NCBI GenBank assembly: GCA_903832085.1
Contig: CAIKZZ010000009.1
Span: 1-64,000 of the forward strand
DNA length: 64,000 bases
DNA from: an uncultured Pseudomonadota bacterium
GTDB lineage: Bacteria; Pseudomonadota; Gammaproteobacteria; Steroidobacterales; Steroidobacteraceae
Direction of reading: 5' to 3'
The notes beneath the pieces are model-generated. The model ran no database searches, was not told where the DNA came from, and was given only the letters and a program-made list of their open reading frames with translations. Each line of letters begins with the position of its first letter. The first letter of the stretch is position 1. The position numbers were made by a program, and so were the translations under genes. Positions 1 through 64,000 of this stretch are shown in pieces.

Positions 1-2
1 GA

Positions 3-737
3 ACGCCGACCACGATTTATCATTTGGCGGGGGGTTCGGTGGTAGGACCATCGTTTGCCAATCCTTTAGAGGATTTTGAGCGGACGGTTGCTAGCTCTGC
101 CCGATTGCTCGATTGGGTACGGCGGAATGCGCCCGAGGCGCGCATTGTCGCGGTCTCCAGTGCCGCAGTGTATGGCGCGGGGCATCACCGACCAATTGAT
201 GAGGATGCGCCTTTAAATCCTTATTCCCCATACGGCCATCACAAGCGCTTGATGGAGGGCTTGTGCCGTTCCTATGGTCAGAATTTTGGTCTACGCACCG
301 CCATTGTGCGGGTGTTCTCCGCTTTTGGTCCTGGGTTGCGCAAACAACTGTTGTGGGATTTGTGCAATCGCCTCGCCACCGGGACGTCGCCGTTGGTCTT
401 GGATGGCACGGGCGAGGAGCGTCGCGATTGGGTGGAAGCGACCGATGTGGCGCAACTACTGCTGCACGTGGCTGACGTTTTGCCGGGTGTCGATGCGCCG
501 GTGGTGAACGGTGGCACAGGGCATGGGTATCGCGTGGCGGAGTTTGCACGCGCGGTCGTCAGCACGTGGGGTAGTGAGGTGCCGTTGCATTTTACCGGGG
601 CTTCGCGCATAGGCGATCCGGTGCAGCTCGTGGCGGATGTGACCAAACTCCACCGGCTCGGTTTCATCCCGCGGGTCTCATTACAGCAAGGAATCGCTCA
701 ATATATTGAGTGGTTCCGTCAGGCGCGGGGACGTTAA
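3..737 (+). CDS. NAD-dependent sugar epimerase/dehydratase, 5'-truncated
   Basis: Extended short-chain dehydrogenase acting on a nucleotide sugar. The open frame runs back to the window edge in frame from base 3, encoding YHLAG before the first possible TTG start, so the true start and the Rossmann GxxGxxG lie outside the window. Visible family marks are the SSAAVYG strand, the catalytic YGHHK (YxxxK) and the substrate-loop sequence RVFSAFGPG. It belongs to the UDP-glucose 4-epimerase/GDP-sugar epimerase group, but the exact sugar cannot be told. It stops 4 bases before the next glycosyltransferase start and heads a polysaccharide operon. Confidence 0.85.
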   Translation, partial: TPTTIYHLAGGSVVGPSFANPLEDFERTVASSARLLDWVRRNAPEARIVAVSSAAVYGAGHHRPIDEDAPLNPYSPYGHHKRLMEGLCRSYGQNFGLRTAIVRVFSAFGPGLRKQLLWDLCNRLATGTSPLVLDGTGEERRDWVEATDVAQLLLHVADVLPGVDAPVVNGGTGHGYRVAEFARAVVSTWGSEVPLHFTGASRIGDPVQLVADVTKLHRLGFIPRVSLQQGIAQYIEWFRQARGR

Positions 738-741
738 TACG

Positions 742-3183
742 ATGCGGGTCGGATTTACACTGATCGGTGGTCGCGATTGGACGGGTGGATATAACTACTT
801 GTTAAATCTCATCCGCGTGTTGCACCGGCATCCCGATTGCGGGGTTGTACCCGTTCTTTTTGTGGGCGCCGATGTTACAGATGAGCAAGTTGCTGAGTTC
901 TTGCCGTTTTTAAGCCAAGCTCCAGTGCGATCAGTGGTGTTCGATCGCGAGTTGTCCAACCGCAATCTTGCACGCGCCTGCACGCTCGGCGATGTGCCGG
1001 CGGCCACGGCAGAGTTTCAGCGAGCGGGTATTGATGTGGTGTTTGAGGCGGCACAGTTTTATGGCTGGCGCTTCCCTGTGGCGACGCTTGCTTGGACGCC
1101 AGATTTTCAGCATCGGCACTTGCCAAACATGTTCTCGCGGCACCAGTGGGTGCGGCGTGAGATTGGATATCGTGCTCAAGTCGCCGGTGGGCGTATTTTG
1201 ATGTTAAGCAGCGAAGATGCGCGGGCCGACTCCGAGCGCTTTTATCCAGGCAGCGCTGGTCGTACGGTGGTGGTGCGCTTTGCTGTACAACCACCTCCCT
1301 TGCCCGCCCCACCAGGCCCAGAGCTGCTTGCCAAATACGCGCTGCCCGAGCAGTTTGTGTATTTGCCAAATCAGTTTTGGAAACACAAAAACCACGCAGT
1401 GGTGATTGAGGCGCTGGCTTTATTGCGTCAACGGCGCTCGCCCATCGTGGTTGCTGCATCTGGCAATCCCAATGACACACGCCATGTCGGGCACTACCGC
1501 AAGTTAATTGAACGTGTGACAGCACTCGGGGTGGCTAGCGATTTTCGTTTTCTGGGGATGCTGCCCTACACCGATGTGGTGGGGCTCACGTCGCTGTCGC
1601 ATGCGCTGGTGAACCCGTCCTTCTTTGAAGGGTGGAGCACGACGGTGGAGGAAGCGAAGTCCTTAGGTGCCCCCTTGGTCTTATCAGGGATTAATGTGCA
1701 CCGCGAGCAAGCAGGGGAGAGCGCAATTTATTTTGATGCGCACTCGCCGGCAAGTACGGCCGAGGCGTTGATGACGGCGTGGGAACGTACGCCACCGACC
1801 ACTGTTCGCGAGCGGCATGCAGTGGCTGCCGAGAGTGCGGCTGCACGTATTCGGGATTTTGCCTTTGCGTTTGCCAATGCTGCGGAGACTGCCCGTGAAA
1901 CGCAGCGACGTGCGCGCATTGTGAGCACTCGCACGGCTGTTCCTTTGGCCACACCTGCTGTGAGTGTAGTGGCACCTGCGCGCATGAAAGTGCTACTAGT
2001 GCATAATTTTTACCGCTCCGTGACCCCCGGTGGCGAAGACAATGTGTTTCGGCAAGAACGCGCTATGCTCGAAGCGGCTGGCATTGAGGTGGTGTGTTAT
2101 ACCAAAAGCAATGACGATGTGAACGAGCACGATCGCGGTCAAGTTGTTCGTACAGCAGCCGCTATGTCGTGGTCACAAAAAACATACGATGAGCTGACAG
2201 CATTACTGCGACGGGAGCGACCGGCGCTGGCCCATTTTCACAACACCTTCCCGCTGATTACCCCGAGTGCCTATCAAGCAGTCAAAGATGCCGGTCTGCC
2301 AGTGGTGCAGACCCTGCACAACTACCGCATGATTTGCGTGGCAGGGACGTTTTTTCGTGAGGGCAAAGTATGCGAGAGCTGCACGGCAGGTTCGCCTTGG
2401 GCAGGTGTGCGACACCGTTGCTATCGTGGCTCACTTGCAGGTTCGATGGCAGTTGCCTGGATGCTGCATCGCAACTGGCAGCGGCGCACCTATCAGGATT
2501 TGATTGATGTGTATATTGCGCTCAGTAGTTTTGCGGCTGAGCGGTTTGCAGCCGAAGGAATTGAGCGCGCACGCATTGAGATCAAGCCCAATTTTGTGAA
2601 TTCGACGGGGCCGGTCAGTCCCGGTGGAGGCGGTTATGCGGTGTTCGCCGCGCGCTTGTCTGACGAAAAAGGTGTCTTTACGCTGCTCAAAGCGTGGCGG
2701 GGCTTGCGTGATATCCCGTTAAAGGTCGTGGGTGATGGCCCGTTACTTGAGGCGATGAAAGCGCAAGCTGTCGCTGAACAGTTGCCCGTAGAGTTTGTAG
2801 GACTTCAACGCCGCGACGAGGTGCTCAAGATCATTGGTGATGCGGAATTGCAGGTGATTGCCTCCGAATGCTTTGAAGGATTTCCGCTCGTGTTGGTGGA
2901 GTCTTACGCGCGTGGCACGCCAGTGATTGCCTCACACATTGGCAGTCTCGGTAAATTGGTGGTGCCGGGGGAGACGGGTCTGCACTTTGAAGTTGGGAAT
3001 GCAGAGTCGCTGAGTCGTGAGGTGCGGCGCTTGTGGGAGGACCCCACTTTGCGTGCGCGCATGCGCCTGCGCGCACGCGAGCGCTTTGAGAGCGAGTACA
3101 CGCCGGATCGTAATCTTGCCATGCTGCTTGCCATTTATGAGCGTGCGCTTAATAAAAACCGTAGTGCGCAAGTGGCTGCCTGA
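742..3183 (+). CDS. Fused double glycosyltransferase (two GT4-type modules)
   Basis: 813-aa cytoplasmic protein with two complete GT-B glycosyltransferases in one chain. Module 1 (about 1-395) has the GT4 donor-site stretch FFEGWSTTVEEAKSLG. Module 2 begins near residue 415 with MKVLLVHNFYRS and a G-G-E-D-N acceptor loop, and has its own donor-site ECFEGFPLVLVES (EX7E motif). A short Ala/Arg-rich linker joins them. I chose ATG 742 rather than the upstream in-frame GTG 706, because it starts exactly at the first beta strand (MRVGFTLIGG) and lies 4 bases after the previous stop. It likely adds two successive sugars to a lipid-linked repeat unit. Donor sugars are unknown. Confidence 0.85.
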   Translation: MRVGFTLIGGRDWTGGYNYLLNLIRVLHRHPDCGVVPVLFVGADVTDEQVAEFLPFLSQAPVRSVVFDRELSNRNLARACTLGDVPAATAEFQRAGIDVVFEAAQFYGWRFPVATLAWTPDFQHRHLPNMFSRHQWVRREIGYRAQVAGGRILMLSSEDARADSERFYPGSAGRTVVVRFAVQPPPLPAPPGPELLAKYALPEQFVYLPNQFWKHKNHAVVIEALALLRQRRSPIVVAASGNPNDTRHVGHYRKLIERVTALGVASDFRFLGMLPYTDVVGLTSLSHALVNPSFFEGWSTTVEEAKSLGAPLVLSGINVHREQAGESAIYFDAHSPASTAEALMTAWERTPPTTVRERHAVAAESAAARIRDFAFAFANAAETARETQRRARIVSTRTAVPLATPAVSVVAPARMKVLLVHNFYRSVTPGGEDNVFRQERAMLEAAGIEVVCYTKSNDDVNEHDRGQVVRTAAAMSWSQKTYDELTALLRRERPALAHFHNTFPLITPSAYQAVKDAGLPVVQTLHNYRMICVAGTFFREGKVCESCTAGSPWAGVRHRCYRGSLAGSMAVAWMLHRNWQRRTYQDLIDVYIALSSFAAERFAAEGIERARIEIKPNFVNSTGPVSPGGGGYAVFAARLSDEKGVFTLLKAWRGLRDIPLKVVGDGPLLEAMKAQAVAEQLPVEFVGLQRRDEVLKIIGDAELQVIASECFEGFPLVLVESYARGTPVIASHIGSLGKLVVPGETGLHFEVGNAESLSREVRRLWEDPTLRARMRLRARERFESEYTPDRNLAMLLAIYERALNKNRSAQVAA

Positions 3184-3186
3184 GTC

Positions 3187-3951
3187 ATGAAAGTCTCGAT
3201 CATCACCGCGGTACGCAATGGGGCCCTAGCAATCCCGGTGACGCTCGCCTCGGTCGCTACCCAGAGTTACGCCAACATTGAGCACATCGTGGTGGATGGG
3301 GCCTCAAGCGATGACACAGTGGCTGTGGTGCGCCGCGAGGGCCCGCACGTGGAAACGCTAGTGTCGGAGCCTGATAGTGGAGTTTATGATGCATTTAATA
3401 AGGGGCTGCGCGTAGCCACCGGTCAGATTATTGCGTTTTTAAATGCTGGTGATGAGTACATGCACTCGGCCGTCATCGGCACAGTGATGGCGGCGTTTGC
3501 GGACCCGGCGCTTGATGCTGTGTTTGGTGATGTAAATATTGTGCCAGACGATGGCGGTCGCGGTGCGATTCGTCATTATCGCGCGCACGCCTTTCAACCC
3601 ACACGGTTTGCCGATGGGTATATGCCACCGCATCCGGCGCTCTTTGTGCGGCGTCGGGCGATTGAGGTGGTGGGTGAGTACGATACCAGCTATCAAATTG
3701 CTGGCGATTTTGAATGGTGCGTGCGCCTATTTGTGGGGGCGCGCGCACGCTTTGTGCATCTGCCCATGGTGCTGACGCGAATGCCACGCGGCGGCTTAAG
3801 TAATCAAGGGCTGCGTTCTGCCTGGATCATCACGCGCGAGATGCGCCGTGCCTGCAAGGCCCACGGCGTGTTAACGAGTTTTCCGCGGCTGCTGACGCGG
3901 TTGCCCAGAAAAGCATTTGAATTTAAGCAACGTGCCGGAGACGCCTCATGA
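3187..3951 (+). CDS. Glycosyltransferase family 2
   Basis: 254-aa GT-A fold transferase. The N-terminus MKVSIITAVRNGA followed by the nucleotide-binding strand HIVVDGASSDDT is typical of GT2 (WcaA/WcaE-like). FLNAGDEY takes the place of the DxD metal site, and the YQIAGDFEW segment matches the acceptor-side ED-type motif. It has no membrane helices. It starts 3 bases after the double glycosyltransferase and its stop overlaps the next start by 4 bases (ATGA), so it is in the same operon. It likely adds one sugar to the growing repeat unit; the specificity cannot be read. Confidence 0.85.
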   Translation: MKVSIITAVRNGALAIPVTLASVATQSYANIEHIVVDGASSDDTVAVVRREGPHVETLVSEPDSGVYDAFNKGLRVATGQIIAFLNAGDEYMHSAVIGTVMAAFADPALDAVFGDVNIVPDDGGRGAIRHYRAHAFQPTRFADGYMPPHPALFVRRRAIEVVGEYDTSYQIAGDFEWCVRLFVGARARFVHLPMVLTRMPRGGLSNQGLRSAWIITREMRRACKAHGVLTSFPRLLTRLPRKAFEFKQRAGDAS

Positions 3952-4946
3952 GTCTTGATGTAAGCATGAGCGCGCCACCGCGAGTGCTCGTCACCGGTGC
4001 AACAGGGTTTATTGGGAGCGCAGTGGTCGCGCAGTTGCGCTCACACGGTTGGCGAGTCCGTGCGGCGAGTCGCGTGGCTGTGTCAGACACTGCTGCGACT
4101 CCTGATGAAATAGCAGTGGAGCGCGTGGTGGTTGGCGAGATTGGTCCTTACACCGACTGGTCGCAGGCGCTTACCAATGTCTCGCATGTCGTGCATGCAG
4201 CAGGCCTTGCTCATACGCGACGCGCGGGTGATGAACAGCGTTGCGTAATTGTCAACGTGCAAGGGACTGAGCGCTTGGCCGCGCAGGCAAGTGCTGCGGG
4301 AGTGCGTCGCATGGTGCTCTTAAGTAGCGTCAAAGTGCATGGCGAGGCCACACACGGTGTGGCGTTTGGGCGCGACGATGTACCGCAGCCCGAGGATCAT
4401 TATGCGCGTTCGAAGCTTGCGGCCGAACAGGCCCTGTGGAGCGCCTGCGCACGCTCGCGCTTAGAAGGCGCTGTGGTGCGCTTGCCGTTGGTCTATGGGC
4501 CGCACGTGAAAGCGAATTTTGCAGCGCTCATGCGCGTAGTGGATCGAGGTTGGCCACTTCCCTTTGGTTCTATTACGAATCGCCGCAGTTTTTTAGGCCT
4601 TGAGACTGCCTGCGCGTTCATTGAGTGCTTGCTGGTGCACCCGGCGGCGGTAGGTCATGCGTGGCTAATGGCAGATCTGGAGCCATTGTCGACACCAGCG
4701 TTGATTGAGGCACTTGCTGAGGCGCTCGGTAAACCCTCGCCGCTCGTGCGCTGCCCGGTGTGGATACTGCAAGTAGCCGCGACGCTGTTGGGTCGGCGTC
4801 GTGCATTACAGCGCCTCACGGGCAGCTTGGAAGTGAACACGGCGCTTGCCGCGGAGCTATTGCGCTTTCAAGCGCCGAGTGACCCACGTGCACAGCTCCT
4901 TGCAATGGTACGTGCGTACCGTGATAGCCACAGTGGCGTGCAATGA
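3948..4946 (+). CDS. NAD-dependent epimerase/dehydratase (WbpV/WbjF-like)
   Basis: 332-aa extended SDR. It has the Rossmann motif GATGFIGSAV near residue 18, the strand LLSSVKVHG and the catalytic YARSK. This type of reductase/epimerase commonly sits directly before a WbpL-like initiating transferase and makes the UDP-sugar that enzyme uses (QuiNAc or FucNAc type). That is the arrangement here, so the pairing supports the assignment. It overlaps the genes on both sides by 4 bases. The exact sugar product is inferred from context, not proven. Confidence 0.8.
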   Translation: MSLDVSMSAPPRVLVTGATGFIGSAVVAQLRSHGWRVRAASRVAVSDTAATPDEIAVERVVVGEIGPYTDWSQALTNVSHVVHAAGLAHTRRAGDEQRCVIVNVQGTERLAAQASAAGVRRMVLLSSVKVHGEATHGVAFGRDDVPQPEDHYARSKLAAEQALWSACARSRLEGAVVRLPLVYGPHVKANFAALMRVVDRGWPLPFGSITNRRSFLGLETACAFIECLLVHPAAVGHAWLMADLEPLSTPALIEALAEALGKPSPLVRCPVWILQVAATLLGRRRALQRLTGSLEVNTALAAELLRFQAPSDPRAQLLAMVRAYRDSHSGVQ

Positions 4947-6007
4947 GCGTGTGGCGCTTTGCGATTGTGGTGTGGGTGTGTGCGATGGTGGCAACCTTTT
5001 TTGCGCGGCGTTTGATTATTCACTGGGGATGGTTTGATCATCCCAATGCGCGTAGCTCGCACGTGGCTCCGACGCCGCGTGGTGGTGGGGTTGCGATTGT
5101 GTTGGTGACTCTAGGTGGGACTGGCTTTCTGATGCTGTCTGCGGGGCTCGGTGGACGGTTGAGTCCTGTCGTGGGTGTTACCGTCTTACTTGGTGGAGCA
5201 GCGATTGCGCTACTGGGGCTCGTGGATGATCGTCGCGGTCTGACGGCGAGTTGGCGTTTGCGTTTGCAGGCGCTCACGACGGCGTGTGCCTTAACGGCGA
5301 TTGGCGGTTTGGCACCGGTGCCGGTAGGCGAAGGTACAGTGGACTACGGCTGGCTTGGGCATGTGCTGGCGTGGCCCGCATTGATTTGGTTTGTGAATCT
5401 TTACAACTTTATGGATGGCATTGATGGCATCGCGGCAAGTGAAGCGGTGTTTGTGTCATTGAGTGCGGCGTGGCTGACGGCGTGTACTGGTGCACCGCCG
5501 GCTTTGACGTGGACGTGGGTGCTGGTGGGTGGCGCGAGTCTAGGCTTTTTGCCGTTTAATTGGGCGCCGGCACGGCTGTTCATGGGAGATGTGGGTAGCG
5601 GCTTTTTAGGGTATGTGATTGCGGTGTTATTGGTGGTGTCAGGCCACCTGTCGGGGCTGTCTTTATGGACGGCAATTATTTTGACAGCACCGTTTTTTGC
5701 AGATGCCACGGTGACGTTGGCACGACGGGTGGCGCGCCAGGAGCGGTGGAACGTTGCCCATCGCAGTCATGCCTATCAGCACCTCGCTCGCCGGTTGGGC
5801 AGTCATGCCAAAGTGACGGCGCTTTTAATGGCCGTGAACGTCTGCGTCATTTTACCGATAGCTTGGTATTCTGTGCAGTGTCCGGCACGAGCGGGGCTTA
5901 TGACGGCGGCTGTCATTTTGATGATGGCGAGTGCCGCGTGGCTGTTAGGGGCCGGGACCCCTGAGAGCAGTGCCGATGACAGGAATCAGAGGAAGGACAG
6001 TACATGA
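4943..6007 (+). CDS. Initiating glycosyl-1-phosphate transferase (WbpL/WecA/MraY family)
   Basis: 354-aa polytopic inner-membrane enzyme with about ten hydrophobic helices. It transfers a sugar-1-phosphate to undecaprenyl phosphate, the first committed step of O-antigen or capsule repeat synthesis. Family marks are the N-terminal [17 protein letters not shown] (substrate loop), LVDDRRGL (Asp pair), [13 protein letters not shown] (catalytic Asp region) and the cytoplasmic [13 protein letters not shown] near the C-terminus. The HxNARSSH form is typical of WbpL/WbcO rather than MraY. ATGA overlaps link it to the epimerase before and gmd after. Confidence 0.9.
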
Positions 6008-7092
6008 GTCGGATTGCGTTGATTACGGGCATCACCGGGCAGGACGGCGCCTATCTTGCGGAGCTCTTGCTCGCCAAGGGATATCAGGTGCACGGTTTGA
6101 AACGCCGCGCCTCGTCGCTTAACACCGGACGCATTGATCATTTGTATCAAGATCGGCATGTGGCCGATGCACGGCTGCACTTGCATTATGGTGATCTGAC
6201 CGATGCCACCAATCTGATTCGTATTGTCCAGAACGTTCAGCCAGATGAGATTTACAACTTAGCAGCCCAAAGCCATGTCGCGGTGTCATTTGAAACACCC
6301 GAGTACACGGCAAACGCGGACGGTATAGGGACACTGCGGTTACTCGAAGCCATACGCATTTTGGGCTTGCAAACAAAGACGCGTTTTTATCAAGCCTCAA
6401 CGTCTGAAATGTTCGGTCAGGTTCAGGAAAATCCCCAGCGCGAGACGACACCATTTTATCCACGCTCGCCCTATGGGGCTGCGAAGTTGTATGCGCACTG
6501 GATCACCGTGAATTATCGTGAGGCCTATGGTTTGTATGCCTGCAGTGGGATTTTGTTTAACCACGAGTCTCCGCGGCGTGGTGAGACTTTTGTGACGCGT
6601 AAAATTACACGTGGCTTGGCGCGCATTCAGGTGGGACTGGAACAGATCTTGTATCTTGGCAATCTGGATGCAAAACGCGATTGGGGGCATGCGAAGGATT
6701 ATGTGCGGGCGCAGTGGTTGATGCTGCAGCAAGCTGTTCCACAGGACTATGTAATCGCCACGGGTGAGCAATATTCGGTTCGCGAGTTTGCAACCAAAGC
6801 AGCTCTCTACATCGGGATGGAGTTGCGCTGGCATGGCACGGGTGTTGATGAAGTGGGTATTGATTGTGCGAGTGGCAAAACGGTGGTGCGCGTTGATCCG
6901 ACCTACTTTCGTCCCGCTGAGGTGGAAACGTTACTCGGAGATGCGAGTAAAGCGCGTCGCGAGCTACAGTGGACACCCGAGATCGGCTTTGATGCGCTCG
7001 TGCGTGAAATGGCCGATGCCGATGTGGCACTCGCGCGGCGTGAGGCGCATCTGAAGGAGCGTGGTTTTCAGTTCGATGCAGCCCATGGATAA
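6004..7092 (+). CDS. gmd: GDP-mannose 4,6-dehydratase
   Basis: 362-aa NADP-dependent SDR converting GDP-D-mannose to GDP-4-keto-6-deoxy-D-mannose, the first step to GDP-L-fucose. It has the N-terminal [16 protein letters not shown], the [15 protein letters not shown] loop, STSEMFG (catalytic Ser/Glu) and YGAAK (catalytic Tyr/Lys), all classic Gmd features at normal length. A strong AGAGGAAGGA ribosome site precedes ATG 6004, which overlaps the previous stop. The fcl gene follows and overlaps its 3' end, so the two reactions are coupled. Confidence 0.96.
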
Positions 7093-8020
7093 AACGGCGC
7101 GCATTTTTGTTGCAGGTCATCGGGGCTTGGTTGGTAGCGCGGTGCTGAGGCATCTGACGGCCGCTGGCTACACTGGGCTCATAACCCGTACACGAGCGGA
7201 GCTTGATTTAACCTGCCAAGCTGCGGTGAGTGATTTTTTTAAAACTGAGCGACCCCAGTATGTGTTTTTAGCCGCTGCCAAAGTCGGCGGTATTTTGGCC
7301 AATGACACGGCGCCATTTGATTTTCTGCGTGACAATGTGTTGATTCAGTCGCATGTGATTGAGTCGGCGTATCGCTGTGGGGTGCATAAGCTTTTATTTT
7401 TAGGCTCGAGCTGTATTTATCCGCGCCTTTGCCCGCAGCCAATGAAAGAAGAGTATTTGCTGACCGGGGCACTGGAGCCCACCAACGAGTGGTATGCGAT
7501 TGCAAAAATCGCGGGCCTTAAATTGTGTCAGGCATTGCGTCGTCAGCATGGCTTTGACGCGATTAGCGCGATGCCCACCAACTTGTATGGTCCAAACGAT
7601 AATTTTAGTCTGACGAGTTCGCATGTACTGCCGGCGTTGGTGCGTAAGTTTTGTGAGGCCGAGGCGAGTGGGGCATCCCAGGTGACTGTCTGGGGCAGTG
7701 GTACGCCGCGACGCGAATTTTTGCATGTGGATGATCTGGCATCCGCGCTGATTTTTTTGATGGAGCACTACAGTGAGGCCGCTCCGATCAATGTGGGTTG
7801 GGGTACGGATGTGTCGATCGCTGAGTTGGCAGTGCAGGTCAAGGCAGCCACCGGCTTTCGAGGCGAGATCGTCTTTGATGCGACAAAGCCGGATGGCACA
7901 CCACGCAAGCTGCTGGATGTGTCGCGCTTGCAGACACTCGGTTGGCGGCCGACGATTGCACTCAAGGCAGGCTTACAAGAGACGGTGGCCTGGTATCGCG
8001 CACATCGGGCGAGCGCGTGA
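7085..8020 (+). CDS. fcl: GDP-L-fucose synthase
   Basis: About 311-aa epimerase/reductase that turns GDP-4-keto-6-deoxymannose into GDP-L-fucose with [19 protein letters not shown] is the cofactor loop, SSCIYP the catalytic Ser strand, and YAIAK the Tyr/Lys pair. The frame is open from GTG 7061 with an ATG at 7076. I prefer ATG 7085, which gives [14 protein letters not shown], the usual family N-terminus; the start is uncertain by up to 8 codons. It overlaps the end of gmd and closes the polysaccharide operon. Confidence 0.93.
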
Positions 8021-8121
8021 GGGGAACTCGCTGGGATTTTCAGGGTCGTAACGTCCGTCTGTACACGGATGACGTCGGGGCCTCGTGCGGTGGGTAGTCA
8101 GCGCCAGGGTTGGATTCATCG

Positions 8122-8150
8122 TTAAGAATTTCAGAGACTTAGGCTATACT
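8122..8150 (+). promoter_or_regulatory. Sigma70-like promoter for the type II secretion operon
   Basis: TTAAGA at 8122-8127, a 17-base spacer and TATACT at 8145-8150. The start point is expected near 8157, about 25 bases before gspG. It lies in the 161-base gap between fcl and gspG, where a new transcript is needed. Seen by eye only. Confidence 0.6.
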
Positions 8151-8181
8151 GCGCCCACTATCTTGCTGCCATGGAGCCACC

Positions 8182-8604
8182 ATGCGTCTGAAGTCGACTT
8201 GCCCGTCTGCCCGCCGTCACTTTGGCTTTACGCTCATTGAGCTGTTGATTGTTATCGTGATTTTGGGCTTGCTGTTGTCGTTGGTGGCGCCTGCGATGTT
8301 TTCCAAAGTGAGTTCCTCGCAACGCAAGACGGCGCTTGCGCAGATGCAGATGATTACCACCTCGCTTGACACGTATCGACTGGATTTGGGCGAGTACCCG
8401 GCCACATTGGATGAGCTGCGCCACAGCACCAAGAAGGGTTGGGACGGGCCGTATTTGCCGCGGGATGTGCCACTGGACCCGTGGGGGAATCCCTACGTCT
8501 ACACCGTCCCGGGTGAGGACGGTAAGCCCTATGCAATTTTGTCCTACGGCAAGGACGGGCGTCCCGGTGGCGAGGGCGACGATGCGGACATCACACTGCA
8601 ATGA
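8182..8604 (+). CDS. gspG: Type II secretion major pseudopilin GspG
   Basis: 140-aa prepilin-like protein that forms the periplasmic pseudopilus pushing cargo through the secretin. It has a short basic leader ending in FG, then FTLIELLIVIVILGLLLS, the prepilin peptidase site with Glu at +5 and the hydrophobic helix. The C-terminal GWDGPYLPRDVPLDPWGNPY and the Asp-rich calcium loop (GEGDDAD) are diagnostic of GspG rather than a type IV pilin. It is the first gene of the operon after the promoter at 8122-8150, and its stop overlaps the gspE start. The prepilin peptidase gene is not in this window. Confidence 0.95.
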   Translation: MRLKSTCPSARRHFGFTLIELLIVIVILGLLLSLVAPAMFSKVSSSQRKTALAQMQMITTSLDTYRLDLGEYPATLDELRHSTKKGWDGPYLPRDVPLDPWGNPYVYTVPGEDGKPYAILSYGKDGRPGGEGDDADITLQ

Positions 8605-10259
8605 GTCAACTCGCTACCTTGTTTGCTGATTTTGGAGTCCAGGCGGAGGATTTAGAGAAGGCACGCCAGTATCAACACAAGTACGGCGGCCGCATTGAGC
8701 AGATTCTGGTCAACATGGGTGGACTCGCTTCAGACGCCCTACCCGATATTTATGCCCGCTTACTGGGGGCGCAGACGCTCAGCGTGACGGCCGCTGCGAG
8801 TTGGGCGCCACCTGATACGCTGGAAACGCTGCCACTGGATTTCCTCATACCGCGCGGCTGGATTCCATACGCCCAAAGCAGTGACACGGCGTGGACCTTT
8901 GTGACCAAAGCGCCGCTTGATTTGGAAGTGAATGACTGGCTGCGGGCGAAAGGCTTTGAGTTCACGTTGCTACTGGTGGCCGAAGAAGCCTTCGGTATTT
9001 TAAAAGGTCGCTTGGGCCGGTCGGCAGATGCGGTGGCAGGGACACTGCTCGGTTCCGTGGAAGAAGGCCGCCTGCGTGAGCTCGCTTCCGAAGCGCCGAC
9101 GGTGAATTTACTCAATTCCTTGATGACGCGGGCGCTTAGGCAAAATGCCTCTGATATGCACGTGGAGCCGCAAGGCGGGCACGCGCGAGTGCGGTATCGG
9201 ATCGACGGCGTGCTGCACGATGTGGACACCATTCCGTCGGCCATGGTGTTGCCGATCATTACGCGCTTGAAGATTTTAGCAGGCATGGACATCGGCGAGC
9301 GACGCCGGCCGCAAGACGGCAAGATCGAAATTCGTGTGGCGGGCGAGGATATTGATATCCGCTGTTCGGCGCTGCCAGTGACTGATGGCGAGAGTGCGGT
9401 GATGCGCTTTTTACGCAAGTCGGCGCTCGTGTATGACATGAAAGTGTTAGGGCTGTCGAATGACATCGAGACCTTGGTACTCGAGGATTTGGCGATCACC
9501 TCCGGTGTGGTGTTACTCACCGGTCCCACCGGATCCGGTAAGACCACAACGCTTTACACGTTTTTAAGTCGCCTAAACAGCGAGCAAGTCAAAATTGTCA
9601 CGCTCGAAGATCCCGTGGAATATCAGCTGCGTGGTATCAATCAAGTCCAAGTGCAGCCAGCGATTGGTTTTGATTTTGCCACCGGTTTGCGTAGCATTGT
9701 GCGTCAAGACCCAGACATCATCATGATCGGCGAAATTCGCGATCGAGAAACTGCATCGATCGCGATGCAATCGGCGCTCACGGGACATTTGGTGTTCTCC
9801 ACGGTGCACACAAATGATGCGGCAAGCGCTTATACCCGCCTGCTTGATTTAGGGGTCGAGGAGTTTTTGCTGAATGCAGCACTGCGCAGTGTGATTGCCC
9901 AGCGCTTGGCGCGGCGCTTGTGCCCGCAGTGTGCCGCGCCTCACCCTGAGGCGAATCGTTTAATGCAGGACTTGCAGCTAGCGCCGCTCGCTGAACGCTT
10001 GCAGTTATCCGCGCCGCGTCTGATGCAGGCCAAGGGCTGTGATGCGTGCTCGCACACGGGCTACAAGGGGCGGGTGGCGGTGGCTGAGTATTTGCGCTGC
10101 GATGCGCATGTGCGGGCCTTGAAAAAAGACGGCGATTTTTTAAGCGGTGTGCGTGGGTATGCGCAAGGCCAAGGCTGGCGCACGCTCTTGCAGGATGGTT
10201 TTGCGAAGGCCTTAAACGGCGTGACCACGGTTGAAGAAGTGCTGCGAGTGGCAGGTTGA
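8601..10259 (+). CDS. gspE: Type II secretion assembly ATPase GspE
   Basis: 552-aa cytoplasmic hexameric ATPase that powers pseudopilus extension. An N-terminal GspE_N-like domain (about 1-150) precedes the core. Walker A GPTGSGKTTTLY starts near residue 308, the Asp box includes TLEDPVEYQL, and Walker B is DPDIIMIGEIRD. The paired cysteine motifs CPQC and CDAC form the zinc-binding C-terminal element typical of GspE/PilB. The stop overlaps gspF (TGATG). Confidence 0.96.
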   Translation: MSQLATLFADFGVQAEDLEKARQYQHKYGGRIEQILVNMGGLASDALPDIYARLLGAQTLSVTAAASWAPPDTLETLPLDFLIPRGWIPYAQSSDTAWTFVTKAPLDLEVNDWLRAKGFEFTLLLVAEEAFGILKGRLGRSADAVAGTLLGSVEEGRLRELASEAPTVNLLNSLMTRALRQNASDMHVEPQGGHARVRYRIDGVLHDVDTIPSAMVLPIITRLKILAGMDIGERRRPQDGKIEIRVAGEDIDIRCSALPVTDGESAVMRFLRKSALVYDMKVLGLSNDIETLVLEDLAITSGVVLLTGPTGSGKTTTLYTFLSRLNSEQVKIVTLEDPVEYQLRGINQVQVQPAIGFDFATGLRSIVRQDPDIIMIGEIRDRETASIAMQSALTGHLVFSTVHTNDAASAYTRLLDLGVEEFLLNAALRSVIAQRLARRLCPQCAAPHPEANRLMQDLQLAPLAERLQLSAPRLMQAKGCDACSHTGYKGRVAVAEYLRCDAHVRALKKDGDFLSGVRGYAQGQGWRTLLQDGFAKALNGVTTVEEVLRVAG

Positions 10260-11470
10260 TGCAGCAGTTTCGGTACACGGGATTTGATGAGTCGGGTGGC
10301 CGGGTCGCCGGGACCGTGGATGCCGAAAGTCTCGAGCAGGCACGCTTGGACCTGAGCTCGCGCAGCATGCTCTTAAGTGAACTTGTGGCGGTGGATACGG
10401 CGCGCGATTGGCGGGTCGCTCTCGGGCTTGGTGCGGAAACAGTGGGATTGAGTGATCTCGAGTTCTTAACTGCAGAGCTCAGTTTATTGCTCGAAAGCGG
10501 GGTGCGCATCGACCGGGCCATCGGCATTTTAAAGCGTGCGGGCAAAAGTGGCGCAGTCGCGCAATTACTCAGCGCCCTGACCGAGGACTTGAAGCAAGGC
10601 AAGCAGCTGTCTGAAGCCGTGGCTCAGCACCCCAAAGTCTTTGATGCGCTGTATGTGAATTTGATTGCGTTAGGTGAGGCGAGCGGTAAGTTGCCGGACG
10701 TGTTTCGGGGATTGGCAGAGGATTTAAAATTTCGTCGCGACATGCGCCAAAAAATTGTGCAGGCCGCAGCCTATCCTTTGGTGGTTCTGGGCGTGTGCGT
10801 GATGGCGCTCGTGTTTATTTTTAACTTTGTGGTGCCAAACCTCACGGCCTTATTCGCTGATGCCAAGGAACTGCCGTGGTACACGACGATGCTCTTGAAC
10901 TCGAGTGCGTTCATGCGCCATTACCAATGGTTCGTGCTCTTAGGCATGGGCGTGTTGGGTGGTTATTTGTGGTACGCGCGTACGAGCTCGACGGTACTGG
11001 ATTTGAAGGATCGTGTGCTCATCCGCGCACCGGGCTTGCGCGATGCGCTTGCCATGGTGGAGCGGATCCGCTTTGCCAGTGGTTTAGGGCTCATGCTGGA
11101 TGCAGGTTTGCCGGTGGATCGGGCATTGACGCTGGCAACGGGAAATATTCGCCACGGGATGCTGCGGCGCGAGATTGCCATCGCAGTGGACAAAGTACGG
11201 CGTGGCGAGCAGTTATCCACAGTGTTGCGCCAAACACGCTTATTTCCAGACTTTTACGCGTCGCTTCTGGAAGTGGGTGAGGAAAGTGGCGAGCTCGCAC
11301 GGGTCTTTAACGAGGTGGCGCGCCGCAGTCGGGACGCGTTCTCCAGTTGGACGCAACGGTTGACGACGTTGCTTGAGCCGCTGTTGATTCTCTTTATGGG
11401 CCTCATTGTGGGCAGTGTGGTGGTGATCATGATGCTGAGCATCACCTCCGTCACGGATTTGAAGTTCTAG
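10259..11470 (+). CDS. gspF: Type II secretion inner-membrane platform protein GspF
   Basis: 403-aa integral membrane protein that anchors GspE and the pseudopilus base. It has two homologous cytoplasmic GspF domains (about 60-185 and 265-390) and three membrane helices, with the first at AAAYPLVVLGVCVMALVFIF and the last just before the C-terminus (LILFMGLIVGSVVVIMM). I chose ATG 10259, which overlaps the gspE stop, over the TTG one codon upstream. Length and order match the family. Confidence 0.94.
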   Translation: MQQFRYTGFDESGGRVAGTVDAESLEQARLDLSSRSMLLSELVAVDTARDWRVALGLGAETVGLSDLEFLTAELSLLLESGVRIDRAIGILKRAGKSGAVAQLLSALTEDLKQGKQLSEAVAQHPKVFDALYVNLIALGEASGKLPDVFRGLAEDLKFRRDMRQKIVQAAAYPLVVLGVCVMALVFIFNFVVPNLTALFADAKELPWYTTMLLNSSAFMRHYQWFVLLGMGVLGGYLWYARTSSTVLDLKDRVLIRAPGLRDALAMVERIRFASGLGLMLDAGLPVDRALTLATGNIRHGMLRREIAIAVDKVRRGEQLSTVLRQTRLFPDFYASLLEVGEESGELARVFNEVARRSRDAFSSWTQRLTTLLEPLLILFMGLIVGSVVVIMMLSITSVTDLKF

Positions 11471-11473
11471 GCC

Positions 11474-11917
11474 ATGCATGCGCTTGATCGCTGTGGGGCA
11501 AGGGCGCTGCGTGGCGCACGCCAGTGCGCGCGAGGCTTTACGCTGATTGAGCTTTTAATCGTGTTTACGATTATTGGTTTTTTAGGGGCCTTAGTGGCGC
11601 CGTTTGGTATTCATCAAGTCGAGAAGGCGCGCTCGCAGTCCGAGTGGCTCATGCTCGAGCGCACGGTGGAGGGGTTGGCGTTTCGGGCCTTTGCGCAGGG
11701 GCGTGAGGTGGACCTGACGGCGGATGGCGCCGGCATCGAATGGCGTATAGGGACCGATGCGCCGAAAACCTTGGCGCTACAGCAGCTTTTTTTTTCGCCG
11801 AAGCAAATGATTCATATCGATGCGCATGGACTGGCGAGTCCTGACACGTTGACACTGAATCAAGCCGGACGCCCGCGCACGATCACCTTGAACCGATGGC
11901 TGACGGACGCGAAATGA
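11474..11917 (+). CDS. gspH: Minor pseudopilin, GspH-like
   Basis: 147-aa prepilin-like protein. A 22-residue basic leader ends with RG, then FTLIELLIVFTIIGFLGALV with the conserved Glu+5. The rest is a small beta-rich domain without the GspG calcium loop. Position after gspF and before the I and J pseudopilins fits GspH. The assignment to H rather than another minor pseudopilin rests on position and size, not on a diagnostic residue. Confidence 0.8.
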   Translation: MHALDRCGARALRGARQCARGFTLIELLIVFTIIGFLGALVAPFGIHQVEKARSQSEWLMLERTVEGLAFRAFAQGREVDLTADGAGIEWRIGTDAPKTLALQQLFFSPKQMIHIDAHGLASPDTLTLNQAGRPRTITLNRWLTDAK

Positions 11918-12345
11918 AGCATGCGGGAGGCCATCAGACGGCCGGCTTTACGCTGATTGAGGTGCTGATTGCAGCGACGCTTCTGTTTGTGGTCATTGCC
12001 ATTACCGCAGAAACCTACCGTGGCGCGTTGCTCGCGACCCGGCGGGCGGAGTCGGTGGTGGGGATGCTTGCGCCCATTCCTCTCATTAGGGCGGATATAC
12101 GCAACAGCTTGCGCAATGAGCCGCTAGAGGCCCGTGAGGGCAGCGGCATACTGATGGGGGTGAATTACGAGTACGCGGCCACCACGGCGCGCTTTGGTTC
12201 ACCGCCCAAGCGTTTTGATCCGACCAAACAAGGGTTTTCTGATTACCCGCCACGGTTTCGGCTGTATGACGTGACCTTGACCTTACGATTCCACGGTCAA
12301 ACACGGGTCTATGTCTATCAGGAGTTGGCATGGCTACCTGTATAA
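11914..12345 (+). CDS. gspI: Minor pseudopilin, GspI-like
   Basis: 143-aa prepilin-like protein starting with a short leader ending AG, then FTLIEVLIAATLLFVVIAIT. GspI forms the pseudopilus tip with J and K. ATG 11914 overlaps the gspH stop (ATGA) and is preferred to the in-frame ATG 11896. The globular part is longer and more divergent than classical GspI, so the letter is assigned mainly by order. Confidence 0.78.
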   Translation: MKHAGGHQTAGFTLIEVLIAATLLFVVIAITAETYRGALLATRRAESVVGMLAPIPLIRADIRNSLRNEPLEAREGSGILMGVNYEYAATTARFGSPPKRFDPTKQGFSDYPPRFRLYDVTLTLRFHGQTRVYVYQELAWLPV

Positions 12346-13055
12346 ACCGGGGCCGCCACAGGGGAGGTCGGGCGATTCGGGCGTCCGGCGGCTTTACACT
12401 GATTGAACTTTTGATCGCGGTGGCGATCTTTGGAATGGTCGTGGGACTTGCGACCTTGAGTTATTCGCTCTACAGCAAGCAGTGGTCGGGTTGGCGCGGC
12501 GGTTTTGATCGCACGGAGGCGCGGCTGCAGCGGCTGGATCTGGTGACGACGGCGCTTGAGGATGCGATTCCTTGGGTGGTGCGCGATGAGACGGGGCAGT
12601 TGGGGTTTTATTTTTTAGGCCGCGATGAGGGCTTGACCTTGGTGACGGGCAGCCCTGTATTTACTCCGCATGCGATGGCGGTGGTGCGCGTCTTCCGGGA
12701 AGCCACCGCAACGGGCACGTGGAATTTGGTTTATGAAGAAGCACCGTTGACGGCCGTGCGACTGCTCTATGCGGCACAGATTCTGCCATTCAGTCATCGG
12801 ATGGTAGTGGCGTACGATATTCCGGAGCCCGTGTTTCGGTACTACGGTTGGGAGAATTTGTTGGCGCGCAATCAAGGTGATACGGCGCCCGGCGTGGCCG
12901 GGGGGCAAGGGCCTCAGTGGTATACGGATTACGATGGCATACAGCGCCGTCAGCATCCCGAGCGGATTGCGATCGAACTCGGTCAGATGCATGCCGTGTT
13001 TTTCGTCCCGTCGCGGGCGGACTCCTCGCTTTTGAAATACGTGCCGCCAGAATGA
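12330..13055 (+). CDS. gspJ: Minor pseudopilin, GspJ-like
   Basis: 241-aa prepilin-like protein. The leader ends GG before FTLIELLIAVAIFGMVVGLA. The size (larger than H and I) and the position before gspK fit GspJ, the tip-complex partner that binds GspI and GspK. Residues about 165-205 (YYGWENLLARNQGD onward) form an unusual Gly/Gln-rich loop. It overlaps gspI by 16 bases and gspK by 4 bases. Confidence 0.8.
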   Translation: MATCINRGRHRGGRAIRASGGFTLIELLIAVAIFGMVVGLATLSYSLYSKQWSGWRGGFDRTEARLQRLDLVTTALEDAIPWVVRDETGQLGFYFLGRDEGLTLVTGSPVFTPHAMAVVRVFREATATGTWNLVYEEAPLTAVRLLYAAQILPFSHRMVVAYDIPEPVFRYYGWENLLARNQGDTAPGVAGGQGPQWYTDYDGIQRRQHPERIAIELGQMHAVFFVPSRADSSLLKYVPPE

Positions 13056-14035
13056 AGCACCAGCGCGGCACTGCTCTGATTTTGGTCCTGATGCTTAGCG
13101 TCATCTTGGGGCTATTGATGTTGCAAATGGGACTGACGGCCCGTGAGCAGGTACACCGCGCTCAAGTCTTGGCGGATCGCAGTGAGGCTGAGTTGCGTGC
13201 CGAGTCGCGTGAAGTGGCCATGGAATACACCTTGTTGACGGAACCGTGGCTCAAGCCTACGACGACGTCTGTGCTAGCGCCCGTGGCGGGGTCCACTGCA
13301 CCTCCGGTGATGAATCCGTATGCAGCGGCCTGGAATTTTTATGGCGAGCCGTTCACGGTCGACTCCATTACGTTTCAGTTGCAGGACATGTCCGGGTTAC
13401 TCCCCGTGCCGACGGATAACAGTGCGCAACTCCTGGCTTTGCTGGGGCTCTTGGGTGTGGAGCCCACGCGTGCGAGCGTGGTACGCGAGCAACTGCTCGC
13501 CTATCAAGGCGTTTTGGGTGGCTTGCGTCGGCCGGACTTCACCGGCATGGACAGCGGTGATTCCGCGATGGGTGCTAGCAGCAGTGGGCCAACGGCAAGT
13601 CCGATGCCGGTGACGTCCACACCGCTGCAGGCCTTGGAGGAACTGCGGAATCTGCAGGCCATGGACGAGGCCTTGTACAGTCAACTCGAGCCGTTACTCA
13701 CGCTGTACCCGACGCTGGGTTTTAATCCGTTGACTGCACCGGCGATTCTGTTGCGCGCCACCCAAACCCCGAGCGCGGCCCAAGGATTAATCGACATGCG
13801 TCTTGCCGGTGGGCTCAACCAGAGCGCAGTCAATGCCTTGACGGGCTTGTCGGCGAACGAATCCACGACGTTTTATCCAGGTCCTGGCATCCGCTTGGGG
13901 TTCACCTTGGAGTACCATGGCGTGACGGTGCGCCGTGACACGGTGGTGGTGTTAAAGCCCTACGATAAAGAAGCGCTCAGTGTCTGGTCACACCGCGCCT
14001 TGTCGGGTACCGCCACAAAGGATTTGCAGACGTGA
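13052..14035 (+). CDS. gspK: Type II secretion tip pseudopilin GspK-like
   Basis: 327-aa protein beginning MKHQRGTALILVLMLSVILG, the GspK-type N-terminus, where the residue at +5 is not Glu. A large alpha domain follows; its DMSGLLPVPTDN stretch matches the 'D-x-x-G-x-x-N' region of GspK. GspK caps the pseudopilus. The frame is open 135 bases upstream into gspJ, but ATG 13052 (ATGA overlap) starts exactly at the prepilin leader, so I reject the longer form. Confidence 0.85.
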   Translation: MKHQRGTALILVLMLSVILGLLMLQMGLTAREQVHRAQVLADRSEAELRAESREVAMEYTLLTEPWLKPTTTSVLAPVAGSTAPPVMNPYAAAWNFYGEPFTVDSITFQLQDMSGLLPVPTDNSAQLLALLGLLGVEPTRASVVREQLLAYQGVLGGLRRPDFTGMDSGDSAMGASSSGPTASPMPVTSTPLQALEELRNLQAMDEALYSQLEPLLTLYPTLGFNPLTAPAILLRATQTPSAAQGLIDMRLAGGLNQSAVNALTGLSANESTTFYPGPGIRLGFTLEYHGVTVRRDTVVVLKPYDKEALSVWSHRALSGTATKDLQT

Positions 14036-14059
14036 GGATGAAATCGTGCAGGTAATGGC

Positions 14060-15127
14060 GTGTTGCTAAGACTCAAGCAGTGGCTTGCTGCGGCGTTGGC
14101 GCGGCGCGTCGTGTGGCTGACCGATGCGCGCCGCAGCGTACTCGGTGAGCCGATGCAAGGCCGTGCGCTCTTAACAGTGCTTGGGCGCGAACATTATGCA
14201 GAGCGCCGCAAGGCCTACCCCATTCGTAGTTTGCGAGACTTGCGGCGGGTGTTGGCACAAGAGTTACAGGGGCGTCCACCGACCTTGACCTTGATTGGGC
14301 CTTGGCTCAACGAGCGGCATGACGTGGCGTTTTTCGAGCTGCTGCCTGGTGTGCTTGAGCAACTCGATGCCACGGTGTGGGTAATCCCTGAGAGCTTGGT
14401 GTTGGCGCAGACGCTGCCGGCACAGCGGGTTGCGATCGTGTCTGGCAATGGGCTCGAGTATTTTTTGGCGGCCTCTGGGATCAGTCAGATTGCAGGCGGC
14501 GCAGTACGTGTCGCCTCGGTGTTTGCGATGGCCACGGGGCTCGATCCGGATCAGGATGCTGAGCACATCGATCGCGCCGAGTCGGCTGAGCGTGTGCGAC
14601 AAGGGCTGAGTCAGTTACGTGCGGATATTTGGTTGCGCTTTTTGAAGCCCGGCATGCGGGTGGGCGCTGGCATCGCGTGGCAGCCGCTCGCGATCACCTT
14701 CGCGGTGATTTTTGTTGCCTACCTCGCGCTGGGCTTTGGGTATTTATCGATCACGCAATGGCGTCGCGACGTTGAACTCAAAGCCTTGGGGCCTGAGGTG
14801 TCGGCACTGATTGAAAGCCAGCATCACATGGAGGGGATGGCGCGTACACAGCACGCGCTGGCGCAAGTGATTAATGATCGTCAACCGAGCTATCCCCTGT
14901 GGCATGTGGCGCTCATTGCGTGGCAGAAGGGCGGGATGTTGCGCAACATATCGATTGTGGATGGGAAAGCCACCTTGAATGGCAGTGCGCCGGTAGCGAC
15001 CGATGTGTTGGCGGCGGTGGCAGCTGATCCGGCGGTCAGTGGGGCGCGCTTTGCGTCCCCTGTGCGTCAAGGAGTGCGGCAGGATTTTACGATTACCTTT
15101 CGATTCGTGGCGGTGCCACATGGCTAG
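14060..15127 (+). CDS. gspL: GspL-like assembly-platform protein
   Basis: 355-aa protein starting at GTG 14060 after a weak AGGTAA site. The N-terminal ~210 residues are cytoplasmic (actin-like GspL_C/PilM-like position). One membrane helix lies at about 212-232 (LAITFAVIFVAYLALGFGYL), then a coiled-coil/ferredoxin-like periplasmic part ends near NGSAPVATDVLAAV, as in GspL/PilN. It should couple GspE to the membrane platform. The sequence is divergent, so the call rests on topology and its place between gspK and gspM. Confidence 0.72.
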   Translation: MLLRLKQWLAAALARRVVWLTDARRSVLGEPMQGRALLTVLGREHYAERRKAYPIRSLRDLRRVLAQELQGRPPTLTLIGPWLNERHDVAFFELLPGVLEQLDATVWVIPESLVLAQTLPAQRVAIVSGNGLEYFLAASGISQIAGGAVRVASVFAMATGLDPDQDAEHIDRAESAERVRQGLSQLRADIWLRFLKPGMRVGAGIAWQPLAITFAVIFVAYLALGFGYLSITQWRRDVELKALGPEVSALIESQHHMEGMARTQHALAQVINDRQPSYPLWHVALIAWQKGGMLRNISIVDGKATLNGSAPVATDVLAAVAADPAVSGARFASPVRQGVRQDFTITFRFVAVPHG

Positions 15128-15689
15128 TATCAGCACATCACGCAAGGGCCTGTTGATTGGTGCGTTGGTGGCGCTTGCGCTACTGCGTTTTGCGTTGGTG
15201 CCCGCGCTGCAAACTCAAAGCGCGTGGCACGAGCGGCTGCAGGTCCTGACTAAACATCTGGACCGATCGGTGGGAGTCAAACAACACCAGAGCGCGATTT
15301 TAGGGGCGGAAGCGGCGCTGAAGGCCACCACCACCGAGGCGCAGGCACAGTTTCCAAGTACCCCGAGTGCCGAGGCGTATCGCTTGGTCATGCAGCAACA
15401 AATCGGTCAGATTGTGGCGAGCGCGAATTTGAAACTGACGCTGTTTGATTGGATCTTGGATGGCGCTGTCAAAGATGCGGGATTGAGCTATGGTCGCATT
15501 CGCATGCAGGTGGATGGGCCTTTGGCTGATCTTGCGGCACTGCACACGTTGATTGAAGGCACGCTGCCGTCATTCACAGTGCGTGAAGTGCAAGTGAGCA
15601 GCAAAGTGGAGACGGCGGAACTGAGTCGTACGCTCGGTACGCTGACATTGGTGGGCGATTTATTTTATCGTGTGCAGCCAGCACCATGA
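15120..15689 (+). CDS. gspM: GspM-like inner-membrane protein
   Basis: 189-aa bitopic protein: a short basic N-terminus, one helix (GLLIGALVALALLRFALVPA), a coiled-coil stretch and a small ferredoxin-like periplasmic domain. This is GspM/PilO architecture, the partner of GspL. ATG 15120 overlaps the end of gspL and begins just before the helix, so it is preferred to the frame opening at 15003. The stop overlaps the next gene by 4 bases. Confidence 0.72.
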   Translation: MASISTSRKGLLIGALVALALLRFALVPALQTQSAWHERLQVLTKHLDRSVGVKQHQSAILGAEAALKATTTEAQAQFPSTPSAEAYRLVMQQQIGQIVASANLKLTLFDWILDGAVKDAGLSYGRIRMQVDGPLADLAALHTLIEGTLPSFTVREVQVSSKVETAELSRTLGTLTLVGDLFYRVQPAP

Positions 15690-16366
15690 GCCCACGTCTA
15701 CAAGTGGTATCGCTCGTGGTGTTGGCACTGCTGCTCGCGGGCAGTGATTTTGGGCGCCGCTTGTATGTGGGGCGTAATGCGTCGCTGCATACTGTCACGA
15801 CTGAGGTGCCTGTGGCGCTGCGTGGTGGTGAGACACTGGCGCAGATGCAAACCACGATGCACGCGTGGTTTCCGGTACTCAAAGGTCCTACCGAGCAGCT
15901 AACGGGACCACCAGATCCGCAGAGCTGGCAGTTTGCGCTGGTGGGAATGTTCATGAACCGCGACGCGTTCAGTGGTGTCATTGCGGCGTGGTTACCCGGC
16001 AACTTAACGGCCGAGTATCAGCACGTTGTTGCAGGCGACACGGTGCACGACTGGAAGGTGAGCGGCTTATCGGCGCGTGCCGCCACATTAGTTTACGCTG
16101 CTGAGACACGTGAATTGGGATTGTTTAAGATCGGGCAGTCGCATCCGCCAGGGGCTGCACTCCCCGTTGTGGAGAGCCCAATTGTGTCGACCACGGGCCC
16201 GAAGCACCGGCGTGAGCAGGCCGACCGGCCGCGGCGCGAAGCGCCGTCTAGACAGGAGCGTCCAGGGCGCGGCGAGGGCAAGCAACGTGACGGCGTAGGC
16301 AAGGGGAACTTAGGCCGCGGTCAAGGTGCCAACGGGGCGGGACCGCGGGGTGGGCGAGCGAAATAA
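15686..16366 (+). CDS. GspC/GspN-like HR-domain protein with cationic tail
   Basis: 226-aa bitopic protein. A signal-anchor helix (about 5-20) is followed by a region (about 77-150: FALVGMFMNRD, VVAGDTVHDWKVSG, LGLFKIG) that resembles the homology region of GspC, which touches the secretin N0 domain. There is no PDZ or coiled-coil domain as in normal GspC. Instead, residues from about 171 to the end are a disordered, Arg/Gly/Pro-rich tail. By position it is the link between the inner-membrane platform and GspD, as XpsN is in Xanthomonas. The function is inferred from topology and order. Confidence 0.6.
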   Translation: MSPRLQVVSLVVLALLLAGSDFGRRLYVGRNASLHTVTTEVPVALRGGETLAQMQTTMHAWFPVLKGPTEQLTGPPDPQSWQFALVGMFMNRDAFSGVIAAWLPGNLTAEYQHVVAGDTVHDWKVSGLSARAATLVYAAETRELGLFKIGQSHPPGAALPVVESPIVSTTGPKHRREQADRPRREAPSRQERPGRGEGKQRDGVGKGNLGRGQGANGAGPRGGRAK

Positions 16367-16464
16367 TGGCGGTGCTTTGGCATCGTTCGTTGCCAACAGC
16401 CGCTCTGAGGAAGGTTTCGGTTTGGATTACAGCGCGCACGACGCCGCGCGACGAGAGGCTCTAC

Positions 16465-18642
16465 ATGAACGGTCGTATGCTATTGGTTGTGGTTACCGCT
16501 GTGCTCGCGAGTTGCGCGGGGCCTTCGCGATTTTCGCTGTCGTCGATGGCGGCATTGGGTCCGCACGAGGCGAATGGTGAGCAAAGCACCGATGCGATGT
16601 CACAGCCACAACCGCAATTGAATGCAGGAGTCCTGCACTTAAATGCCGCTGCTCGCGTGGGTGCGGAGCACATGAAGCAGGATTTATCGGACAATTTCCC
16701 GGCCGATAACAAGTTGACTGCGGCATCGGATGCAATGCCGATGAAGGACTTTTTGCATTATGTGTTTGGCGATTTGCTGCAAGTCAGTTATGTGATCGCT
16801 GAGGGGATTCCGGGTCTTGAGCAGCCCATTACCTTGAATGTACAAGCTCCCGTGAGTAGTCGCGCCATTTACAAGTTGGTTGCTGACATTTTGACACCGC
16901 GACATATCGCCGTGAGTTTTAAGGACGATGTGTATTTTGTGGTGCCTGCGGATGGCAAGGGCAAGGACAATGTGGTGATTGGCCTTGGCGCGAAAGCGGA
17001 GGATGTGCCAGATGCGCCGAGCAAGATTTTACAAATTGTGCCACTGCGCTACGGCGCCAATGCCAACATCGAGCGGACCTTGAAGGACCTCGTCGATGCG
17101 CAAGTCGTCTCTGATAACAGTCGCTCGGCGCTGTTTGTGACAGGTGAGCGCGATGCGGTGTTGAAGGTGCTGGATGTGGTGCGACTCCTCGACCAACCGG
17201 CCACGCGAGCGAGCGCGCTCGCGGTCGTGAATCTGACTTACATTGGTACCAAAGACTATACCGATCAACTCATGACGCTGATGGAGAATGAAGGTGTGCC
17301 GGTCGGTCTTGGGCGCGGTGGTGATGGGAAAACGCTGGTTTTAGTGCCGCTGGAGCGCTTAGGGTCTGTGGTTGTCTTTGCGACCAGTGAAGAGTTACTG
17401 GCGCGTGCGGAATATTGGACGCGGCAAATAGACCGGCCAGGTAAGGGCACTGCAGATCAGTATTTTGTGTATCACCCAAAGTACGCGCGTGCGTTGGATT
17501 TAGGCTTATCACTACGTGCCTTGATTAGTCCCCCCGGTGGGACCGGTACTGCCGAGGGAGGCAATTCTGCGCGCGATACGCGTTCGGCCCTCGGGAACAC
17601 AGCGAGTGGAGAGGGGCTCTCAGGGGTCGATGGTGCGGGCGGCGGCAGAGGTGCATCTGGCTCATCGGGCACGCTGCAGCGGCGCGAGGCTGGCAGTGCT
17701 GGCGGTGGCAATCGCGGTGAGCAGTCCATTTCCATTCGCGGTGATGGCGTGACTGTGTCGGTGGATCCGCGTTCGAACTCACTGATTTTTTATACCACGG
17801 GGCCGCGTTATGAAGCGTTGCTGCCGATGGTTCGTCGCTTGGATATCGCACCACGGCAAATCTTGATTGAAGCGACGTTGGCCGAAGTGGACATGACCGG
17901 CGCCTTCGCGCATGGCGTGGAATTTGCGTTGAAATCGTCGTCTGGTAAAGCTGGGGCGAGTACGGTGGGGCAGTTGGGCTTGCCGAGCGGTGGCATAGCG
18001 CTGAATTACATTTCTAGCATCACAAATAGCGTGAAGGCGACGCTGACGCAAAACGATTCGCAGGTGAATATTCTGTCGAATCCGTTTTTGATCGTGCGCG
18101 ACGGCGCTGAAGCATCTATTACCGTGGGGAATGATGTGCCCACCTTGGGGGCCACCACGTCGAGCCCCACAACCTCGAGCTTAACTGTCACCAGCGTGCT
18201 GTATCGACGCACGGGTTTGACCTTGTCGATTAGTCCCACGATCAATGCCGAAGGCACGGTGGTCTTGCGTATCGATCAAACGATCTCGGACACAGTGCCT
18301 GGTGCGTCGAGCGTTGCGGGGGCGCCTGAATTTTTTGATCGCTCGGTGCGGACGGAAGTGGTAGCAAAATCAGGGCAGACGGTGCTGCTCGCGGGGCTGA
18401 TTTCCATGGATAATTCGGTGACCTCGACGCGCGTACCGGGCTTAGGCAGTATTCCCGGATTGGGTTGGCTGTTTAATTCCGTCTCAAAAAACCACGCAAA
18501 AACAGAACTGGTGCTCTTGATCACTCCGCGAGTACTCGAATCATCGGACGATTGGGAGTCGGTTAAGGGCGGCGTGCAAAAAGCACTGCAATACATCACC
18601 CTCCCCGGCCCGAGCGCACCGGCAAGCGAGTCGCACCCTTAA
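16465..18642 (+). CDS. gspD: Type II secretion secretin GspD (lipoprotein)
   Basis: About 725-aa outer-membrane channel. I chose ATG 16465: it follows a GAGAGG site and gives MNGRMLLVVVTAVLASC, a lipoprotein signal with lipobox LASC. The in-frame ATG 16366 would bury this signal. Domains in order: N0 (about 70-150), N1, N2, N3, then the secretin core with VPTLG near the gate and VPGLGSIPGLGWLF in the C-terminal barrel. Inside N3, residues about 355-420 form a Gly/Ser-rich insertion. Last gene of the operon. Confidence 0.95.
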   Translation: MNGRMLLVVVTAVLASCAGPSRFSLSSMAALGPHEANGEQSTDAMSQPQPQLNAGVLHLNAAARVGAEHMKQDLSDNFPADNKLTAASDAMPMKDFLHYVFGDLLQVSYVIAEGIPGLEQPITLNVQAPVSSRAIYKLVADILTPRHIAVSFKDDVYFVVPADGKGKDNVVIGLGAKAEDVPDAPSKILQIVPLRYGANANIERTLKDLVDAQVVSDNSRSALFVTGERDAVLKVLDVVRLLDQPATRASALAVVNLTYIGTKDYTDQLMTLMENEGVPVGLGRGGDGKTLVLVPLERLGSVVVFATSEELLARAEYWTRQIDRPGKGTADQYFVYHPKYARALDLGLSLRALISPPGGTGTAEGGNSARDTRSALGNTASGEGLSGVDGAGGGRGASGSSGTLQRREAGSAGGGNRGEQSISIRGDGVTVSVDPRSNSLIFYTTGPRYEALLPMVRRLDIAPRQILIEATLAEVDMTGAFAHGVEFALKSSSGKAGASTVGQLGLPSGGIALNYISSITNSVKATLTQNDSQVNILSNPFLIVRDGAEASITVGNDVPTLGATTSSPTTSSLTVTSVLYRRTGLTLSISPTINAEGTVVLRIDQTISDTVPGASSVAGAPEFFDRSVRTEVVAKSGQTVLLAGLISMDNSVTSTRVPGLGSIPGLGWLFNSVSKNHAKTELVLLITPRVLESSDDWESVKGGVQKALQYITLPGPSAPASESHP

Positions 18643-18720
18643 TGTGGCGTAAAAACGACACTAATGAGCCGCTGCAGTGTGATGCGCGCCGACAAATTGC
18701 GGCGATTACTGCATTAGGTG

Positions 18721-18748
18721 TTGACATCTAGTGTGACGGCTCTAAAAT
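18721..18748 (+). promoter_or_regulatory. Strong sigma70-like promoter for the exported-protein gene
   Basis: Perfect TTGACA at 18721-18726, a 16-base spacer and TAAAAT at 18743-18748. The start point should be near 18755, leaving a leader of about 120 bases before the coding region. I found no obvious hairpin or riboswitch in that leader. Confidence 0.7.
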
Positions 18749-18878
18749 ACCGTTCAACTAGTTGGATTCACTCGGTGAGTACAACTGGTCTTGTTTTCAG
18801 GTTTAGGGATTTTTTGGTTAGGCATCAGGGCCGAATTCGAGGCTCATCATCAATCAGTTTAATGGAGCAATGTCACAC

Positions 18879-20336
18879 ATGACGTTCAAACAAAAGATGG
18901 GACTCGCTGCTGCAGTTTCAGCGGCTCTCGGATTCAGTGTAGCCGCAAGCGCAGCAAGTTCGTATGTCTGGAACGGACCCACAAAGTGGGAGGGGGGCTC
19001 AGGTCACTACGGTAACGTCGCGACTCTCGAAGGGTTGGGCGATGCACCAGCGTCCGCTCCTCCCCTTAATTTGCCGTTCGAGATCTATCACGCACTCGAG
19101 ATTTCAACGACCGACGTGGTCACTCTGACGTTCAGCGGCATTGCGCTGACCAATGCATCGGCTCCAGTCGTTAACTGCAACAACGGCACGTACTTGGTTG
19201 CTGGCGTGACGAACACGCCAGGCACCTATCAGTACGTGAACAACAGCGGTGGCAACATTCCGGCTGGCTGCTGCTTAGTGACCGGTGTCACGACGACGAA
19301 CGCGAACCTGAAGGCCGCTGGCCTCGGCGCCAAGCTCACCAACAATTTCAAGCAAACAGCGCTTGCTGGTATCGTGATTGACACCGCAAAGGGAGGGGGA
19401 TCTTACCCATTGGCGGCAGTGGTCAAGCAGTTCCACGGGGCAGTCGAGGCGGGTTCAAACATTAATGGTGTGATCCAGTTGGAAAGCGGCAGCGTGAATT
19501 TTACAACGCCACAAACCAGTACTTTGACGGTTAACTCACGCAACTATTGCGAGAGCGCAAGCGTCAATATTGGTGATTGCGTGGTTGGTGTAACCGGTGG
19601 TGAGAATCCTTTCTTGAATACGGTGGTTTCAGGAAACTTCAGTTTCTTGGATAACGGCGCAACGGGCTGCAATGATGCAGCAGCGGCATCGGACGCAACG
19701 GTCTCCACAAACCAGAACGAGCAGCTTGATTTCACCGGCGACAACGCGTCCATTAAGGCCGGTTGCGGTGCGGTGGGTCTCGGTTCGCTTGCAATGGGCG
19801 ACAGCGAGCACCTCGAGGTGTATAGCTGTGGAGATAGCGCAACCTGCCTCCCGCTGGTGCCAGGAGCATTCACTGAGCAGACGTCAGTGACGTGGTCACC
19901 TGTTGCGAACATCTACAAGTCTGAACCCCTCTCGGCAGGTCCTGCCGGCGTATGGACGACAGACGGCTTCACGGCGTTTATCCCGTACATGCCGTATGAC
20001 GCGGAAGGCACGTTGTCGCGCGTGATTTACGTCACGAACGCAACTGGCAAGGACGGCAAAGTATCTGTGACGGTCGGTGCCGAGGGTACGGCTTGCACAG
20101 ATAGGGATGTTGTCACAGCCGTCAAGGGTGGTGTCACGCAGTTGTCAGGTGCCGTTGATGCGGCAGTGAATAGCTGCTTCCCAACGTTGCCTGCAAACGG
20201 CAAGGTCTGGGTGTCAGTGTCTGCAGAGTTCCCGAACCAGAACGGCTCGCAGATCTACAGCGCGTATGTGCAGAATGGTCAGCGCTATATCGTGATCAAC
20301 ACATCGAACAACACATCGAACAACAACACGCTGTAA
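18879..20336 (+). CDS. Exported protein of unknown family; candidate secretion cargo or surface-layer protein
   Basis: About 485 aa. A Sec signal peptide (MTFKQKMGLAAAVSAAL, cleavage after VAASA) is followed by a beta-rich, Asn/Thr/Gly-rich body with about eleven cysteines, including the adjacent pair GCC. The C-terminus has a tandem NTSN repeat. ATG 18879 sits 11 bases after GGAG and is preferred to ATG 18870 (2 bases). The isolated gene has a near-consensus promoter and a strong terminator. Its codons look more uniform than its neighbours', as in a highly expressed gene. I do not recognise the family. Position right after gspD suggests it leaves by the type II system; this is inference. Confidence 0.8.
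   Translation: MTFKQKMGLAAAVSAALGFSVAASAASSYVWNGPTKWEGGSGHYGNVATLEGLGDAPASAPPLNLPFEIYHALEISTTDVVTLTFSGIALTNASAPVVNCNNGTYLVAGVTNTPGTYQYVNNSGGNIPAGCCLVTGVTTTNANLKAAGLGAKLTNNFKQTALAGIVIDTAKGGGSYPLAAVVKQFHGAVEAGSNINGVIQLESGSVNFTTPQTSTLTVNSRNYCESASVNIGDCVVGVTGGENPFLNTVVSGNFSFLDNGATGCNDAAAASDATVSTNQNEQLDFTGDNASIKAGCGAVGLGSLAMGDSEHLEVYSCGDSATCLPLVPGAFTEQTSVTWSPVANIYKSEPLSAGPAGVWTTDGFTAFIPYMPYDAEGTLSRVIYVTNATGKDGKVSVTVGAEGTACTDRDVVTAVKGGVTQLSGAVDAAVNSCFPTLPANGKVWVSVSAEFPNQNGSQIYSAYVQNGQRYIVINTSNNTSNNNTL
20298..20321 (+). repeat. 12-bp tandem duplication encoding NTSN-NTSN
   Basis: Two perfect copies of AACACATCGAAC at 20298-20309 and 20310-20321, in frame, at the extreme C-terminus of the exported protein. 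They create several N-x-S/T triplets. Confidence 0.9.
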
Positions 20337-20363
20337 TCCAGCAGGTTGAGTCGAGTGTTAACG

Positions 20364-20393
20364 ACGGCGGGGCAGTGCCCCGCCGTTTTTTTT
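20364..20393 (+). terminator. Rho-independent terminator
   Basis: A perfect 9-bp GC stem (CGGCGGGGC / GCCCCGCCG, 20365-20385) with loop AGT, extended by A-T, runs into eight T bases (20386-20393). It lies 28 bases after the exported-protein stop. Confidence 0.95.
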
Positions 20394-20434
20394 GGTGTGC
20401 TGTTTGTGTGATTGCTTGCGGTGCGTTGAGCTGT

Positions 20435-20462
20435 TTGTCAGTGTTGCAAGCGTCGTTAGACT
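20435..20462 (+). promoter_or_regulatory. Candidate promoter for the nitroreductase/pyruvyl transferase operon
   Basis: TTGTCA at 20435-20440, a 16-base spacer and TAGACT at 20457-20462. It lies between the terminator and the nitroreductase gene. The match is moderate. Confidence 0.45.
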
Positions 20463-20474
20463 GTTTCCACAGTC
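20459..20474. promoter_or_regulatory. Candidate operator (inverted repeat)
   Basis: GACTGT-TTCC-ACAGTC, a perfect 6-bp inverted repeat with a 4-base spacer overlapping the proposed -10 box at 20457-20462. This is where a repressor would act. No regulator gene is next to it. Confidence 0.4.
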
Positions 20475-20528
20475 GCGTTGTATGGTGTACGCCCGAGCGG
20501 TTCACCCCACCATAGAGTAAGACGTGCC

Positions 20529-21554
20529 ATGACCCGATTGTTTTCGGCTTATGTGCTGACACCACTGAGTTACTTGCGTCACAGCGTCGTAGGGACAGTG
20601 CTGCGACGGCTCATCACTCGGGCGACCTATGCGCGTGAGCGCACTGCAGTGGCAGCAGGGCTTGCGCAGTATCGTCTGACGCGCGGCCTGACACGTACCA
20701 GTCCTTTGTTACGGCGGAATATTCATCGACTTGAGAAGGGGCTTGTGATGCAGCCTCGCAAGGCTGTGTTTGCGGAGGATTACATTCACGAGACTGTCCG
20801 CGCGTATGAGCAGGCGCTGCGCGTGCCGGACTTTGATTCAGCAGAGCTGCAATGGGCCGGCGCAGTGTTGGCCGCCTATTTTGCGGCGCTCGCCAATGTC
20901 CCCACACTCGCATCGCTGCGCGAGGAGTACCGGGCTCTGGCATCGGTACAGGCCGCCCACACAGCGCCAGTGCCGCGCGCCCAACAGAGTATCCCGAAGG
21001 CAGAGGTGAGTTTTGCCGAGTTTCATGCTCTTTGTCGGCAGCGGCGGTCGGTACGCTGGTTTACGCGTGAGTCAGTGCCACGAGATTTAATCGACCAGGC
21101 CTTGAGTGCGGCGCTAGAGGCGCCCTCGGCGTGTAACCGACAGCCGCTGTTCTTTCGTTATATTGATGATCAGCCAGAGGCGGCCCGTGTGGCAAGTATT
21201 GCCATGGGAACCGCCGGCTACGCGCACAACATTCCGGCCTTAATGATCGTGTTAGGTGATTTAAGCGCGTTTGAGTCGGCGCGGGATCGCCACTTAATTT
21301 ACATCGATGGGGCCCTCGTGGCGATGCAGCTGATGTTGGCGCTCGAAACGTTAGGCCTGTCGAGTTGTCCAATCAACTGGCCAGACATCGAAGTGCTCGA
21401 GCAGCAAATGGATCGGGCACTGGAGTTACCAAAGCACATACGGCCGGTGATGTTGCTTGCGATCGGGTATGCCGATCCGATGGGTGGTGTCCCGTACTCG
21501 GCAAAAAAATCAAGTCACTCGCTGCTGCGTACGCACAATGACTACGCGAGTTAA
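20529..21554 (+). CDS. Nitroreductase-family flavoprotein
   Basis: 341 aa. An N-terminal ~150-residue helical extension (LLRRNIHRLEKGL stretch) precedes an FMN-binding nitroreductase domain, marked by RRSVRWFTRESVP (Arg contacts to FMN), APSACNRQP and a C-terminal glycine-rich LLAIGYADPMGG. Such extended nitroreductases are often found in polysaccharide loci beside pyruvyl transferases, as here; their role there is not established. The frame is open to 20478, but ATG 20529 is the first start after the proposed promoter. No binding site for a second substrate can be read. Confidence 0.85.
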   Translation: MTRLFSAYVLTPLSYLRHSVVGTVLRRLITRATYARERTAVAAGLAQYRLTRGLTRTSPLLRRNIHRLEKGLVMQPRKAVFAEDYIHETVRAYEQALRVPDFDSAELQWAGAVLAAYFAALANVPTLASLREEYRALASVQAAHTAPVPRAQQSIPKAEVSFAEFHALCRQRRSVRWFTRESVPRDLIDQALSAALEAPSACNRQPLFFRYIDDQPEAARVASIAMGTAGYAHNIPALMIVLGDLSAFESARDRHLIYIDGALVAMQLMLALETLGLSSCPINWPDIEVLEQQMDRALELPKHIRPVMLLAIGYADPMGGVPYSAKKSSHSLLRTHNDYAS

Positions 21555-21587
21555 TGCAGTGATTCTTGCACCATCGAGCGCATTCGT

Positions 21588-22757
21588 GTGCTGATTGAGA
21601 TCAAAGGGGCGCAGTTCGGCAATCAAGGTGCGCGCCTGATGTTGGCAGCGAGTCTGCAGCGCTTAAGCGCGCGGTTTCCGCAGGCACTCTTTGCGATGAG
21701 CACAGGGCCTAATGCAAGTCCTGCAGAACTTAGCACGGTGCCTGCCGTAAACCGGATACGCTTGCATCGGCGTCAATTCGATTTAACGCCGCTCGCCTAT
21801 CACTTGCCGCGCGCGCTGCATCGTTGGCTACTGCGCCGTCACAGGGTGTGTGAGCCTGGCCTGTCCGCGGTGCTTGATGTGTCCGGTTACGCGTATGGCG
21901 ATCGGTGGGGTGTGGTGAGTGCATCACAAACCGCTGCGCAGCTCGTGCGTATGCACGCGCGTGGTCGACCGTATATTTTTATGCCGCAAGCCTTTGGTCC
22001 TTTTACATCACCTCGTTTTCAGGCCTTTGGTGCTGCCTTGCGGCGTGCGGCATTGATCTGCCCACGTGATAGCGTTTCACAGGATCACGTCGAACAGTTG
22101 CTGTGTGGTGCATCCTCTGTGCTACTGCGTGCGCCGGACATCACGATTGGCATGGCAGCGAATAACAGTGCGCTCGCAGCCTCTGGCGTGACTGCGCGCA
22201 CGGTCTTGGTGATTCCCAACGCACGCTTGTTGGATCGCCCGAGTCAACGGTATCCAGCTACGACGGGGACTTGGCAGACCGATTATGTGCCAATGCTCTT
22301 GCGTCTGATTAAGACGATCACAGCGCGTGGGCATTCGGTACGCATCCTGAATCACGGGGGTGCGCAGGACACTGCCTTGTGTGCTGCACTTGCCGCGTCA
22401 GTGCAGGATAGCCGAGTGATACGGGAGGCGGACCCGGCAGCGGTGAAAGGCGTGATTGGTGCGGCTGGGCTTGTGATCTCGTCACGCTATCACGGCTGCG
22501 TGCATGCGTTATCACAGGGGGTTCCCTGTATCGGCACGTCGTGGAGCCATAAATATGAGGCGTTATTTGCGGATTTTGAGGTGAGTTCTTTGTTGTTGAC
22601 GACACCGGATGTGAGTTATGCACTGCAGATACTTGAGCCGCTCTTGGAGTTTCGGGGTGTGAATACCCAAGCGCTTGCCTTGTGCCGGCAGATGGCGTTA
22701 CAAGTGGATGCGCTGTGGGAGCGTGTTTTTACGATTCTTGCAAAGAGCGTGTCCTAA
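21588..22757 (+). CDS. Polysaccharide pyruvyl transferase family protein
   Basis: 389-aa cytoplasmic enzyme of the CsaB/WcaK type, which adds a pyruvyl ketal from phosphoenolpyruvate to a sugar. The N-terminal IEIKGAQFGNQGARLML and the C-terminal SSRYHGCVHALSQGVP, with the conserved R-x-H signature, define the family. The IPNARLLD strand and SHKYEALF also fit. It starts with GTG 21588, which gives the normal family N-terminus. It lies 33 bases after the nitroreductase and 3 bases before the GT2 gene, so a three-gene operon is likely. Confidence 0.88.
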   Translation: MLIEIKGAQFGNQGARLMLAASLQRLSARFPQALFAMSTGPNASPAELSTVPAVNRIRLHRRQFDLTPLAYHLPRALHRWLLRRHRVCEPGLSAVLDVSGYAYGDRWGVVSASQTAAQLVRMHARGRPYIFMPQAFGPFTSPRFQAFGAALRRAALICPRDSVSQDHVEQLLCGASSVLLRAPDITIGMAANNSALAASGVTARTVLVIPNARLLDRPSQRYPATTGTWQTDYVPMLLRLIKTITARGHSVRILNHGGAQDTALCAALAASVQDSRVIREADPAAVKGVIGAAGLVISSRYHGCVHALSQGVPCIGTSWSHKYEALFADFEVSSLLLTTPDVSYALQILEPLLEFRGVNTQALALCRQMALQVDALWERVFTILAKSVS

Positions 22758-22760
22758 GGT

Positions 22761-23639
22761 ATGCCGTGCGTCTCAATTTATTTGCCGACCCGCAATCGTG
22801 CGGATCGCTTGGTGGAAGCAATCCGCTCTGTACAGCAGCAGGACCATGCGGATTTTGAGTTACTGGTGGTGGACGATGCCTCTAGCGATACGACTCCTGA
22901 GCGCGTGGCAGCTCTCATGCGCGCTGATGCGCGCATCAAGTATCTGCGGCTTGCCACTCCACACGGTGCGGCACGCGCGCGCAATGCGGCCATTCGTGTG
23001 GCTCAAGGGGCATGGATCACTGGCATCGATGACGATGATCTGATGCTGCCGGCGCATGTCTCGGGGTTACTCGCGGCGTACCGCGACGAGGATGCGTTGG
23101 TGTGTGCGGGGTTTTATCAAGAGCGTGACGGCTGGCGACGCCCCATCGTGCATCGTGCCGAGCACATTGCGCTCGATGCGTTGTTGCATTACAACTGGGT
23201 CGGGAGCCAAGCGTTGATGGCCACCGAGCGCGTGCGCGCCGTGGGGGGCTTTGATGAGCATTTTGTGGCGTGTCAGGATTGGGATTTGTGGACGCGCTTG
23301 GTTGCCCGCTTTGGGCCGGCGCGGCGTAGTCGGGCGGTCAGTTATGTGTCCCGTGAGGATGTGAGCACGGGGCGTATTACGGGTTCTTCCCAGGCAGCGA
23401 TCGGAACGGCGCAGTATGCGCACAAGCATGCAGTGTGCTTAACCAATGCGCATCGGCGCAGTCACCAGTTGCTCGCACGCATTGCCGCGAAAGAATCACT
23501 CAGTCTGTGGTCTTTAGCGACACACATAGTGGGTGGCCAGCGGAGTTTGGCGCTGCGCTATGCGCTCGGTCGCGTGCCCCCGCTGCGCTGGTTGAGTCTG
23601 TGGTGGCGACGCCATCGGTATCCTGCGGCGTCTGGCTAA
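22761..23639 (+). CDS. Glycosyltransferase family 2
   Basis: 292-aa GT-A transferase. It begins VSIYLPTRNRADRLVEAIRS, with LLVVDDASSDTTPE as the nucleotide strand. The metal-binding GIDDDDLMLP (DxD) and CQDWDLWTRL (acceptor-side ED-like motif) are both present, so it looks fully active. The Arg-rich C-terminal end may sit against the membrane. It follows the pyruvyl transferase after 3 bases and probably acts on the same glycan. Confidence 0.87.
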   Translation: MPCVSIYLPTRNRADRLVEAIRSVQQQDHADFELLVVDDASSDTTPERVAALMRADARIKYLRLATPHGAARARNAAIRVAQGAWITGIDDDDLMLPAHVSGLLAAYRDEDALVCAGFYQERDGWRRPIVHRAEHIALDALLHYNWVGSQALMATERVRAVGGFDEHFVACQDWDLWTRLVARFGPARRSRAVSYVSREDVSTGRITGSSQAAIGTAQYAHKHAVCLTNAHRRSHQLLARIAAKESLSLWSLATHIVGGQRSLALRYALGRVPPLRWLSLWWRRHRYPAASG

Positions 23640-23643
23640 ACAA

Positions 23644-23674
23644 TACTATAGCCCGTACTATATGGTCATATAGT
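23644..23674. promoter_or_regulatory. Candidate operator: TACTATA half-sites and a palindrome
   Basis: ACTATAT-GGTC-ATATAGT (23657-23674) is a perfect 7-bp inverted repeat. A further direct half-site TACTATA at 23644-23650 is spaced 12 bases from the one at 23656. The AT-rich block is unlike its surroundings and lies about 70 bases before the FAD oxidoreductase operon. Confidence 0.45.
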
Positions 23675-23742
23675 CAAGCGCCGGCTCGGCGTACCCGCCG
23701 TTTGATTTGCGGGGTGGCACACTCAAGTGCGTGGGGACGCGT

Positions 23743-25359
23743 GTGAACAAGGCGGACGTGATCGTTGTGGGCGCAGGTCATAATGGCCTGACGAGCGCGG
23801 CTTTTTTGGCCAAAGCGGGCCTCAAAGTCCTAGTGCTTGAAAAAAACCCTTGGATTGGCGGGGCCGCCGTCAGTCGGTCTTTGCACAAAGATTGGATTTA
23901 CTCCAACTGCTCGTATGTCTGCAGTTTATTGCGCCCGGAAATCTTTCGGGAGCTCGAACTCGGCAAGCACGGACTGCATGTCGTCCCCTATGGTGGTGGC
24001 GTCACTTTTACCCGCGATGGCGATATTCTGGGTAACTACGTGGACGAGGAAGTGAAACGCCGCGAGATCATGCGTTACAGCGCGCGTGATGGGGATGCGT
24101 ACTTGCGCTACAGCCGCGACGTGATGCGCCAGTGTCGCTTGGTGCGCTCACTGCTGATGCGCACGCCACCGGATCCCACCTCCTGGCGTTGGCGGGACTT
24201 AACGGAAATGCGCCACATCGGTCGCGAGTTCGCGGCTCTTGGGCCTGCGGTGTTGGCAGACACGATCCGCTTTCATACGATGAGTATTGCGGATTATTTG
24301 AATGAGTATTTTGAGTCCGATGTGGTGAAAGCCAATCTCGCAGGCAGCGGCATTATTGGTACAGCGCTCGGTGTGCAATCGCCAGGGACGGCGTATGTGT
24401 TGTTGCATCATTATATGGGCGATGTGGATGGCCAGATGGGCGCGTGGGGCTTTGCGCGCGGCGGGATGGGTGCGGTCAGCCAGGCCTTGGCCAGTGCGCT
24501 GACGTCCTTCGGCGGCACCATCAAAGTGGATGCGCCAGTGGCGCAGATTGTGGTGCGTGGGGGTCGGGTGCGTGGGGTGGCGCTCGACAATGGCGATGAG
24601 TACAGCGCGCCGGTCGTCATCTCCGGGTTAGATCCTAAGCGCACATTTTTAGGGTTGCTGGCGAGTGGTGATTTGGATCCGGCGATTGCCAAGCGCGCGC
24701 GGGATTTTAAGATCCGCGGCTCGTCGGGCAAATTAAATATTGCACTCGATGGATTGCCTACCTTTCCGGCGTTAGGGAAAAATAATCCCTTGGCGGCAGG
24801 GGATATGCATTTTTTGGATTCGCTGGAGCGTTATGAGCGCGCTTATGATGATTGGAAGCGCGGGATGTGGTCACGCGATCCGTATCTCGATTTATTAATT
24901 CCGTCGCTGACCGATCCGACCATGGCGCCGCCGGGCAAGCATTTTATGTCGGTGTTCGTGCAATACGTGCCGGTGAAAGTCAAAGGTCAGGACTGGACCG
25001 ATGCGGATCGCGAGGCCTTCAAAAAAACCGTATTCCAACAAATCTCACGCTACAGCCCGGATTTTGAGAGCCTGGTCTTGCACGCTGAAGTGCGGACTCC
25101 GCGGGAACTCGAGGCCGAAGTGGGTTTGACGGAAGGCAATATTTTTCAAGGTGAACTTACCTTTGATCAGCTGCTGTTTAATCGGCCGTTTCCGGGTTTT
25201 GCGCAGTACCGAGGTCCCGTGAAAGGCATGTACATGTGCGGCTCGGGCACCCATCCAGGCGGTGGCGTGATGGCAGCTCCCGGTGCGAATGCGGCGCGTG
25301 AAGTGCTGCTGGATTTAAAGCGTGGCAATACCGTACCCAATGGGTGGAGCGATGACTAA
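23743..25359 (+). CDS. PYROXD2/phytoene-desaturase-like FAD oxidoreductase (copy 1)
   Basis: 538-aa flavoprotein. The N-terminal dinucleotide fold VVGAGHNGLTSAAFLAKAG binds FAD, and the C-terminal THPGGGVMAAPGANAA is the CrtI/PYROXD2 second signature. The middle domain holds the substrate site. No phytoene synthase or cyclase is present, so a carotenoid role is unsupported; these proteins belong to the poorly known PYROXD2 branch. I chose GTG 23743, placed after GGGGA and just before the fold, over the open TTG at 23707. It overlaps the second copy by 8 bases. Confidence 0.85.
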   Translation: MNKADVIVVGAGHNGLTSAAFLAKAGLKVLVLEKNPWIGGAAVSRSLHKDWIYSNCSYVCSLLRPEIFRELELGKHGLHVVPYGGGVTFTRDGDILGNYVDEEVKRREIMRYSARDGDAYLRYSRDVMRQCRLVRSLLMRTPPDPTSWRWRDLTEMRHIGREFAALGPAVLADTIRFHTMSIADYLNEYFESDVVKANLAGSGIIGTALGVQSPGTAYVLLHHYMGDVDGQMGAWGFARGGMGAVSQALASALTSFGGTIKVDAPVAQIVVRGGRVRGVALDNGDEYSAPVVISGLDPKRTFLGLLASGDLDPAIAKRARDFKIRGSSGKLNIALDGLPTFPALGKNNPLAAGDMHFLDSLERYERAYDDWKRGMWSRDPYLDLLIPSLTDPTMAPPGKHFMSVFVQYVPVKVKGQDWTDADREAFKKTVFQQISRYSPDFESLVLHAEVRTPRELEAEVGLTEGNIFQGELTFDQLLFNRPFPGFAQYRGPVKGMYMCGSGTHPGGGVMAAPGANAAREVLLDLKRGNTVPNGWSDD

Positions 25360-26896
25360 GCGCATTATCATCGTGGGAGCTGGCCACAACGGCCTTGTGT
25401 GCGCGGCGTATCTGGCGCGCGCGGGGCGCGAGGTCTTGGTGCTAGAGGCCAATGCCCAGGTGGGTGGTGCGGCCGTGACGCGCACCTTTGCGCCGGGCTA
25501 TCAAGTCCCCGCAGTGGCGCATTTGTTGTATGGCTTTGACCCTGCGATTGAACGCGAACTGCAGTTGCGTCAGCACGGCTTCACGGATGCCAAGTCGCGC
25601 GTGTTGACGGTGGCGTTAAATCCAGACGGTGCACCACTCGTGCACGATGGCCGCGAGGTAGTCAGTGGTTTAAGTCACGCCGAGGATCGGCAGGCGTTTA
25701 CGGACTTTATGCACAAGATGCGCCGCTTGGCCGCGCTGCTTAAGCGTCAGCACGGGCGGACGCCGCCACAACTGACGTGGGCGTCTTGGCGCGATGCGTG
25801 GCCATTGGTGCGTTTGGCGCTACAGATGCGTTTGCTTGGGCGTGCGGACATGCGGGAATTACTGCGCATGATCACCATGCCCATGCACGATGTGTTGGAG
25901 GAATCCTTTGCAGGCGATCTATTAAAAGGTGCTTTGGCGGTGGATGCGGTTTTGGGCACGAAACTTGGGCCTCGTTCTGGCAATACGGTATTGAATTTTT
26001 TGCATCGCTACACCGGCGCGAGTGCGCCGCGTGTGCCGGTGGGTGGGATGGGGGCTGTGAGCGAGTCGCTGGCGAGTGCGGCGCGGGCGGCGGGCGTGCA
26101 GATTCGGCTTGGTGCGCGCGTGGCGGCGATTAACATTGAGAGTGGTCGGGCGACGGGCGTGACCTTGGCATCGGGCGAGGTGATTGCCGCGTCCACGGTG
26201 GTGTCGGGGGCGGATCCGAAGACGACCTTTGAGCGCTTAGTGGGACTGCAATATTTGGAAGCGGAGCTGGCGCGGCGCATCCATCATATGCGGTGTGAGG
26301 GCACGGCGGCGAAGTTGCATGTGGCGCTGCGTGCACTGCCACAGTTTAAAGGTGTTGACGCGGCGCTCGTGGGTGAGCGCTTGCTCATTGCGCCGAGTGC
26401 GCTGTATGTGGATGAAGCCTTTAATCCTGCCAAATACGGTGAGTACTCGACCGACCCGATTGTTGAGATTTCGATTCCATCGATTGCAGATCCCACGTTG
26501 GCGCCAGCAGGGCATCACGTGTTATCGGCCATCGTCCAGTACGCACCAGCCCACCTGAATGGCGGATGGGAGGCACAGCGTGCGGCCTTTGAGGCGCGGG
26601 TGCTGGCAGTGCTTGAGCGGTATGCGCCGGGGTTCGGGAGCCACATTGTGGCGACCGAATTACTCACGCCCGCGGATCTGGAGACACAGTTTGGTTTGCG
26701 AGGGGGGCATTGGCACCACGGTGAACTGACGCTCGATCAGTATCTAACCTTGCGCCCCGTTCCAGGTCTTGGGCATTACGCGACGCCGGTGCAGGCGCTG
26801 TATCTGTGCGGGGCCGGGTGTCATCCGGGTGGTGGCGTCATGGGACGTGCCGGTCGCAATGCGGCGCGGGTCGTGTTGCAAGGAGGCGTGTCATGA
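25352..26896 (+). CDS. PYROXD2/phytoene-desaturase-like FAD oxidoreductase (copy 2)
   Basis: 514-aa paralogue of the preceding enzyme. It has the FAD fold IVGAGHNGLVCAAYLARAG and the C-terminal CHPGGGVMGRAGRNAA. ATG 25352 after GGAGC is preferred to the in-frame TTG-region start at 25322. The two copies share the same signatures but differ widely elsewhere, so they may form a heterodimer or act in sequence. The stop overlaps the GcvT-like gene (ATGA), so all three are co-translated. Confidence 0.85.
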   Translation: MTKRIIIVGAGHNGLVCAAYLARAGREVLVLEANAQVGGAAVTRTFAPGYQVPAVAHLLYGFDPAIERELQLRQHGFTDAKSRVLTVALNPDGAPLVHDGREVVSGLSHAEDRQAFTDFMHKMRRLAALLKRQHGRTPPQLTWASWRDAWPLVRLALQMRLLGRADMRELLRMITMPMHDVLEESFAGDLLKGALAVDAVLGTKLGPRSGNTVLNFLHRYTGASAPRVPVGGMGAVSESLASAARAAGVQIRLGARVAAINIESGRATGVTLASGEVIAASTVVSGADPKTTFERLVGLQYLEAELARRIHHMRCEGTAAKLHVALRALPQFKGVDAALVGERLLIAPSALYVDEAFNPAKYGEYSTDPIVEISIPSIADPTLAPAGHHVLSAIVQYAPAHLNGGWEAQRAAFEARVLAVLERYAPGFGSHIVATELLTPADLETQFGLRGGHWHHGELTLDQYLTLRPVPGLGHYATPVQALYLCGAGCHPGGGVMGRAGRNAARVVLQGGVS

Positions 26897-28086
26897 GAAC
26901 GCCACGCGAGCATTTTCGCCTAGTGGTGAAATACACGCCCTTTCACTCCCGTACGGTAGCGGCGAACGAGTTAAACCTCTGGCATCGCTGGCGGGATTAT
27001 TCGGTTGCGGATGCGTATTTTGATGTCTCGCTCGAGTACACGGCGCTACGCAATACCTGTGCGGTGTTTGATATCTCGCCGATGACCAAGCACCGGATCA
27101 CGGGTCCTGATGCACTTGCCTTTATGAATCGACTGGTGACGCGCGATGTCGCAAAAATCAAACCCGGTCGCGTGGGGTATGCCGTGTGGTGTGACGAGCA
27201 AGGACAGGTGGTGGACGACGGCACGATTTTTCATTTAAGTCCTGGTGTTTATCGATTGTGTTCGCAGGAGCGTCAGCTAGATTGGTTGCATACAGCGCGC
27301 TTAGGCTTTGATGTGACGGTGGTCGAAGAGACTGAGGATGTGGCGGCTTTAAGTCTGCAAGGACCCACTAGTTGTGCGACCTTGTGTGCGCTCGGCTTAA
27401 CTGGCATTGAGACCTTGACGCCGTTTGGGATGCGCACCTTTGCCTTTGGTGAGGCGGAGCTACTCGTGTCGCGTACTGGGTTTACGGGTGATTTAGGCTA
27501 TGAGCTGTGGATCGATCCTGCCCATGCGGAAGCGCTGTGGGATGCGTTATTCGAGGCCGGTAATTTATATGGTATTCGTCCACTAGGGACTCATGCGCTT
27601 GATATTGCGCGCATTGAGGCAGGCTACATCCAAGCAGGGGTGGATTTCCTGCCTGCGGATCATGCGATTCGTGCCGATCGAACGCGCTCACCATTTGAGT
27701 TGGATTTGGCGTGGCTGGTGGATTTTAGTAAGCCGCACTTTACGGGGCGGCGTGCATTACTTGCAGAACAATCCCGCGGTTCGCGCTACCGATTGGTGCG
27801 GCTGGATGTGGCGGGCAATAAGCCTGCGACTGATGCGTATGTTTACGATGCCAAGCGCCGGGTGGTTGGGACGGTGACCTCTGCCGTCTGGTCGCCGATG
27901 TCGAAGGCGAGTATTGCACTCGCTAGCGTTGCCATGCCGCACGGTGCGGTGGGGACGCCACTGTGGGCCGAAATTTACTATCAAAAAGAGCTCAAATGGA
28001 ATCGGACTAATGTGGAGTGCACGGTACTTGCTGGGCCGTCTTACGATCCGCCGCGCCGTAAAGTGACCCCCGCCCCAATGCGCTAG
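26893..28086 (+). CDS. GcvT-like folate-binding aminomethyl/methyltransferase
   Basis: 397-aa protein of the GcvT/DmdA/dimethylglycine-dehydrogenase C-terminal family, which moves one-carbon units to tetrahydrofolate. Family marks are VFDISPMTKHRITGPDA, FMNRLVTRDV, SRTGFTGDLGYELW and RIEAGYIQAGVDF. A C-terminal GCVT_C barrel follows (about 290-380). ATG 26893 sits after AGGAGG and overlaps the previous stop; the longer frame from 26806 is rejected. Partnered with two FAD oxidases, it probably captures a one-carbon unit released by oxidative demethylation. The substrate is unknown. Confidence 0.85.
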   Translation: MRTPREHFRLVVKYTPFHSRTVAANELNLWHRWRDYSVADAYFDVSLEYTALRNTCAVFDISPMTKHRITGPDALAFMNRLVTRDVAKIKPGRVGYAVWCDEQGQVVDDGTIFHLSPGVYRLCSQERQLDWLHTARLGFDVTVVEETEDVAALSLQGPTSCATLCALGLTGIETLTPFGMRTFAFGEAELLVSRTGFTGDLGYELWIDPAHAEALWDALFEAGNLYGIRPLGTHALDIARIEAGYIQAGVDFLPADHAIRADRTRSPFELDLAWLVDFSKPHFTGRRALLAEQSRGSRYRLVRLDVAGNKPATDAYVYDAKRRVVGTVTSAVWSPMSKASIALASVAMPHGAVGTPLWAEIYYQKELKWNRTNVECTVLAGPSYDPPRRKVTPAPMR

Positions 28087-28105
28087 GGAGCGCCTCTCCT
28101 GAGAT

Positions 28106-30466
28106 TTAAGTGGGGGTGTTTGATAGATCGGGAACTGTAAAAGCCTCTGGCGGTTGATCTGCTTGATAGCGATCCCACATGGTGCGGTAGGCAGACTCTA
28201 AATGGCGCGTAAAGAGTACGGTGTCGAACAGCGGTGTGGTGAGTCGGTTTCGCGCCAGCTTCTCTTTAAGCGCGTGCAATTTGGTGGGGTCCTGCCCGAG
28301 CGAAACCGCAAGGTCCTCGTACCCTGTGCGTGATTCGGTGATCAGTTCCGGCAATCCAACAGCGGTCAGTAAGCTTGCTGCTACGCGGCCCGGAAAGGCA
28401 TTCCCGAGCAAGGTGAGTACCGGCACGCCGCTCCACAGCGCATCGCTGGATGTGGTGTGTGCATTATAAGGCAGCGTATCAAGCGCAAGGTCCGCAAAGC
28501 GATGTCGTCCTAAATGTTCGCCCTGTGCACAGCGCGGTGCAAAGACCAGACGATCGCGGCTAATGCCACGTGCTTCGGCTTCATCCTTAAGATTTTTGAT
28601 GGAAAAGTCGTTTGGCTGCAGCAGCCACAGCACACTTCCCGGGACGCGCGCTAAGATACGCATCCAGCTGCTAAACGTCTCGGGGTTAATCTTATGGTGA
28701 TTATTGAAGCACACATACACCATGGCGTCTTCGGGGAGTCCGTGATGTGCACGTGATGAGGGGACGTTTGATACGACGCGATCCCGATCATTGACTTGAT
28801 AGCTATGCGGTAAGTAGACAATTTTTTCTGTGTAGAGCGCTTCGGTACCTGACTTGATAACGATTTTATCCGCCAGAATGTAGTCAAAGTACGCAGCACC
28901 GAGTGTCCCCGGATAGCCTAGATAGCTCACTTGCACGGGCGCTGCGTGGTAGGAAAAAATGCCGACGCGGTTGTGTTCTGTGATCCCTTTGAGATCAACC
29001 GCAATATCGATGCCCATTTGTCGGGATAGATCCGCCACCTCCGCGTCTGTTTTGTCACGCACATCAACAAATGTATCGACGCTCTGGATTGCTTGGAGGC
29101 GGACCTCATCATTCGGGGATGGACCATAGGAAAACGCGATAATGTCGAAGTGCTCTCGATGATGCTCGGCCAAAAGTCCGGCGATGAGAAACATGGTGGC
29201 ATGAGCAAAAAAATCTGCCGAGTAGTAGCCAATACGCAGGCGCGGTTTCGGCACGTGTTTGGCGATCGGTCCGAGAGAGAGATTTTCGGGCGTCCGTGAT
29301 TCAGTCCAGCGCAGTGCCCCTTGCAGGGCGACTTCCGGTGAGTGCGTTAGCGCACACACCATGAACGGCTGTGCGACGGTTTCCTTGCGCAGTAAGCGTT
29401 CTTCAAGATCCGCAACGTCTTGCGCATACGAGGACCATTGGCACATGACGATGGCGGCAAAAACCACTTCCCCTCGCAGATAGGGGTGAGTGGGATCCAG
29501 CGCAAAGGCGCGCTGGTATGCGACGAGCGACGCCGGATACTCTTTTAATGCGGCGAGGCAGATGGCCATATTGCAGTACGCTTCAAAATAGTTCTGCCGT
29601 ATTCCGATTGCTTTGTCGAAGCTGATGCAAGCTTGCAAATGCTCGCCGAGCTCCATGAGCGCATTGCCGCGACAATAGTGAGCCAGCGCGGACTTTGGAT
29701 TTAACGCGAGGGATTGGTCGATCAAGGACAGTGCGCGCGGATAATCGCGTAACAAATGATAGACGTGCCCCTTGTTGTGAAAGGCCTCGGCCAAGCGTGG
29801 CTGTAGTCGGATCGCGTCGTCGTAGCTCGCAAGAGCTTCTGAGTATCGTTTGAGATTTGCCAGGGCTAAGCCTAGGCGTAGGTGTGTCAGTGCAAGGCTT
29901 GGTTTTAATTGCAGCGAGGCATGTAAATCATCCAGTGCGGCAAAGGGTTGTCCATCATCGATCAAGGTGGCGGCGCGCTCGGATAGGACCTCTGCGGAGG
30001 ATGGATTGATGGCCAGCGCCTGCGAGAAACTGTCGTACGCCTCTTTGTAGCGCTCAAGCGCATGTAGCACGAGGCCGCGATTACGTAGGGCGTCAACGTT
30101 AGATGGCGTTTGATCAAGGACACGATCGAAGGCGGCAAGCGCCTCGGCGCTACGACCGAGCGCGTGTAGTACGCTGGCGTAATTCACCTGCAATGAAGGC
30201 GCGTGAGGGTTGTTGTCGAGCGCTTTACCGATCAACTGCAGCGCGAGTACATTGTTGTTTGCTTGATGCTCAAGGATCCCTAGGGCATGCAGAATTTCCG
30301 GATGCGAAGGATACGCACGCAGTGCGTGTCGGTAGATGGCCCGTGCGTCAGCAATTCGGCCCATCCCTTGCTGGGAGACGGCTTTGCGCAGCTCTTTGAC
30401 GATGGTAGGCGGCAGTCCGGTGGTGGTGCGAGGCGCCGGACTGGAAGGAGGTGTTTGGCTCGTCAT
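28106..30466 (-). CDS. TPR protein with GT41 (SPINDLY/O-GlcNAc transferase-like) domain
   Basis: 786 aa. The first ~370 residues are about ten tetratricopeptide repeats (for example AEALAAFDRVLDQTPSNVDA). The rest is a GT41 catalytic region with GYYSADFFAHATMFL, LGYPGTLGAAYFDYILAD, CFNNHHKINPETFSSW and DTLPYNAHTTSSDALW, the standard UDP-sugar site. Bacterial members are thought to glycosylate proteins, including flagellins and surface proteins; the target here is unknown. No signal peptide, so it acts in the cytoplasm. It is transcribed toward the GcvT-like gene and away from the sulfotransferases. Confidence 0.92.
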   Translation of the reverse strand: MTSQTPPSSPAPRTTTGLPPTIVKELRKAVSQQGMGRIADARAIYRHALRAYPSHPEILHALGILEHQANNNVLALQLIGKALDNNPHAPSLQVNYASVLHALGRSAEALAAFDRVLDQTPSNVDALRNRGLVLHALERYKEAYDSFSQALAINPSSAEVLSERAATLIDDGQPFAALDDLHASLQLKPSLALTHLRLGLALANLKRYSEALASYDDAIRLQPRLAEAFHNKGHVYHLLRDYPRALSLIDQSLALNPKSALAHYCRGNALMELGEHLQACISFDKAIGIRQNYFEAYCNMAICLAALKEYPASLVAYQRAFALDPTHPYLRGEVVFAAIVMCQWSSYAQDVADLEERLLRKETVAQPFMVCALTHSPEVALQGALRWTESRTPENLSLGPIAKHVPKPRLRIGYYSADFFAHATMFLIAGLLAEHHREHFDIIAFSYGPSPNDEVRLQAIQSVDTFVDVRDKTDAEVADLSRQMGIDIAVDLKGITEHNRVGIFSYHAAPVQVSYLGYPGTLGAAYFDYILADKIVIKSGTEALYTEKIVYLPHSYQVNDRDRVVSNVPSSRAHHGLPEDAMVYVCFNNHHKINPETFSSWMRILARVPGSVLWLLQPNDFSIKNLKDEAEARGISRDRLVFAPRCAQGEHLGRHRFADLALDTLPYNAHTTSSDALWSGVPVLTLLGNAFPGRVAASLLTAVGLPELITESRTGYEDLAVSLGQDPTKLHALKEKLARNRLTTPLFDTVLFTRHLESAYRTMWDRYQADQPPEAFTVPDLSNTPT

Positions 30467-30507
30467 GGCTTTAATATAGGGGACAGATGTCTGTAAACGT
30501 GGCGACG

Positions 30508-30523
30508 CCTAGCCGCTGCTAGG
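30508..30523. promoter_or_regulatory. Inverted repeat in divergent intergenic region
   Basis: CCTAGC-CGCT-GCTAGG, a perfect 6-bp inverted repeat in the 183-base gap between the GT41 gene and the first sulfotransferase. A smaller repeat, ACAGA-TG-TCTGT, lies at 30483-30494. The gap also has TTGACA boxes at 30565 and 30597 without good partners. It may be an operator; no direct proof. Confidence 0.3.
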
Positions 30524-30649
30524 GGGGGATGCTACTAAGCAATTCGAGCTCTAAATCTAGCATTTTGACAGGGCTGTGACCAGCATTGAGGCGAGCTTGA
30601 CAGCACGCTTAACCTAGTGATTCGGCCCTATTTTTTGTAGAATAACCGC

Positions 30650-31378
30650 ATGACGATGTTTCTTTCAGGTGCTGCGGTTGGATCTAATGGTGAAGCCGAA
30701 GTGGCTGCCCGTATGCCACTGATTGCGGTGGTGGGGCCGTGGGGAAGCGGCACAACGGTGGTGATGCAGGTGCTCGTGCGACTGGGCGTGCTCGTCCCTG
30801 GACCTTGTTTTATAACCAACGATCCGCGCACTCCCAACAGCCTTGAGACATTGGCATTCGTCAAGCTGCTACACAGCTGTGTGGATGAACCAACCGTCAC
30901 TATTACCCGTCCAGAAGCAATACGCCCTAGTCTGCTGGCGTTTAGACAGATATTAAAAACGGCACTCGGCGCGCAGCAGCAGCCAGTCGCCCTAAAACAC
31001 GCACTGATGGCCACGATGTTCGCTGAGTTGAACGCTGTGTTTGACATACGCTACATCTTTGTGAGCCGGCCGCTGAAAGACATTGAGGCCACCGGACACC
31101 GTCGTCAGTGGTATGCGCATTTGGGTGCGGACGGGGCCCGGCGCATATACCCACTCATGGAAGCGTACCTGAAGAACCCCACGCAACCGGTGCATGGGTT
31201 GAGTTATCCGGCTCTATTGGCGGAGCCAGAAAAAACTGTGAAGGCACTCGCGGGTTTTCTAGGACTGCCGTACACTCCGAGCGCGCTTGATATCCTGCGT
31301 CGCCCGACTAGTTCATCTGTAGAAAAATCACTGGATGTGCCAGCGCATCCGCCACGCACGTCGCACCCGCCTCAGTAA
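30650..31378 (+). CDS. Sulfotransferase-like protein 1
   Basis: 242 aa. VVGPWGSGTTVVMQVLVRLG fits the 5'-phosphosulfate loop of PAPS-dependent sulfotransferases. VSRPLKDIEATGHRRQW matches the 3'-phosphate site (R-x-P and following basic residues), and LLAEPEKTVKALAGFLGLP is the usual C-terminal helix. It would move sulfate from PAPS to a glycan. The GSGTT loop is atypical (K replaced), so a kinase-like P-loop protein is possible, but the overall order favours a sulfotransferase. First of a same-strand trio. Confidence 0.7.
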   Translation: MTMFLSGAAVGSNGEAEVAARMPLIAVVGPWGSGTTVVMQVLVRLGVLVPGPCFITNDPRTPNSLETLAFVKLLHSCVDEPTVTITRPEAIRPSLLAFRQILKTALGAQQQPVALKHALMATMFAELNAVFDIRYIFVSRPLKDIEATGHRRQWYAHLGADGARRIYPLMEAYLKNPTQPVHGLSYPALLAEPEKTVKALAGFLGLPYTPSALDILRRPTSSSVEKSLDVPAHPPRTSHPPQ

Positions 31379-31393
31379 CTGCGTAGCACTAAA

Positions 31394-32098
31394 ATGACAC
31401 TTGATGAATTCCGAGCTTACGCTCTGCCGTTGTGTCAATCAGCCAGACGCTTTAACAAGGTGTTCGGTATTGGTGCAAATAAGACTGCCACCACGACGTT
31501 AGGGGCAGTGCTACACCTGATTGGGCTTAACGTGGCGCCTCAAGCGTTGACTGAATTGAATAGCCTAGGGATTCATCATGGCGAACTAAATGATTTAGTG
31601 AGCTTTATGCACGCTTATGACGCCTTTCAGGATCGACCATTTTCGATGAAGTCCTACTATGCTCAAATGGATGCGTTATTTCCGAAGAGCAAATTTATAT
31701 TGACTTACCGTGATCCGAAACAGTGGTTCGCATCCCGTTGTAACTTTGCAAGACGCAATTACGGTGTTGATGATGTGGCTAAGATCACCGAGAGCGCTTT
31801 AAAAGAACGCATGCACGTACAGGCAGGCTACATGTATCGGATGAATGAGATTGACTGGTTTATTGATATTGATGCGCAGTTGCAGCTCACTCGGAGTTTT
31901 GCACGCATGTTTGATGAGAAGTATTGTATTGCTCAATATCAGCAACGCAATCAGGACATTATTCGTCACTTTTCAGAAAGGCCGCAAGATTTATTGGTGA
32001 TTGACTTAACAACCGAAAGCGACACGCACAAAATCATCAACTTTCTCGGGTTGCCAGCAGACCTGGTCACAGCGATGCCGCATGCGAATAAAACATAA
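31394..32098 (+). CDS. Sulfotransferase-family protein 2
   Basis: 234 aa. IGANKTATTTLGAVLHLIGL is the 5'-phosphosulfate loop with the conserved Lys-Thr, and LTYRDPKQWFASRCNF the 3'-phosphate site. The C-terminal LLVIDLTTESDTHKIINFLG completes the family pattern. It belongs to the small Sulfotransfer_4-like group. It starts 15 bases after the previous stop. Base composition is visibly more AT-rich than the secretion operon, a possible sign of later acquisition. Confidence 0.78.
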   Translation: MTLDEFRAYALPLCQSARRFNKVFGIGANKTATTTLGAVLHLIGLNVAPQALTELNSLGIHHGELNDLVSFMHAYDAFQDRPFSMKSYYAQMDALFPKSKFILTYRDPKQWFASRCNFARRNYGVDDVAKITESALKERMHVQAGYMYRMNEIDWFIDIDAQLQLTRSFARMFDEKYCIAQYQQRNQDIIRHFSERPQDLLVIDLTTESDTHKIINFLGLPADLVTAMPHANKT

Positions 32099-32179
32099 TC
32101 AGTGCCTCGACTGTAGGAACAAAGCGGCATGCGGTCGGTTCAGAGTGGATGGTTTTAGAAAGAAATTAGGATCACTGTC

Positions 32180-33025
32180 ATGAAGAAAACGTTTTTACTT
32201 GGTGTGGGCGCCCAAAAAGCTGGAACAACTTGGCTTTATGAGTACCTGCATGGGCATCCCAACGCCGATTTGGGCTTCATGAAGGAGTACCATATTTTCG
32301 ATACGCTCTATGTTCCTGAGTGTCGCCATTGGCTCAATACCTACGTACAGACAGCGCTGACGTCGCTACAAAAAGACCCCACACTGCAAGATAAGAGCAA
32401 CTATGTGTTTAAGCTGCTGGATTTTTATCGAGCGCCTACCAATTATTTTGATTTTTTTGAGCATTTGGCTCGATCAAGCGCATCATTGCAGCTGACCGGG
32501 GACATTACTCCGTCCTATAGCGCGCTTGATAGTCTTCATTTTAAGTACATCCGCTCCGAGCTCATCGCACGTGGTTTTCAGGTGCGGGTGGTTTTTTTGA
32601 TGCGTGATCCGGTGGAGCGGGCGATATCAGGCGTGCGCATGCGCTTGCGTACCCGGGGAGAGCCGACAACTGCTGAAATTGAGAATGAATGGCTGCGTAC
32701 TTATTATGCAAGTATGGCGTATCAAATCAGGGCGCGTTATGACCGAACGATTACCAATCTAGAGAAAGTATTTGAGCCCAGTGAGATTAAATATTGTTTT
32801 TATGAGGAGTTTTTTAATCGCTCGATGATCGAGGAACTGTGCCTCTTTTTCGATATTCCGTTGCATGAACCGGATTTTACTAAAGAGTTTAACGTGTCCC
32901 GTACCAGTCACGTGATTGAACAGTCGCTACGGCACGAGGTCTACGAGTTCTACAAGCCGGTGTATGCATTTATAGAACAACGGTTCGGGCAGCGGATCAC
33001 CACTGAGTTGTGGAAACAGTATTAA
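32180..33025 (+). CDS. Sulfotransferase-domain protein 3
   Basis: 281 aa. LLGVGAQKAGTTWLYEYLHG is a full 5'-phosphosulfate loop (QKAGTTWLY), KEYHIFD the acceptor/catalytic strand, and VVFLMRDPVERAISGVRMRL the 3'-phosphate site. This is the clearest sulfotransferase of the set, closest to the HNST/bacterial carbohydrate sulfotransferase type. It starts at ATG 32180 after an 81-base gap and may have its own promoter. It is AT-rich like its neighbour. Confidence 0.9.
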   Translation: MKKTFLLGVGAQKAGTTWLYEYLHGHPNADLGFMKEYHIFDTLYVPECRHWLNTYVQTALTSLQKDPTLQDKSNYVFKLLDFYRAPTNYFDFFEHLARSSASLQLTGDITPSYSALDSLHFKYIRSELIARGFQVRVVFLMRDPVERAISGVRMRLRTRGEPTTAEIENEWLRTYYASMAYQIRARYDRTITNLEKVFEPSEIKYCFYEEFFNRSMIEELCLFFDIPLHEPDFTKEFNVSRTSHVIEQSLRHEVYEFYKPVYAFIEQRFGQRITTELWKQY

Positions 33026-33067
33026 GGTGTGTGAAAGAAAGCGCTGCCACCGGTATGCTCGGTGTGG

Positions 33068-33817
33068 TTAGGGTTCAGTGGTCGTGACGGTCTCATTGGA
33101 CGGTGTGTTGTAAAACGTTTCATATAAAAACACTTCGCGAGCGGCAATAAGCTCGCGCGTTGCGGCCGTGTCAAAGTCACTGGTCGGCCGTTCTGAGGCA
33201 CTGGACGTGTTCACGTTAGCAGTGTGAGTAATCCACGCTAAGGCGGCAGGCACATCCCGAATGGCGTGTTTTAGCTGATGTGTGACGAGTGCTGCGAGGT
33301 CAGCGCGCAGCGTTTCCTGGCGTAAGACAGTGCTCATAAAATACGTAGTGCGAATGAGCGTTGCCAGCTGCGCGCCGCTGCTAATTGACAGCGCATTCTT
33401 TTGAAAATGGAGGCAGGCGAGGCGTAGAAATCGCCAAGACATAAATCCCAGCATAGAGGCAAGAGCCGGTGTGTAGGCAGGATGCAAGTAGGGAGCGTTT
33501 TGCGGTGCCAAGATAAAAGTCAGCCATCGAGTAAAGCCATCGGGGGTGGCTGTATATAAGTCTGCTCGGCCATGCGCGCATAAGCGTTCGTACACTTCGC
33601 CGCGGCCATCGACACCGTACGCATAGAGCGAGCGATATAGGGCCACGGGCTCGCGCACATTGGTGAAATAGAAGACCTTGGGTTCATGCGTGATCACTAC
33701 GGAATGCTTGTGGTATGGACGTAGTGGTTCTTTACAATGCTCGAGTAGGAATGCATCGACAAAAGTTGATCCCGTTTTGTGGTTCTGTAAGTAGCACACG
33801 GTGTTATACATCAGCAT
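33068..33817 (-). CDS. Sulfotransferase-like protein 4
   Basis: 249 aa. CYLQNHKTGSTFVDAFLLEH is a 5'-phosphosulfate-type loop (HKTGSTF), and FTNVREPVALYRSLYAYG a 3'-phosphate site, so it is a divergent carbohydrate sulfotransferase. The reading frame is open further upstream to 34024, but that part overlaps the GT2 gene and has no family sequence. ATG 33817 starts one strand before the loop. It is convergent with sulfotransferase 3 and follows the GT2 gene by 34 bases. Confidence 0.7.
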   Translation of the reverse strand: MLMYNTVCYLQNHKTGSTFVDAFLLEHCKEPLRPYHKHSVVITHEPKVFYFTNVREPVALYRSLYAYGVDGRGEVYERLCAHGRADLYTATPDGFTRWLTFILAPQNAPYLHPAYTPALASMLGFMSWRFLRLACLHFQKNALSISSGAQLATLIRTTYFMSTVLRQETLRADLAALVTHQLKHAIRDVPAALAWITHTANVNTSSASERPTSDFDTAATRELIAAREVFLYETFYNTPSNETVTTTEP

Positions 33818-33851
33818 CGGAATCTCACAGTTGTTGAAACGGGCAGTGCTC

Positions 33852-34628
33852 TTACCAGGGCAGGTAGCCGAATTGCCGAACGAGGCGTTGATATTCCAGT
33901 GATGATGTTGCCTTGGCCTCGGGATGGGAGTTGATCTGAGCCATTCCAGAGTTTGAATGGACCATGCGAGTAACAATGGGGGTGGCAGAGTTGTGAAAGG
34001 AGAGCGAGAGGTTTGGCCCCCCATATAGTAGACAATTGTGGAGCCAAGGGCGCTTGGTTTTTAAGCTTTGTAAGTCCTTTGGCGCAGTAGAGTCCACCAG
34101 GTGTGCGCGAGTTAGATTCGATCTGCTCAGGCGACCAAGCCACTCATGATCCAGATGCCAGCGAAAGTCTATATTGAAGGGGCCTACCGTGCTCCAAGTG
34201 CTATGCCGCATTAGCCATCCTGACGGCGTGGGGAAGTCATTGATTCTGACGAATGCATCATGTGTGTCGACCTCCTGCTGATTGCTTGACGTAAAATCCA
34301 TCCTTGCAAGTAGTGGCAGCGCAAGCTGGAGACGGGCTGGATGCCACCGGTCGTCGTCCTCCAGAAAGGCTAAGTAGTCGCCAGTCGCTGCCGCAGCCCC
34401 TGCGTTCATTGCTACTGCTTGGCCACGGAGAGGCGCCTCAATAAATTGCACGCCATTGGTATCCGTGAGAGATGGTGGAACAGTGTCGTGGTCAATCGCA
34501 ATCAGTATTTCAACATCAAGGGTCTGAGCGATGGTCTGCGCACGGATCGACGTAATCGCACGGGTCAAGAATCCTAGCTGCTGGGGCTGATGGCGGGAGG
34601 GGATAATGATAGATAGGCGCGAGCGCAT
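33852..34628 (-). CDS. Glycosyltransferase family 2
   Basis: 258-aa GT-A enzyme: LSIIIPSRHQPQQLGFLTRA, then EILIAIDHDT, a gain-of-novelty strand GDYLAFLEDDDRWHPARLQL containing the DxD metal site, and WHLDHEWLGRL as the acceptor-side motif. No membrane helix. It is in a two-gene minus-strand unit with sulfotransferase 4, so the two may build and then sulfate the same residue. Confidence 0.82.
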   Translation of the reverse strand: MRSRLSIIIPSRHQPQQLGFLTRAITSIRAQTIAQTLDVEILIAIDHDTVPPSLTDTNGVQFIEAPLRGQAVAMNAGAAAATGDYLAFLEDDDRWHPARLQLALPLLARMDFTSSNQQEVDTHDAFVRINDFPTPSGWLMRHSTWSTVGPFNIDFRWHLDHEWLGRLSRSNLTRAHLVDSTAPKDLQSLKTKRPWLHNCLLYGGPNLSLSFHNSATPIVTRMVHSNSGMAQINSHPEAKATSSLEYQRLVRQFGYLPW

Positions 34629-34737
34629 GCGTGGTAGTATATAAATCAGCTAGAAAAAACGATATAGCGGCTTGCCCATCGAGCGGGTACTCTAAGTAAG
34701 TGATGAACAACGACCGATGATTACAGGGAGCCACTGA

Positions 34738-35628
34738 TTGATTCCCATCTTTACTTCCATCCCCCCACGGATGATGCGTGAGACACCCGAGGGGCGAGAC
34801 ATCGGGAATGAATACGCGCTGCACTGTGTTGGCTCATGGCGCGCCAGCGGTTTTGTGCCCGTGTCAATCAACGCGGTTGATGAAGACATATCGGAAGTAA
34901 TAGGGGTGTCCGGCATCACGTCAATTCGAATCGATCGAGATGGCCGTGGCGAGTGCGGTAAGCCTGTCCCCTATCTTTGCGATTTTCTGGAAACAATTTG
35001 CAAACACGCACGGGGTCCGATCGCGATCACGAACGCCGATATTGAACTTAAGCTGCAACCCGCTGATCATGCGCTGTTGACAGACTTAAAGCCGGGTTGG
35101 GGTTTTGTATCGAAACGGTATGATATCGACAGTCTCAGTACGCAGCAGGCAACCGCCTACTCTGACGGGTACGACTTTTTCGCCTTTCATTCGGAGGATT
35201 TAAAGGTGTTGAGGCCGCGGTCGTTTGCCTTAGGCATGCCTTGGTGGGATCACTATCTGCCGCTCGCAATGATCATGCGAGGACTGCGATGTGTTGCTCT
35301 ACGTACGCCTTTTGTCTTTCATCTGCGGCATACCGATCGATGGAATCCGCTGCAGTGGGTACGCATCGGCGATGACTTCGTAGACGAGATGGAGCGCACT
35401 GCTGTGACGGCAGCCGACATGGCTCGTGTGCAGCTTTATAGAGCGAGTGTGCAGTCCGCACAGGATGCTGCCCGGAGAAGAGTCTCGGGATGGCGCGCCA
35501 GTCAGCGTCGCTTTGCTAGCTATGTCGAGCCCACGGCAGAGACCCTGAAGCTACAAAACGATTCAGCGCGGCTCCAAGCGATAGCAACTACCAATGTGCA
35601 GTTGATCGATCAATGGTGTAGAGGTTGA
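34738..35628 (+). CDS. Glycosyltransferase-like protein of unknown family
   Basis: 296 aa. The TTG at 34738 is the first possible start after an in-frame stop (34735) and has a good GGGAG site 7 bases upstream, so I take it as the start. FTSIPPRMMRETPEG, the strand GPIAITNADIELKL and AMPWWDH-like PWWDHYLPLAMIMRG suggest a GT-A-like fold with an N-A-D in place of DxD. The C-terminal ~70 residues are helical. I do not recognise a named family. Divergent from the GT2/sulfotransferase pair. Confidence 0.6.
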   Translation: MIPIFTSIPPRMMRETPEGRDIGNEYALHCVGSWRASGFVPVSINAVDEDISEVIGVSGITSIRIDRDGRGECGKPVPYLCDFLETICKHARGPIAITNADIELKLQPADHALLTDLKPGWGFVSKRYDIDSLSTQQATAYSDGYDFFAFHSEDLKVLRPRSFALGMPWWDHYLPLAMIMRGLRCVALRTPFVFHLRHTDRWNPLQWVRIGDDFVDEMERTAVTAADMARVQLYRASVQSAQDAARRRVSGWRASQRRFASYVEPTAETLKLQNDSARLQAIATTNVQLIDQWCRG

Positions 35629-35714
35629 CCGTTAGCAAATCCTTTGGATGGCTTTTGGAAAGCGGCTCTAAGGAGTTTTCACCGGGCTGGTGTGCCCGAA
35701 CTGTCGTCGCCTCA

Positions 35715-37535
35715 TCAGGGTGAGTCGACGCGTACGCCGCCGACGTGGGTCTCAAGCACGACAGTGGATGCGATACTCTCAGGTGTTACTGTGAGGGGGT
35801 TGCGATCCAGCACGATAAAATCCGCGTACTTACCTGTTTCGAGTGAGCCTGTCACGGTGTCCATGTGCAGCTCATAGGCTGCATCAATCGTAATGGCGCG
35901 CAGTGCGTGTGTGATGGTCAGTCCCGGGTCGTCCCCTAGGCGGCCCTGATAGGCAGCTCCCGCAGCGGGGTCGTTTGTGCGCGTGACGGCGACTTTGAGT
36001 GCAGACCATTCGTTCAATGCATCCACCGGCCAGTCACTGCCAAAGGCGACCCGTGCACCGGCTTGTTTGAGAAAGCCCGCGGGCTCCAACAATTTCATGC
36101 GCTCAGGTCCTAAATAGTCGGCTAAGCCAACGGTATCACCGGCGGGTTTTTCCCACTGAAAGGATAGGACGGGAATCGCATTTAAGAGGTGGTAGCGATG
36201 AAAGTCGGCAGGGCTCACGAGTTCATCGTGGGCGATGCTGGGGCGAATATCAGCGCGCGGTACACGGCTACGCATAGCGGCGATACCATTTAAGGCCGCG
36301 CGTACCGCGCCGTCTCCATCGGCATGCATGTGCGGATCAATTCCTGCTTGGGCAAGCAGAGTCAGCAGTGTGGCGAGTGCGGTGTCAGAAAAATAGGGCG
36401 CAGGTCCGGTGCTGGTTCCCGCCACCCACTCAGGGTGGTCGGCGGTGCCGCGGTTGACGCGATACGGCTCTACGACCGTTCCGGTCAGTGCGGGGGCGGC
36501 AATCACACCATCAATGTACATCTTGGCGTTGCGGACCGTGAGCCCTGGTGTGGGACTGGATGGTTGATCAAAGGTGGCTTTGTAGCCAAGGACGCGCGCG
36601 ATGGCAGCGTCGGGCGTGTTCGCTTCGGTGGGATCAATGTGCGGTGCAAAATGGGCGCGTGCAGTCAGAGCGCCAGCTTTTTGTACGGCGCTAAAGGCGG
36701 CCAGCCCGTCGGCAGTGGTATCGGCATCCAAAAAACTGGTGACGCCTTGTCGGTTCATGGCGATCAGTGCCGCACGTGCAGCGTCGATATTCTCTTGCGC
36801 TGTCGGCTGCGGAATCAGTGTGCTAAAAATCTCAAAGGCAGCATCTTCCAGTAGACCGGTGGGATTGCCGTACTCATCCCGCCAAATCTTGCCACCCAAG
36901 GGATCGGTGGTGGTGGCATCAATCTTAGCGAGGGCTAAGGCGCGTGTATTCGCCAGTGCCGTGTGACCGAAGGAGGAGCGCACGAGGATGGGACGTGTGG
37001 TGTGCAGTGCATCGAGCGTGGCGCGACTGGTCGTGATCCCTACAGGCAACATGCTTTCTTGAAACCAACTCACCACTTCAAGCCAACTGGTCGCGTCACG
37101 TGCTGGTGCGGTATCAAGGCATGCTTGAATGCGCTGCTGCATCTCGGGCACTGTGAGTGCCTCGTAATGCAGGCTGCACTTGAGGAGTCCATTGCCAGCC
37201 TCGAGCGGGTGCATATGTCCATCAATGAGTCCTGGCATCACAAACTGCCCATGCAGATCGGTGGTTTTGGTGGTCGGTCCCACATAGGCCTGCGCACCGG
37301 CATCGTTGCCCACATACACCAAACGGCCGTCTTTGATGGCGAGCGCGTGCGCGAGCGAGTCGTGTGCATTGGCTGTGTAAATGACGCCATGCAAGTACAC
37401 CTGATCGGCCGGGCTGACGGTGTTATGCGGCGTGCTGATTGGACTTGTGTGCGCTAGACACAGATGACTAATAAGACACACGCTGAGGCAGATCAAGCGG
37501 CGTAGGAGGGAGGCGACAGCGGGGGTGTGGTGCAT
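35715..37535 (-). CDS. Exported amidohydrolase, YtcJ-like (Amidohydro_3)
   Basis: 606 aa. An N-terminal signal peptide (LICLSVCLISHLCLAHT) targets the periplasm. MPGLIDGHMHP (HxH metal site), HADGDGAVRAAL, SIAHDELVS and GSDWPVDALN form the TIM-barrel metal site of the amidohydrolase superfamily, and ITHALRAITIDAAYELHMD plus KYADFIVLDRNPL give the C-terminal beta-sandwich. The family is broad and its substrate cannot be read; formamide or amide hydrolysis is typical. It is next to another exported oxidoreductase on the same strand. Confidence 0.85.
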   Translation of the reverse strand: MHHTPAVASLLRRLICLSVCLISHLCLAHTSPISTPHNTVSPADQVYLHGVIYTANAHDSLAHALAIKDGRLVYVGNDAGAQAYVGPTTKTTDLHGQFVMPGLIDGHMHPLEAGNGLLKCSLHYEALTVPEMQQRIQACLDTAPARDATSWLEVVSWFQESMLPVGITTSRATLDALHTTRPILVRSSFGHTALANTRALALAKIDATTTDPLGGKIWRDEYGNPTGLLEDAAFEIFSTLIPQPTAQENIDAARAALIAMNRQGVTSFLDADTTADGLAAFSAVQKAGALTARAHFAPHIDPTEANTPDAAIARVLGYKATFDQPSSPTPGLTVRNAKMYIDGVIAAPALTGTVVEPYRVNRGTADHPEWVAGTSTGPAPYFSDTALATLLTLLAQAGIDPHMHADGDGAVRAALNGIAAMRSRVPRADIRPSIAHDELVSPADFHRYHLLNAIPVLSFQWEKPAGDTVGLADYLGPERMKLLEPAGFLKQAGARVAFGSDWPVDALNEWSALKVAVTRTNDPAAGAAYQGRLGDDPGLTITHALRAITIDAAYELHMDTVTGSLETGKYADFIVLDRNPLTVTPESIASTVVLETHVGGVRVDSP

Positions 37536-37574
37536 GGTGTGACTTAAAGCCTATGATTCAAGAAATAAGCGGTG

Positions 37575-39737
37575 TTAGCTTGCAAGACCGCGCACTACAG
37601 GGAGCGTCCGAATACGCTTGCCGCTCGCCACGTATATGGCATTGCACAGCGCCGCGCCCACGCAGGCGGTGCCTGCCTCACCGACGCCACCGGGGGGCTC
37701 GTCACTCGTCATGAGGTAGGTGTCGATGCGAGGTGACTCACTGAAACGCAGTACCGGATAGTCGTTAAAATTACTTTGCTCCACGCGACCGTCTTTGATA
37801 GTGATCTCGCCTTTTAAGATGGCGCTTAAGCCAAACACGATGCCACCTTCCATTTGGGCGTGCACGGTGTCGGGGTTAACCACCTGCCCGCAATCAAGCA
37901 CGCAGGTGATGCGCTCCACACGCACCTCACTGCCACTGACGGACACGTCTGCGACCTGCGCCATGAAGCTACCAAACTCTGCTTGAATCGAGACTCCCCG
38001 GCCGTGCCCTGCCGGCAGTGGCTCGTTCCAGTGGGACTCGTGTGCGACGCGATCGAGTACTGCAAGCAAGCGTGGGGCACTGATCAAGGCACGTCGGTAA
38101 CGGATTGGATCTTGTCGGGCAGCGTGGGCAAGCTCATCAATAAAGCTTTCCACCACAAAAACGCCTCGTGTGGGACCCACACCGCGCCACCATGAGGTGG
38201 TGACACCGATTGGCTCATGCTGCACAAAGCGTACAGCGAGGTTTCGGATTTGATACGGCAGATTGGCGGAGCTTTGCACTGCATCGTCATCGATACCATT
38301 TTTGAGTGGATTGCCATCCCACACTTGACTGACGGCGGAGCCTGCAACCGTGTGTGTCCACGCGTTTGGTAAGCCTGCGGCATCAAGACTCGCTTGCAAG
38401 CGATCGGCATACAAAGGACGGTAGCGATCCTGTTGGAGGTCTTCGCTGCGCGTCCATAACACGTGCACGGGGTAAGGGACGTGGCGCGCAATGCGCGCGG
38501 CGTATTCGATGCCATCGACTTCGAGGCGGCGTCCGAAGCCACCACCGATGAGCTGATTGTGAATCGTGATCTGCTCAGGCTTTAGGCCCAGCAACACAAG
38601 TTTGGCCTGAGCGCGGTCGATCGCTTGCGTGCCGGCCCAGACCTCGCACAGGCCATCGTGCCAATGCACGGTGGCATTCATGGGTTCCAGGGCGGCGTGA
38701 GCAAGGAGTGGTTGCTGATACAACGCGCTGTACACGTGTGTACTTGTTGCGAGAGTGGCGGCAGGGTCACCACGTGTGGATGCAATGACGCCTGGCTGCA
38801 AGGAGGCTGTCGCTAAGGACTCAACCAGATCCGCCTGCTGCACGTGCGCATTGTGGCTTAAGTTCCACGTGGGCGCTAAGGCACGCAAGCCTAGCATGGC
38901 CGCCCAGGTGTGATCGGCAATGACCGCCACAAACTCGCCCTCGTTCACAATGTGGCGCACGCCGTGGATGCGTAGTGCCTCTGCAGAGTTGATGGTGCGC
39001 ACGGTGCTCCCTTGGACGGGCGCGCGCGCAAGGACCGCGTAGTGCAAGTGGGGCAGCTTGATGTCGATACCAAACACGGCGCTGCCATTGGTTTTTGCAG
39101 GCGTATCAAGTTTCGGTTGTGTGCGGCCAATGAGTGTCCATTGGCTCGATTTTTTGAGTGCCACATTGGTGGGGACGGGCTCGCGTGCCGCGGCGGTGGC
39201 GAGTGTTTGATACGACAGGCGGCGATTGCTTGGCGCATGCACCACGTCACCGGCACTGGCATGACAGGTGTCGACGGGCACGTGCCAGTGACGCGCGCCT
39301 GCAGCAATGAGCATGGTGCGTGCGGTAGCGCCTGCTGTGCGTAGCGGTTCCCAGCATTGCATAACGGAAGTAGACCCGCCGGTGGATTGATCGCCTTCAA
39401 AACCGTAGATCGCAGGAGCCGCTGGCGCGGACTCGAGGCGGATGTCCTGCAAGGCAATCTCGAGTTCCTCAGCAATCAGCATGCTGAGTGCGGTGTGCGT
39501 GCCTTGACCCATGTCGACTTTCGGCATCACGAGCACGATGGAGCCTATGCTCGGAATCCGGATGTAAGCGTTGAGCGCATGTACGTGTGAGGTTTCATCG
39601 GTGTGGCCTGCGTTGGCTGTGCCTGTGATGAGTGGCACACCAAGTAAACAGCCACCGCCGGTGAGTAACGAGGCGCGTATAAACGCACGGCGGCTGGTGT
39701 GTACGAAGGCGGTGGCCGGTGGGCGGGCAGTGGACAT
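37575..39737 (-). CDS. Tat-exported molybdopterin-binding hydroxylase subunit (IorB-like), orphan
   Basis: 720 aa. A twin-arginine signal (TSRRAFIRASLLTGG) is followed by the xanthine-dehydrogenase-family large subunit. VDMGQGTHTALSML, GGGFGRRLEVD, ARGVGP-type WWRGVGPTRGVFV and PPGGVGEAGT (catalytic Glu) are molybdopterin cytosine dinucleotide contacts. It resembles isoquinoline 1-oxidoreductase beta subunits. Normally a small [2Fe-2S] subunit is adjacent; none is here, so its electron partner must be elsewhere or it is nonstandard. Confidence 0.88.
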   Translation of the reverse strand: MSTARPPATAFVHTSRRAFIRASLLTGGGCLLGVPLITGTANAGHTDETSHVHALNAYIRIPSIGSIVLVMPKVDMGQGTHTALSMLIAEELEIALQDIRLESAPAAPAIYGFEGDQSTGGSTSVMQCWEPLRTAGATARTMLIAAGARHWHVPVDTCHASAGDVVHAPSNRRLSYQTLATAAAREPVPTNVALKKSSQWTLIGRTQPKLDTPAKTNGSAVFGIDIKLPHLHYAVLARAPVQGSTVRTINSAEALRIHGVRHIVNEGEFVAVIADHTWAAMLGLRALAPTWNLSHNAHVQQADLVESLATASLQPGVIASTRGDPAATLATSTHVYSALYQQPLLAHAALEPMNATVHWHDGLCEVWAGTQAIDRAQAKLVLLGLKPEQITIHNQLIGGGFGRRLEVDGIEYAARIARHVPYPVHVLWTRSEDLQQDRYRPLYADRLQASLDAAGLPNAWTHTVAGSAVSQVWDGNPLKNGIDDDAVQSSANLPYQIRNLAVRFVQHEPIGVTTSWWRGVGPTRGVFVVESFIDELAHAARQDPIRYRRALISAPRLLAVLDRVAHESHWNEPLPAGHGRGVSIQAEFGSFMAQVADVSVSGSEVRVERITCVLDCGQVVNPDTVHAQMEGGIVFGLSAILKGEITIKDGRVEQSNFNDYPVLRFSESPRIDTYLMTSDEPPGGVGEAGTACVGAALCNAIYVASGKRIRTLPVVRGLAS

Positions 39738-39761
39738 GCGTCGTTTCCGTGAGGGGAGTTC

Positions 39762-40631
39762 CTAACGACTATCTTGCCGCACTTTGGGCTGAGGCGGGCG
39801 CTCTTGCGCCAAGAGCAGGCGTTTTTTATCCAGTCCCCAGCGGTAGCCGCCGAGGCTGCCATCACCGCGGATGACGCGGTGGCAGGGCACGAGGATGGCG
39901 ATGCTGTTGGCGCCGCAGGCGGAAGCCGCGGCGCGCACCGCCGCGGGCTTGCCGATGCCGCGGGCAAGCGCTTGATAGGTGATGGTCTGACCACGCGGGA
40001 TGCGGGTTAAAAATTGCCACACCCGCATCTGAAACGCGGTGCCGCGTAAATCAAGTGGCACGGTTGGGCGCGGCCCACCAGCCAGATGCTTGATCAGCGC
40101 CGCGCACCACGCGTCAAGCGACGGATTGTGTGCGGCCGCTGAGCTGACGGTGGCGTTTGGAAATTCGTCGCGTAGCTGCTGCACGAGTGCGCGTTTGCTG
40201 CCCCCGAATTGTGCAGCGCACACGCCCCGGTCGGTGGCGGCCATCAGGAGCCAACCGAGGGGGGTCTGGCGCACAACGTAACGGATGGCGAGCGTGTGAG
40301 CACCCCGACGGTAGTCGGAAGGCGTCATGCCGAGACCTTGTACAGTGCGGGTGTGTAATTGGCTGGTGGAGTGCAGTCCTGAGTTCAGTCCCGCGGCGAG
40401 TACGGGTGTGCCGGCGCGCAGCGACGATTTGAGACGCGTTAAGCGGATCGCTGTTTGATAGGCCTTCGGGGACACACCAAACAGCGTGGTAAAGCGCCGT
40501 TGCAGGTGACTCGGCGACAGATGCACACGCGCTGCCAAGATTTTTAAGGTGAGCGTGCTCGACGCATGCGTCTGTATATAGCGCGCGAGCGCAATCAATC
40601 GCTCAGCGGTGGGGGATGCAGTGGTAGACAT
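39762..40631 (-). CDS. AraC-type regulator fused to O6-alkylguanine-DNA alkyltransferase (Ada-like)
   Basis: 289 aa. Residues about 10-105 are an AraC helix-turn-helix (LTLKILAARVHLSPSHLQRR). Residues about 115-285 are a suicidal DNA alkyltransferase with the active site PCHRVI and the finger RAAASACGANSIAILVP. The N-terminal zinc-cysteine domain of full Ada, which senses methyl phosphotriesters, is missing. ATG 40631 begins the HTH; the frame open to 40697 is rejected. It would repair alkylated guanine and perhaps regulate; how it senses damage without the Zn domain is unclear. Confidence 0.88.
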   Translation of the reverse strand: MSTTASPTAERLIALARYIQTHASSTLTLKILAARVHLSPSHLQRRFTTLFGVSPKAYQTAIRLTRLKSSLRAGTPVLAAGLNSGLHSTSQLHTRTVQGLGMTPSDYRRGAHTLAIRYVVRQTPLGWLLMAATDRGVCAAQFGGSKRALVQQLRDEFPNATVSSAAAHNPSLDAWCAALIKHLAGGPRPTVPLDLRGTAFQMRVWQFLTRIPRGQTITYQALARGIGKPAAVRAAASACGANSIAILVPCHRVIRGDGSLGGYRWGLDKKRLLLAQERPPQPKVRQDSR

Positions 40632-40795
40632 ATTGCTGCGATGCACAATTATGGGGTGACCTGTGTGCACGGTAGCGCAAGCGGTGGGCGCCTGCACTCG
40701 GATTCGTGCGCAGTGGGTTTGGGATGCGCCTCGCTGTGGGGTCGTTTACAGTGCCTGATCGAATCGCGGCTGAGTTGCACGCAAGGAGAGGGCTG

Positions 40796-42004
40796 ATGGC
40801 GCTGACACGACGGGATTTTGTTTCAAGCATTGCGATGGGGACGGTGGGGGCGGGACTCGCCGATGCTGCCGTCACGGGCGGCGTCGAGGCACGCCAGCCC
40901 ATGCGCGCGGCCAAGCTGCCGATCATCATCTCGGCTGGTAATGGGATTCCGTACATCGGTGCAGGCTATCAGCATCTCCTTGAGGGGGGTGACACACTCG
41001 ATGCCGCACTGCGGGTGGTGCAAGGCCCTGAGGATGATCCCAATGACGACAGCGTGGGTTTGGGCGGGCTACCAAATGAAGAAGGTGTGGTGGAACTCGA
41101 TGCGTGTTGCATGCACGGGCCCACGCGCCGTGCAGGCGCCGTGGGCGGGGTGCGCAACATTAAAAACGTGGCGCGTTTAGCGCGCGAGGTGATGCAGCAC
41201 ACGGGTCACGTGATGTTGGTCGGCGAAGGCGCTGAGCGGTTTGCGGTGGCGCGCGGTTTTGTGCGCGAGAACTTACTCACCGATGCCTCGCGCAAAGTGT
41301 GGCTCTTGTGGAAAGAAACCCATGCCGATTGGTGGGGAGCGGGTTTGGCGGATCCGGCCTGGAAAGAGCGCGAGCAGCAGCGGCTGCACACGGATCGGCG
41401 CTTGCAGTATTACCAGCAATTACAGCAAGTGGCGGAAGATCTCGGTATTGAACCGGAACTGCGCCAAGCCGCCATACACCATGTGCTCTTTCCGCCGACC
41501 GGGACCATTCATTGCTCGGCACTCAATGCCAAGGGCGAGATGTCGGGCGTCACGACCACGAGTGGTCTTGCCTGGAAGCTGCCGGGGCGTTGTGGGGACT
41601 CGCCCATTATTGGCGCAGGCTGTTACACCGATCAGGATGTGGGCTCAGCTGGCGCGACCGGTAGTGGCGAGGAAAATATCAAAGTGGCCGGTGCGCACAC
41701 GATCATTGAGAACATGCGCCACGGCATGAGTCCGCTGGAGGCGGGCATGGATGCGTTAAAGCGCATCGTGCGTAACTACAATGGCGATATGAACCGCATT
41801 AAGTATCTTGATATGACCTATTACATTTTGCGCAAGGATGGCGCCTACGCGGGCGTGTCCATGTGGACAGGCTACGAGCCGGATCAACCGCATGCGATTG
41901 CCGTGCACGATGGTCGGCCACGGCGCGAGAAAACCGTGAGTCTGTACGAGGGCGTGTCTCAAGAATGGCCACCCATGGTGGCGCCATCCTCGGCTTTACT
42001 GTGA
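40796..42004 (+). CDS. Tat-exported glycosylasparaginase/isoaspartyl-peptidase-like Ntn hydrolase
   Basis: 402 aa. ATG 40796 follows a strong AAGGAGAGG site and begins with a twin-arginine leader (MALTRRDFVSS). The body matches N4-(beta-N-acetylglucosaminyl)-L-asparaginase: GLGGLPNEEGVVELDAC near the start and SGVTTTSGLAWKLPGR with GDSPIIGAG. The expected autocleavage nucleophile is Thr237 in TGTIHC. It is preceded by Gly rather than the Asp of classical glycosylasparaginases, as in asparaginase type III. It would cleave GlcNAc-Asn or beta-aspartyl bonds in the periplasm. Confidence 0.87.
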   Translation: MALTRRDFVSSIAMGTVGAGLADAAVTGGVEARQPMRAAKLPIIISAGNGIPYIGAGYQHLLEGGDTLDAALRVVQGPEDDPNDDSVGLGGLPNEEGVVELDACCMHGPTRRAGAVGGVRNIKNVARLAREVMQHTGHVMLVGEGAERFAVARGFVRENLLTDASRKVWLLWKETHADWWGAGLADPAWKEREQQRLHTDRRLQYYQQLQQVAEDLGIEPELRQAAIHHVLFPPTGTIHCSALNAKGEMSGVTTTSGLAWKLPGRCGDSPIIGAGCYTDQDVGSAGATGSGEENIKVAGAHTIIENMRHGMSPLEAGMDALKRIVRNYNGDMNRIKYLDMTYYILRKDGAYAGVSMWTGYEPDQPHAIAVHDGRPRREKTVSLYEGVSQEWPPMVAPSSALL

Positions 42005-42012
42005 GGCTCGCG

Positions 42013-43350
42013 ATGCACGTCAAAAAAACGGTGATCTGGTGTTGTGTATTCGGTCTCGGCGCCGCTGGTGTGTGGGCCCCATGTGTGGCTGGTAGCACAC
42101 CGCCTGAACTCCCAACGCGGGTGGTGTATGCGGCGCGGTTGATTGATGGCGTGAGTGCTGAGGTGCGCTTAGATGTGGCGGTGGTGATCACGGGCGAGCG
42201 GATTGTCGCGGTCAAAGACCGTGCGGCGCTCGATTTACCTGCCACAGTGCCGCGGATTGATTTAGGGGATGCGACCTTACTGCCCGGACTCATCGATACG
42301 CACACGCATATTTTTTTACAAGGGGAAGTCCCTGAAGAGGGCGGCTATGACATTCAGTTGCTGAAGCATCCGCTTGCTTACCGGGTGGCGCGCGCAGTGG
42401 TCGCAAGCCGCCGTGCGCTGGAGCAGGGCTTCACTACGCTGCGTGATGTGGAGACCGAGGGCGCGGGCTTTGGGGATGTCGGGATCAAGCAGGCGATTGA
42501 GGATGGCATCATTCCAGGGCCGCGTCTTTTTGTGTCGACCGTGTCGATCTCAACGACGGGTGGGTATCCGCTCGAAGGATATGCACCAGAGATCACGGTA
42601 CCGAAAGGCGCGCAATTGATCGACGGACCCATTGAGGCCCGCAAGGCGGCACGTGAGCAATTAGATAAAGGTGCGGATTGGCTCAAGGTCTACATGACAC
42701 ACCGCTCGTGGCTTGATCGGCGTGGCAATCTCGTGTCGCAACCCACGCTCACCGTGGAGGAGCTCAAAGCCATTGTCGATGAGGCCCACGGCTGGGGCCG
42801 GCACGTGGCCTGCCATGCCTATAATGGCATTGGGTTGCAGCGCGCACTCGATGGCGCTTGCGATAGCCTAGAGCATGGGCTTGAGATGACCGATGCTCAG
42901 ATCAGTCAGATGCTGCGCCAGGGCACGTGGTACGTGCCGACTTTGGCGGTGTATTACATGGATTGGGATCCAGCGCAGACGCCCTCTGGGCAGCGCGATC
43001 GCAAGCGCGCGGCACTGCACGCAGTGTCTTTTGCGAAGGCGCTGAAAGCAGGTATTAAAATCGCGTTTGGAACCGATATGGGTGGTATCCCATGGAATCA
43101 GCCGATCGCGCAGGAGTTTGTGCGCGAGGTTGAGCTCGGCATGACGCCGATGCAGGCGATTCAGTCAGCCACGGGCAAAGCCGCTGAGTTACTTGGGATG
43201 ACAGGCGAGTTAGGCGTCGTGGCGCCGGGGGCGTATGCGGATCTGATGGCTGTGCAGGGCAATCCACTGAAGGATGTTGCCGAGTTAGCACACCCTGTGT
43301 TTGTGATGAAAGGCGGTGTGGTGTCTGCGGGAGCGGGTTCTGGTCACTAA
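42013..43350 (+). CDS. Exported metal-dependent amidohydrolase (imidazolonepropionase/prolidase-like)
   Basis: About 445 aa. A signal peptide (KKTVIWCCVFGLGAAGVW) leads to an amidohydrolase barrel: LPGLIDTHTHIF (HxH), WLKVYMT (carbamylated Lys position), CHAYN and SLEHGLEM (metal His), FGTDMGG (metal Asp), and VAPGAYADLMAVQGNPL. This is the family of secreted Xaa-Pro/Xaa-Arg dipeptidases and related amidases. It directly follows the glycosylasparaginase; GTG 42001 (GTGA overlap) is an equally possible start. The pair could break down peptides in the periplasm. Confidence 0.85.
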   Translation: MHVKKTVIWCCVFGLGAAGVWAPCVAGSTPPELPTRVVYAARLIDGVSAEVRLDVAVVITGERIVAVKDRAALDLPATVPRIDLGDATLLPGLIDTHTHIFLQGEVPEEGGYDIQLLKHPLAYRVARAVVASRRALEQGFTTLRDVETEGAGFGDVGIKQAIEDGIIPGPRLFVSTVSISTTGGYPLEGYAPEITVPKGAQLIDGPIEARKAAREQLDKGADWLKVYMTHRSWLDRRGNLVSQPTLTVEELKAIVDEAHGWGRHVACHAYNGIGLQRALDGACDSLEHGLEMTDAQISQMLRQGTWYVPTLAVYYMDWDPAQTPSGQRDRKRAALHAVSFAKALKAGIKIAFGTDMGGIPWNQPIAQEFVREVELGMTPMQAIQSATGKAAELLGMTGELGVVAPGAYADLMAVQGNPLKDVAELAHPVFVMKGGVVSAGAGSGH

Positions 43351-43573
43351 GACACGTCTTAATCCGCGGAAACTGTTGCACAGCAAGTGGACGGCGGTGC
43401 AACCGGTCGGGCGTGAGAAGCATTTTTTAGTGACACAGGTCATCGCGCCGGTCACGGAGGATGGCCCGATCGTGGACGTGGTCTTGGAAGCGGTACTCAC
43501 CAAGCGCCAGCGTGTGCTGGCGTGGCGCACGCTCACCGAAACCGCGCTGTGGCGTCAGGGGTGGGTGGCTTAA
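43316..43573 (+). CDS. TIGR02450-type Trp-rich small conserved protein
   Basis: 85 aa. LLHSKWTAVQPVGREKHFLV and the C-terminal WRTLTETALWRQGW match the short 'Trp-rich' conserved family of unknown function. No ATG or later GTG/TTG is available before the conserved part, so GTG 43316, overlapping the amidohydrolase by 35 bases, is the likely start. No signal or membrane segment. Confidence 0.75.
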   Translation: MWCLRERVLVTKTRLNPRKLLHSKWTAVQPVGREKHFLVTQVIAPVTEDGPIVDVVLEAVLTKRQRVLAWRTLTETALWRQGWVA

Positions 43574-43654
43574 ACCGTATGCGCGCCTAGTGCACGTGTG
43601 GGTGGCGCGTAGCCTTGAATTGAGTGCGTCAATGCATTGCTCGAATGAATGTCG

Positions 43655-44392
43655 CTAATCAGCGGTGGCGGTTAGTGGGCGGATAAACCCGCGCTTGCCG
43701 CCCGCAAAGAACTGTAAAAAGCGCGTGGCCTCCGCGCTTTGGTAGTGAGCCGATGCCAGCGCAGCGGCGGCTTGGGTCCGTAAATTACCGGTGCCGGTGT
43801 ATACATCGCGATAGGCGCGCTTCAGTTCCGCCAAGACGATGGCGTCACAGCCGCGTCGGCGCAGGCCAACGACATTTAAGCCAATCACTTCATCGCGTTC
43901 GGCTGCCATCGTAAAGGGCGCCACATCGCGCGTAATGCGCGCCAGTCCCGCGACCATGGCGCCCTCACCGATGCGACTGAACTGATGTACAGCGGCACCA
44001 CCACCAAAGAACACCCGATCCCCGACGTGCACATGGCCTGCGAGTAAAGCGGCATTGGCGAGAATCACGTGAGTGCCCACCTGACAATCGTGCGCGACGT
44101 GACTTGCTGACATCAAAAAGCAGTCGCTGCCAATGACGGTGGCCCCTTGTGCGGTAGTGGCGCGATTGACGGTCACGTGTTCGCGTAGCACGGTGCGTGC
44201 GCCAATCGTGACGCCCGAGACGGTGCTGCGTTGAAAACTTAAGTCCTGTGGATCACCCCCAATGACCGCAAAGGGGTGAATCTCCACCCGTTCGCCGATG
44301 ATGCAATGGCGCGTCACGATGGCATGGGCGTGGACGATGCAGTCGGGCCCGAGCTGGGCGCCGTCTTCGATGATGGCAGTTGCATGAATCAT
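43655..44392 (-). CDS. LpxA-like acyl-ACP--UDP-sugar O-acyltransferase, stand-alone
   Basis: 245-aa left-handed beta-helix protein made of hexapeptide repeats. SHVAHDCQVG holds His101, the match to the catalytic His of E. coli LpxA. HPFAVIGGDPQDL, NRATTAQG and the C-terminal VVGLRRRG are also LpxA-like. Normal lpxA sits in a cluster with lpxD, fabZ and lpxB; here it is alone, so it may be a second copy that modifies another sugar. The start ATG is at 44392, facing the FAD oxidase gene. Confidence 0.82.
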   Translation of the reverse strand: MIHATAIIEDGAQLGPDCIVHAHAIVTRHCIIGERVEIHPFAVIGGDPQDLSFQRSTVSGVTIGARTVLREHVTVNRATTAQGATVIGSDCFLMSASHVAHDCQVGTHVILANAALLAGHVHVGDRVFFGGGAAVHQFSRIGEGAMVAGLARITRDVAPFTMAAERDEVIGLNVVGLRRRGCDAIVLAELKRAYRDVYTGTGNLRTQAAAALASAHYQSAEATRFLQFFAGGKRGFIRPLTATAD

Positions 44393-44396
44393 GCCC

Positions 44397-44479
44397 CATG
44401 GTACCGCTCCATTTGGGTTGGAGGATAGTGCGCATCGGGGACCTTATTGAAGGGGTGGCGGCTTAAATCCGGTACCATG
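44397..44479. promoter_or_regulatory. 10-bp inverted repeat flanking the divergent lpxA/FAD-oxidase gap
   Basis: CATGGTACCG (44397-44406) and its exact reverse complement CGGTACCATG (44470-44479) lie 63 bases apart. The right arm covers the ATG 44477 start and the left arm lies just upstream of the lpxA-like start. Each arm contains the self-palindrome GGTACC. Symmetric placement suggests a shared control site, but it may be chance. Confidence 0.35.
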
Positions 44480-45682
44480 CGCGCCATGAAACGGGGTCCA
44501 TACCGCGGTGCCATACCCACAACCGATGTCCTGATCGTGGGCGGGGGCGTGATGGGGGCGGCGCTTGCCTATCAGTTGACGCGCTTGGATCCCACGGTAC
44601 GGGTCTTGGTGATCGAGCGCGACCCGACCTATGCCGAGGCCTCGTCGGTGCTATCCGCAGCTGGCGTTCGCCAACAGTTCAGCACCGCTGTGAATATCGC
44701 GATCGCACAAGCCGCAATCGAGTTTTTGCGCGCGGCCCCCGAGTTGCTCGCGATTAACGGTGTACAGCCACAGATCGGACTGACGGAGCAAGGCTATCTG
44801 TACTTAGCCAATGAGTCGCAGCGCGCAAATCTACAGCAGGCTCATGCGCTGCAGCGGGCCGCGGGCGCGGATGTGCTGCTGCTTGAGGTGGCGGACTTGA
44901 ATCGTCGGTTTCCGTGGCTTAGCACACACTCACTGGCTGCGGGCTCATTGGGTGTATCGGGTGAGGGATGGTTCGATGGACAGAGTCTGTTGCAGGCATT
45001 GATTGCGAAGGCCAAAGCGCACGGCGTGCAGTTTCGGGTGGGGAATGTGGTGGGTATAGAGCAGGCAGCGCATGCCGTGCGCGGCGTGCGCTTAAGTGAT
45101 GGCACGATGCTGTCCTGTGCGTGGGCCGTGAATGCGGCAGGTCCTTGGGCGCAACAGCTCGCGGGGTTCGCTGGTCTTCACGTGCCGGTGGTGGCGCGGC
45201 CACGCACGGTGTATGTGGTGAGTTGCCCAACACCCATTCCTCGCTGTCCACTGGTGATCGACACGTCCGGGTTTTGGTTGCGGCCCGAAGGGCAGTATTT
45301 TATTGGTGGCGTCGTGCCGTCAGTGGACTGCGATGCTGGGCCTTTGACGCCTGACTGGGACGGATTTGAGCGGGATTTTTGGCCCGCACTGTCGAGACGG
45401 ATCCCAGCCTTTGAGGCGGCGCGCTTGGTGCGAGCTTGGGCGGGCTACTACGAGTACAACACCTTTGATCAAAACGGGCTGGTGGGCTTACATCCGGCGC
45501 TGGATAATTTTATTTTTATGAATGGCTTTTCCGGTCACGGCATTCAGCAAGCGCCGATTATTGCCCAAGCGATGGCAGAGCTCATGTTGGGTGGGCGCTA
45601 CGAGTCGGTGGATGTGAGTGATTTATCGGTGGAACGCTTGGTCACTGGCGTGCCACTGCGAGAACTCAATGTGATTGGGTGA
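44477..45682 (+). CDS. FAD-dependent oxidoreductase (DAO/FOXRED1-like)
   Basis: 401 aa. TTDVLIVGGGVMGAALAYQL is the FAD fold; SSVLSAAGVRQQFS is the conserved loop behind it and AWAGYYEYNTFDQNGLVGLH with FSGHGIQQAP form the C-terminal flavin site. This is the sarcosine-oxidase/D-amino-acid-oxidase superfamily, close to the FOXRED1 branch, which oxidises amines or dehydrogenates small acids. ATG 44477 or 44486 are both possible starts. A role in N-methylamine oxidation is only suggested by the betaine-type genes elsewhere. Confidence 0.85.
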   Translation: MRAMKRGPYRGAIPTTDVLIVGGGVMGAALAYQLTRLDPTVRVLVIERDPTYAEASSVLSAAGVRQQFSTAVNIAIAQAAIEFLRAAPELLAINGVQPQIGLTEQGYLYLANESQRANLQQAHALQRAAGADVLLLEVADLNRRFPWLSTHSLAAGSLGVSGEGWFDGQSLLQALIAKAKAHGVQFRVGNVVGIEQAAHAVRGVRLSDGTMLSCAWAVNAAGPWAQQLAGFAGLHVPVVARPRTVYVVSCPTPIPRCPLVIDTSGFWLRPEGQYFIGGVVPSVDCDAGPLTPDWDGFERDFWPALSRRIPAFEAARLVRAWAGYYEYNTFDQNGLVGLHPALDNFIFMNGFSGHGIQQAPIIAQAMAELMLGGRYESVDVSDLSVERLVTGVPLRELNVIG

Positions 45683-45699
45683 TTGGCTCGGCATTCGCG

Positions 45700-46548
45700 T
45701 CATTGGTTTTTTGTAGACTGTGCGCGTGGTTTGACCTGGTTGACGATGGCGCGGCGCAGCGTCTCTGTGCTTGCGGCCACAAACGAGGAGCGCTCAATCA
45801 GGTGAGTCGTGTGTCCGGCAAGGTCACTCACCGAGCCACCGGCTTCGCGTACGCACGGGACGAGCGCACCGATATCCCATGGATGCATCAAAGGATCAAT
45901 AGCGGCATCCAGTAGGCCGCGACACACGACGGCGTATTGCACGCAATCCCCAATGGGACGCAGTCGGTCAATCTGTGCAGGCAAGCGCGACAAGCGCCAG
46001 GGTCCGCGCTTGCGCGCCATGTCGCTTGCTTTAAAACTGGTGAGCCCCACTTGGGCGCGCGCGAGTGGCGTGGCTTGCGCCACCGAGACGCGCGTGGGCT
46101 TTTTGTTTGGGCGACTCAGCCAGCAGCCGTGACCGTTGGCGGCATAGGTGGTCTCGCTTAACGCGGGTAGATGAATCACGCCGAACACCGGCTCGCCATC
46201 CTCGATCAAGGACAGTAAGGTGCCGAAGTGCGGCAAGCCGAGTACATAGGAGGCGGTGCCATCAATCGGATCCATGAGCCAGCAGCGCCCACTGCGGGTG
46301 AGCGTCCCGCCGTACTCCTCGCCAAGCACGGCATCCTGTGGAAAATGCTGTGCCAGATGACGCCGCAAAACGCGCTCCGCACCGCGATCGGCCACTGTCA
46401 CTTCGCTGCCATCGGCTTTGTGGTGGATTTGGGCACGGCGAAAATGTTTAAGCACAATTGCATCACTCGCCGCGAGCATGCTGTGGACCCGCGGTAGCAG
46501 TGTCCGCCACTCGCGTGTCGAAAGACGCGGTGGACCTATGCGCCTCAC
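45700..46548 (-). CDS. Inositol-monophosphatase family, histidinol-phosphatase-like
   Basis: 282-aa Mg-dependent phosphatase. [24 protein letters not shown] and [15 protein letters not shown] are the three metal-binding motifs of the IMPase superfamily. The DPIDGTxxY-x-GLPxFGT spacing is typical of the histidinol-phosphatase (HisN) subgroup, but the family also includes inositol and PAP phosphatases. PAP cleavage (CysQ-like) would be useful beside sulfotransferases, but they are 12 kb away. It overlaps the DUF1348 gene by 4 bases. Confidence 0.87.
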
Positions 46549-47045
46549 AATCCTAAATCACTCAATGATGGATGATCGAGTGGTCGAGTTCCGGGGGCTG
46601 CCCAATGAAAGAGTCGGTCAGCCTCATTAATACTTAAATCATTGATGGAGGCGATGCGCCGTTGCATGTAGCCGTCTGCATCAAACTCCCAGTTTTCGTT
46701 GCCGTAGCTGCGATACCACTGCCCGCTGGCGTCGTGCCACTCGTAGGCAAAGCGCACTGCGATGCGGTTGTCGGTGTAGGCCCACAGTTCTTTGATGAGC
46801 CGGTACTCGTGTTCACGTGCCCACTTACGCGTTAAAAACTCAACGATCTGGACACGGCCTTGGAAAAACTCGGATCGATTGCGCCAGACGCTGTCGGGTG
46901 TGTACGCAAGCGCGACTTTCTCTGGATTGCGATGATTCCAGCCGTCCTCAGCCGCGCGGACCTTTTGGGTGGCTGTGGCGTGTGTGAAGGGCGGTAGTGG
47001 TGGGCGGGGGGTGCTTAAGGGTGCATTTGGGGTCGTACTGGTCAT
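46545..47045 (-). CDS. DUF1348 (NTF2-like) protein
   Basis: 166 aa. After a Pro/Thr-rich N-terminus, [32 protein letters not shown] and [20 protein letters not shown] match the DUF1348 family, a small SnoaL/NTF2-like cone fold. The function is unknown. It is upstream of, and co-directional with, the phosphatase, which it overlaps by 4 bases. Confidence 0.88.
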
Positions 47046-47184
47046 GGGGGCTCCGGTCGATCTGTCTGGTCGTTTTTAGTGACCATTGGTGGGGCTTGCC
47101 CGCAGTGATCCGCGGCGCAGGGGTGCAGACTACCGTAGAGTGCGCGTTCTGTGCAGCAGGGGTGGACGTCTGGGCTTATCATCA

Positions 47185-47204
47185 GCACTTTCGCCGCAAA
47201 GTGC
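47185..47204. promoter_or_regulatory. Inverted repeat upstream of homocysteine methyltransferase
   Basis: GCACTTT-CGCCGC-AAAGTGC, a perfect 7-bp inverted repeat with a 6-base spacer, 58 bases before ATG 47263. A TATCAT box lies just before it (47177-47182) without a clear -35. It could be an operator or a leader hairpin. Confidence 0.35.
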
Positions 47205-47262
47205 AGTGTGCGTGTCGGCTGGTTGGTGTGTCCTTGCACGATGGACGCCTGAGGGTGTGTTT

Positions 47263-48171
47263 ATGGGTCATGCGCTGACAGTATTGGATGGTGGCACAGG
47301 GCGTGAGCTGAAGCGGATTGGGGCTCCTTTTCGGCAGCCCGAGTGGTCGGCGCTGGCACTCTTGGAGGGGCCGCAGTTTGTGGCTCAGGTCCATGCTAGT
47401 TACCTCGCGGCAGGTGCCGATGTCATTACTACCAACAGTTATGCGCTAGTGCCCTTTCATATTGGAGCTGCGCGCTTTGCGCTGCGGGGTCTGGAGTTGG
47501 CCGAGTTGGCGGGGCGCTTAGCGCGTGAGGCGGCTAACCGTTGTGATCGCCTGGTGCGTGTTGCGGGTTCCTTGCCGCCCATCTGCGGCTCGTATCGCGC
47601 GGATTGGTTTGATGCAGAGTTTGCGCGGCCCATTCTTGCGACCTTGGTCGCGGGCCTGACGCCTTTTATTGATCACTGGCAAGCCGAAACGTTAAGCACG
47701 ATTGCCGAGGCACGCCTCGTGCGTGAGGTGCTCGGGCACACCACCAGTCCGCTGTGGTTATCCTTTACGCTCACCGACACGCCATCCGTCCCCGGGACTG
47801 CCGTGCTGCGCAGTGGTGAGTCTGTTAGTGCGGCCGTAAGGGCAGCAGTGGACTTACAGGCATCCGCCGTACTTTTTAATTGCAGTCAGCCCGAAGTGAT
47901 GAGCGATGCGGTGCGCGTGAGTCTTACGACGCTGCAAGCACTGGGTAAAGACGCTGCCATTGAGATCGGAGTGTATGCGAACGCATTCATGCCGCAACGC
48001 GCCGATGCCGAGGCCAATAGTGATCTGACCACGATTCGGGCCGACCTCACGCCCGAGGGCTACTTGCGTTGGGTGCGTGAGTGGATTGAGTTGGGTGCAC
48101 GTATCGTGGGGGGTTGCTGCGGCATTGGGCCTGAGCACATTGCTACCATTTGCCACAGTGTGCGCGCCTAA
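47263..48171 (+). CDS. Homocysteine S-methyltransferase family protein
   Basis: 302-aa zinc enzyme of the Pfam S-methyl_trans family (BHMT, MmuM, MetH N-domain). LDGGTGRELKRIG opens the barrel, TNSYALVPFHIG is the family loop, LFNCSQPE supplies the first Cys and IVGGCCGIGPEHI the two zinc cysteines. ATG 47263 follows GAGGG with good spacing; the frame open to 47086 is non-family sequence. The methyl donor (betaine or S-methylmethionine) cannot be told. It starts a five-gene plus-strand run. Confidence 0.88.
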   Translation: MGHALTVLDGGTGRELKRIGAPFRQPEWSALALLEGPQFVAQVHASYLAAGADVITTNSYALVPFHIGAARFALRGLELAELAGRLAREAANRCDRLVRVAGSLPPICGSYRADWFDAEFARPILATLVAGLTPFIDHWQAETLSTIAEARLVREVLGHTTSPLWLSFTLTDTPSVPGTAVLRSGESVSAAVRAAVDLQASAVLFNCSQPEVMSDAVRVSLTTLQALGKDAAIEIGVYANAFMPQRADAEANSDLTTIRADLTPEGYLRWVREWIELGARIVGGCCGIGPEHIATICHSVRA

Positions 48172-48201
48172 ACGCCGCCATAGTATTTACAGGATATCGC
48201 C

Positions 48202-49416
48202 ATGGATTTTGCGACGAGTACGAAAGCCCAGGAGTTACTAAAGCGACTGCATGCGTTCATGGATGAACATGTGTATCCGGCGGAGGCAATTTACGATGAG
48301 CAGTTGGCGGGTTTCGGCGTCAATCGTTGGCAAGTGCTGCCGATTGTGGAAGAGCTGAAAGTCAAAGCCCGCGCGGCCGGGCTTTGGAATCTGTTTTTGC
48401 CGGAGTCGAGTGCCGGTGCGGGTTTGTCGAACCTGGATTACGCGCCGCTGTGCGAGGTGATGGGGCAGATTCCGTGGGCACCGGAGGTCTTTAACTGCTC
48501 AGCCCCTGACACCGGCAATATGGAATTACTTGAGCGTTATGCCACTGAGGCTCAAAAAGAACGCTGGTTGCGCCCGCTGCTGGATGGCTCCATTCGGTCG
48601 GCGTTTTTGATGACCGAACCCGATGTGGCGTCCTCTGATGCGACCAATGTGCAGACCAGTATTCGGCGCGAGGGCGACGTTTACGTGATCAATGGTCGCA
48701 AGTGGTGGTCGTCCGGTGTGGGGGATCCGCGCTGCGAGATTTATATCCTCATGGGGAAAACCGATCCTACGGCTGCGACACATCAACAGCAGTCACAGAT
48801 TTTGATACCGGCGAACACGCCCGGGATCCGGATTGTGCGTATGTTGTCGGTATTTGGTTATGACGATGCGCCGCACGGTCATGCCGAGATGGTCTTTGAG
48901 AACGTGAAGGTGCCGGTCGATCACATGATTCTCGGTGAAGGACGTGGTTTTGAGATTGCGCAAGGGCGCTTAGGACCGGGTCGTATTCATCATTGCATGC
49001 GCACCATTGGTATTGCGGAGCGGGCGCTTGCGCTTTTATGCCAACGGATTAGCAGCCGTACGGCCTTTGGTAAGCGCATTGTGGAGCATTCGGTGTGGGA
49101 GGAGCGTATTGCAGATGCGCGTATTGAAATCGAGTGTGCGCGCTTGCTGACACTCAAAGCGGCGTGGATGATGGACACTGCAGGCAACAAAAGTGCGCGT
49201 GCGTTGATCGCGATGATTAAAGTGAAAGCACCACTGATGGCACTTAAAATTTTGGATGAGGCAATGCAAGGCTTCGGGGCGGCAGGCTTATCGGCCGAGC
49301 CGCGTCTGGCTGCACTGTATGCACATGTGCGGACTTTGCGTTTTGCTGATGGCCCTGACGATGTACATCGTCGGACAATTGCGCATCTGGAGCTGAAGCA
49401 GCAGAACTTGAAGTAG
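48202..49416 (+). CDS. Acyl-CoA dehydrogenase family (ACAD10/11-like)
   Basis: 404-aa FAD enzyme. The N-terminal helical domain begins [31 protein letters not shown] is the FAD contact, [10 protein letters not shown] the middle beta domain, and [20 protein letters not shown] the C-terminal domain. The [10 protein letters not shown] form with [11 protein letters not shown] upstream resembles ACAD10/11, acting on 4-hydroxy or long-branched acyl-CoAs. An AGGATATC site precedes ATG 48202. With the following SDR and ligases, it outlines an acyl-CoA oxidation route. Confidence 0.9.
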
Positions 49417-49452
49417 CACTGCGCTGATCGGAGTGCTGTTAGGGAGATTTGC

Positions 49453-50244
49453 ATGACATCACTGTTTGATTTGACGGGCCAAGTGGCGCTGATCACTGGC
49501 GCAAGCCGCGGTATTGGTCGTGCGATTGCTATTGAAATGGCTCGGCATGGCGCCAAGGTGGTGGTCTCGAGTCGCAAATTGGCTGCGTGCGAAGCGGTGG
49601 TTGAGGAGATTGAGAATGAGGGTGGCGAGGCGCTGGCGGTGGCGTGCCATGTCGGGGACAAAGCGCAGCTGCAATCCTTGGTCGATACCACGCTGCAACA
49701 TTTTGGGCGCATTGATACTTTGGTGTGCAATGCCGCAGTGAATACCCATTTTGGGCCCTCGCTCGACATCAGTGACGAGAGTTTTGACAAGATCATGCAG
49801 ACCAATGTGCGTAGCGCCTTTTGGTTGTGCAACATGGTCTTGCCGCAGATGGCGGACCGACGTGATGGCACGATTATTTTATTGGGCTCGGTCGCAGGCT
49901 TGGCTGGCAACAGTAAGATCGGCGTCTATGGCATCTCAAAGGCCGCGACCATGCAACTCACGCGCAATCTTGCGGTGGAGTGGGGGCCCCACAATGTGCG
50001 CATCAACTGCATTGCCCCTGGTGTAGTGCGTACCGAGTTTGCACGTGCACTGTGGGCTGATCCTAAATTACACCAACGCTTGATTCAGCAGTATCCGTTG
50101 CAGCGCATCGGTGAGCCGCGCGATGTGGCAGGAGCCGCAGTCTTCTTGGCCTCGCGTGCGAGTGATTGGATGACGGGGCAGACCTTGGTCTTGGATGGCG
50201 GTGGTGGTATCTCGGGGCCCGAAAACAGTCAGGATCCCTCTTGA
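49453..50244 (+). CDS. Short-chain dehydrogenase/reductase
   Basis: 263-aa classical SDR. ALITGASRGIGRAIAI binds NAD(P), VCNAAVN is the NNAG-like strand, GSVAGLAG holds the catalytic Ser and YGISK the Tyr/Lys pair; PGVVRTEFAR and the C-terminal GQTLVLDGGGG are standard. The second residue of the NNAG motif is changed (CNAA), which is common among DHRS4-like members. It follows the acyl-CoA dehydrogenase by 36 bases and precedes the ligases, so it likely reduces or oxidises a 3-hydroxyacyl intermediate. Confidence 0.9.
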   Translation: MTSLFDLTGQVALITGASRGIGRAIAIEMARHGAKVVVSSRKLAACEAVVEEIENEGGEALAVACHVGDKAQLQSLVDTTLQHFGRIDTLVCNAAVNTHFGPSLDISDESFDKIMQTNVRSAFWLCNMVLPQMADRRDGTIILLGSVAGLAGNSKIGVYGISKAATMQLTRNLAVEWGPHNVRINCIAPGVVRTEFARALWADPKLHQRLIQQYPLQRIGEPRDVAGAAVFLASRASDWMTGQTLVLDGGGGISGPENSQDPS

Positions 50245-50265
50245 TGTGGATGGACGAGAAGTAAC

Positions 50266-51768
50266 ATGCAGCAACTGAATCGTATCTATGAGTGGGCTCG
50301 AACGCGTCCTGAAAAAACGGCACTCGTTCATAACGACGTCGTTTGGTCGTATGCCGCGTTTGCGCGGGCGATTGAACTGCAGCGCATCTTTTTTATGCGT
50401 CAGGCGCTGCCCGTGGGAAAGATAGCGGTGGTGGTGATTGATCATCGCGTGCATGCATGGTGTGTGCTGCATGCGCTGCGTTCACTGGGACTTACGACCG
50501 TGGTTGAGACCTCGATGACAGTGGCCGCTCAGCTGCAGCTGAACGATGTGGCGTGCGTGGTCGTGAAAGAAGGCGATCAGCAGCATCCAGAGTTAAGGGC
50601 GTTTGCCGGCATCCCCATTCTTGTGGCGATCGACACGACCATGCCCCCTGAGGCATCGGTATGCGTGATTCCTAGTGCGGTGGAAAATACTCTGACGGGG
50701 GATGTGATTTTACTGTCCTCGGGTACCACGGGACGCATCAAAAAACTTCGGCTGGGTGCTCAGTATGATGTGGAGCGTATGCGCAACACCGTAACGATGT
50801 ACGGCATCGATGAGCGCACATGGTTGCATGCGTTGAACTACCCGCTGTCAATGGCAGGTGGATACACGTTGCCAAGTGCTGTGTGGTGGTGCGGTGGAAC
50901 GGTGGTGTTTGATCAGCGAGTCGACGTCTTTGAACATTTATTTGCCCAGCCGATCACGCTGTGCTTTATGTCGCCGAGCGTTGCCGAGGCCTTTAACCGT
51001 GCGCCAGCGGTTCGTCCCAGCGCCGGACAGTTAACGATTTTGGTGGGCGGCGGACGATTGTCCGATAGCGCCGCGAGGGCTCTCATTGCAAAAACGGGCG
51101 CGATCTTGCAGTTGGTGTATGGGAGTACAGAGTTGGCAGGCAGTCGGACATTGGCGCTGATGTCGACGTACCGGTCCCATGACGATTTGCACACCTTTGA
51201 CGTGTGTGTTGGGCGCCGCGTGCACGTGGTGGACGATGCGGGTCGGGAGTGTCCGCCCGAGGTCACGGGAATGCTGTGGATTGCGCTGGAGCAGGCCGAT
51301 GCACGCGAATATATGGACGATCCTGAGGGCAGCGCACAGCACTTCAAAGGCGGTGGGTTTTATCCAGGGGATGCAGGAATGCGTCTGCCGGATGGGCGTA
51401 TTCGCGTGCTGGGGCGCAGCGCAGATGTACTCAATGCGAAAGGAGGCAAGTTTTTACTTGATCCACTCGAGCGAGAAGCAGCTGCGTTTGTCGGTGGTAA
51501 TGCGGTGTGTTTGTTTTCGCGCCTTGATGCACATGGCAATGATCAGTTGATGGTCGCAATAGAGACCTTAGGACCGGTGACGCAGGATCAGTTGCAGGCA
51601 CTGAACGGTTGGTTGGTAAAGACCTTGCAGTTTCATACGATCCATGTCGAGGGCGTGGCTCGCTTTCCGCGTACCGCGGGCGGTATGCAGAAGATCGATC
51701 GGCAGGCCTTACGAGTGATGGTTCTGGCTGGTGCGACCGCGCAGCCGGTAGGATCGCAGTCTTCTTAA
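50266..51768 (+). CDS. AMP-forming acyl-CoA synthetase/adenylating ligase, tandem copy 1
   Basis: 500-aa ANL-superfamily enzyme that activates a carboxylic acid as acyl-AMP and transfers it to a thiol. LLSSGTTGRIKK (A3 phosphate loop), VYGSTELAG (A5), GDAGMRLPDGRIRVLGR (A7/A8) and GGMQKIDRQAL (A10 Lys) are all intact. It is shorter than typical fatty-acyl ligases and has an unusual N-terminus (RIYEWARTRPEKTALVH). The substrate is unknown. A near-identical-motif copy follows 48 bases later. Confidence 0.87.
   Translation: MQQLNRIYEWARTRPEKTALVHNDVVWSYAAFARAIELQRIFFMRQALPVGKIAVVVIDHRVHAWCVLHALRSLGLTTVVETSMTVAAQLQLNDVACVVVKEGDQQHPELRAFAGIPILVAIDTTMPPEASVCVIPSAVENTLTGDVILLSSGTTGRIKKLRLGAQYDVERMRNTVTMYGIDERTWLHALNYPLSMAGGYTLPSAVWWCGGTVVFDQRVDVFEHLFAQPITLCFMSPSVAEAFNRAPAVRPSAGQLTILVGGGRLSDSAARALIAKTGAILQLVYGSTELAGSRTLALMSTYRSHDDLHTFDVCVGRRVHVVDDAGRECPPEVTGMLWIALEQADAREYMDDPEGSAQHFKGGGFYPGDAGMRLPDGRIRVLGRSADVLNAKGGKFLLDPLEREAAAFVGGNAVCLFSRLDAHGNDQLMVAIETLGPVTQDQLQALNGWLVKTLQFHTIHVEGVARFPRTAGGMQKIDRQALRVMVLAGATAQPVGSQSS
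50327..50397 (+). repeat. 71-bp block identical to 51878-51948 (copy in ligase 1)
   Basis: A stretch starting TTCATAACGACGTCG is perfectly identical between the two tandem ligase genes, although sequence just before it differs at many positions. After one mismatch another 16 bases match. The partner block is in the second ligase. Confidence 0.9.
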
Positions 51769-51816
51769 GTGGTACGACGCACGATGCCATGTAACGTTCC
51801 GCTCGATGAGTAGCCT

Positions 51817-53325
51817 ATGCAGCAATTAAATCGGATCTATGAGTGGGCCCACACCCAACCTGACAAAACCGCAATCATTCATAACGACGTCGTTTGGTCG
51901 TATGCCGCGTTTGCGCGGGCGATTGAACTGCAGCGCATCTTTTTTATGGGTCAGGCGCTGCCCGTTGGCAAGCTGGCGCTTGTACTGATTGATCATCGTG
52001 TGCACGCGTGGTGCGTACTGTATGCACTACGTTCACTCGGGCTCACGACTCTGGTTGAGACCTCGATACCACTGGCAGGCCGCTTGCAGTTAAAAGACGT
52101 GGCATGCGTGGTGGTCAAAGAAGGCGATCAGAACCATTCAGCGTTAAGTGCATTTGCCGGAACCCCCATTCTTGTGGCGGCCGACACGACCATGCCCCCT
52201 GAGGCATCGGCATGCGTGATTCCAAGTGCGGTGGAACATACTCAGACTGGGGATGTGATTTTACTGTCCTCGGGTACCACGGGACGCATTAAAAAGATTC
52301 GGATCAGTGCTGAGTTTGATGCTGCTCGCAATATGAGCAAAGCCCAAGAATTTGGTATTGACGACACAACGTGGCTGCATAACGTGGTCTATCCCATGTC
52401 TATGTTAGGTGGCTATCGATTGCCCGACACAGTGTGGTGGTGCGGTGGTACGGTGGTCTATGACCAGCGTCCAAATGCACTAGAGCATCTGCTGGATTAT
52501 CCGATTACGTTGTGCTTCATGTCGCCGAGCGTTGCAGAAGCATTTAATCAAACACCATCGGCTCGACCCAAACCCGGGCAGTTAACCATGTTGGTCGGGG
52601 GCGGACGGTTTTCCGATACCGCCGCGCGGGCTCTCATCGCAAAAACGGGCGCGACCTTGCGCCTCGCGTATGGCAGTACGGAACTGACAGGCGATAAACC
52701 CGTGGTGCTGACGTCGACCTACCGGACACGCGAGGATCTCGATACATTTGATGTGCGCCCGGGGCGTCGAGTGCATGTGGTGGATGATGCGGGCCGGGAG
52801 TGTCCGCCCGAGGTCATGGGAATGCTATGGATTGCATTGGAGCAGGCCGATATACGCGGTTACTTGGATGATCCTGACGGCAGCGCGAGGTATTTCAAGG
52901 GTGGTGGGTTCTATCCGGGTGATCTTGGGACTCGCTTGCCGGATGGACGCATTCGGGTTCTTGGTCGGACGGAGGAAGTGTTGAATGTGAAAGGGGTTAA
53001 GTTTTTACTCGGTCCACTTGAGCAGGAAGCGGCTGAGATCGTTGGTGGTAACCCAGTGAGTGTATTTTCGCGCTTGGATGCGAGTGGGAACGATCAGTTG
53101 ATGGTTGCGATCGAGACCTTGATGCCGGTGACGGCCGAGCAGTTGCGGGCGCTTAAAGATTGGTTGATGCAGAAGTTGCATCTGCACAGGATACATTTTG
53201 AGGGTATTGCGCAATTCCCGCGCACTGCGGGCGGTATGCAGAAGATCGATCGGCAGGCCTTACATGCGTTGCTTCTAGCTACTGTGGGCGAGGGTGTGCC
53301 ACTGGTGGGATCGCAATCCGTCTGA
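51817..53325 (+). CDS. AMP-forming acyl-CoA synthetase/adenylating ligase, tandem copy 2
   Basis: 502-aa paralogue of the preceding gene with all ANL motifs intact: LLSSGTTGRIKK, YGSTELTGDK, GDLGTRLPDGRIRVLGR and GGMQKIDRQAL. The two proteins diverge most in the middle substrate-pocket region (residues about 165-200: ISAEFDAARNMSKAQ against LGAQYDVERMRNT), so they may take different acids. N- and C-terminal parts are nearly the same. It ends convergent with the lipocalin-like gene, 3 bases away. Confidence 0.87.
   Translation: MQQLNRIYEWAHTQPDKTAIIHNDVVWSYAAFARAIELQRIFFMGQALPVGKLALVLIDHRVHAWCVLYALRSLGLTTLVETSIPLAGRLQLKDVACVVVKEGDQNHSALSAFAGTPILVAADTTMPPEASACVIPSAVEHTQTGDVILLSSGTTGRIKKIRISAEFDAARNMSKAQEFGIDDTTWLHNVVYPMSMLGGYRLPDTVWWCGGTVVYDQRPNALEHLLDYPITLCFMSPSVAEAFNQTPSARPKPGQLTMLVGGGRFSDTAARALIAKTGATLRLAYGSTELTGDKPVVLTSTYRTREDLDTFDVRPGRRVHVVDDAGRECPPEVMGMLWIALEQADIRGYLDDPDGSARYFKGGGFYPGDLGTRLPDGRIRVLGRTEEVLNVKGVKFLLGPLEQEAAEIVGGNPVSVFSRLDASGNDQLMVAIETLMPVTAEQLRALKDWLMQKLHLHRIHFEGIAQFPRTAGGMQKIDRQALHALLLATVGEGVPLVGSQSV
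51878..51948 (+). repeat. 71-bp block identical to 50327-50397 (copy in ligase 2)
   Basis: Second copy of the perfectly matching block. More short identical blocks occur around the A3 region (52255 onward) and the A10 region near the 3' end, with more diverged stretches between. Confidence 0.9.
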
Positions 53326-53328
53326 GAG

Positions 53329-53781
53329 CTAGGCGCGCTGCCACGTAATGCGGTGTACGCGACGTGTGACCCCATCGGACTCCTCAGCGGCAAGTAACAA
53401 GTGTGGACCTGCAAACGAGGCGACTCGCACTTGGCGGGTGCCAATGAGCGCGGCATTGAGCGATAAAATGACCGTGTGCACCACGTTATTTCCATCCAAT
53501 TCCCAACGAGCGGTATAGGCGAGGTACTCGCTCATGGCGTGTGCGCGAGATGCAAGATCTGCTTGGCGGACACTTGCCGCTGATAACGGTGTGCGGGTGT
53601 GCTGCGAGAGCGTGGCGCTCATCCAACCTGATGCCGTATACACGATCAGCCCCGTGGCATCGCGTCCGAACGGGTAGGTTTTACGGCCATCCGCCATCTC
53701 GATGTGCCAGTCGACGAGTGTCCATGCGCCAACGAGGGTGTCTGGGGTCAGTGTCATAGTCGGTGCCTTCTTAGTCTGCAT
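53329..53781 (-). CDS. Lipocalin-like domain protein
   Basis: 150 aa. LVGAWTLVDWHIEMADGRK, YPFGRDATGLIVYTASGWMS and YTARWELDGNNVVHTV fit the Pfam lipocalin_5 family, small cytoplasmic beta barrels that often accompany biosynthetic or degradative clusters. No signal peptide. Its ATG overlaps the stop of the MatB-like gene upstream (TAATG), so they are co-translated. It may bind the product or substrate of that ligase; this is inference. Confidence 0.82.
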   Translation of the reverse strand: MQTKKAPTMTLTPDTLVGAWTLVDWHIEMADGRKTYPFGRDATGLIVYTASGWMSATLSQHTRTPLSAASVRQADLASRAHAMSEYLAYTARWELDGNNVVHTVILSLNAALIGTRQVRVASFAGPHLLLAAEESDGVTRRVHRITWQRA

Positions 53782-55322
53782 TACGATGGTTGAGTGAATG
53801 TGGCCGCGTAGCGCTCGCGCAAGAGCGCTTTTTGGACCTTGCCCATGGTATTGCGTGGTAGGGTGTTCAGTATAAAAATCGCTTTCGGGGTTTTAAAGGC
53901 CGCTAACTGCGCGCGCGCGGCCGCAATCAGTGCCGCAGGATCCGGCGTCATGCCCGCGCGCACCGAGATTGCAGCGATGACCGCTTCCCCAAAATCCGGA
54001 TGTGGGACGCCAAAGACCGCACTTTCATCCACTCCGGGAAGCGTATCGAGCACGCACTCGATCTCTTTCGGATAGACATTCAAACCGCCAGAGATGATGA
54101 GATCTTTGGCGCGGCCTACAATGGTCAGATACCCGCGTGCATCAAACGTGCCGAGATCGCCCGTGATAAAAAAGCCATTCTCTCGCCATTCGGTGGCCGT
54201 CTTTTCGGGATTGCGCCAGTAGCCGGCAGACACGCTCGGCCCACGCACTTCAATCCCGCCGGCGTCTCCCGTGGGTACCGGCGTGCCATTGGAATCGACT
54301 ACGCGGCATTCGGTGAGCGGTAGTGGTATTCCGACGGAGCCTGCGACGCGATCGCCCGTGTAGGGGTTCGTGCTAATGATGCCGCATTCTGACATGCCAT
54401 AGCGTTCAAGCACGCGATGGCCCGTACGCGACTCGAACTCAATAAAGGTCTGTGCTAACAGTGGCGCGGATCCACAGACGAACAAGCGGATGTGGCGCGT
54501 ACTGTCTTTTGATAAAGACGGTTCTGTCAGGAGCCTTGTGTAGTAGGTTGGTACACCCATGAAGAGTGTGGCGTGGGCGAGGTCTTGTACAACGCGTGTG
54601 CTATCAAAAGCCGTCAGTAGCTGAATACGCCCACCCGCAAGCAGGAGAGTGTTCAGTGCCACAAACAAGCCGTGTATGTGATACAGCGGCAGCGCGTGTA
54701 GCAACACGTCCGCGTGGGTGATCTGCCATGCGTGAATCAGATCGTTTGCATTGGACGTTAAATTGCCGTGCGTGATCATGGCGCCTTTGGAGCGACCCGT
54801 GGTGCCGGAGGTATAGATAATGGCCGCAAGATCGCTCGCCGTGACCCGCACTTTAGCCGCTGGGGTGTGGGGTTGGGCTGCGAACGCACTCCAGCTGCCG
54901 CTGCCGTCGGCATCGAGCGTGTATAGGCGCGCGCCTGCGGCCTGTGCAATAGACGTCAGTTCAGACACCTGGCTGCTACCACATACCAATAGAGCCGGCG
55001 TGGCATCGTTTAAGAAGTATGCAAGTTCGGCGGCGACGTAGCCGGTGTTTAAGGGCACGTACACGGCCCCGACTTGCAAGGTTGCCAAATACAGCACGCA
55101 CTGCGTCACGGATTTGTCGGCGTGCACCGCGATGCGGTCGCCTAGACACACGCCGAGCGCATGCAGCGCGTTGGCATGCTGCTGCACCGCCTGTAATAGC
55201 GCATGGCCTGACAAGGGATGGCCGTCCTGCTCGATGACGGTCCGATCCCCCACCTGTCGCAGGCGTGTTGCGATAGCAGCCCATAGTCCGTCGTTGGGCT
55301 GTAGTGTGGGTGCTTCGGGCAT
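53781..55322 (-). CDS. Malonyl-CoA/acyl-CoA synthetase, MatB-like
   Basis: 513-aa ANL ligase with all motifs: IIYTSGTTGRSKGAMITHGN (A3), YGMSECGI (A5), GDLGTFDARGYLTIVGRAKD (A7/A8) and PRNTMGKVQKA (A10 Lys). The ALPLYHIHGLFVALNT stretch and overall pattern are of the MatB (malonate/methylmalonate-CoA ligase) type, a better-defined member than the two tandem ligases. It faces away from the OPA transporter gene; the 200-base gap between them has no clear terminator. Confidence 0.88.
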   Translation of the reverse strand: MPEAPTLQPNDGLWAAIATRLRQVGDRTVIEQDGHPLSGHALLQAVQQHANALHALGVCLGDRIAVHADKSVTQCVLYLATLQVGAVYVPLNTGYVAAELAYFLNDATPALLVCGSSQVSELTSIAQAAGARLYTLDADGSGSWSAFAAQPHTPAAKVRVTASDLAAIIYTSGTTGRSKGAMITHGNLTSNANDLIHAWQITHADVLLHALPLYHIHGLFVALNTLLLAGGRIQLLTAFDSTRVVQDLAHATLFMGVPTYYTRLLTEPSLSKDSTRHIRLFVCGSAPLLAQTFIEFESRTGHRVLERYGMSECGIISTNPYTGDRVAGSVGIPLPLTECRVVDSNGTPVPTGDAGGIEVRGPSVSAGYWRNPEKTATEWRENGFFITGDLGTFDARGYLTIVGRAKDLIISGGLNVYPKEIECVLDTLPGVDESAVFGVPHPDFGEAVIAAISVRAGMTPDPAALIAAARAQLAAFKTPKAIFILNTLPRNTMGKVQKALLRERYAATFTQPS

Positions 55323-55522
55323 AGGGCGAGACTGGTGTGAGCGGCTGTAAAGAGGCCAATATACGTGAGTTCAGTCATCCGTGAGAACCGTCATGTCTTC
55401 TTCACCGGCAGGGACTACACTGCCATCTTTGGGCACACCCTGACACGTGGAGTTAGCCGCATGACGACGCAGGGGCACAGTGTCTGGTGTATGGCGATGG
55501 GCTGTAGGCGCGCGCATCCGTG

Positions 55523-56827
55523 ATGCCCGCATTGTCATTGCGGCGGCGGCAGCTCTCAGTCATGGTGCTGCTATTTGTCGGTTACGCCGCCTATTATTTT
55601 TGTCGTGCGGATCTGTCTGTTGCGACACCGCTGCTGGTCTTGGAGCTGCAGCAGCATGGCATGAGTGCGGATACGGCATTGATTCGTGTGGGCGCGATCT
55701 CGTCCGCCGGGATATTGGCGTATGCCTTGGGGAAGTTTTTCTTAGGTGGCTTTAGTGATCTGTGGGGCGGTAAGCGGGGGTTCTTAATCGGTCTTGGAGG
55801 CGCGATGGGGTTTACCTTGCTGTTTGCTGCCAGTGGTGCGCTGCCGCTATTTACTTTTGCCTGGATCGGCAATCGCCTCACGCAGTCGGTGGGTTGGGCA
55901 GGCTTACTGAAAGTGTCGGGCCGATGGTTTGATTACTCGTCCTATGGAATGGTCTTGGGTGTGTTGAGCTTAAGTTACTTAGTTGGCGATGCCTGCGCAC
56001 GCCAAGGGATGGGGATGCTCATCGATGCAGGCTATGGCTGGCGCAGCTTGTTTTGTTGTGCAGCGGCTGTAGTTGGGGTGTGTTTTATTGCAAACGCTGT
56101 GTGGCTACGCGAGTCGCGTGCCTTGCTGGGCTTTAGTGAGCCTGTCGTGAATCCGACGAATTTGTACGCGAGTCACGAGACCCATGCCTTAAGTCTGCGT
56201 ACTCTTGTGCTTCCCTTGTTGCGCAGCCGCGCGTTTTTGTTGGTGTGTGCGCTGTCATTTGGCTGCACCGTGGTGCGCGAGTCGTTTAATACGTGGACAC
56301 CAATGTATCTGCAGGGGCATCTAGGGTACACCACGGGGTCTGCAGCACGATTCAGCGCGATCTTCCCGGCGGTGGGTGCGATCTCGGTACTACTGGCTGG
56401 CTGGCTGAGTGATCGCATGGGTCTGCATGGTCGTGCCTTACTACTCACGGTGGGGTTGGTCGTGACGGCGCTTGCCTTAATGGCGTTAACCGGTGTGCCG
56501 GCATCCACGGGGGCGACCTTTGCGCCACTGATGCTGATCGGGTTAGTCGCCTTTGCTCTTCTGGGCCCGTATTCCTATTTGGGTGGTGCCTTTGCGCTTG
56601 ATTTTGGTGGACGGCGCGCGGGGGCCGCCTCCTCTGGCATCATTGATGGGGTTGGCTACTTTGGTGGCGTACTTGCGGGAGATAGTGTGGCGCGTGTGTC
56701 AGTGGCATTTGGTTGGCAGGGCGTTTTTGTGGCACTGGCTGTGGTCGCCGGCGTGTCGGCGATCGCGGCGGTGTGTTTGTACCGCACGCAGCGCGCAGTC
56801 AGTGCTGTGGCATCGGTGTCGTTATGA
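55523..56827 (+). CDS. OPA-type MFS transporter (GlpT/UhpT-like)
   Basis: 434 aa with about 12 membrane helices. The first helix, LFVGYAAYYFCRADLSVATP, is the diagnostic start of the organophosphate:phosphate antiporter family (GlpT, UhpT, PhnP-type importers). GGFSDLWGGKRGFLIG is the MFS loop between helices 2 and 3. ATG 55523 is preferred to GTG 55520. It overlaps the dioxygenase gene by 4 bases and is first in the operon, so import of an organophosphate or organophosphonate is the natural reading. Confidence 0.87.
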   Translation: MPALSLRRRQLSVMVLLFVGYAAYYFCRADLSVATPLLVLELQQHGMSADTALIRVGAISSAGILAYALGKFFLGGFSDLWGGKRGFLIGLGGAMGFTLLFAASGALPLFTFAWIGNRLTQSVGWAGLLKVSGRWFDYSSYGMVLGVLSLSYLVGDACARQGMGMLIDAGYGWRSLFCCAAAVVGVCFIANAVWLRESRALLGFSEPVVNPTNLYASHETHALSLRTLVLPLLRSRAFLLVCALSFGCTVVRESFNTWTPMYLQGHLGYTTGSAARFSAIFPAVGAISVLLAGWLSDRMGLHGRALLLTVGLVVTALALMALTGVPASTGATFAPLMLIGLVAFALLGPYSYLGGAFALDFGGRRAGAASSGIIDGVGYFGGVLAGDSVARVSVAFGWQGVFVALAVVAGVSAIAAVCLYRTQRAVSAVASVSL

Positions 56828-57945
56828 GCACGACGTGCCAGTTGCAGTACACGCCGACCGTCCTGACACTACACTTTAGCGACGGGAGTAGGGGTGAATT
56901 TTTAAGTGTGTGGTTGATCGATAATGACCCACAACACCGTGATGCGTACAGTGGTCAGCGCCTCGTCGATGTGGCTGACTTGCCGCTCGCGCGCACCATA
57001 CATGCTGCCCGTGTGGATGGCGGTGATGTCCTGATTGAATGGTCTGACTCGCACGTCACCACACGAGTGAGTGTGGAGTGGTTACATCAGCACCGCGCAC
57101 GAGCGGCGAGTGATGTGCACTATTGGCTAGACGGGGCGCAGCGAAACGCATTTGAGGACTGTGCGTGGTTGAGTCACAGCGCCTACGGCAACGATGCGGC
57201 ACAAACGGCGACATGGCTGCGTCGGTTGGTGACCGAGGGGATCGCTTTTTTAAGTGCTGTACCTACCCATGAGGGCGCCATTTTAGCGGCGGTTGCGCCC
57301 ATGGGTCATGTGATTGATACCAATTATGGGCGGTTGTTTGATGTGCGTGCGGTGGCGGTTGCCGAGAACCTTGCTTATACCGATCGAGGCTTAGGGTTGC
57401 ACACGGACAATCCATACCGCGATCCAGTGCCTGGTTTTCAGGCCTTGCAGTGTTTGCTCGCCTCCACTGAGGGCGGTGACAGCTTGTTTGCGGATGGCTG
57501 GGCGGTGGCTGAGCACTTGCGGGCGACGGATCCGGAGAGTTTTGCAACGCTCACGACCACGCCGGTGCCATTTTACTATCGCAGCGCGGGGGCTGAGCTT
57601 CGTGCCGAAAGACCGTTGATACAGCTGACGGCACGCGGCGTCGTGTGTGCGGTCCATTACAACAACCGCTCGATTGCGCCGTTACAACTCGAACACGCGC
57701 ACTTGCAGCGCTTTTATCATGCGTACCAACGTTTTGCGCTCTTACTGCGTGAGCCACGCTTGCAGATGCATTTGCGCTTGCGGCCTGGGGATCTGGTGGT
57801 GTTTGACAATCAGCGCATATTGCATGGACGCACGGCCTTTGCCTCGATGCGCGAAGCGCGGCATCTGCAAGGCTGCTACTTGAGTCGCGATAGCGTATTG
57901 AGTACTGCGGCGGTGCTGAATCGTGAGTACAGGACAGCGTGCTAG
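56824..57945 (+). CDS. GBBH/TauD-family Fe(II)/2-oxoglutarate oxygenase, TmpA-like
   Basis: 373 aa. ATG 56824 overlaps the transporter stop. Residues 1-100 form the GBBH_N (DUF971-like) domain, with WLIDNDPQHRDAYSGQR in place of the usual zinc-binding cysteine set. The catalytic domain has His193-Thr-Asp195 (LHTDNPYRDPVPGFQ) and distal His334 (RILHGRTAF) as iron ligands. Annotated normally as gamma-butyrobetaine dioxygenase, but TmpA from phosphonate degraders has the same architecture and also sits just before a PhnZ-like gene. Hydroxylation of an N-methylated aminoethylphosphonate at C1 is inferred from that context. Confidence 0.82.
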   Translation: MSTTCQLQYTPTVLTLHFSDGSRGEFLSVWLIDNDPQHRDAYSGQRLVDVADLPLARTIHAARVDGGDVLIEWSDSHVTTRVSVEWLHQHRARAASDVHYWLDGAQRNAFEDCAWLSHSAYGNDAAQTATWLRRLVTEGIAFLSAVPTHEGAILAAVAPMGHVIDTNYGRLFDVRAVAVAENLAYTDRGLGLHTDNPYRDPVPGFQALQCLLASTEGGDSLFADGWAVAEHLRATDPESFATLTTTPVPFYYRSAGAELRAERPLIQLTARGVVCAVHYNNRSIAPLQLEHAHLQRFYHAYQRFALLLREPRLQMHLRLRPGDLVVFDNQRILHGRTAFASMREARHLQGCYLSRDSVLSTAAVLNREYRTAC

Positions 57946-57954
57946 GAGTTGTTT

Positions 57955-58500
57955 ATGAGCGTGGTCAACGAAGTGTTTACATTGTTCTCGCGTCATGGCG
58001 CGGGGGCTTACTATGGCGAGTCCGTGTCGATGCTGGAGCATGCCTTGCAGGCTGCGCACTTTGCGCGCGAAGATGGCGCGCCGCCGCAGCTGATCGTGGC
58101 GGCATTGCTACACGATGTGGGGCACTTGCTTGAGGATGTGCCGGATGATATCGCGCAGTGGACGGAGGATGCGCATCACGAGACCGTGGGTGGCGCGTGG
58201 CTTGCGCGACGCTTTGGTGAGGGAGTCAGTGATCCGGTGCGGTTGCATGTGCCGGCGAAGCGTTATCTGTGTGCGACCGATTCCACCTATCTTTCACAGT
58301 TAAGCTCGGCGTCCGTGATCACCCTGAAATTACAAGGTGGGCCGATGAGTGTGGCTGAGGTTGCGGCTTTTGAGGCGGAACCCTCCTATCGTGAGGCGGT
58401 GCGAGTCCGTTTGTGTGACGATCGCGGCAAGGTGGCGGGTTTGCACACAGCGAGCTTGGCGAGCTACCGGCCATTGATCGAAGGATTGGCGCGCGGATAG
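57955..58500 (+). CDS. PhnZ/TmpB-like HD-domain mixed-valent diiron oxygenase
   Basis: 181 aa. ATG 57955 sits 6 bases after AGGAG. The sequence tracks PhnZ end to end: YYGE (Tyr19/Tyr20, Glu22), LEHAL (His29), LLHDVGH (His53-Asp54, His57), HHETVGG (His75), LHVPAKRYL (His98, Lys102), LKLQGGPMS and CDDRGK (Asp155). These line up with the PhnZ metal ligands and the Tyr/Glu/Lys substrate residues as I recall them. PhnZ-type enzymes cleave the C-P bond of 1-hydroxyphosphonates using O2, releasing phosphate. The ordinary HD phosphohydrolase call is less likely. Confidence 0.88.
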   Translation: MSVVNEVFTLFSRHGAGAYYGESVSMLEHALQAAHFAREDGAPPQLIVAALLHDVGHLLEDVPDDIAQWTEDAHHETVGGAWLARRFGEGVSDPVRLHVPAKRYLCATDSTYLSQLSSASVITLKLQGGPMSVAEVAAFEAEPSYREAVRVRLCDDRGKVAGLHTASLASYRPLIEGLARG

Positions 58501-58519
58501 CGTGGCGGGGGAGATTGGC

Positions 58520-59335
58520 ATGACGGATCGTTTGCCCACTATCAAAATTGATCAGCCGAGCGTGGTGGGCGAATACGACGAGGGGATACAGACGCTCCTG
58601 CAGTTACTGTGGGGCGATGGGTTCTTATCGCCCGGTGGCGCGGAAGAAGTCGCACTCCTATTGTTTGGTGAGTCCATTCAAGGGGCGCAGGTGCTCGATA
58701 TTGGTGCCGGGTTGGGAGCGGTGGATCAGTTACTCGTGAGTGTGCATGGGGCGGGCTCTGTGGTGGGGATCGACGTGGACCCGGCATTGCTCGCTCAAAT
58801 GGATGTGCGCATTGCGCGTGCGGGGCTGACCGATCGCATTCGTTCGCAGTGCGTGGTGCCGGGGCCTTTGCCGTTTGCCGATCACTCGTTTGATGTGGTG
58901 TTTTCCAAAGACTCTTTGGTCCAAATTCCGGATAAGCCCGCTATCTTTTGTGAGGTGTTGCGGGTGTTAAAACCGGGGGGCCGGTTTTTGGCGAGCGATT
59001 GGTTGCGTGGTGGTGAAGGCGCATACAGTGCTGAGATGCTGGAGTACTTTCGGCTTGAAGGGATTGCTTACAATATGGCATCGAGTCGTGAAAGTACGGC
59101 AGCGCTAAACGGCGCCGGCTTTACTCAGGTACAGATACAAGATCGACATGCGTGGTATCAGACGCTTGCTGAGCAGGAACTCGCATCGATTGCAGGTCCT
59201 TTATATCCGTTGATGGTTGCACGGCTAGGGCGTGAGAAAGCCGAGCACTTTGTAGCGAACTGGCGGCAGCTGGTGCTAGTCGTGCAGCGTGGCGAATTGC
59301 GACCCACTCACTTAAAAGCGGTTAAGCCCTGGTGA
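58520..59335 (+). CDS. Phosphoethanolamine-N-methyltransferase-like SAM enzyme
   Basis: 271 aa. ATG 58520 follows a GGGGGAG site; the frame is open from GTG 58502. VLDIGAGLGAVDQLL is the SAM loop (motif I), VVGIDVDPALL motif II. YDEGIQTLLQLLWGDGFLSPGG before it and SKDSLVQIPDKPAIFCEV after it match the plant and Plasmodium phosphoethanolamine methyltransferase pattern. It ends overlapping the MHS transporter. In this operon it may methylate the amino group of 2-aminoethylphosphonate or phosphoethanolamine; this is inference. Confidence 0.83.
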   Translation: MTDRLPTIKIDQPSVVGEYDEGIQTLLQLLWGDGFLSPGGAEEVALLLFGESIQGAQVLDIGAGLGAVDQLLVSVHGAGSVVGIDVDPALLAQMDVRIARAGLTDRIRSQCVVPGPLPFADHSFDVVFSKDSLVQIPDKPAIFCEVLRVLKPGGRFLASDWLRGGEGAYSAEMLEYFRLEGIAYNMASSRESTAALNGAGFTQVQIQDRHAWYQTLAEQELASIAGPLYPLMVARLGREKAEHFVANWRQLVLVVQRGELRPTHLKAVKPW

Positions 59336-60996
59336 CGCCCGTAATGCCAGAGCAGCAACGACACTTGCTGCCGCGGGTCGTAATCGCTGCGTCATTAGGA
59401 GCCTTGTTTGAGTGGTATGACTTTTATTTGTATGGCTCGCTCGCGACCGTTCTCGCAAAACAATTCTTTTCAGGGCTGGAGCCGAGCAGCGCCTTTATTT
59501 TGACCTTGCTGGCCTTTGCTGCGGGTTTTGTCGTGCGACCCTTTGGCGCATTGGTGTTTGGACGACTCGGTGACCGCGCCGGCCGTAAATACACATTTTT
59601 GATTACGCTCATGATGATGGGTGTCGCGACCTTTTTGGTCGGCTTGTTACCAAATTATGCAACAGCTGGCGTCTATGCGCCGATTGCGCTGGTGGTGTTA
59701 CGCATGGTGCAGGGGTTGGCTCTCGGTGGCGAGTATGGTGGTGCTGCAACCTATGTGGCAGAGCATGTGCCGCCGGAGCGTCGTGCCGCGGCCACTAGTT
59801 GGATTCAGATGACGGGGTCGTTCGGCCTGATGTTGTCTTTGAGTGTCATTTTATTGTGTCGCTACCAACTTGGAGAGGCGTTTGATGTGTGGGGTTGGCG
59901 CATCCCGTTTTTATTCTCTGCACTGTTGCTGTGCGTGTCGGTCTATGTGCGATTGCAGTTGCAGGAGTCGCCGGTATTTTTGGCGATGAAAGCGGCGGGC
60001 AAAACCTCGCAAGCGCCATTGAGCGAGGCTTTTGGCCATTGGCGTTATGTGCGCGTGGTGTTGTGTGCGTTGTTTGGACTCGCTGTGGGACAGGCGATGG
60101 TGACGTACACCGGTGAGATTTACGTGTTGTACTTTTTGACGGTGAGTCTTAAGGTCGATGCGTCCACAGTCAATGAGCTACTCGTCGCGGCACTCGCGAT
60201 CGGCACCCCATTGACATGGGTGGCGGGATACTTGGCGGATCGGATTGGGCGCAAGACAGTGATTTTGGTGGGCTGTTTTTTGGCAGCCGTCACGTTCATG
60301 CCGATCTTTAAAGCGCTGACACACTATGCGAATCCTGCCTTGGAATCCGCCATTTTGCATGCGCCAGTGGTGGTGTGGGCTGATCCGCATCGTTGCAGTA
60401 TGCAGTTTGATCCGATAGGGAAAGCGCGTTTCACAACGTCGTGCGATGTTGTAAAAAGTGCGTTGGCACGTGGTGGCATTCCATACACCAATATTGATTT
60501 ACCAGCAGGACAGAGCGCGCGCATCCGGGTTGGTGAGCGCGACCTATCGGTCTTTGAGGGCAGCGCCTTGCGTGTGGTCGACTTTGATCGCAGGAATGCA
60601 GCCTTTCGGTCGGATCTGACGCATCTATTGGGGGAGGCGGGTTACCCGCTGCGTGCAGTCCCACAGGATGTGAATCATTGGGCGCTGTTGGGCTTACTGA
60701 CGCTGCTCATGAGCTATGTGGCGATCGTTTATGGGCCTCTCGCGGCGTGGCTGGTGGAACTGTTCCCAGCACGGATTCGGTATAGCGCGATGTCCTTGCC
60801 GTATCATCTAGGCTTTGGGTGGTTTGGTGGCTTTTTACCGGCCATTGCGTTTATGTTGGTGGCGCAGTCTGGCGATATCTATGGAGGCTTGTGGTACCCC
60901 ATTGTGGCGGCGTTGGGCAGCGTGGCCATTGGGCTCCTGTGGTTGCCTGAGACCTTGCCACGCCATGGACTGGCAGCAGCGCCTATCGCCGAATAA
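59332..60996 (+). CDS. MHS-family transporter (ProP-like) with central soluble insertion
   Basis: 554 aa with 12 membrane helices. LFEWYDFYLYGSLATVLAK, RPFGALVFGRLGDRAGRK and GLALGGEYGGAATYVAEH are signatures of the metabolite:H+ symporter family (ProP, ShiA, KgtP). Residues about 340-445 are a hydrophilic insertion (for example VVWADPHRCSMQFDPIG) found in a subset of these proteins. GTG 59332 overlaps the methyltransferase stop; ATG 59344 is an alternative. It could move glycine betaine or the amine product. Its end overlaps the convergent VOC gene by 14 bases. Confidence 0.85.
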   Translation: MTPVMPEQQRHLLPRVVIAASLGALFEWYDFYLYGSLATVLAKQFFSGLEPSSAFILTLLAFAAGFVVRPFGALVFGRLGDRAGRKYTFLITLMMMGVATFLVGLLPNYATAGVYAPIALVVLRMVQGLALGGEYGGAATYVAEHVPPERRAAATSWIQMTGSFGLMLSLSVILLCRYQLGEAFDVWGWRIPFLFSALLLCVSVYVRLQLQESPVFLAMKAAGKTSQAPLSEAFGHWRYVRVVLCALFGLAVGQAMVTYTGEIYVLYFLTVSLKVDASTVNELLVAALAIGTPLTWVAGYLADRIGRKTVILVGCFLAAVTFMPIFKALTHYANPALESAILHAPVVVWADPHRCSMQFDPIGKARFTTSCDVVKSALARGGIPYTNIDLPAGQSARIRVGERDLSVFEGSALRVVDFDRRNAAFRSDLTHLLGEAGYPLRAVPQDVNHWALLGLLTLLMSYVAIVYGPLAAWLVELFPARIRYSAMSLPYHLGFGWFGGFLPAIAFMLVAQSGDIYGGLWYPIVAALGSVAIGLLWLPETLPRHGLAAAPIAE

Positions 60997-61534
60997 AAAG
61001 TGGATCTCGATCGCGCTGCCAGGTTTTTGCCGACTCGCGCCAGCCATGAAACAGCGTTTCGATGGGCGCCATGTACTCAAGCAACTCCACCATGCAGCCG
61101 CACTGCGCGCGCGCATCAATATAGGCAAAGGATGGGCCTTTGATCACGCGCGCCTGAGTAGCTACCGTGCAGCCTGCCGCGACGTAATGTGCGATGTCTG
61201 CTGCCAGATCGGTGGTCCAAAAACAAATGTGGTGAAAGCCCTCAGTCGCGGGCGCCACTGAGTCGTGGTAGCAGTTAGGGCCCGTCATGGTGGGTTCAAT
61301 AAACTCGATCTGGATGTCCCCCGCATAGGCGATGGCGGTACGCATACTCAAGTGACTTGGGTTACCGCGGTAGCTGACGTCGGTGAAGCGTTCGGGCGTG
61401 TACTCGGCTACATAGAAAGGTCCGATGTCGAATAAACGGGACCAGCGCGTTGCAGCGGCCTCGGCATTCGGTACCACCCACGCTTGCTGAAAGAGCGTGC
61501 GATCGGTGGGCAGTCGGATGGGAGGGTGCATCAT
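60983..61534 (-). CDS. VOC (glyoxalase/bleomycin-resistance fold) protein
   Basis: 183 aa. RLFQQAW-type QQAWVVPNAEAAATRWSRLF, HHICFWTTDLAADIAHY and CGCMVELLEY (Glu ligand) are a single VOC metal-binding fold, like the methylmalonyl-CoA epimerase/dioxygenase superfamily. Start at 61534 overlaps the MFS gene stop (TAATG); the frame upstream to 61684 is non-family. The substrate is unknown. It is the last gene of a three-gene minus-strand set. Confidence 0.82.
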   Translation of the reverse strand: MMHPPIRLPTDRTLFQQAWVVPNAEAAATRWSRLFDIGPFYVAEYTPERFTDVSYRGNPSHLSMRTAIAYAGDIQIEFIEPTMTGPNCYHDSVAPATEGFHHICFWTTDLAADIAHYVAAGCTVATQARVIKGPSFAYIDARAQCGCMVELLEYMAPIETLFHGWRESAKTWQRDRDPLFIRR

Positions 61535-62778
61535 TAGGCCTTTGCGTGAGCGCGCGGGTTGGGTGTCAAGGTGGGATAAGGTCCCATGGTGAGCAAGATC
61601 AGCGCGCCCACCAAAAAGAAGCCGCTGGCGGCGAGAAACGCCAGTCGATAGCTTTTGGTGGTGTCGTAGATTCGCGCAAAGCAAAAAGGCGCGGCTCCCG
61701 CAGCAACCGCGAGTGCGGCATATAGCACCGCGTAGATTTTGGCGTAATGTCGCATACCAAAATAGCGCGCCGCTAAGTAGCTCATCAGATCAAGTTCTGC
61801 CCCCGCCGCAAGTCCCACGAGCGTGGCGGCAAGGGCGGCGGTGACCATCGTGACGGGACCTGCAAGGATCAGCGCACCAATCACGGGCAGCGATAAAGCG
61901 ATGGCAGCAACACCCGGCGCCCAATAGCGATCGATCAGATAGCCGACCAAGACACGTCCCACAATGATCGCAACGCCATAAAAACTTTGCACTTGCGCGG
62001 CACGTGCCGCGGGCATACCACTATCAGTTAGGAGTGGAATTAAGTTTGGCACGATTCCGGACACGGCAAGATAAATGGCGAGCACCGAGCACAGCAATAT
62101 CCAAAATTGTCGTGTACGCATCGCCTCCAGTAACGAGTGCCCCACGACCGTGGGCACGGTGCTGTCAGCTGCGACAGCGATGGCTTTGAGTGGCTCTACA
62201 GGTCGAAAGCCGATGTACACCAAGGGTCCGGCAAGCACGATGGGCAATAGTGCAAGACCCATGTACGCGCCGCGCCAGCCGACGTGCTCCACCAACCACA
62301 CGGCATAGATCGGTGCGAGCATGGCGCTTAAGCCGGTGCCGGCGAGGGTGAGTCCTAATGCTAAGCCGCGTTGCTCAAAAAAGCTGGTGGCAATGGCACG
62401 CGTCCAGGTCACCGGCACAGTGCCGGCACCGAGTACAGCCATGGCGGTGTAGGCCGCATATAACAGCCAAATATGCCCATCCATTTGGGTGGCAAAGACA
62501 AAGGCAAGACTTAAGCCTAGAAGTCCAAATAGTCCAATGTAGCGCGCCCCATAGCGGTCAATTAGCGCGCCTATGATGGGCGCGCTGATGGCGCCTAAGC
62601 CGGAACTAAAGGCGACGGCTGACTGGATCGCGGCGCGCGTCCAGTGAAACTCGGCGGTGAGTGGTTTAACTAGCGCGCCGAGTGAGTAAAACGGCAAGAC
62701 CACCGAGCTACACACGACGCCCGCGCAGGAAGCGAGGATCAGCAGCCAGCCGTGCTGGATTTCCGTTTTTGAGTGCAT
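61534..62778 (-). CDS. MFS transporter (MCT/OFA-like)
   Basis: 414 aa with 12 helices. GWLLILASCAGVVCSSVVLP opens the monocarboxylate/oxalate-formate type. IGALIDRYGARYIGLFG is the helix 2-3 loop, GLTLAGTGLSAMLAP the helix 5 motif, GRVLVGYLIDRYW the helix 8-9 loop. It likely moves a small organic acid. It is between the VOC gene and the SDR, 2 bases after the latter, so all three form one transcript that the divergent GntR regulator may control. Confidence 0.85.
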   Translation of the reverse strand: MHSKTEIQHGWLLILASCAGVVCSSVVLPFYSLGALVKPLTAEFHWTRAAIQSAVAFSSGLGAISAPIIGALIDRYGARYIGLFGLLGLSLAFVFATQMDGHIWLLYAAYTAMAVLGAGTVPVTWTRAIATSFFEQRGLALGLTLAGTGLSAMLAPIYAVWLVEHVGWRGAYMGLALLPIVLAGPLVYIGFRPVEPLKAIAVAADSTVPTVVGHSLLEAMRTRQFWILLCSVLAIYLAVSGIVPNLIPLLTDSGMPAARAAQVQSFYGVAIIVGRVLVGYLIDRYWAPGVAAIALSLPVIGALILAGPVTMVTAALAATLVGLAAGAELDLMSYLAARYFGMRHYAKIYAVLYAALAVAAGAAPFCFARIYDTTKSYRLAFLAASGFFLVGALILLTMGPYPTLTPNPRAHAKA

Positions 62779-62780
62779 GG

Positions 62781-63548
62781 TTAGTTGTTCCCGGCGGCGA
62801 TCATCGGATGCGGCAAGTGATCAATCACGGTGTGGGTAAACCCGCCATCGATGATGACTGTTTGTCCGGTGATATAGGAGGCATCGGCCGACAATAAGAA
62901 TGCAACCGCATTGCCGATGTCCTCCGGCGTGCCGATGCGTCGCAAGGGCACCATCGCGACACGTGCGGCATGCAGTGTTGCGTCCGCATAGACCGACTCG
63001 GCCATGGCAGTGCGCACCATGCCCGGGGCAACCGCATTGACGCGCACGTTCAAAGGTCCCCACTCGACCGCGGCTTGTGCGGTGAAGGCCACAATACCGG
63101 CTTTGGCAGCACTGTAAAGACCGGTCTGCATTTGAGGCGTGTAGGCGGCGATCGAGGCGGTATTCACGATCGCGCCTCCGCTCGCGAAAAATGCCAATGC
63201 CGCTTGTGATCCCAAGATAGCCGCTTGCAAATTGACGCGGTACACATCGTTTAGTTGGGCTTCGGTGACACTTGCGAGTGGCGCACGCCGATGAATGCCG
63301 GCGTTATTTACAAGTCCCGTGAGGCCTTCAAGTTTCTGTGCGGCGCGCGTGACGATGTCGGCGGCGTGCGTGCCCACATCGCCCGCGATGGCAATACCAC
63401 CGATGCGCGCGGCAAGGGCCTGCGCAAGATCCGTATCGAGGTCGTTCACGGCGACGCGCCAGCCGCGACTCGCCAAGACACTGGCGATACCTGCGCCGAT
63501 ACCGGAGCCTGCACCGGTCACAAGGACCTTGCCAACGTGTGCTGTCAT
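62781..63548 (-). CDS. Short-chain dehydrogenase/reductase
   Basis: 255-aa classical SDR. LVTGAGSGIGAGIASVL, LVNNAGIHRR, NTASIAAY (catalytic Ser) and YSAAK (Tyr/Lys), ending TGQTVIIDGGF. Closest to 3-oxoacyl-ACP/alcohol dehydrogenase types, likely NAD+-dependent because Asp follows the second strand (NDLD). It is first in the minus-strand set and begins about 110 bases from the GntR start on the other strand. Confidence 0.88.
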   Translation of the reverse strand: MTAHVGKVLVTGAGSGIGAGIASVLASRGWRVAVNDLDTDLAQALAARIGGIAIAGDVGTHAADIVTRAAQKLEGLTGLVNNAGIHRRAPLASVTEAQLNDVYRVNLQAAILGSQAALAFFASGGAIVNTASIAAYTPQMQTGLYSAAKAGIVAFTAQAAVEWGPLNVRVNAVAPGMVRTAMAESVYADATLHAARVAMVPLRRIGTPEDIGNAVAFLLSADASYITGQTVIIDGGFTHTVIDHLPHPMIAAGNN

Positions 63549-63592
63549 GTGTTGCAGTCACCCAATAATAAAATGCGCAATCCATCATAGCG

Positions 63593-63618
63593 GATGGCAC
63601 GGGTCCTCGGGTGCCATC
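63593..63618. promoter_or_regulatory. Candidate GntR operator (inverted repeat)
   Basis: GATGGCAC-N10-GTGCCATC, a perfect 8-bp inverted repeat in the 108-base gap between the divergent SDR and GntR genes. There is no T run, so it is not a terminator. The size and position suit a dimeric FadR/GntR repressor controlling both genes. Confidence 0.5.
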
Positions 63619-63656
63619 ACTCAAAACAGGACTCGCGTGCGTGCAGGAGGGGGAAG

Positions 63657-64000
63657 GTGTCTCGACTACAAAATAAAGGTGCGGCGCGTCGGCGCGCACC
63701 GTCTGCGGCGGTGGGTGAGCCGCGGGGGGTGACGCATGCGGTGATGGTGCGCCGTGCGATAGAGGCTGAAATCTTAATCGGTAAGCTTGCACCGAATACG
63801 GCGATCGATGAGGCAGCACTCGCCGCGCGCTTTAAGGTCTCGCGCACGCCGGTCCGTGAAGCGGTGATGAAACTCGTGGAAGCGGGCCTCATCGAGCGGC
63901 GTTCGCGTAAGCGCTCTGAAGTGGTGGGACTGGATTTAAAGCGCTTGATCCTGTCGTTTGAGACGCTGGCGGACTTAGAGGCCTTAAGTGCTCGGTATTG
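63657..64000 (+). CDS. GntR-family (FadR-type) transcriptional regulator, 3'-truncated
   Basis: At least 114 residues, running off the window end. AGGAGG at 63645-63650 lies 6 bases before GTG 63657, so this start is well supported. A basic N-terminal tail is followed by a winged helix with VMVRRAIEAEILIGKLAPNT, AALAARFKVSRTPVREAVMK and LVEAGLIERR, the GntR DNA-binding domain. The start of an all-helical FCD-type effector domain (LSFETLADLEALSARY) follows. It probably controls the divergent SDR/MFS/VOC operon through the repeat at 63593-63618. Confidence 0.93.
   Translation, partial: MSRLQNKGAARRRAPSAAVGEPRGVTHAVMVRRAIEAEILIGKLAPNTAIDEAALAARFKVSRTPVREAVMKLVEAGLIERRSRKRSEVVGLDLKRLILSFETLADLEALSARY

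Follow-up and report, generated by a model that had tools for sequence, protein, structure and literature searches.

TmpA and TmpB of Leisingera caerulea (PDB 6NPA-6NPD) reportedly convert 2-(trimethylamino)ethylphosphonate (TMAEP) to glycine betaine and phosphate. PhnY*, the partner of PhnZ in a second oxidative pair, is PhyH-type. In the literature consulted, TmpA/TmpB are described from that one bacterium, and the accessible part of PMC10574752 presents them as a two-gene operon. DfmD works on TMAEP as well, a compound whose one-carbon unit comes from SAM, and relatives in the DfmD clade occur together with putative SAM N-methyltransferases (accessible part of PMC9296572). On the transport side, AepP of Pseudomonas putida BIRD-1 is an OPA-family permease for 2-aminoethylphosphonate (AEP), according to the part of PMC8316502 at hand.

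Gene organisation of the cluster

The window, that is, the whole stretch of 64,000 nucleotides analysed here, carries at 55523..60996 five open reading frames, all on one strand (+):

55523..56827 (alternative start 55520), + strand: OPA-like MFS transporter (GlpT/SLC37 relatives), from Pfam, TIGR00881 and neighbourhood
56824..57945, + strand: TmpA-like Fe(II)/2-oxoglutarate dioxygenase (TauD/BBOX-like), from 6npb, NF049936 and residues
57955..58500 (alternative start 57949), + strand: TmpB-like HD-domain di-iron oxygenase (putative), from 6npa, ligands and Foldseek
58520..59335 (alternative start 58502), + strand: PMT-fold SAM-dependent methyltransferase, from profile, Foldseek and co-occurrence
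59332..60996 (alternative start 59344), + strand: MHS-type MFS transporter (ProP/shikimate-transporter relatives), from TIGR00883

The initial annotation had described five genes joined by overlaps or gaps under 20 bases, and we could confirm both the reading frames and the tight junctions, none of which leaves a gap of more than 19 bases. The dioxygenase ATG overlaps the stop codon of the OPA-like transporter gene (4-base overlap). Depending on the start codon chosen, the dioxygenase and HD genes are separated by 3 or 9 bases, the HD and methyltransferase genes by 1 or 19 bases (ATG at 58520 is preferred for the methyltransferase, with GTG at 58502 possible), and the methyltransferase and MHS genes overlap by 4 bases or lie 8 bases apart. 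Pfam and NCBIfam agree with the names given to these genes earlier, with the NCBIfam scores below the curated cut-offs for the TmpA, TmpB, Phn-HD, OPA and MHS models alike. Looking ahead of the transporter gene in the window, and likewise in 30 relatives, we saw no convincing Pho box, the best matches having 4-7 mismatches in 14 positions. The 4-mismatch matches (the window, shuffle p 0.07; loci L032 and L035, p 0.02 and 0.03) lie at differing positions, and the remaining loci resemble shuffled sequence.

The dioxygenase and HD protein resemble TmpA and TmpB

Among solved structures, the dioxygenase is nearest to TmpA (6npb, 250 bits), with BBOX at 125 bits and DfmD at 108.6 bits; the initial annotation had described it as GBBH-like in the way that TmpA is. 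The TauD Pfam model matches with 153.8 bits, and the Fe(II) facial triad H-x-D...H of 2-oxoglutarate dioxygenases is present (H193, D195, H334). At the same time, the protein misses the TmpA equivalog NF049936 (357.1 bits, cut-off 400) and scores 299 bits with TIGR02409, under the cut-off of 414.75. The phosphonate contacts of TmpA, given in PMC9296572 as N187, N287 and R288, correspond in the alignment to N182, N281 and R282 in the window's dioxygenase, all of them kept. In one alignment, the combination of N196 and R282 was seen in all 54 dioxygenase rows paired with an HD protein (53 distinct) and in none of eight others, namely BBOX, DfmD and six unpaired plasmid dioxygenases. The N281 position is less constant, with Ser in nine and Asp in one of the 54 paired rows, which together make up one side of a branch (SH-aLRT 94, not starred).

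The HD protein is nearest to TmpB (6npa, 143.8 bits, versus about 108 for PhnZ) and is 40-41% identical to the Leisingera protein in Foldseek alignments. It keeps the di-iron ligands (H31, H55, D56, H77, H100, D157) and the lid motif YxxE (Y21xxE24), corresponding to the H...HD...H...H...D plus YxxE pattern described in the accessible part of PMC8177086, and all 68 paired HD rows, the window's row among them, have both elements intact. No residue separates TmpB from PhnZ among the HD rows except a weak position 111. A Foldseek search with the HD model yielded ten matches at E <= 0.001, all of them TmpB or PhnZ chains, the next match having an E value of 0.07. In the HD tree, the window's clade (40 rows, 97%) meets the TmpB clade (13 rows, 99%) with the branching order not resolved, and PhnZ 4MLM falls in a separate three-row set (99% SH-aLRT, with a long-branch warning there). 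Considering that the Foldseek matches at this threshold were all TmpB or PhnZ and that the tree position is on the TmpB side, the protein does not group with phosphohydrolases outside the PhnZ type, the outcome set beforehand as counting against the initial annotation. The likeness to PhnZ claimed there holds for the active site, which the two share; the tree, subject to the long-branch warning, moves the protein away from PhnZ and towards TmpB.

As for curated models, the HD protein misses the TmpB equivalog NF049941 (193 bits, cut-off 300) and the Phn-HD model TIGR03276 (204.6 bits versus 214.6). Because both proteins miss the TmpA/TmpB equivalog cut-offs, we file them as a putative divergent sister subfamily of TmpA/TmpB, whose substrate may for the same reason differ in methylation or chain length.

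A transporter-TmpA-TmpB core recurs in the family

Of 40 family-type loci, 35 have TmpA no more than 5 kb from TmpB, and 31 have the OPA transporter at such a distance. Among these loci, L044 and L149 are identical but both counted, L076 is outside the clade, and several stop at a contig edge. The transporter-TmpA-TmpB arrangement is a recurrent core and not a chance one. Within the same distance, and besides the window, the methyltransferase occurs in two of the 40 loci and the MHS gene in none. Some of the named relatives in the family are MAGs from bog, palsa and fen.

The OPA-like transporter matches Pfam MFS_1 (113.6 bits), misses the curated cut-off of TIGR00881 (132.8 bits versus 407.75) and shows similarity to SLC37A4 (63 bits) and GlpT 1pw4 (57.5 bits). 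The MHS transporter misses the cut-off of TIGR00883 (331.2 bits versus 443.45); its relatives are found in 52 of 120 family genomes, with no association with TmpB there (p 0.66). We dropped the MHS gene as a part of the pathway on account of this lack of association.

The methyltransferase gene beside the pair

The new element of this locus is the methyltransferase gene beside the TmpA/TmpB-like pair. A profile of 20 methyltransferase relatives matched plant PMT over the full length (155 bits), and Foldseek ranks 1-15 were PMTs (TM 0.80-0.84 by query), upholding the earlier label of PMT-like. PMT is described as having a catalytic dyad Y19/H132 and anchors R179 and K247 (accessible part of PMC6705855). 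In our alignment, PMT Y19, D128, Y175 and Y181 are kept as Y25, D137, Y182 and Y190, whereas H132, R179, K247, Y27 and Y160 are replaced by Q141, E186, L257, L33 and W167; of the dyad and anchors, Y25 alone is kept.

Across 120 family genomes, the methyltransferase was found in 19, TmpB in 26 and both in 17 (methyltransferase alone 2, TmpB alone 9, neither 92; Fisher p 2e-12), and the association is also seen within genus (p 0.003). Two control genes showed no association with TmpB in these genomes. One of the two methyltransferase carriers without TmpB, G061, is rated 100% complete. All 19 carriers have SoxA-type genes, and within SoxA carriers (17, 2, 7 and 36 genomes in the same order) the association remains (p 6e-8), as it does in both PhnW strata; among TmpB carriers, PhnW and the methyltransferase are not associated. 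Class-wide, in 369 genomes with at most six candidates scored per genome, at least five had the methyltransferase and at least nine TmpB, with both only in the window's genome and G352. This sample showed no class-wide association, and the tie is therefore a family-level result.

The methyltransferase is adjacent to tmpB at three loci. A single clade of these three copies was rejected (AU p 0.0145); the well-supported branches of the tree are by themselves compatible with a single joining. The gene has probably joined tmpB twice. Moreover, 17 of 20 aligned copies are not beside tmpB, some being near sarcosine-oxidase or Pot-type transport genes, and a 44% relative from Fuscovulum lies in a Rieske/aminomethyltransferase/polyamine-ABC cluster. 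In the window's nearest relative, L032, tmpB is not followed by a methyltransferase gene. The methyltransferase is accessory to the transporter-TmpA-TmpB core and the MHS gene is unassociated with TmpB, so the earlier view of all five genes as one functional unit is not supported.

Proposed route and alternatives

No phn C-P lyase gene had been noticed in the window, and in the whole of its genome (G000, a 98.89% complete assembly) nothing matched the PhnJ model (PF06007) at E <= 1e-20, or the PhnW model at the threshold used. The observed gene order, homology, active-site residues and tree positions lead us to infer that the OPA-like transporter and the TmpA- and TmpB-like proteins probably convert a methylated aminoethylphosphonate, likely TMAEP, to phosphate and glycine betaine. 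The transporter would import a zwitterionic aminoalkylphosphonate, most likely TMAEP; the dioxygenase, with Fe(II), O2 and 2-oxoglutarate, would place a hydroxyl group on the carbon adjacent to phosphorus; and the HD protein, relying on O2 and a mixed-valent di-iron centre, would cleave the C-P bond. The same genome carries SoxA, SoxB, a FAD/GcvT-type protein and a GbdR-like regulator, suggesting that betaine may be catabolised besides being stored, with the sarcosine-oxidising enzymes perhaps demethylating it for carbon, nitrogen and one-carbon units. Of the import and conversion to phosphate and a compatible solute proposed earlier, the transporter with its enzyme pair is supported by homology and residues, while these genes make a compatible solute a less certain end point.

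The methyltransferase may take AEP, or its mono- or dimethyl derivatives, by N-methylation to the trimethyl compound, the form accepted by TmpA. A complete route, in which AEP itself is methylated up to three times before the pair releases phosphate and betaine, seems to us rather unlikely; the replaced PMT phosphate anchors count against it. Among the matches listed in a literature search, which covered few subscription papers, titles and abstract openings held nothing on AEP N-methylation feeding catabolism. There is nearly an even chance that the enzyme works outside the phosphonate route, in the metabolism of betaine, sarcosine or polyamines, and accompanies TmpB since the same genomes consume methylated amines. 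The SoxA-type genes in 19 of 19 carriers, the copies near Sox-type and Pot-type genes, the Fuscovulum relative, the lost anchors and the fading of the tie outside the family all fit; on the other hand, the association holds within SoxA carriers and both PhnW strata, and the gene probably moved beside tmpB twice. It is also quite conceivable, if on balance doubtful, that the five genes are partly mere neighbours and only OPA-TmpA-TmpB cooperate, as the scarcity of the methyltransferase and MHS genes at the other loci and the MHS result suggest, against which stand the shared strand and the short junctions.

Other substrates for the pair appear less probable than TMAEP. Action on AEP or a partly methylated form, as in PhnY/PhnZ, would give glycine, sarcosine or dimethylglycine and leave the methyltransferase to act on the product or elsewhere. 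The active site common to PhnZ and TmpB, the missed equivalog cut-offs and the sarcosine-oxidase genes agree with this, but we find it improbable given a BBOX/TmpA-type dioxygenase with TmpA's N/N/R set, the position of PhnZ apart in the HD tree (with its long-branch warning) and the high specificity of TmpA for the trimethyl form stated in PMC10574752. More improbable still, the dioxygenase could hydroxylate gamma-butyrobetaine or another carboxylate-betaine, with the HD protein acting on another compound. The below-cut-off TIGR02409 score points that way; TmpA outscores BBOX by 125 bits, however, BBOX, DfmD and the six unpaired plasmid enzymes lack R282 and N196, and in 35 of 40 loci the dioxygenase gene has the HD gene nearby.

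Comparison with known systems

Members of a divergent TmpA/TmpB subfamily, accompanied by a transporter of their own, are found repeatedly in a bacterial family with bog, palsa and fen MAGs, which suggests that methylated aminophosphonates may actually serve as a nutrient in such places. Should the methyltransferase feed the pair, there would be a route from AEP via N-methylation, and the known pair would reach a far commoner substrate; the cell would then gain phosphorus only after assembling a quaternary amine, and the commonest natural phosphonate would become an osmolyte or C1 store.

AepP is alike, by description, as an OPA/GlpT-type MFS protein beside phosphonate catabolism genes, but its partner enzymes are PhnWAY, PhnWX or putative ones (accessible part of PMC8316502). 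With PMT, the methyltransferase shares the fold, the full-length profile match and Y19, D128, Y175 and Y181, but not H132, R179, K247, Y27 or Y160. DfmD, of dehydrofosmidomycin biosynthesis, performs a biosynthetic rearrangement, and the window's dioxygenase scores 108.6 bits against it versus 250 against TmpA. PhnY*/PhnZ, which turns 2-AEP into glycine and phosphate, has in common with the window's pair the HD fold, YxxE lid and di-iron ligands; it differs in that PhnZ is apart in the tree and the window's partner enzyme is a TauD/BBOX-type dioxygenase. With TmpA/TmpB of Leisingera, the locus shares the enzyme pair, the order of tmpA before tmpB, and the active-site and phosphonate-contact residues, while its pair falls below the equivalog cut-offs and is preceded by an OPA-like transporter and followed by the methyltransferase and MHS genes.

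Organization of the five-gene cluster

The interval 55520-60996 is filled by five open reading frames on the + strand, none of whose junctions exceeds 19 bases, and their Pfam and NCBIfam names agree with the initial annotation, which had described five closely spaced genes of these types:

ATG 55523 (likely start), +, OPA-like transporter: MFS (Pfam, NCBIfam)
ATG 56824 (likely start, overlapping the preceding stop), +, TmpA-like dioxygenase: TauD (Pfam, NCBIfam)
ATG 57955 (likely start), +, TmpB-like HD protein: HD (Pfam, NCBIfam)
ATG 58520 (likely start), +, PMT-like methyltransferase: methyltransferase (Pfam, NCBIfam)
GTG 59332 or ATG 59344 (likely start), +, MHS transporter: MHS (Pfam, NCBIfam)

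An AMP-binding ligase gene lies 5' of the five in the opposite direction; on the 3' side, the ends of the MHS gene and a convergent glyoxalase-like gene overlap.

A divergent TmpA/TmpB-like oxygenase pair

In the PDB, TmpB (143.8 bits) and PhnZ (about 108 bits) were the only matches of the HD protein at E ≤ 0.01, and a Foldseek search with its predicted structure (pLDDT 93.7) returned ten matches at E ≤ 0.001, three TmpB and seven PhnZ chains, with the next match at 0.07. PhnZ and TmpB are described as having H...HD...H...H...D ligands and a YxxE lid (extract of PMC8177086); both features are kept in 68/68 HD rows that have a TmpA-type partner gene, a set to which the window protein and TmpB belong. 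The same ligands occur in 35/35 rows for which no TmpA-type gene was seen; of these, 34 have the lid Tyr and 33 the lid Glu, so that the substrate is not readable from the HD protein. The initial annotation had also proposed a tree of this protein. After removal of 7 duplicates, 13 Mesorhizobium rows and 2 rows under 150 residues, the tree places the window's HD proteins inside their own 40-row clade (97%), outside the PhnZ group; PhnZ and two plasmid proteins stand apart (99%, with a tool warning that long branches meet there), and the window clade joins the clade holding Leisingera TmpB at an unresolved fork.

The dioxygenase matched TmpA best in the PDB (250 bits), followed by human BBOX (125) and DfmD (108.6). 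Y168, F172, Y185 and Y352 are identical to TmpA at the aligned positions, which we take to form the cage by analogy with BBOX structures. Extracts of PMC9296572 give aromatic residues for the trimethyl group as common to BBOX, TmpA and DfmD, and N187, N287 and R288 as the phosphonate contacts of TmpA; all three contacts are kept in the window dioxygenase (N182, N281 and R282; 62-row alignment). N196 together with R282 is found in 54/54 HD-paired rows of that alignment (53 distinct; window and TmpA included) versus 0/8 others, namely BBOX, DfmD and six plasmid proteins whose fetched 8-kb surroundings showed no HD gene, while the N281 position is Ser in nine and Asp in one of the paired rows. 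The 54 paired dioxygenases form one side of a branch (SH-aLRT 94) in a tree from which 7 duplicate loci, 13 Mesorhizobium rows and 3 rows shorter than 300 residues had been removed. The window's dioxygenases make up a clade of their own with 34 rows (100%, stem 1.19). Unlike the HD protein, the dioxygenase does, as read from these residues, reveal a predicted substrate type.

Spread of the core and of the two transporters

Within 5 kb of TmpB at 40 family-type loci, we counted TmpA at 35/40, the OPA transporter at 31/40, the methyltransferase at 2/40 and MHS at 0/40; these are lower bounds, because several loci stop at contig edges (7 duplicates dropped and six loci excluded by name; the identical pair L044/L149 and the out-of-clade L076 kept). 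The nearest loci come from MAGs titled as proteobacterial or gammaproteobacterial; some of the isolate names contain bog, palsa or fen, and one MAG is labelled Steroidobacteraceae. MHS relatives occur in 52/120 family genomes and show no association with TmpB (p 0.66). We regard the MHS gene as probably incidental. As read from its sequence, the MHS transporter (59332-60996) has about 100 additional residues in the second half, at roughly 335-445, and many family relatives align across this segment nearly full length.

Other phosphonate genes and the possible fate of betaine

The window's genome has no PhnJ match at E ≤ 1e-20 and, despite strong co-occurrence of PhnW-AepZ with TmpB (18/26 TmpB carriers versus 9/94 others, p 3e-9, 120-genome family sample), no match to the PhnW model at E ≤ 1e-50. 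The SoxA model matches 62/120 family genomes at E ≤ 1e-100 (47 over cut-off); of the two matches in the window's genome, one exceeds the cut-off, and the locus of that one holds:

GbdR-like regulator, 406.3 bits (cut-off 480)
819-residue FAD/GcvT-type protein, read as dimethylglycine-dehydrogenase-like (no model so named matched)
SoxB and SoxA, over cut-off
PotF-like binding protein, below its cut-off

Because of this locus, a betaine product could, we predict, be demethylated to glycine.

PhnZ/TmpB-family HD oxygenases are also annotated in or beside C-P lyase operons on Variovorax and Nostoc plasmids (L162:4992-5540 and L163:4989-5549), with no TmpA-type partner seen; a FosA-like gene is part of the Nostoc operon as well. 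On two further plasmids (L169:2818-5555, L170:2777-5552), the HD oxygenase is divergent from a pair of phnX and a TIGR03364 FAD-oxidoreductase, an arrangement resembled by Achromobacter clusters in an extract of PMC11203657. A Fuscovulum plasmid (L150:1-10759) combines two Rieske-type oxygenase subunits, an aminomethyltransferase-family protein, a polyamine ABC transporter, a DMSP-lyase-family protein and an amidohydrolase with a methyltransferase that shares 44% identity with that of the window.

A methyltransferase associated with TmpB

A profile built from 20 methyltransferase relatives matched plant PMT (155 bits) and Plasmodium PMT (92.6 bits) nearly full length, and PMTs fill Foldseek ranks 1-15 for the model (pLDDT 90.6). 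With respect to the PMT catalytic dyad Y19/H132 and phosphobase anchors R179/K247 (extract of PMC6705855), the dyad Tyr is conserved as Y25, whereas Q141, E186 and L257 take the places of H132, R179 and K247; a second methyltransferase type (four copies, 46-47% identical) has His at the Q141 position.

The methyltransferase occurs in 19/120 family genomes (E ≤ 1e-30) and TmpB in 26/120 (E ≤ 1e-25, counting G055, where the match is partial, and G099, where it is 36%): 17 have both, 2 the methyltransferase only, 9 TmpB only and 92 neither (Fisher p 2.4e-12). The association is also seen among SoxA carriers (p 5.8e-8), PhnW carriers (p 0.0011) and PhnW non-carriers (p 2.1e-5); since Fisher tests ignore descent, the value shuffled within genus is fairer (p 0.003, 83 genomes with genus printed). 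Another MFS gene of the window, taken as a control and present in 21/120 family genomes, showed no association with TmpB (p 0.24).

In the methyltransferase tree, the three tmpB-linked copies do not group into a single clade (AU p 0.0145; such a clade in 0% of 200 bootstrap trees). The starred branches of the tree, taken alone, are nevertheless compatible with a single origin. The window copy groups with unlinked copies from G010, G008, G005 and others (87/88), while the linked copies of G007 and G011 pair together (84/74); the next gene 3' is MHS in the window and glutamate-racemase-like (name read from sequence) in those two genomes. Repeated joining to tmpB would point to a functional tie, with substitution of one copy for another as a possible alternative; L032, the window's nearest relative, has no methyltransferase 3' of tmpB.

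As for the nature of that tie, N-methylation of AEP by this enzyme seems rather unlikely. Against it we count the Q141, E186 and L257 replacements, the position of 17/20 aligned copies away from tmpB, the polyamine/Rieske setting in Fuscovulum, and the class sample, where one genome only outside the family shows the link to TmpB. Some unlinked copies adjoin Pot-type transport genes, and unlinked orthologues in three genomes belonging to the same genus as the window (L133, L134, L135) adjoin LysR and sarcosine-oxidase genes; these neighbours are named from their sequences, with the SoxA places confirmed by search.

Comparison with known systems

The methyltransferase association is new to us, moderately supported and easy to test. 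The window transporter belongs, like the 2AEP permease AepP of Pseudomonas putida (extract of PMC8316502), to the OPA family, and by this analogy phosphonate import is plausible. Both oxygenases score below the NCBI equivalog cut-offs for TmpA and TmpB and, since they also form their own clades and the HD clade forks with that of TmpB, we say that the pair is predicted to work like TmpA/TmpB as divergent sisters, not as TmpA and TmpB themselves. We place the core within a known kind of pathway, as a divergent member served by a plausible dedicated transporter.
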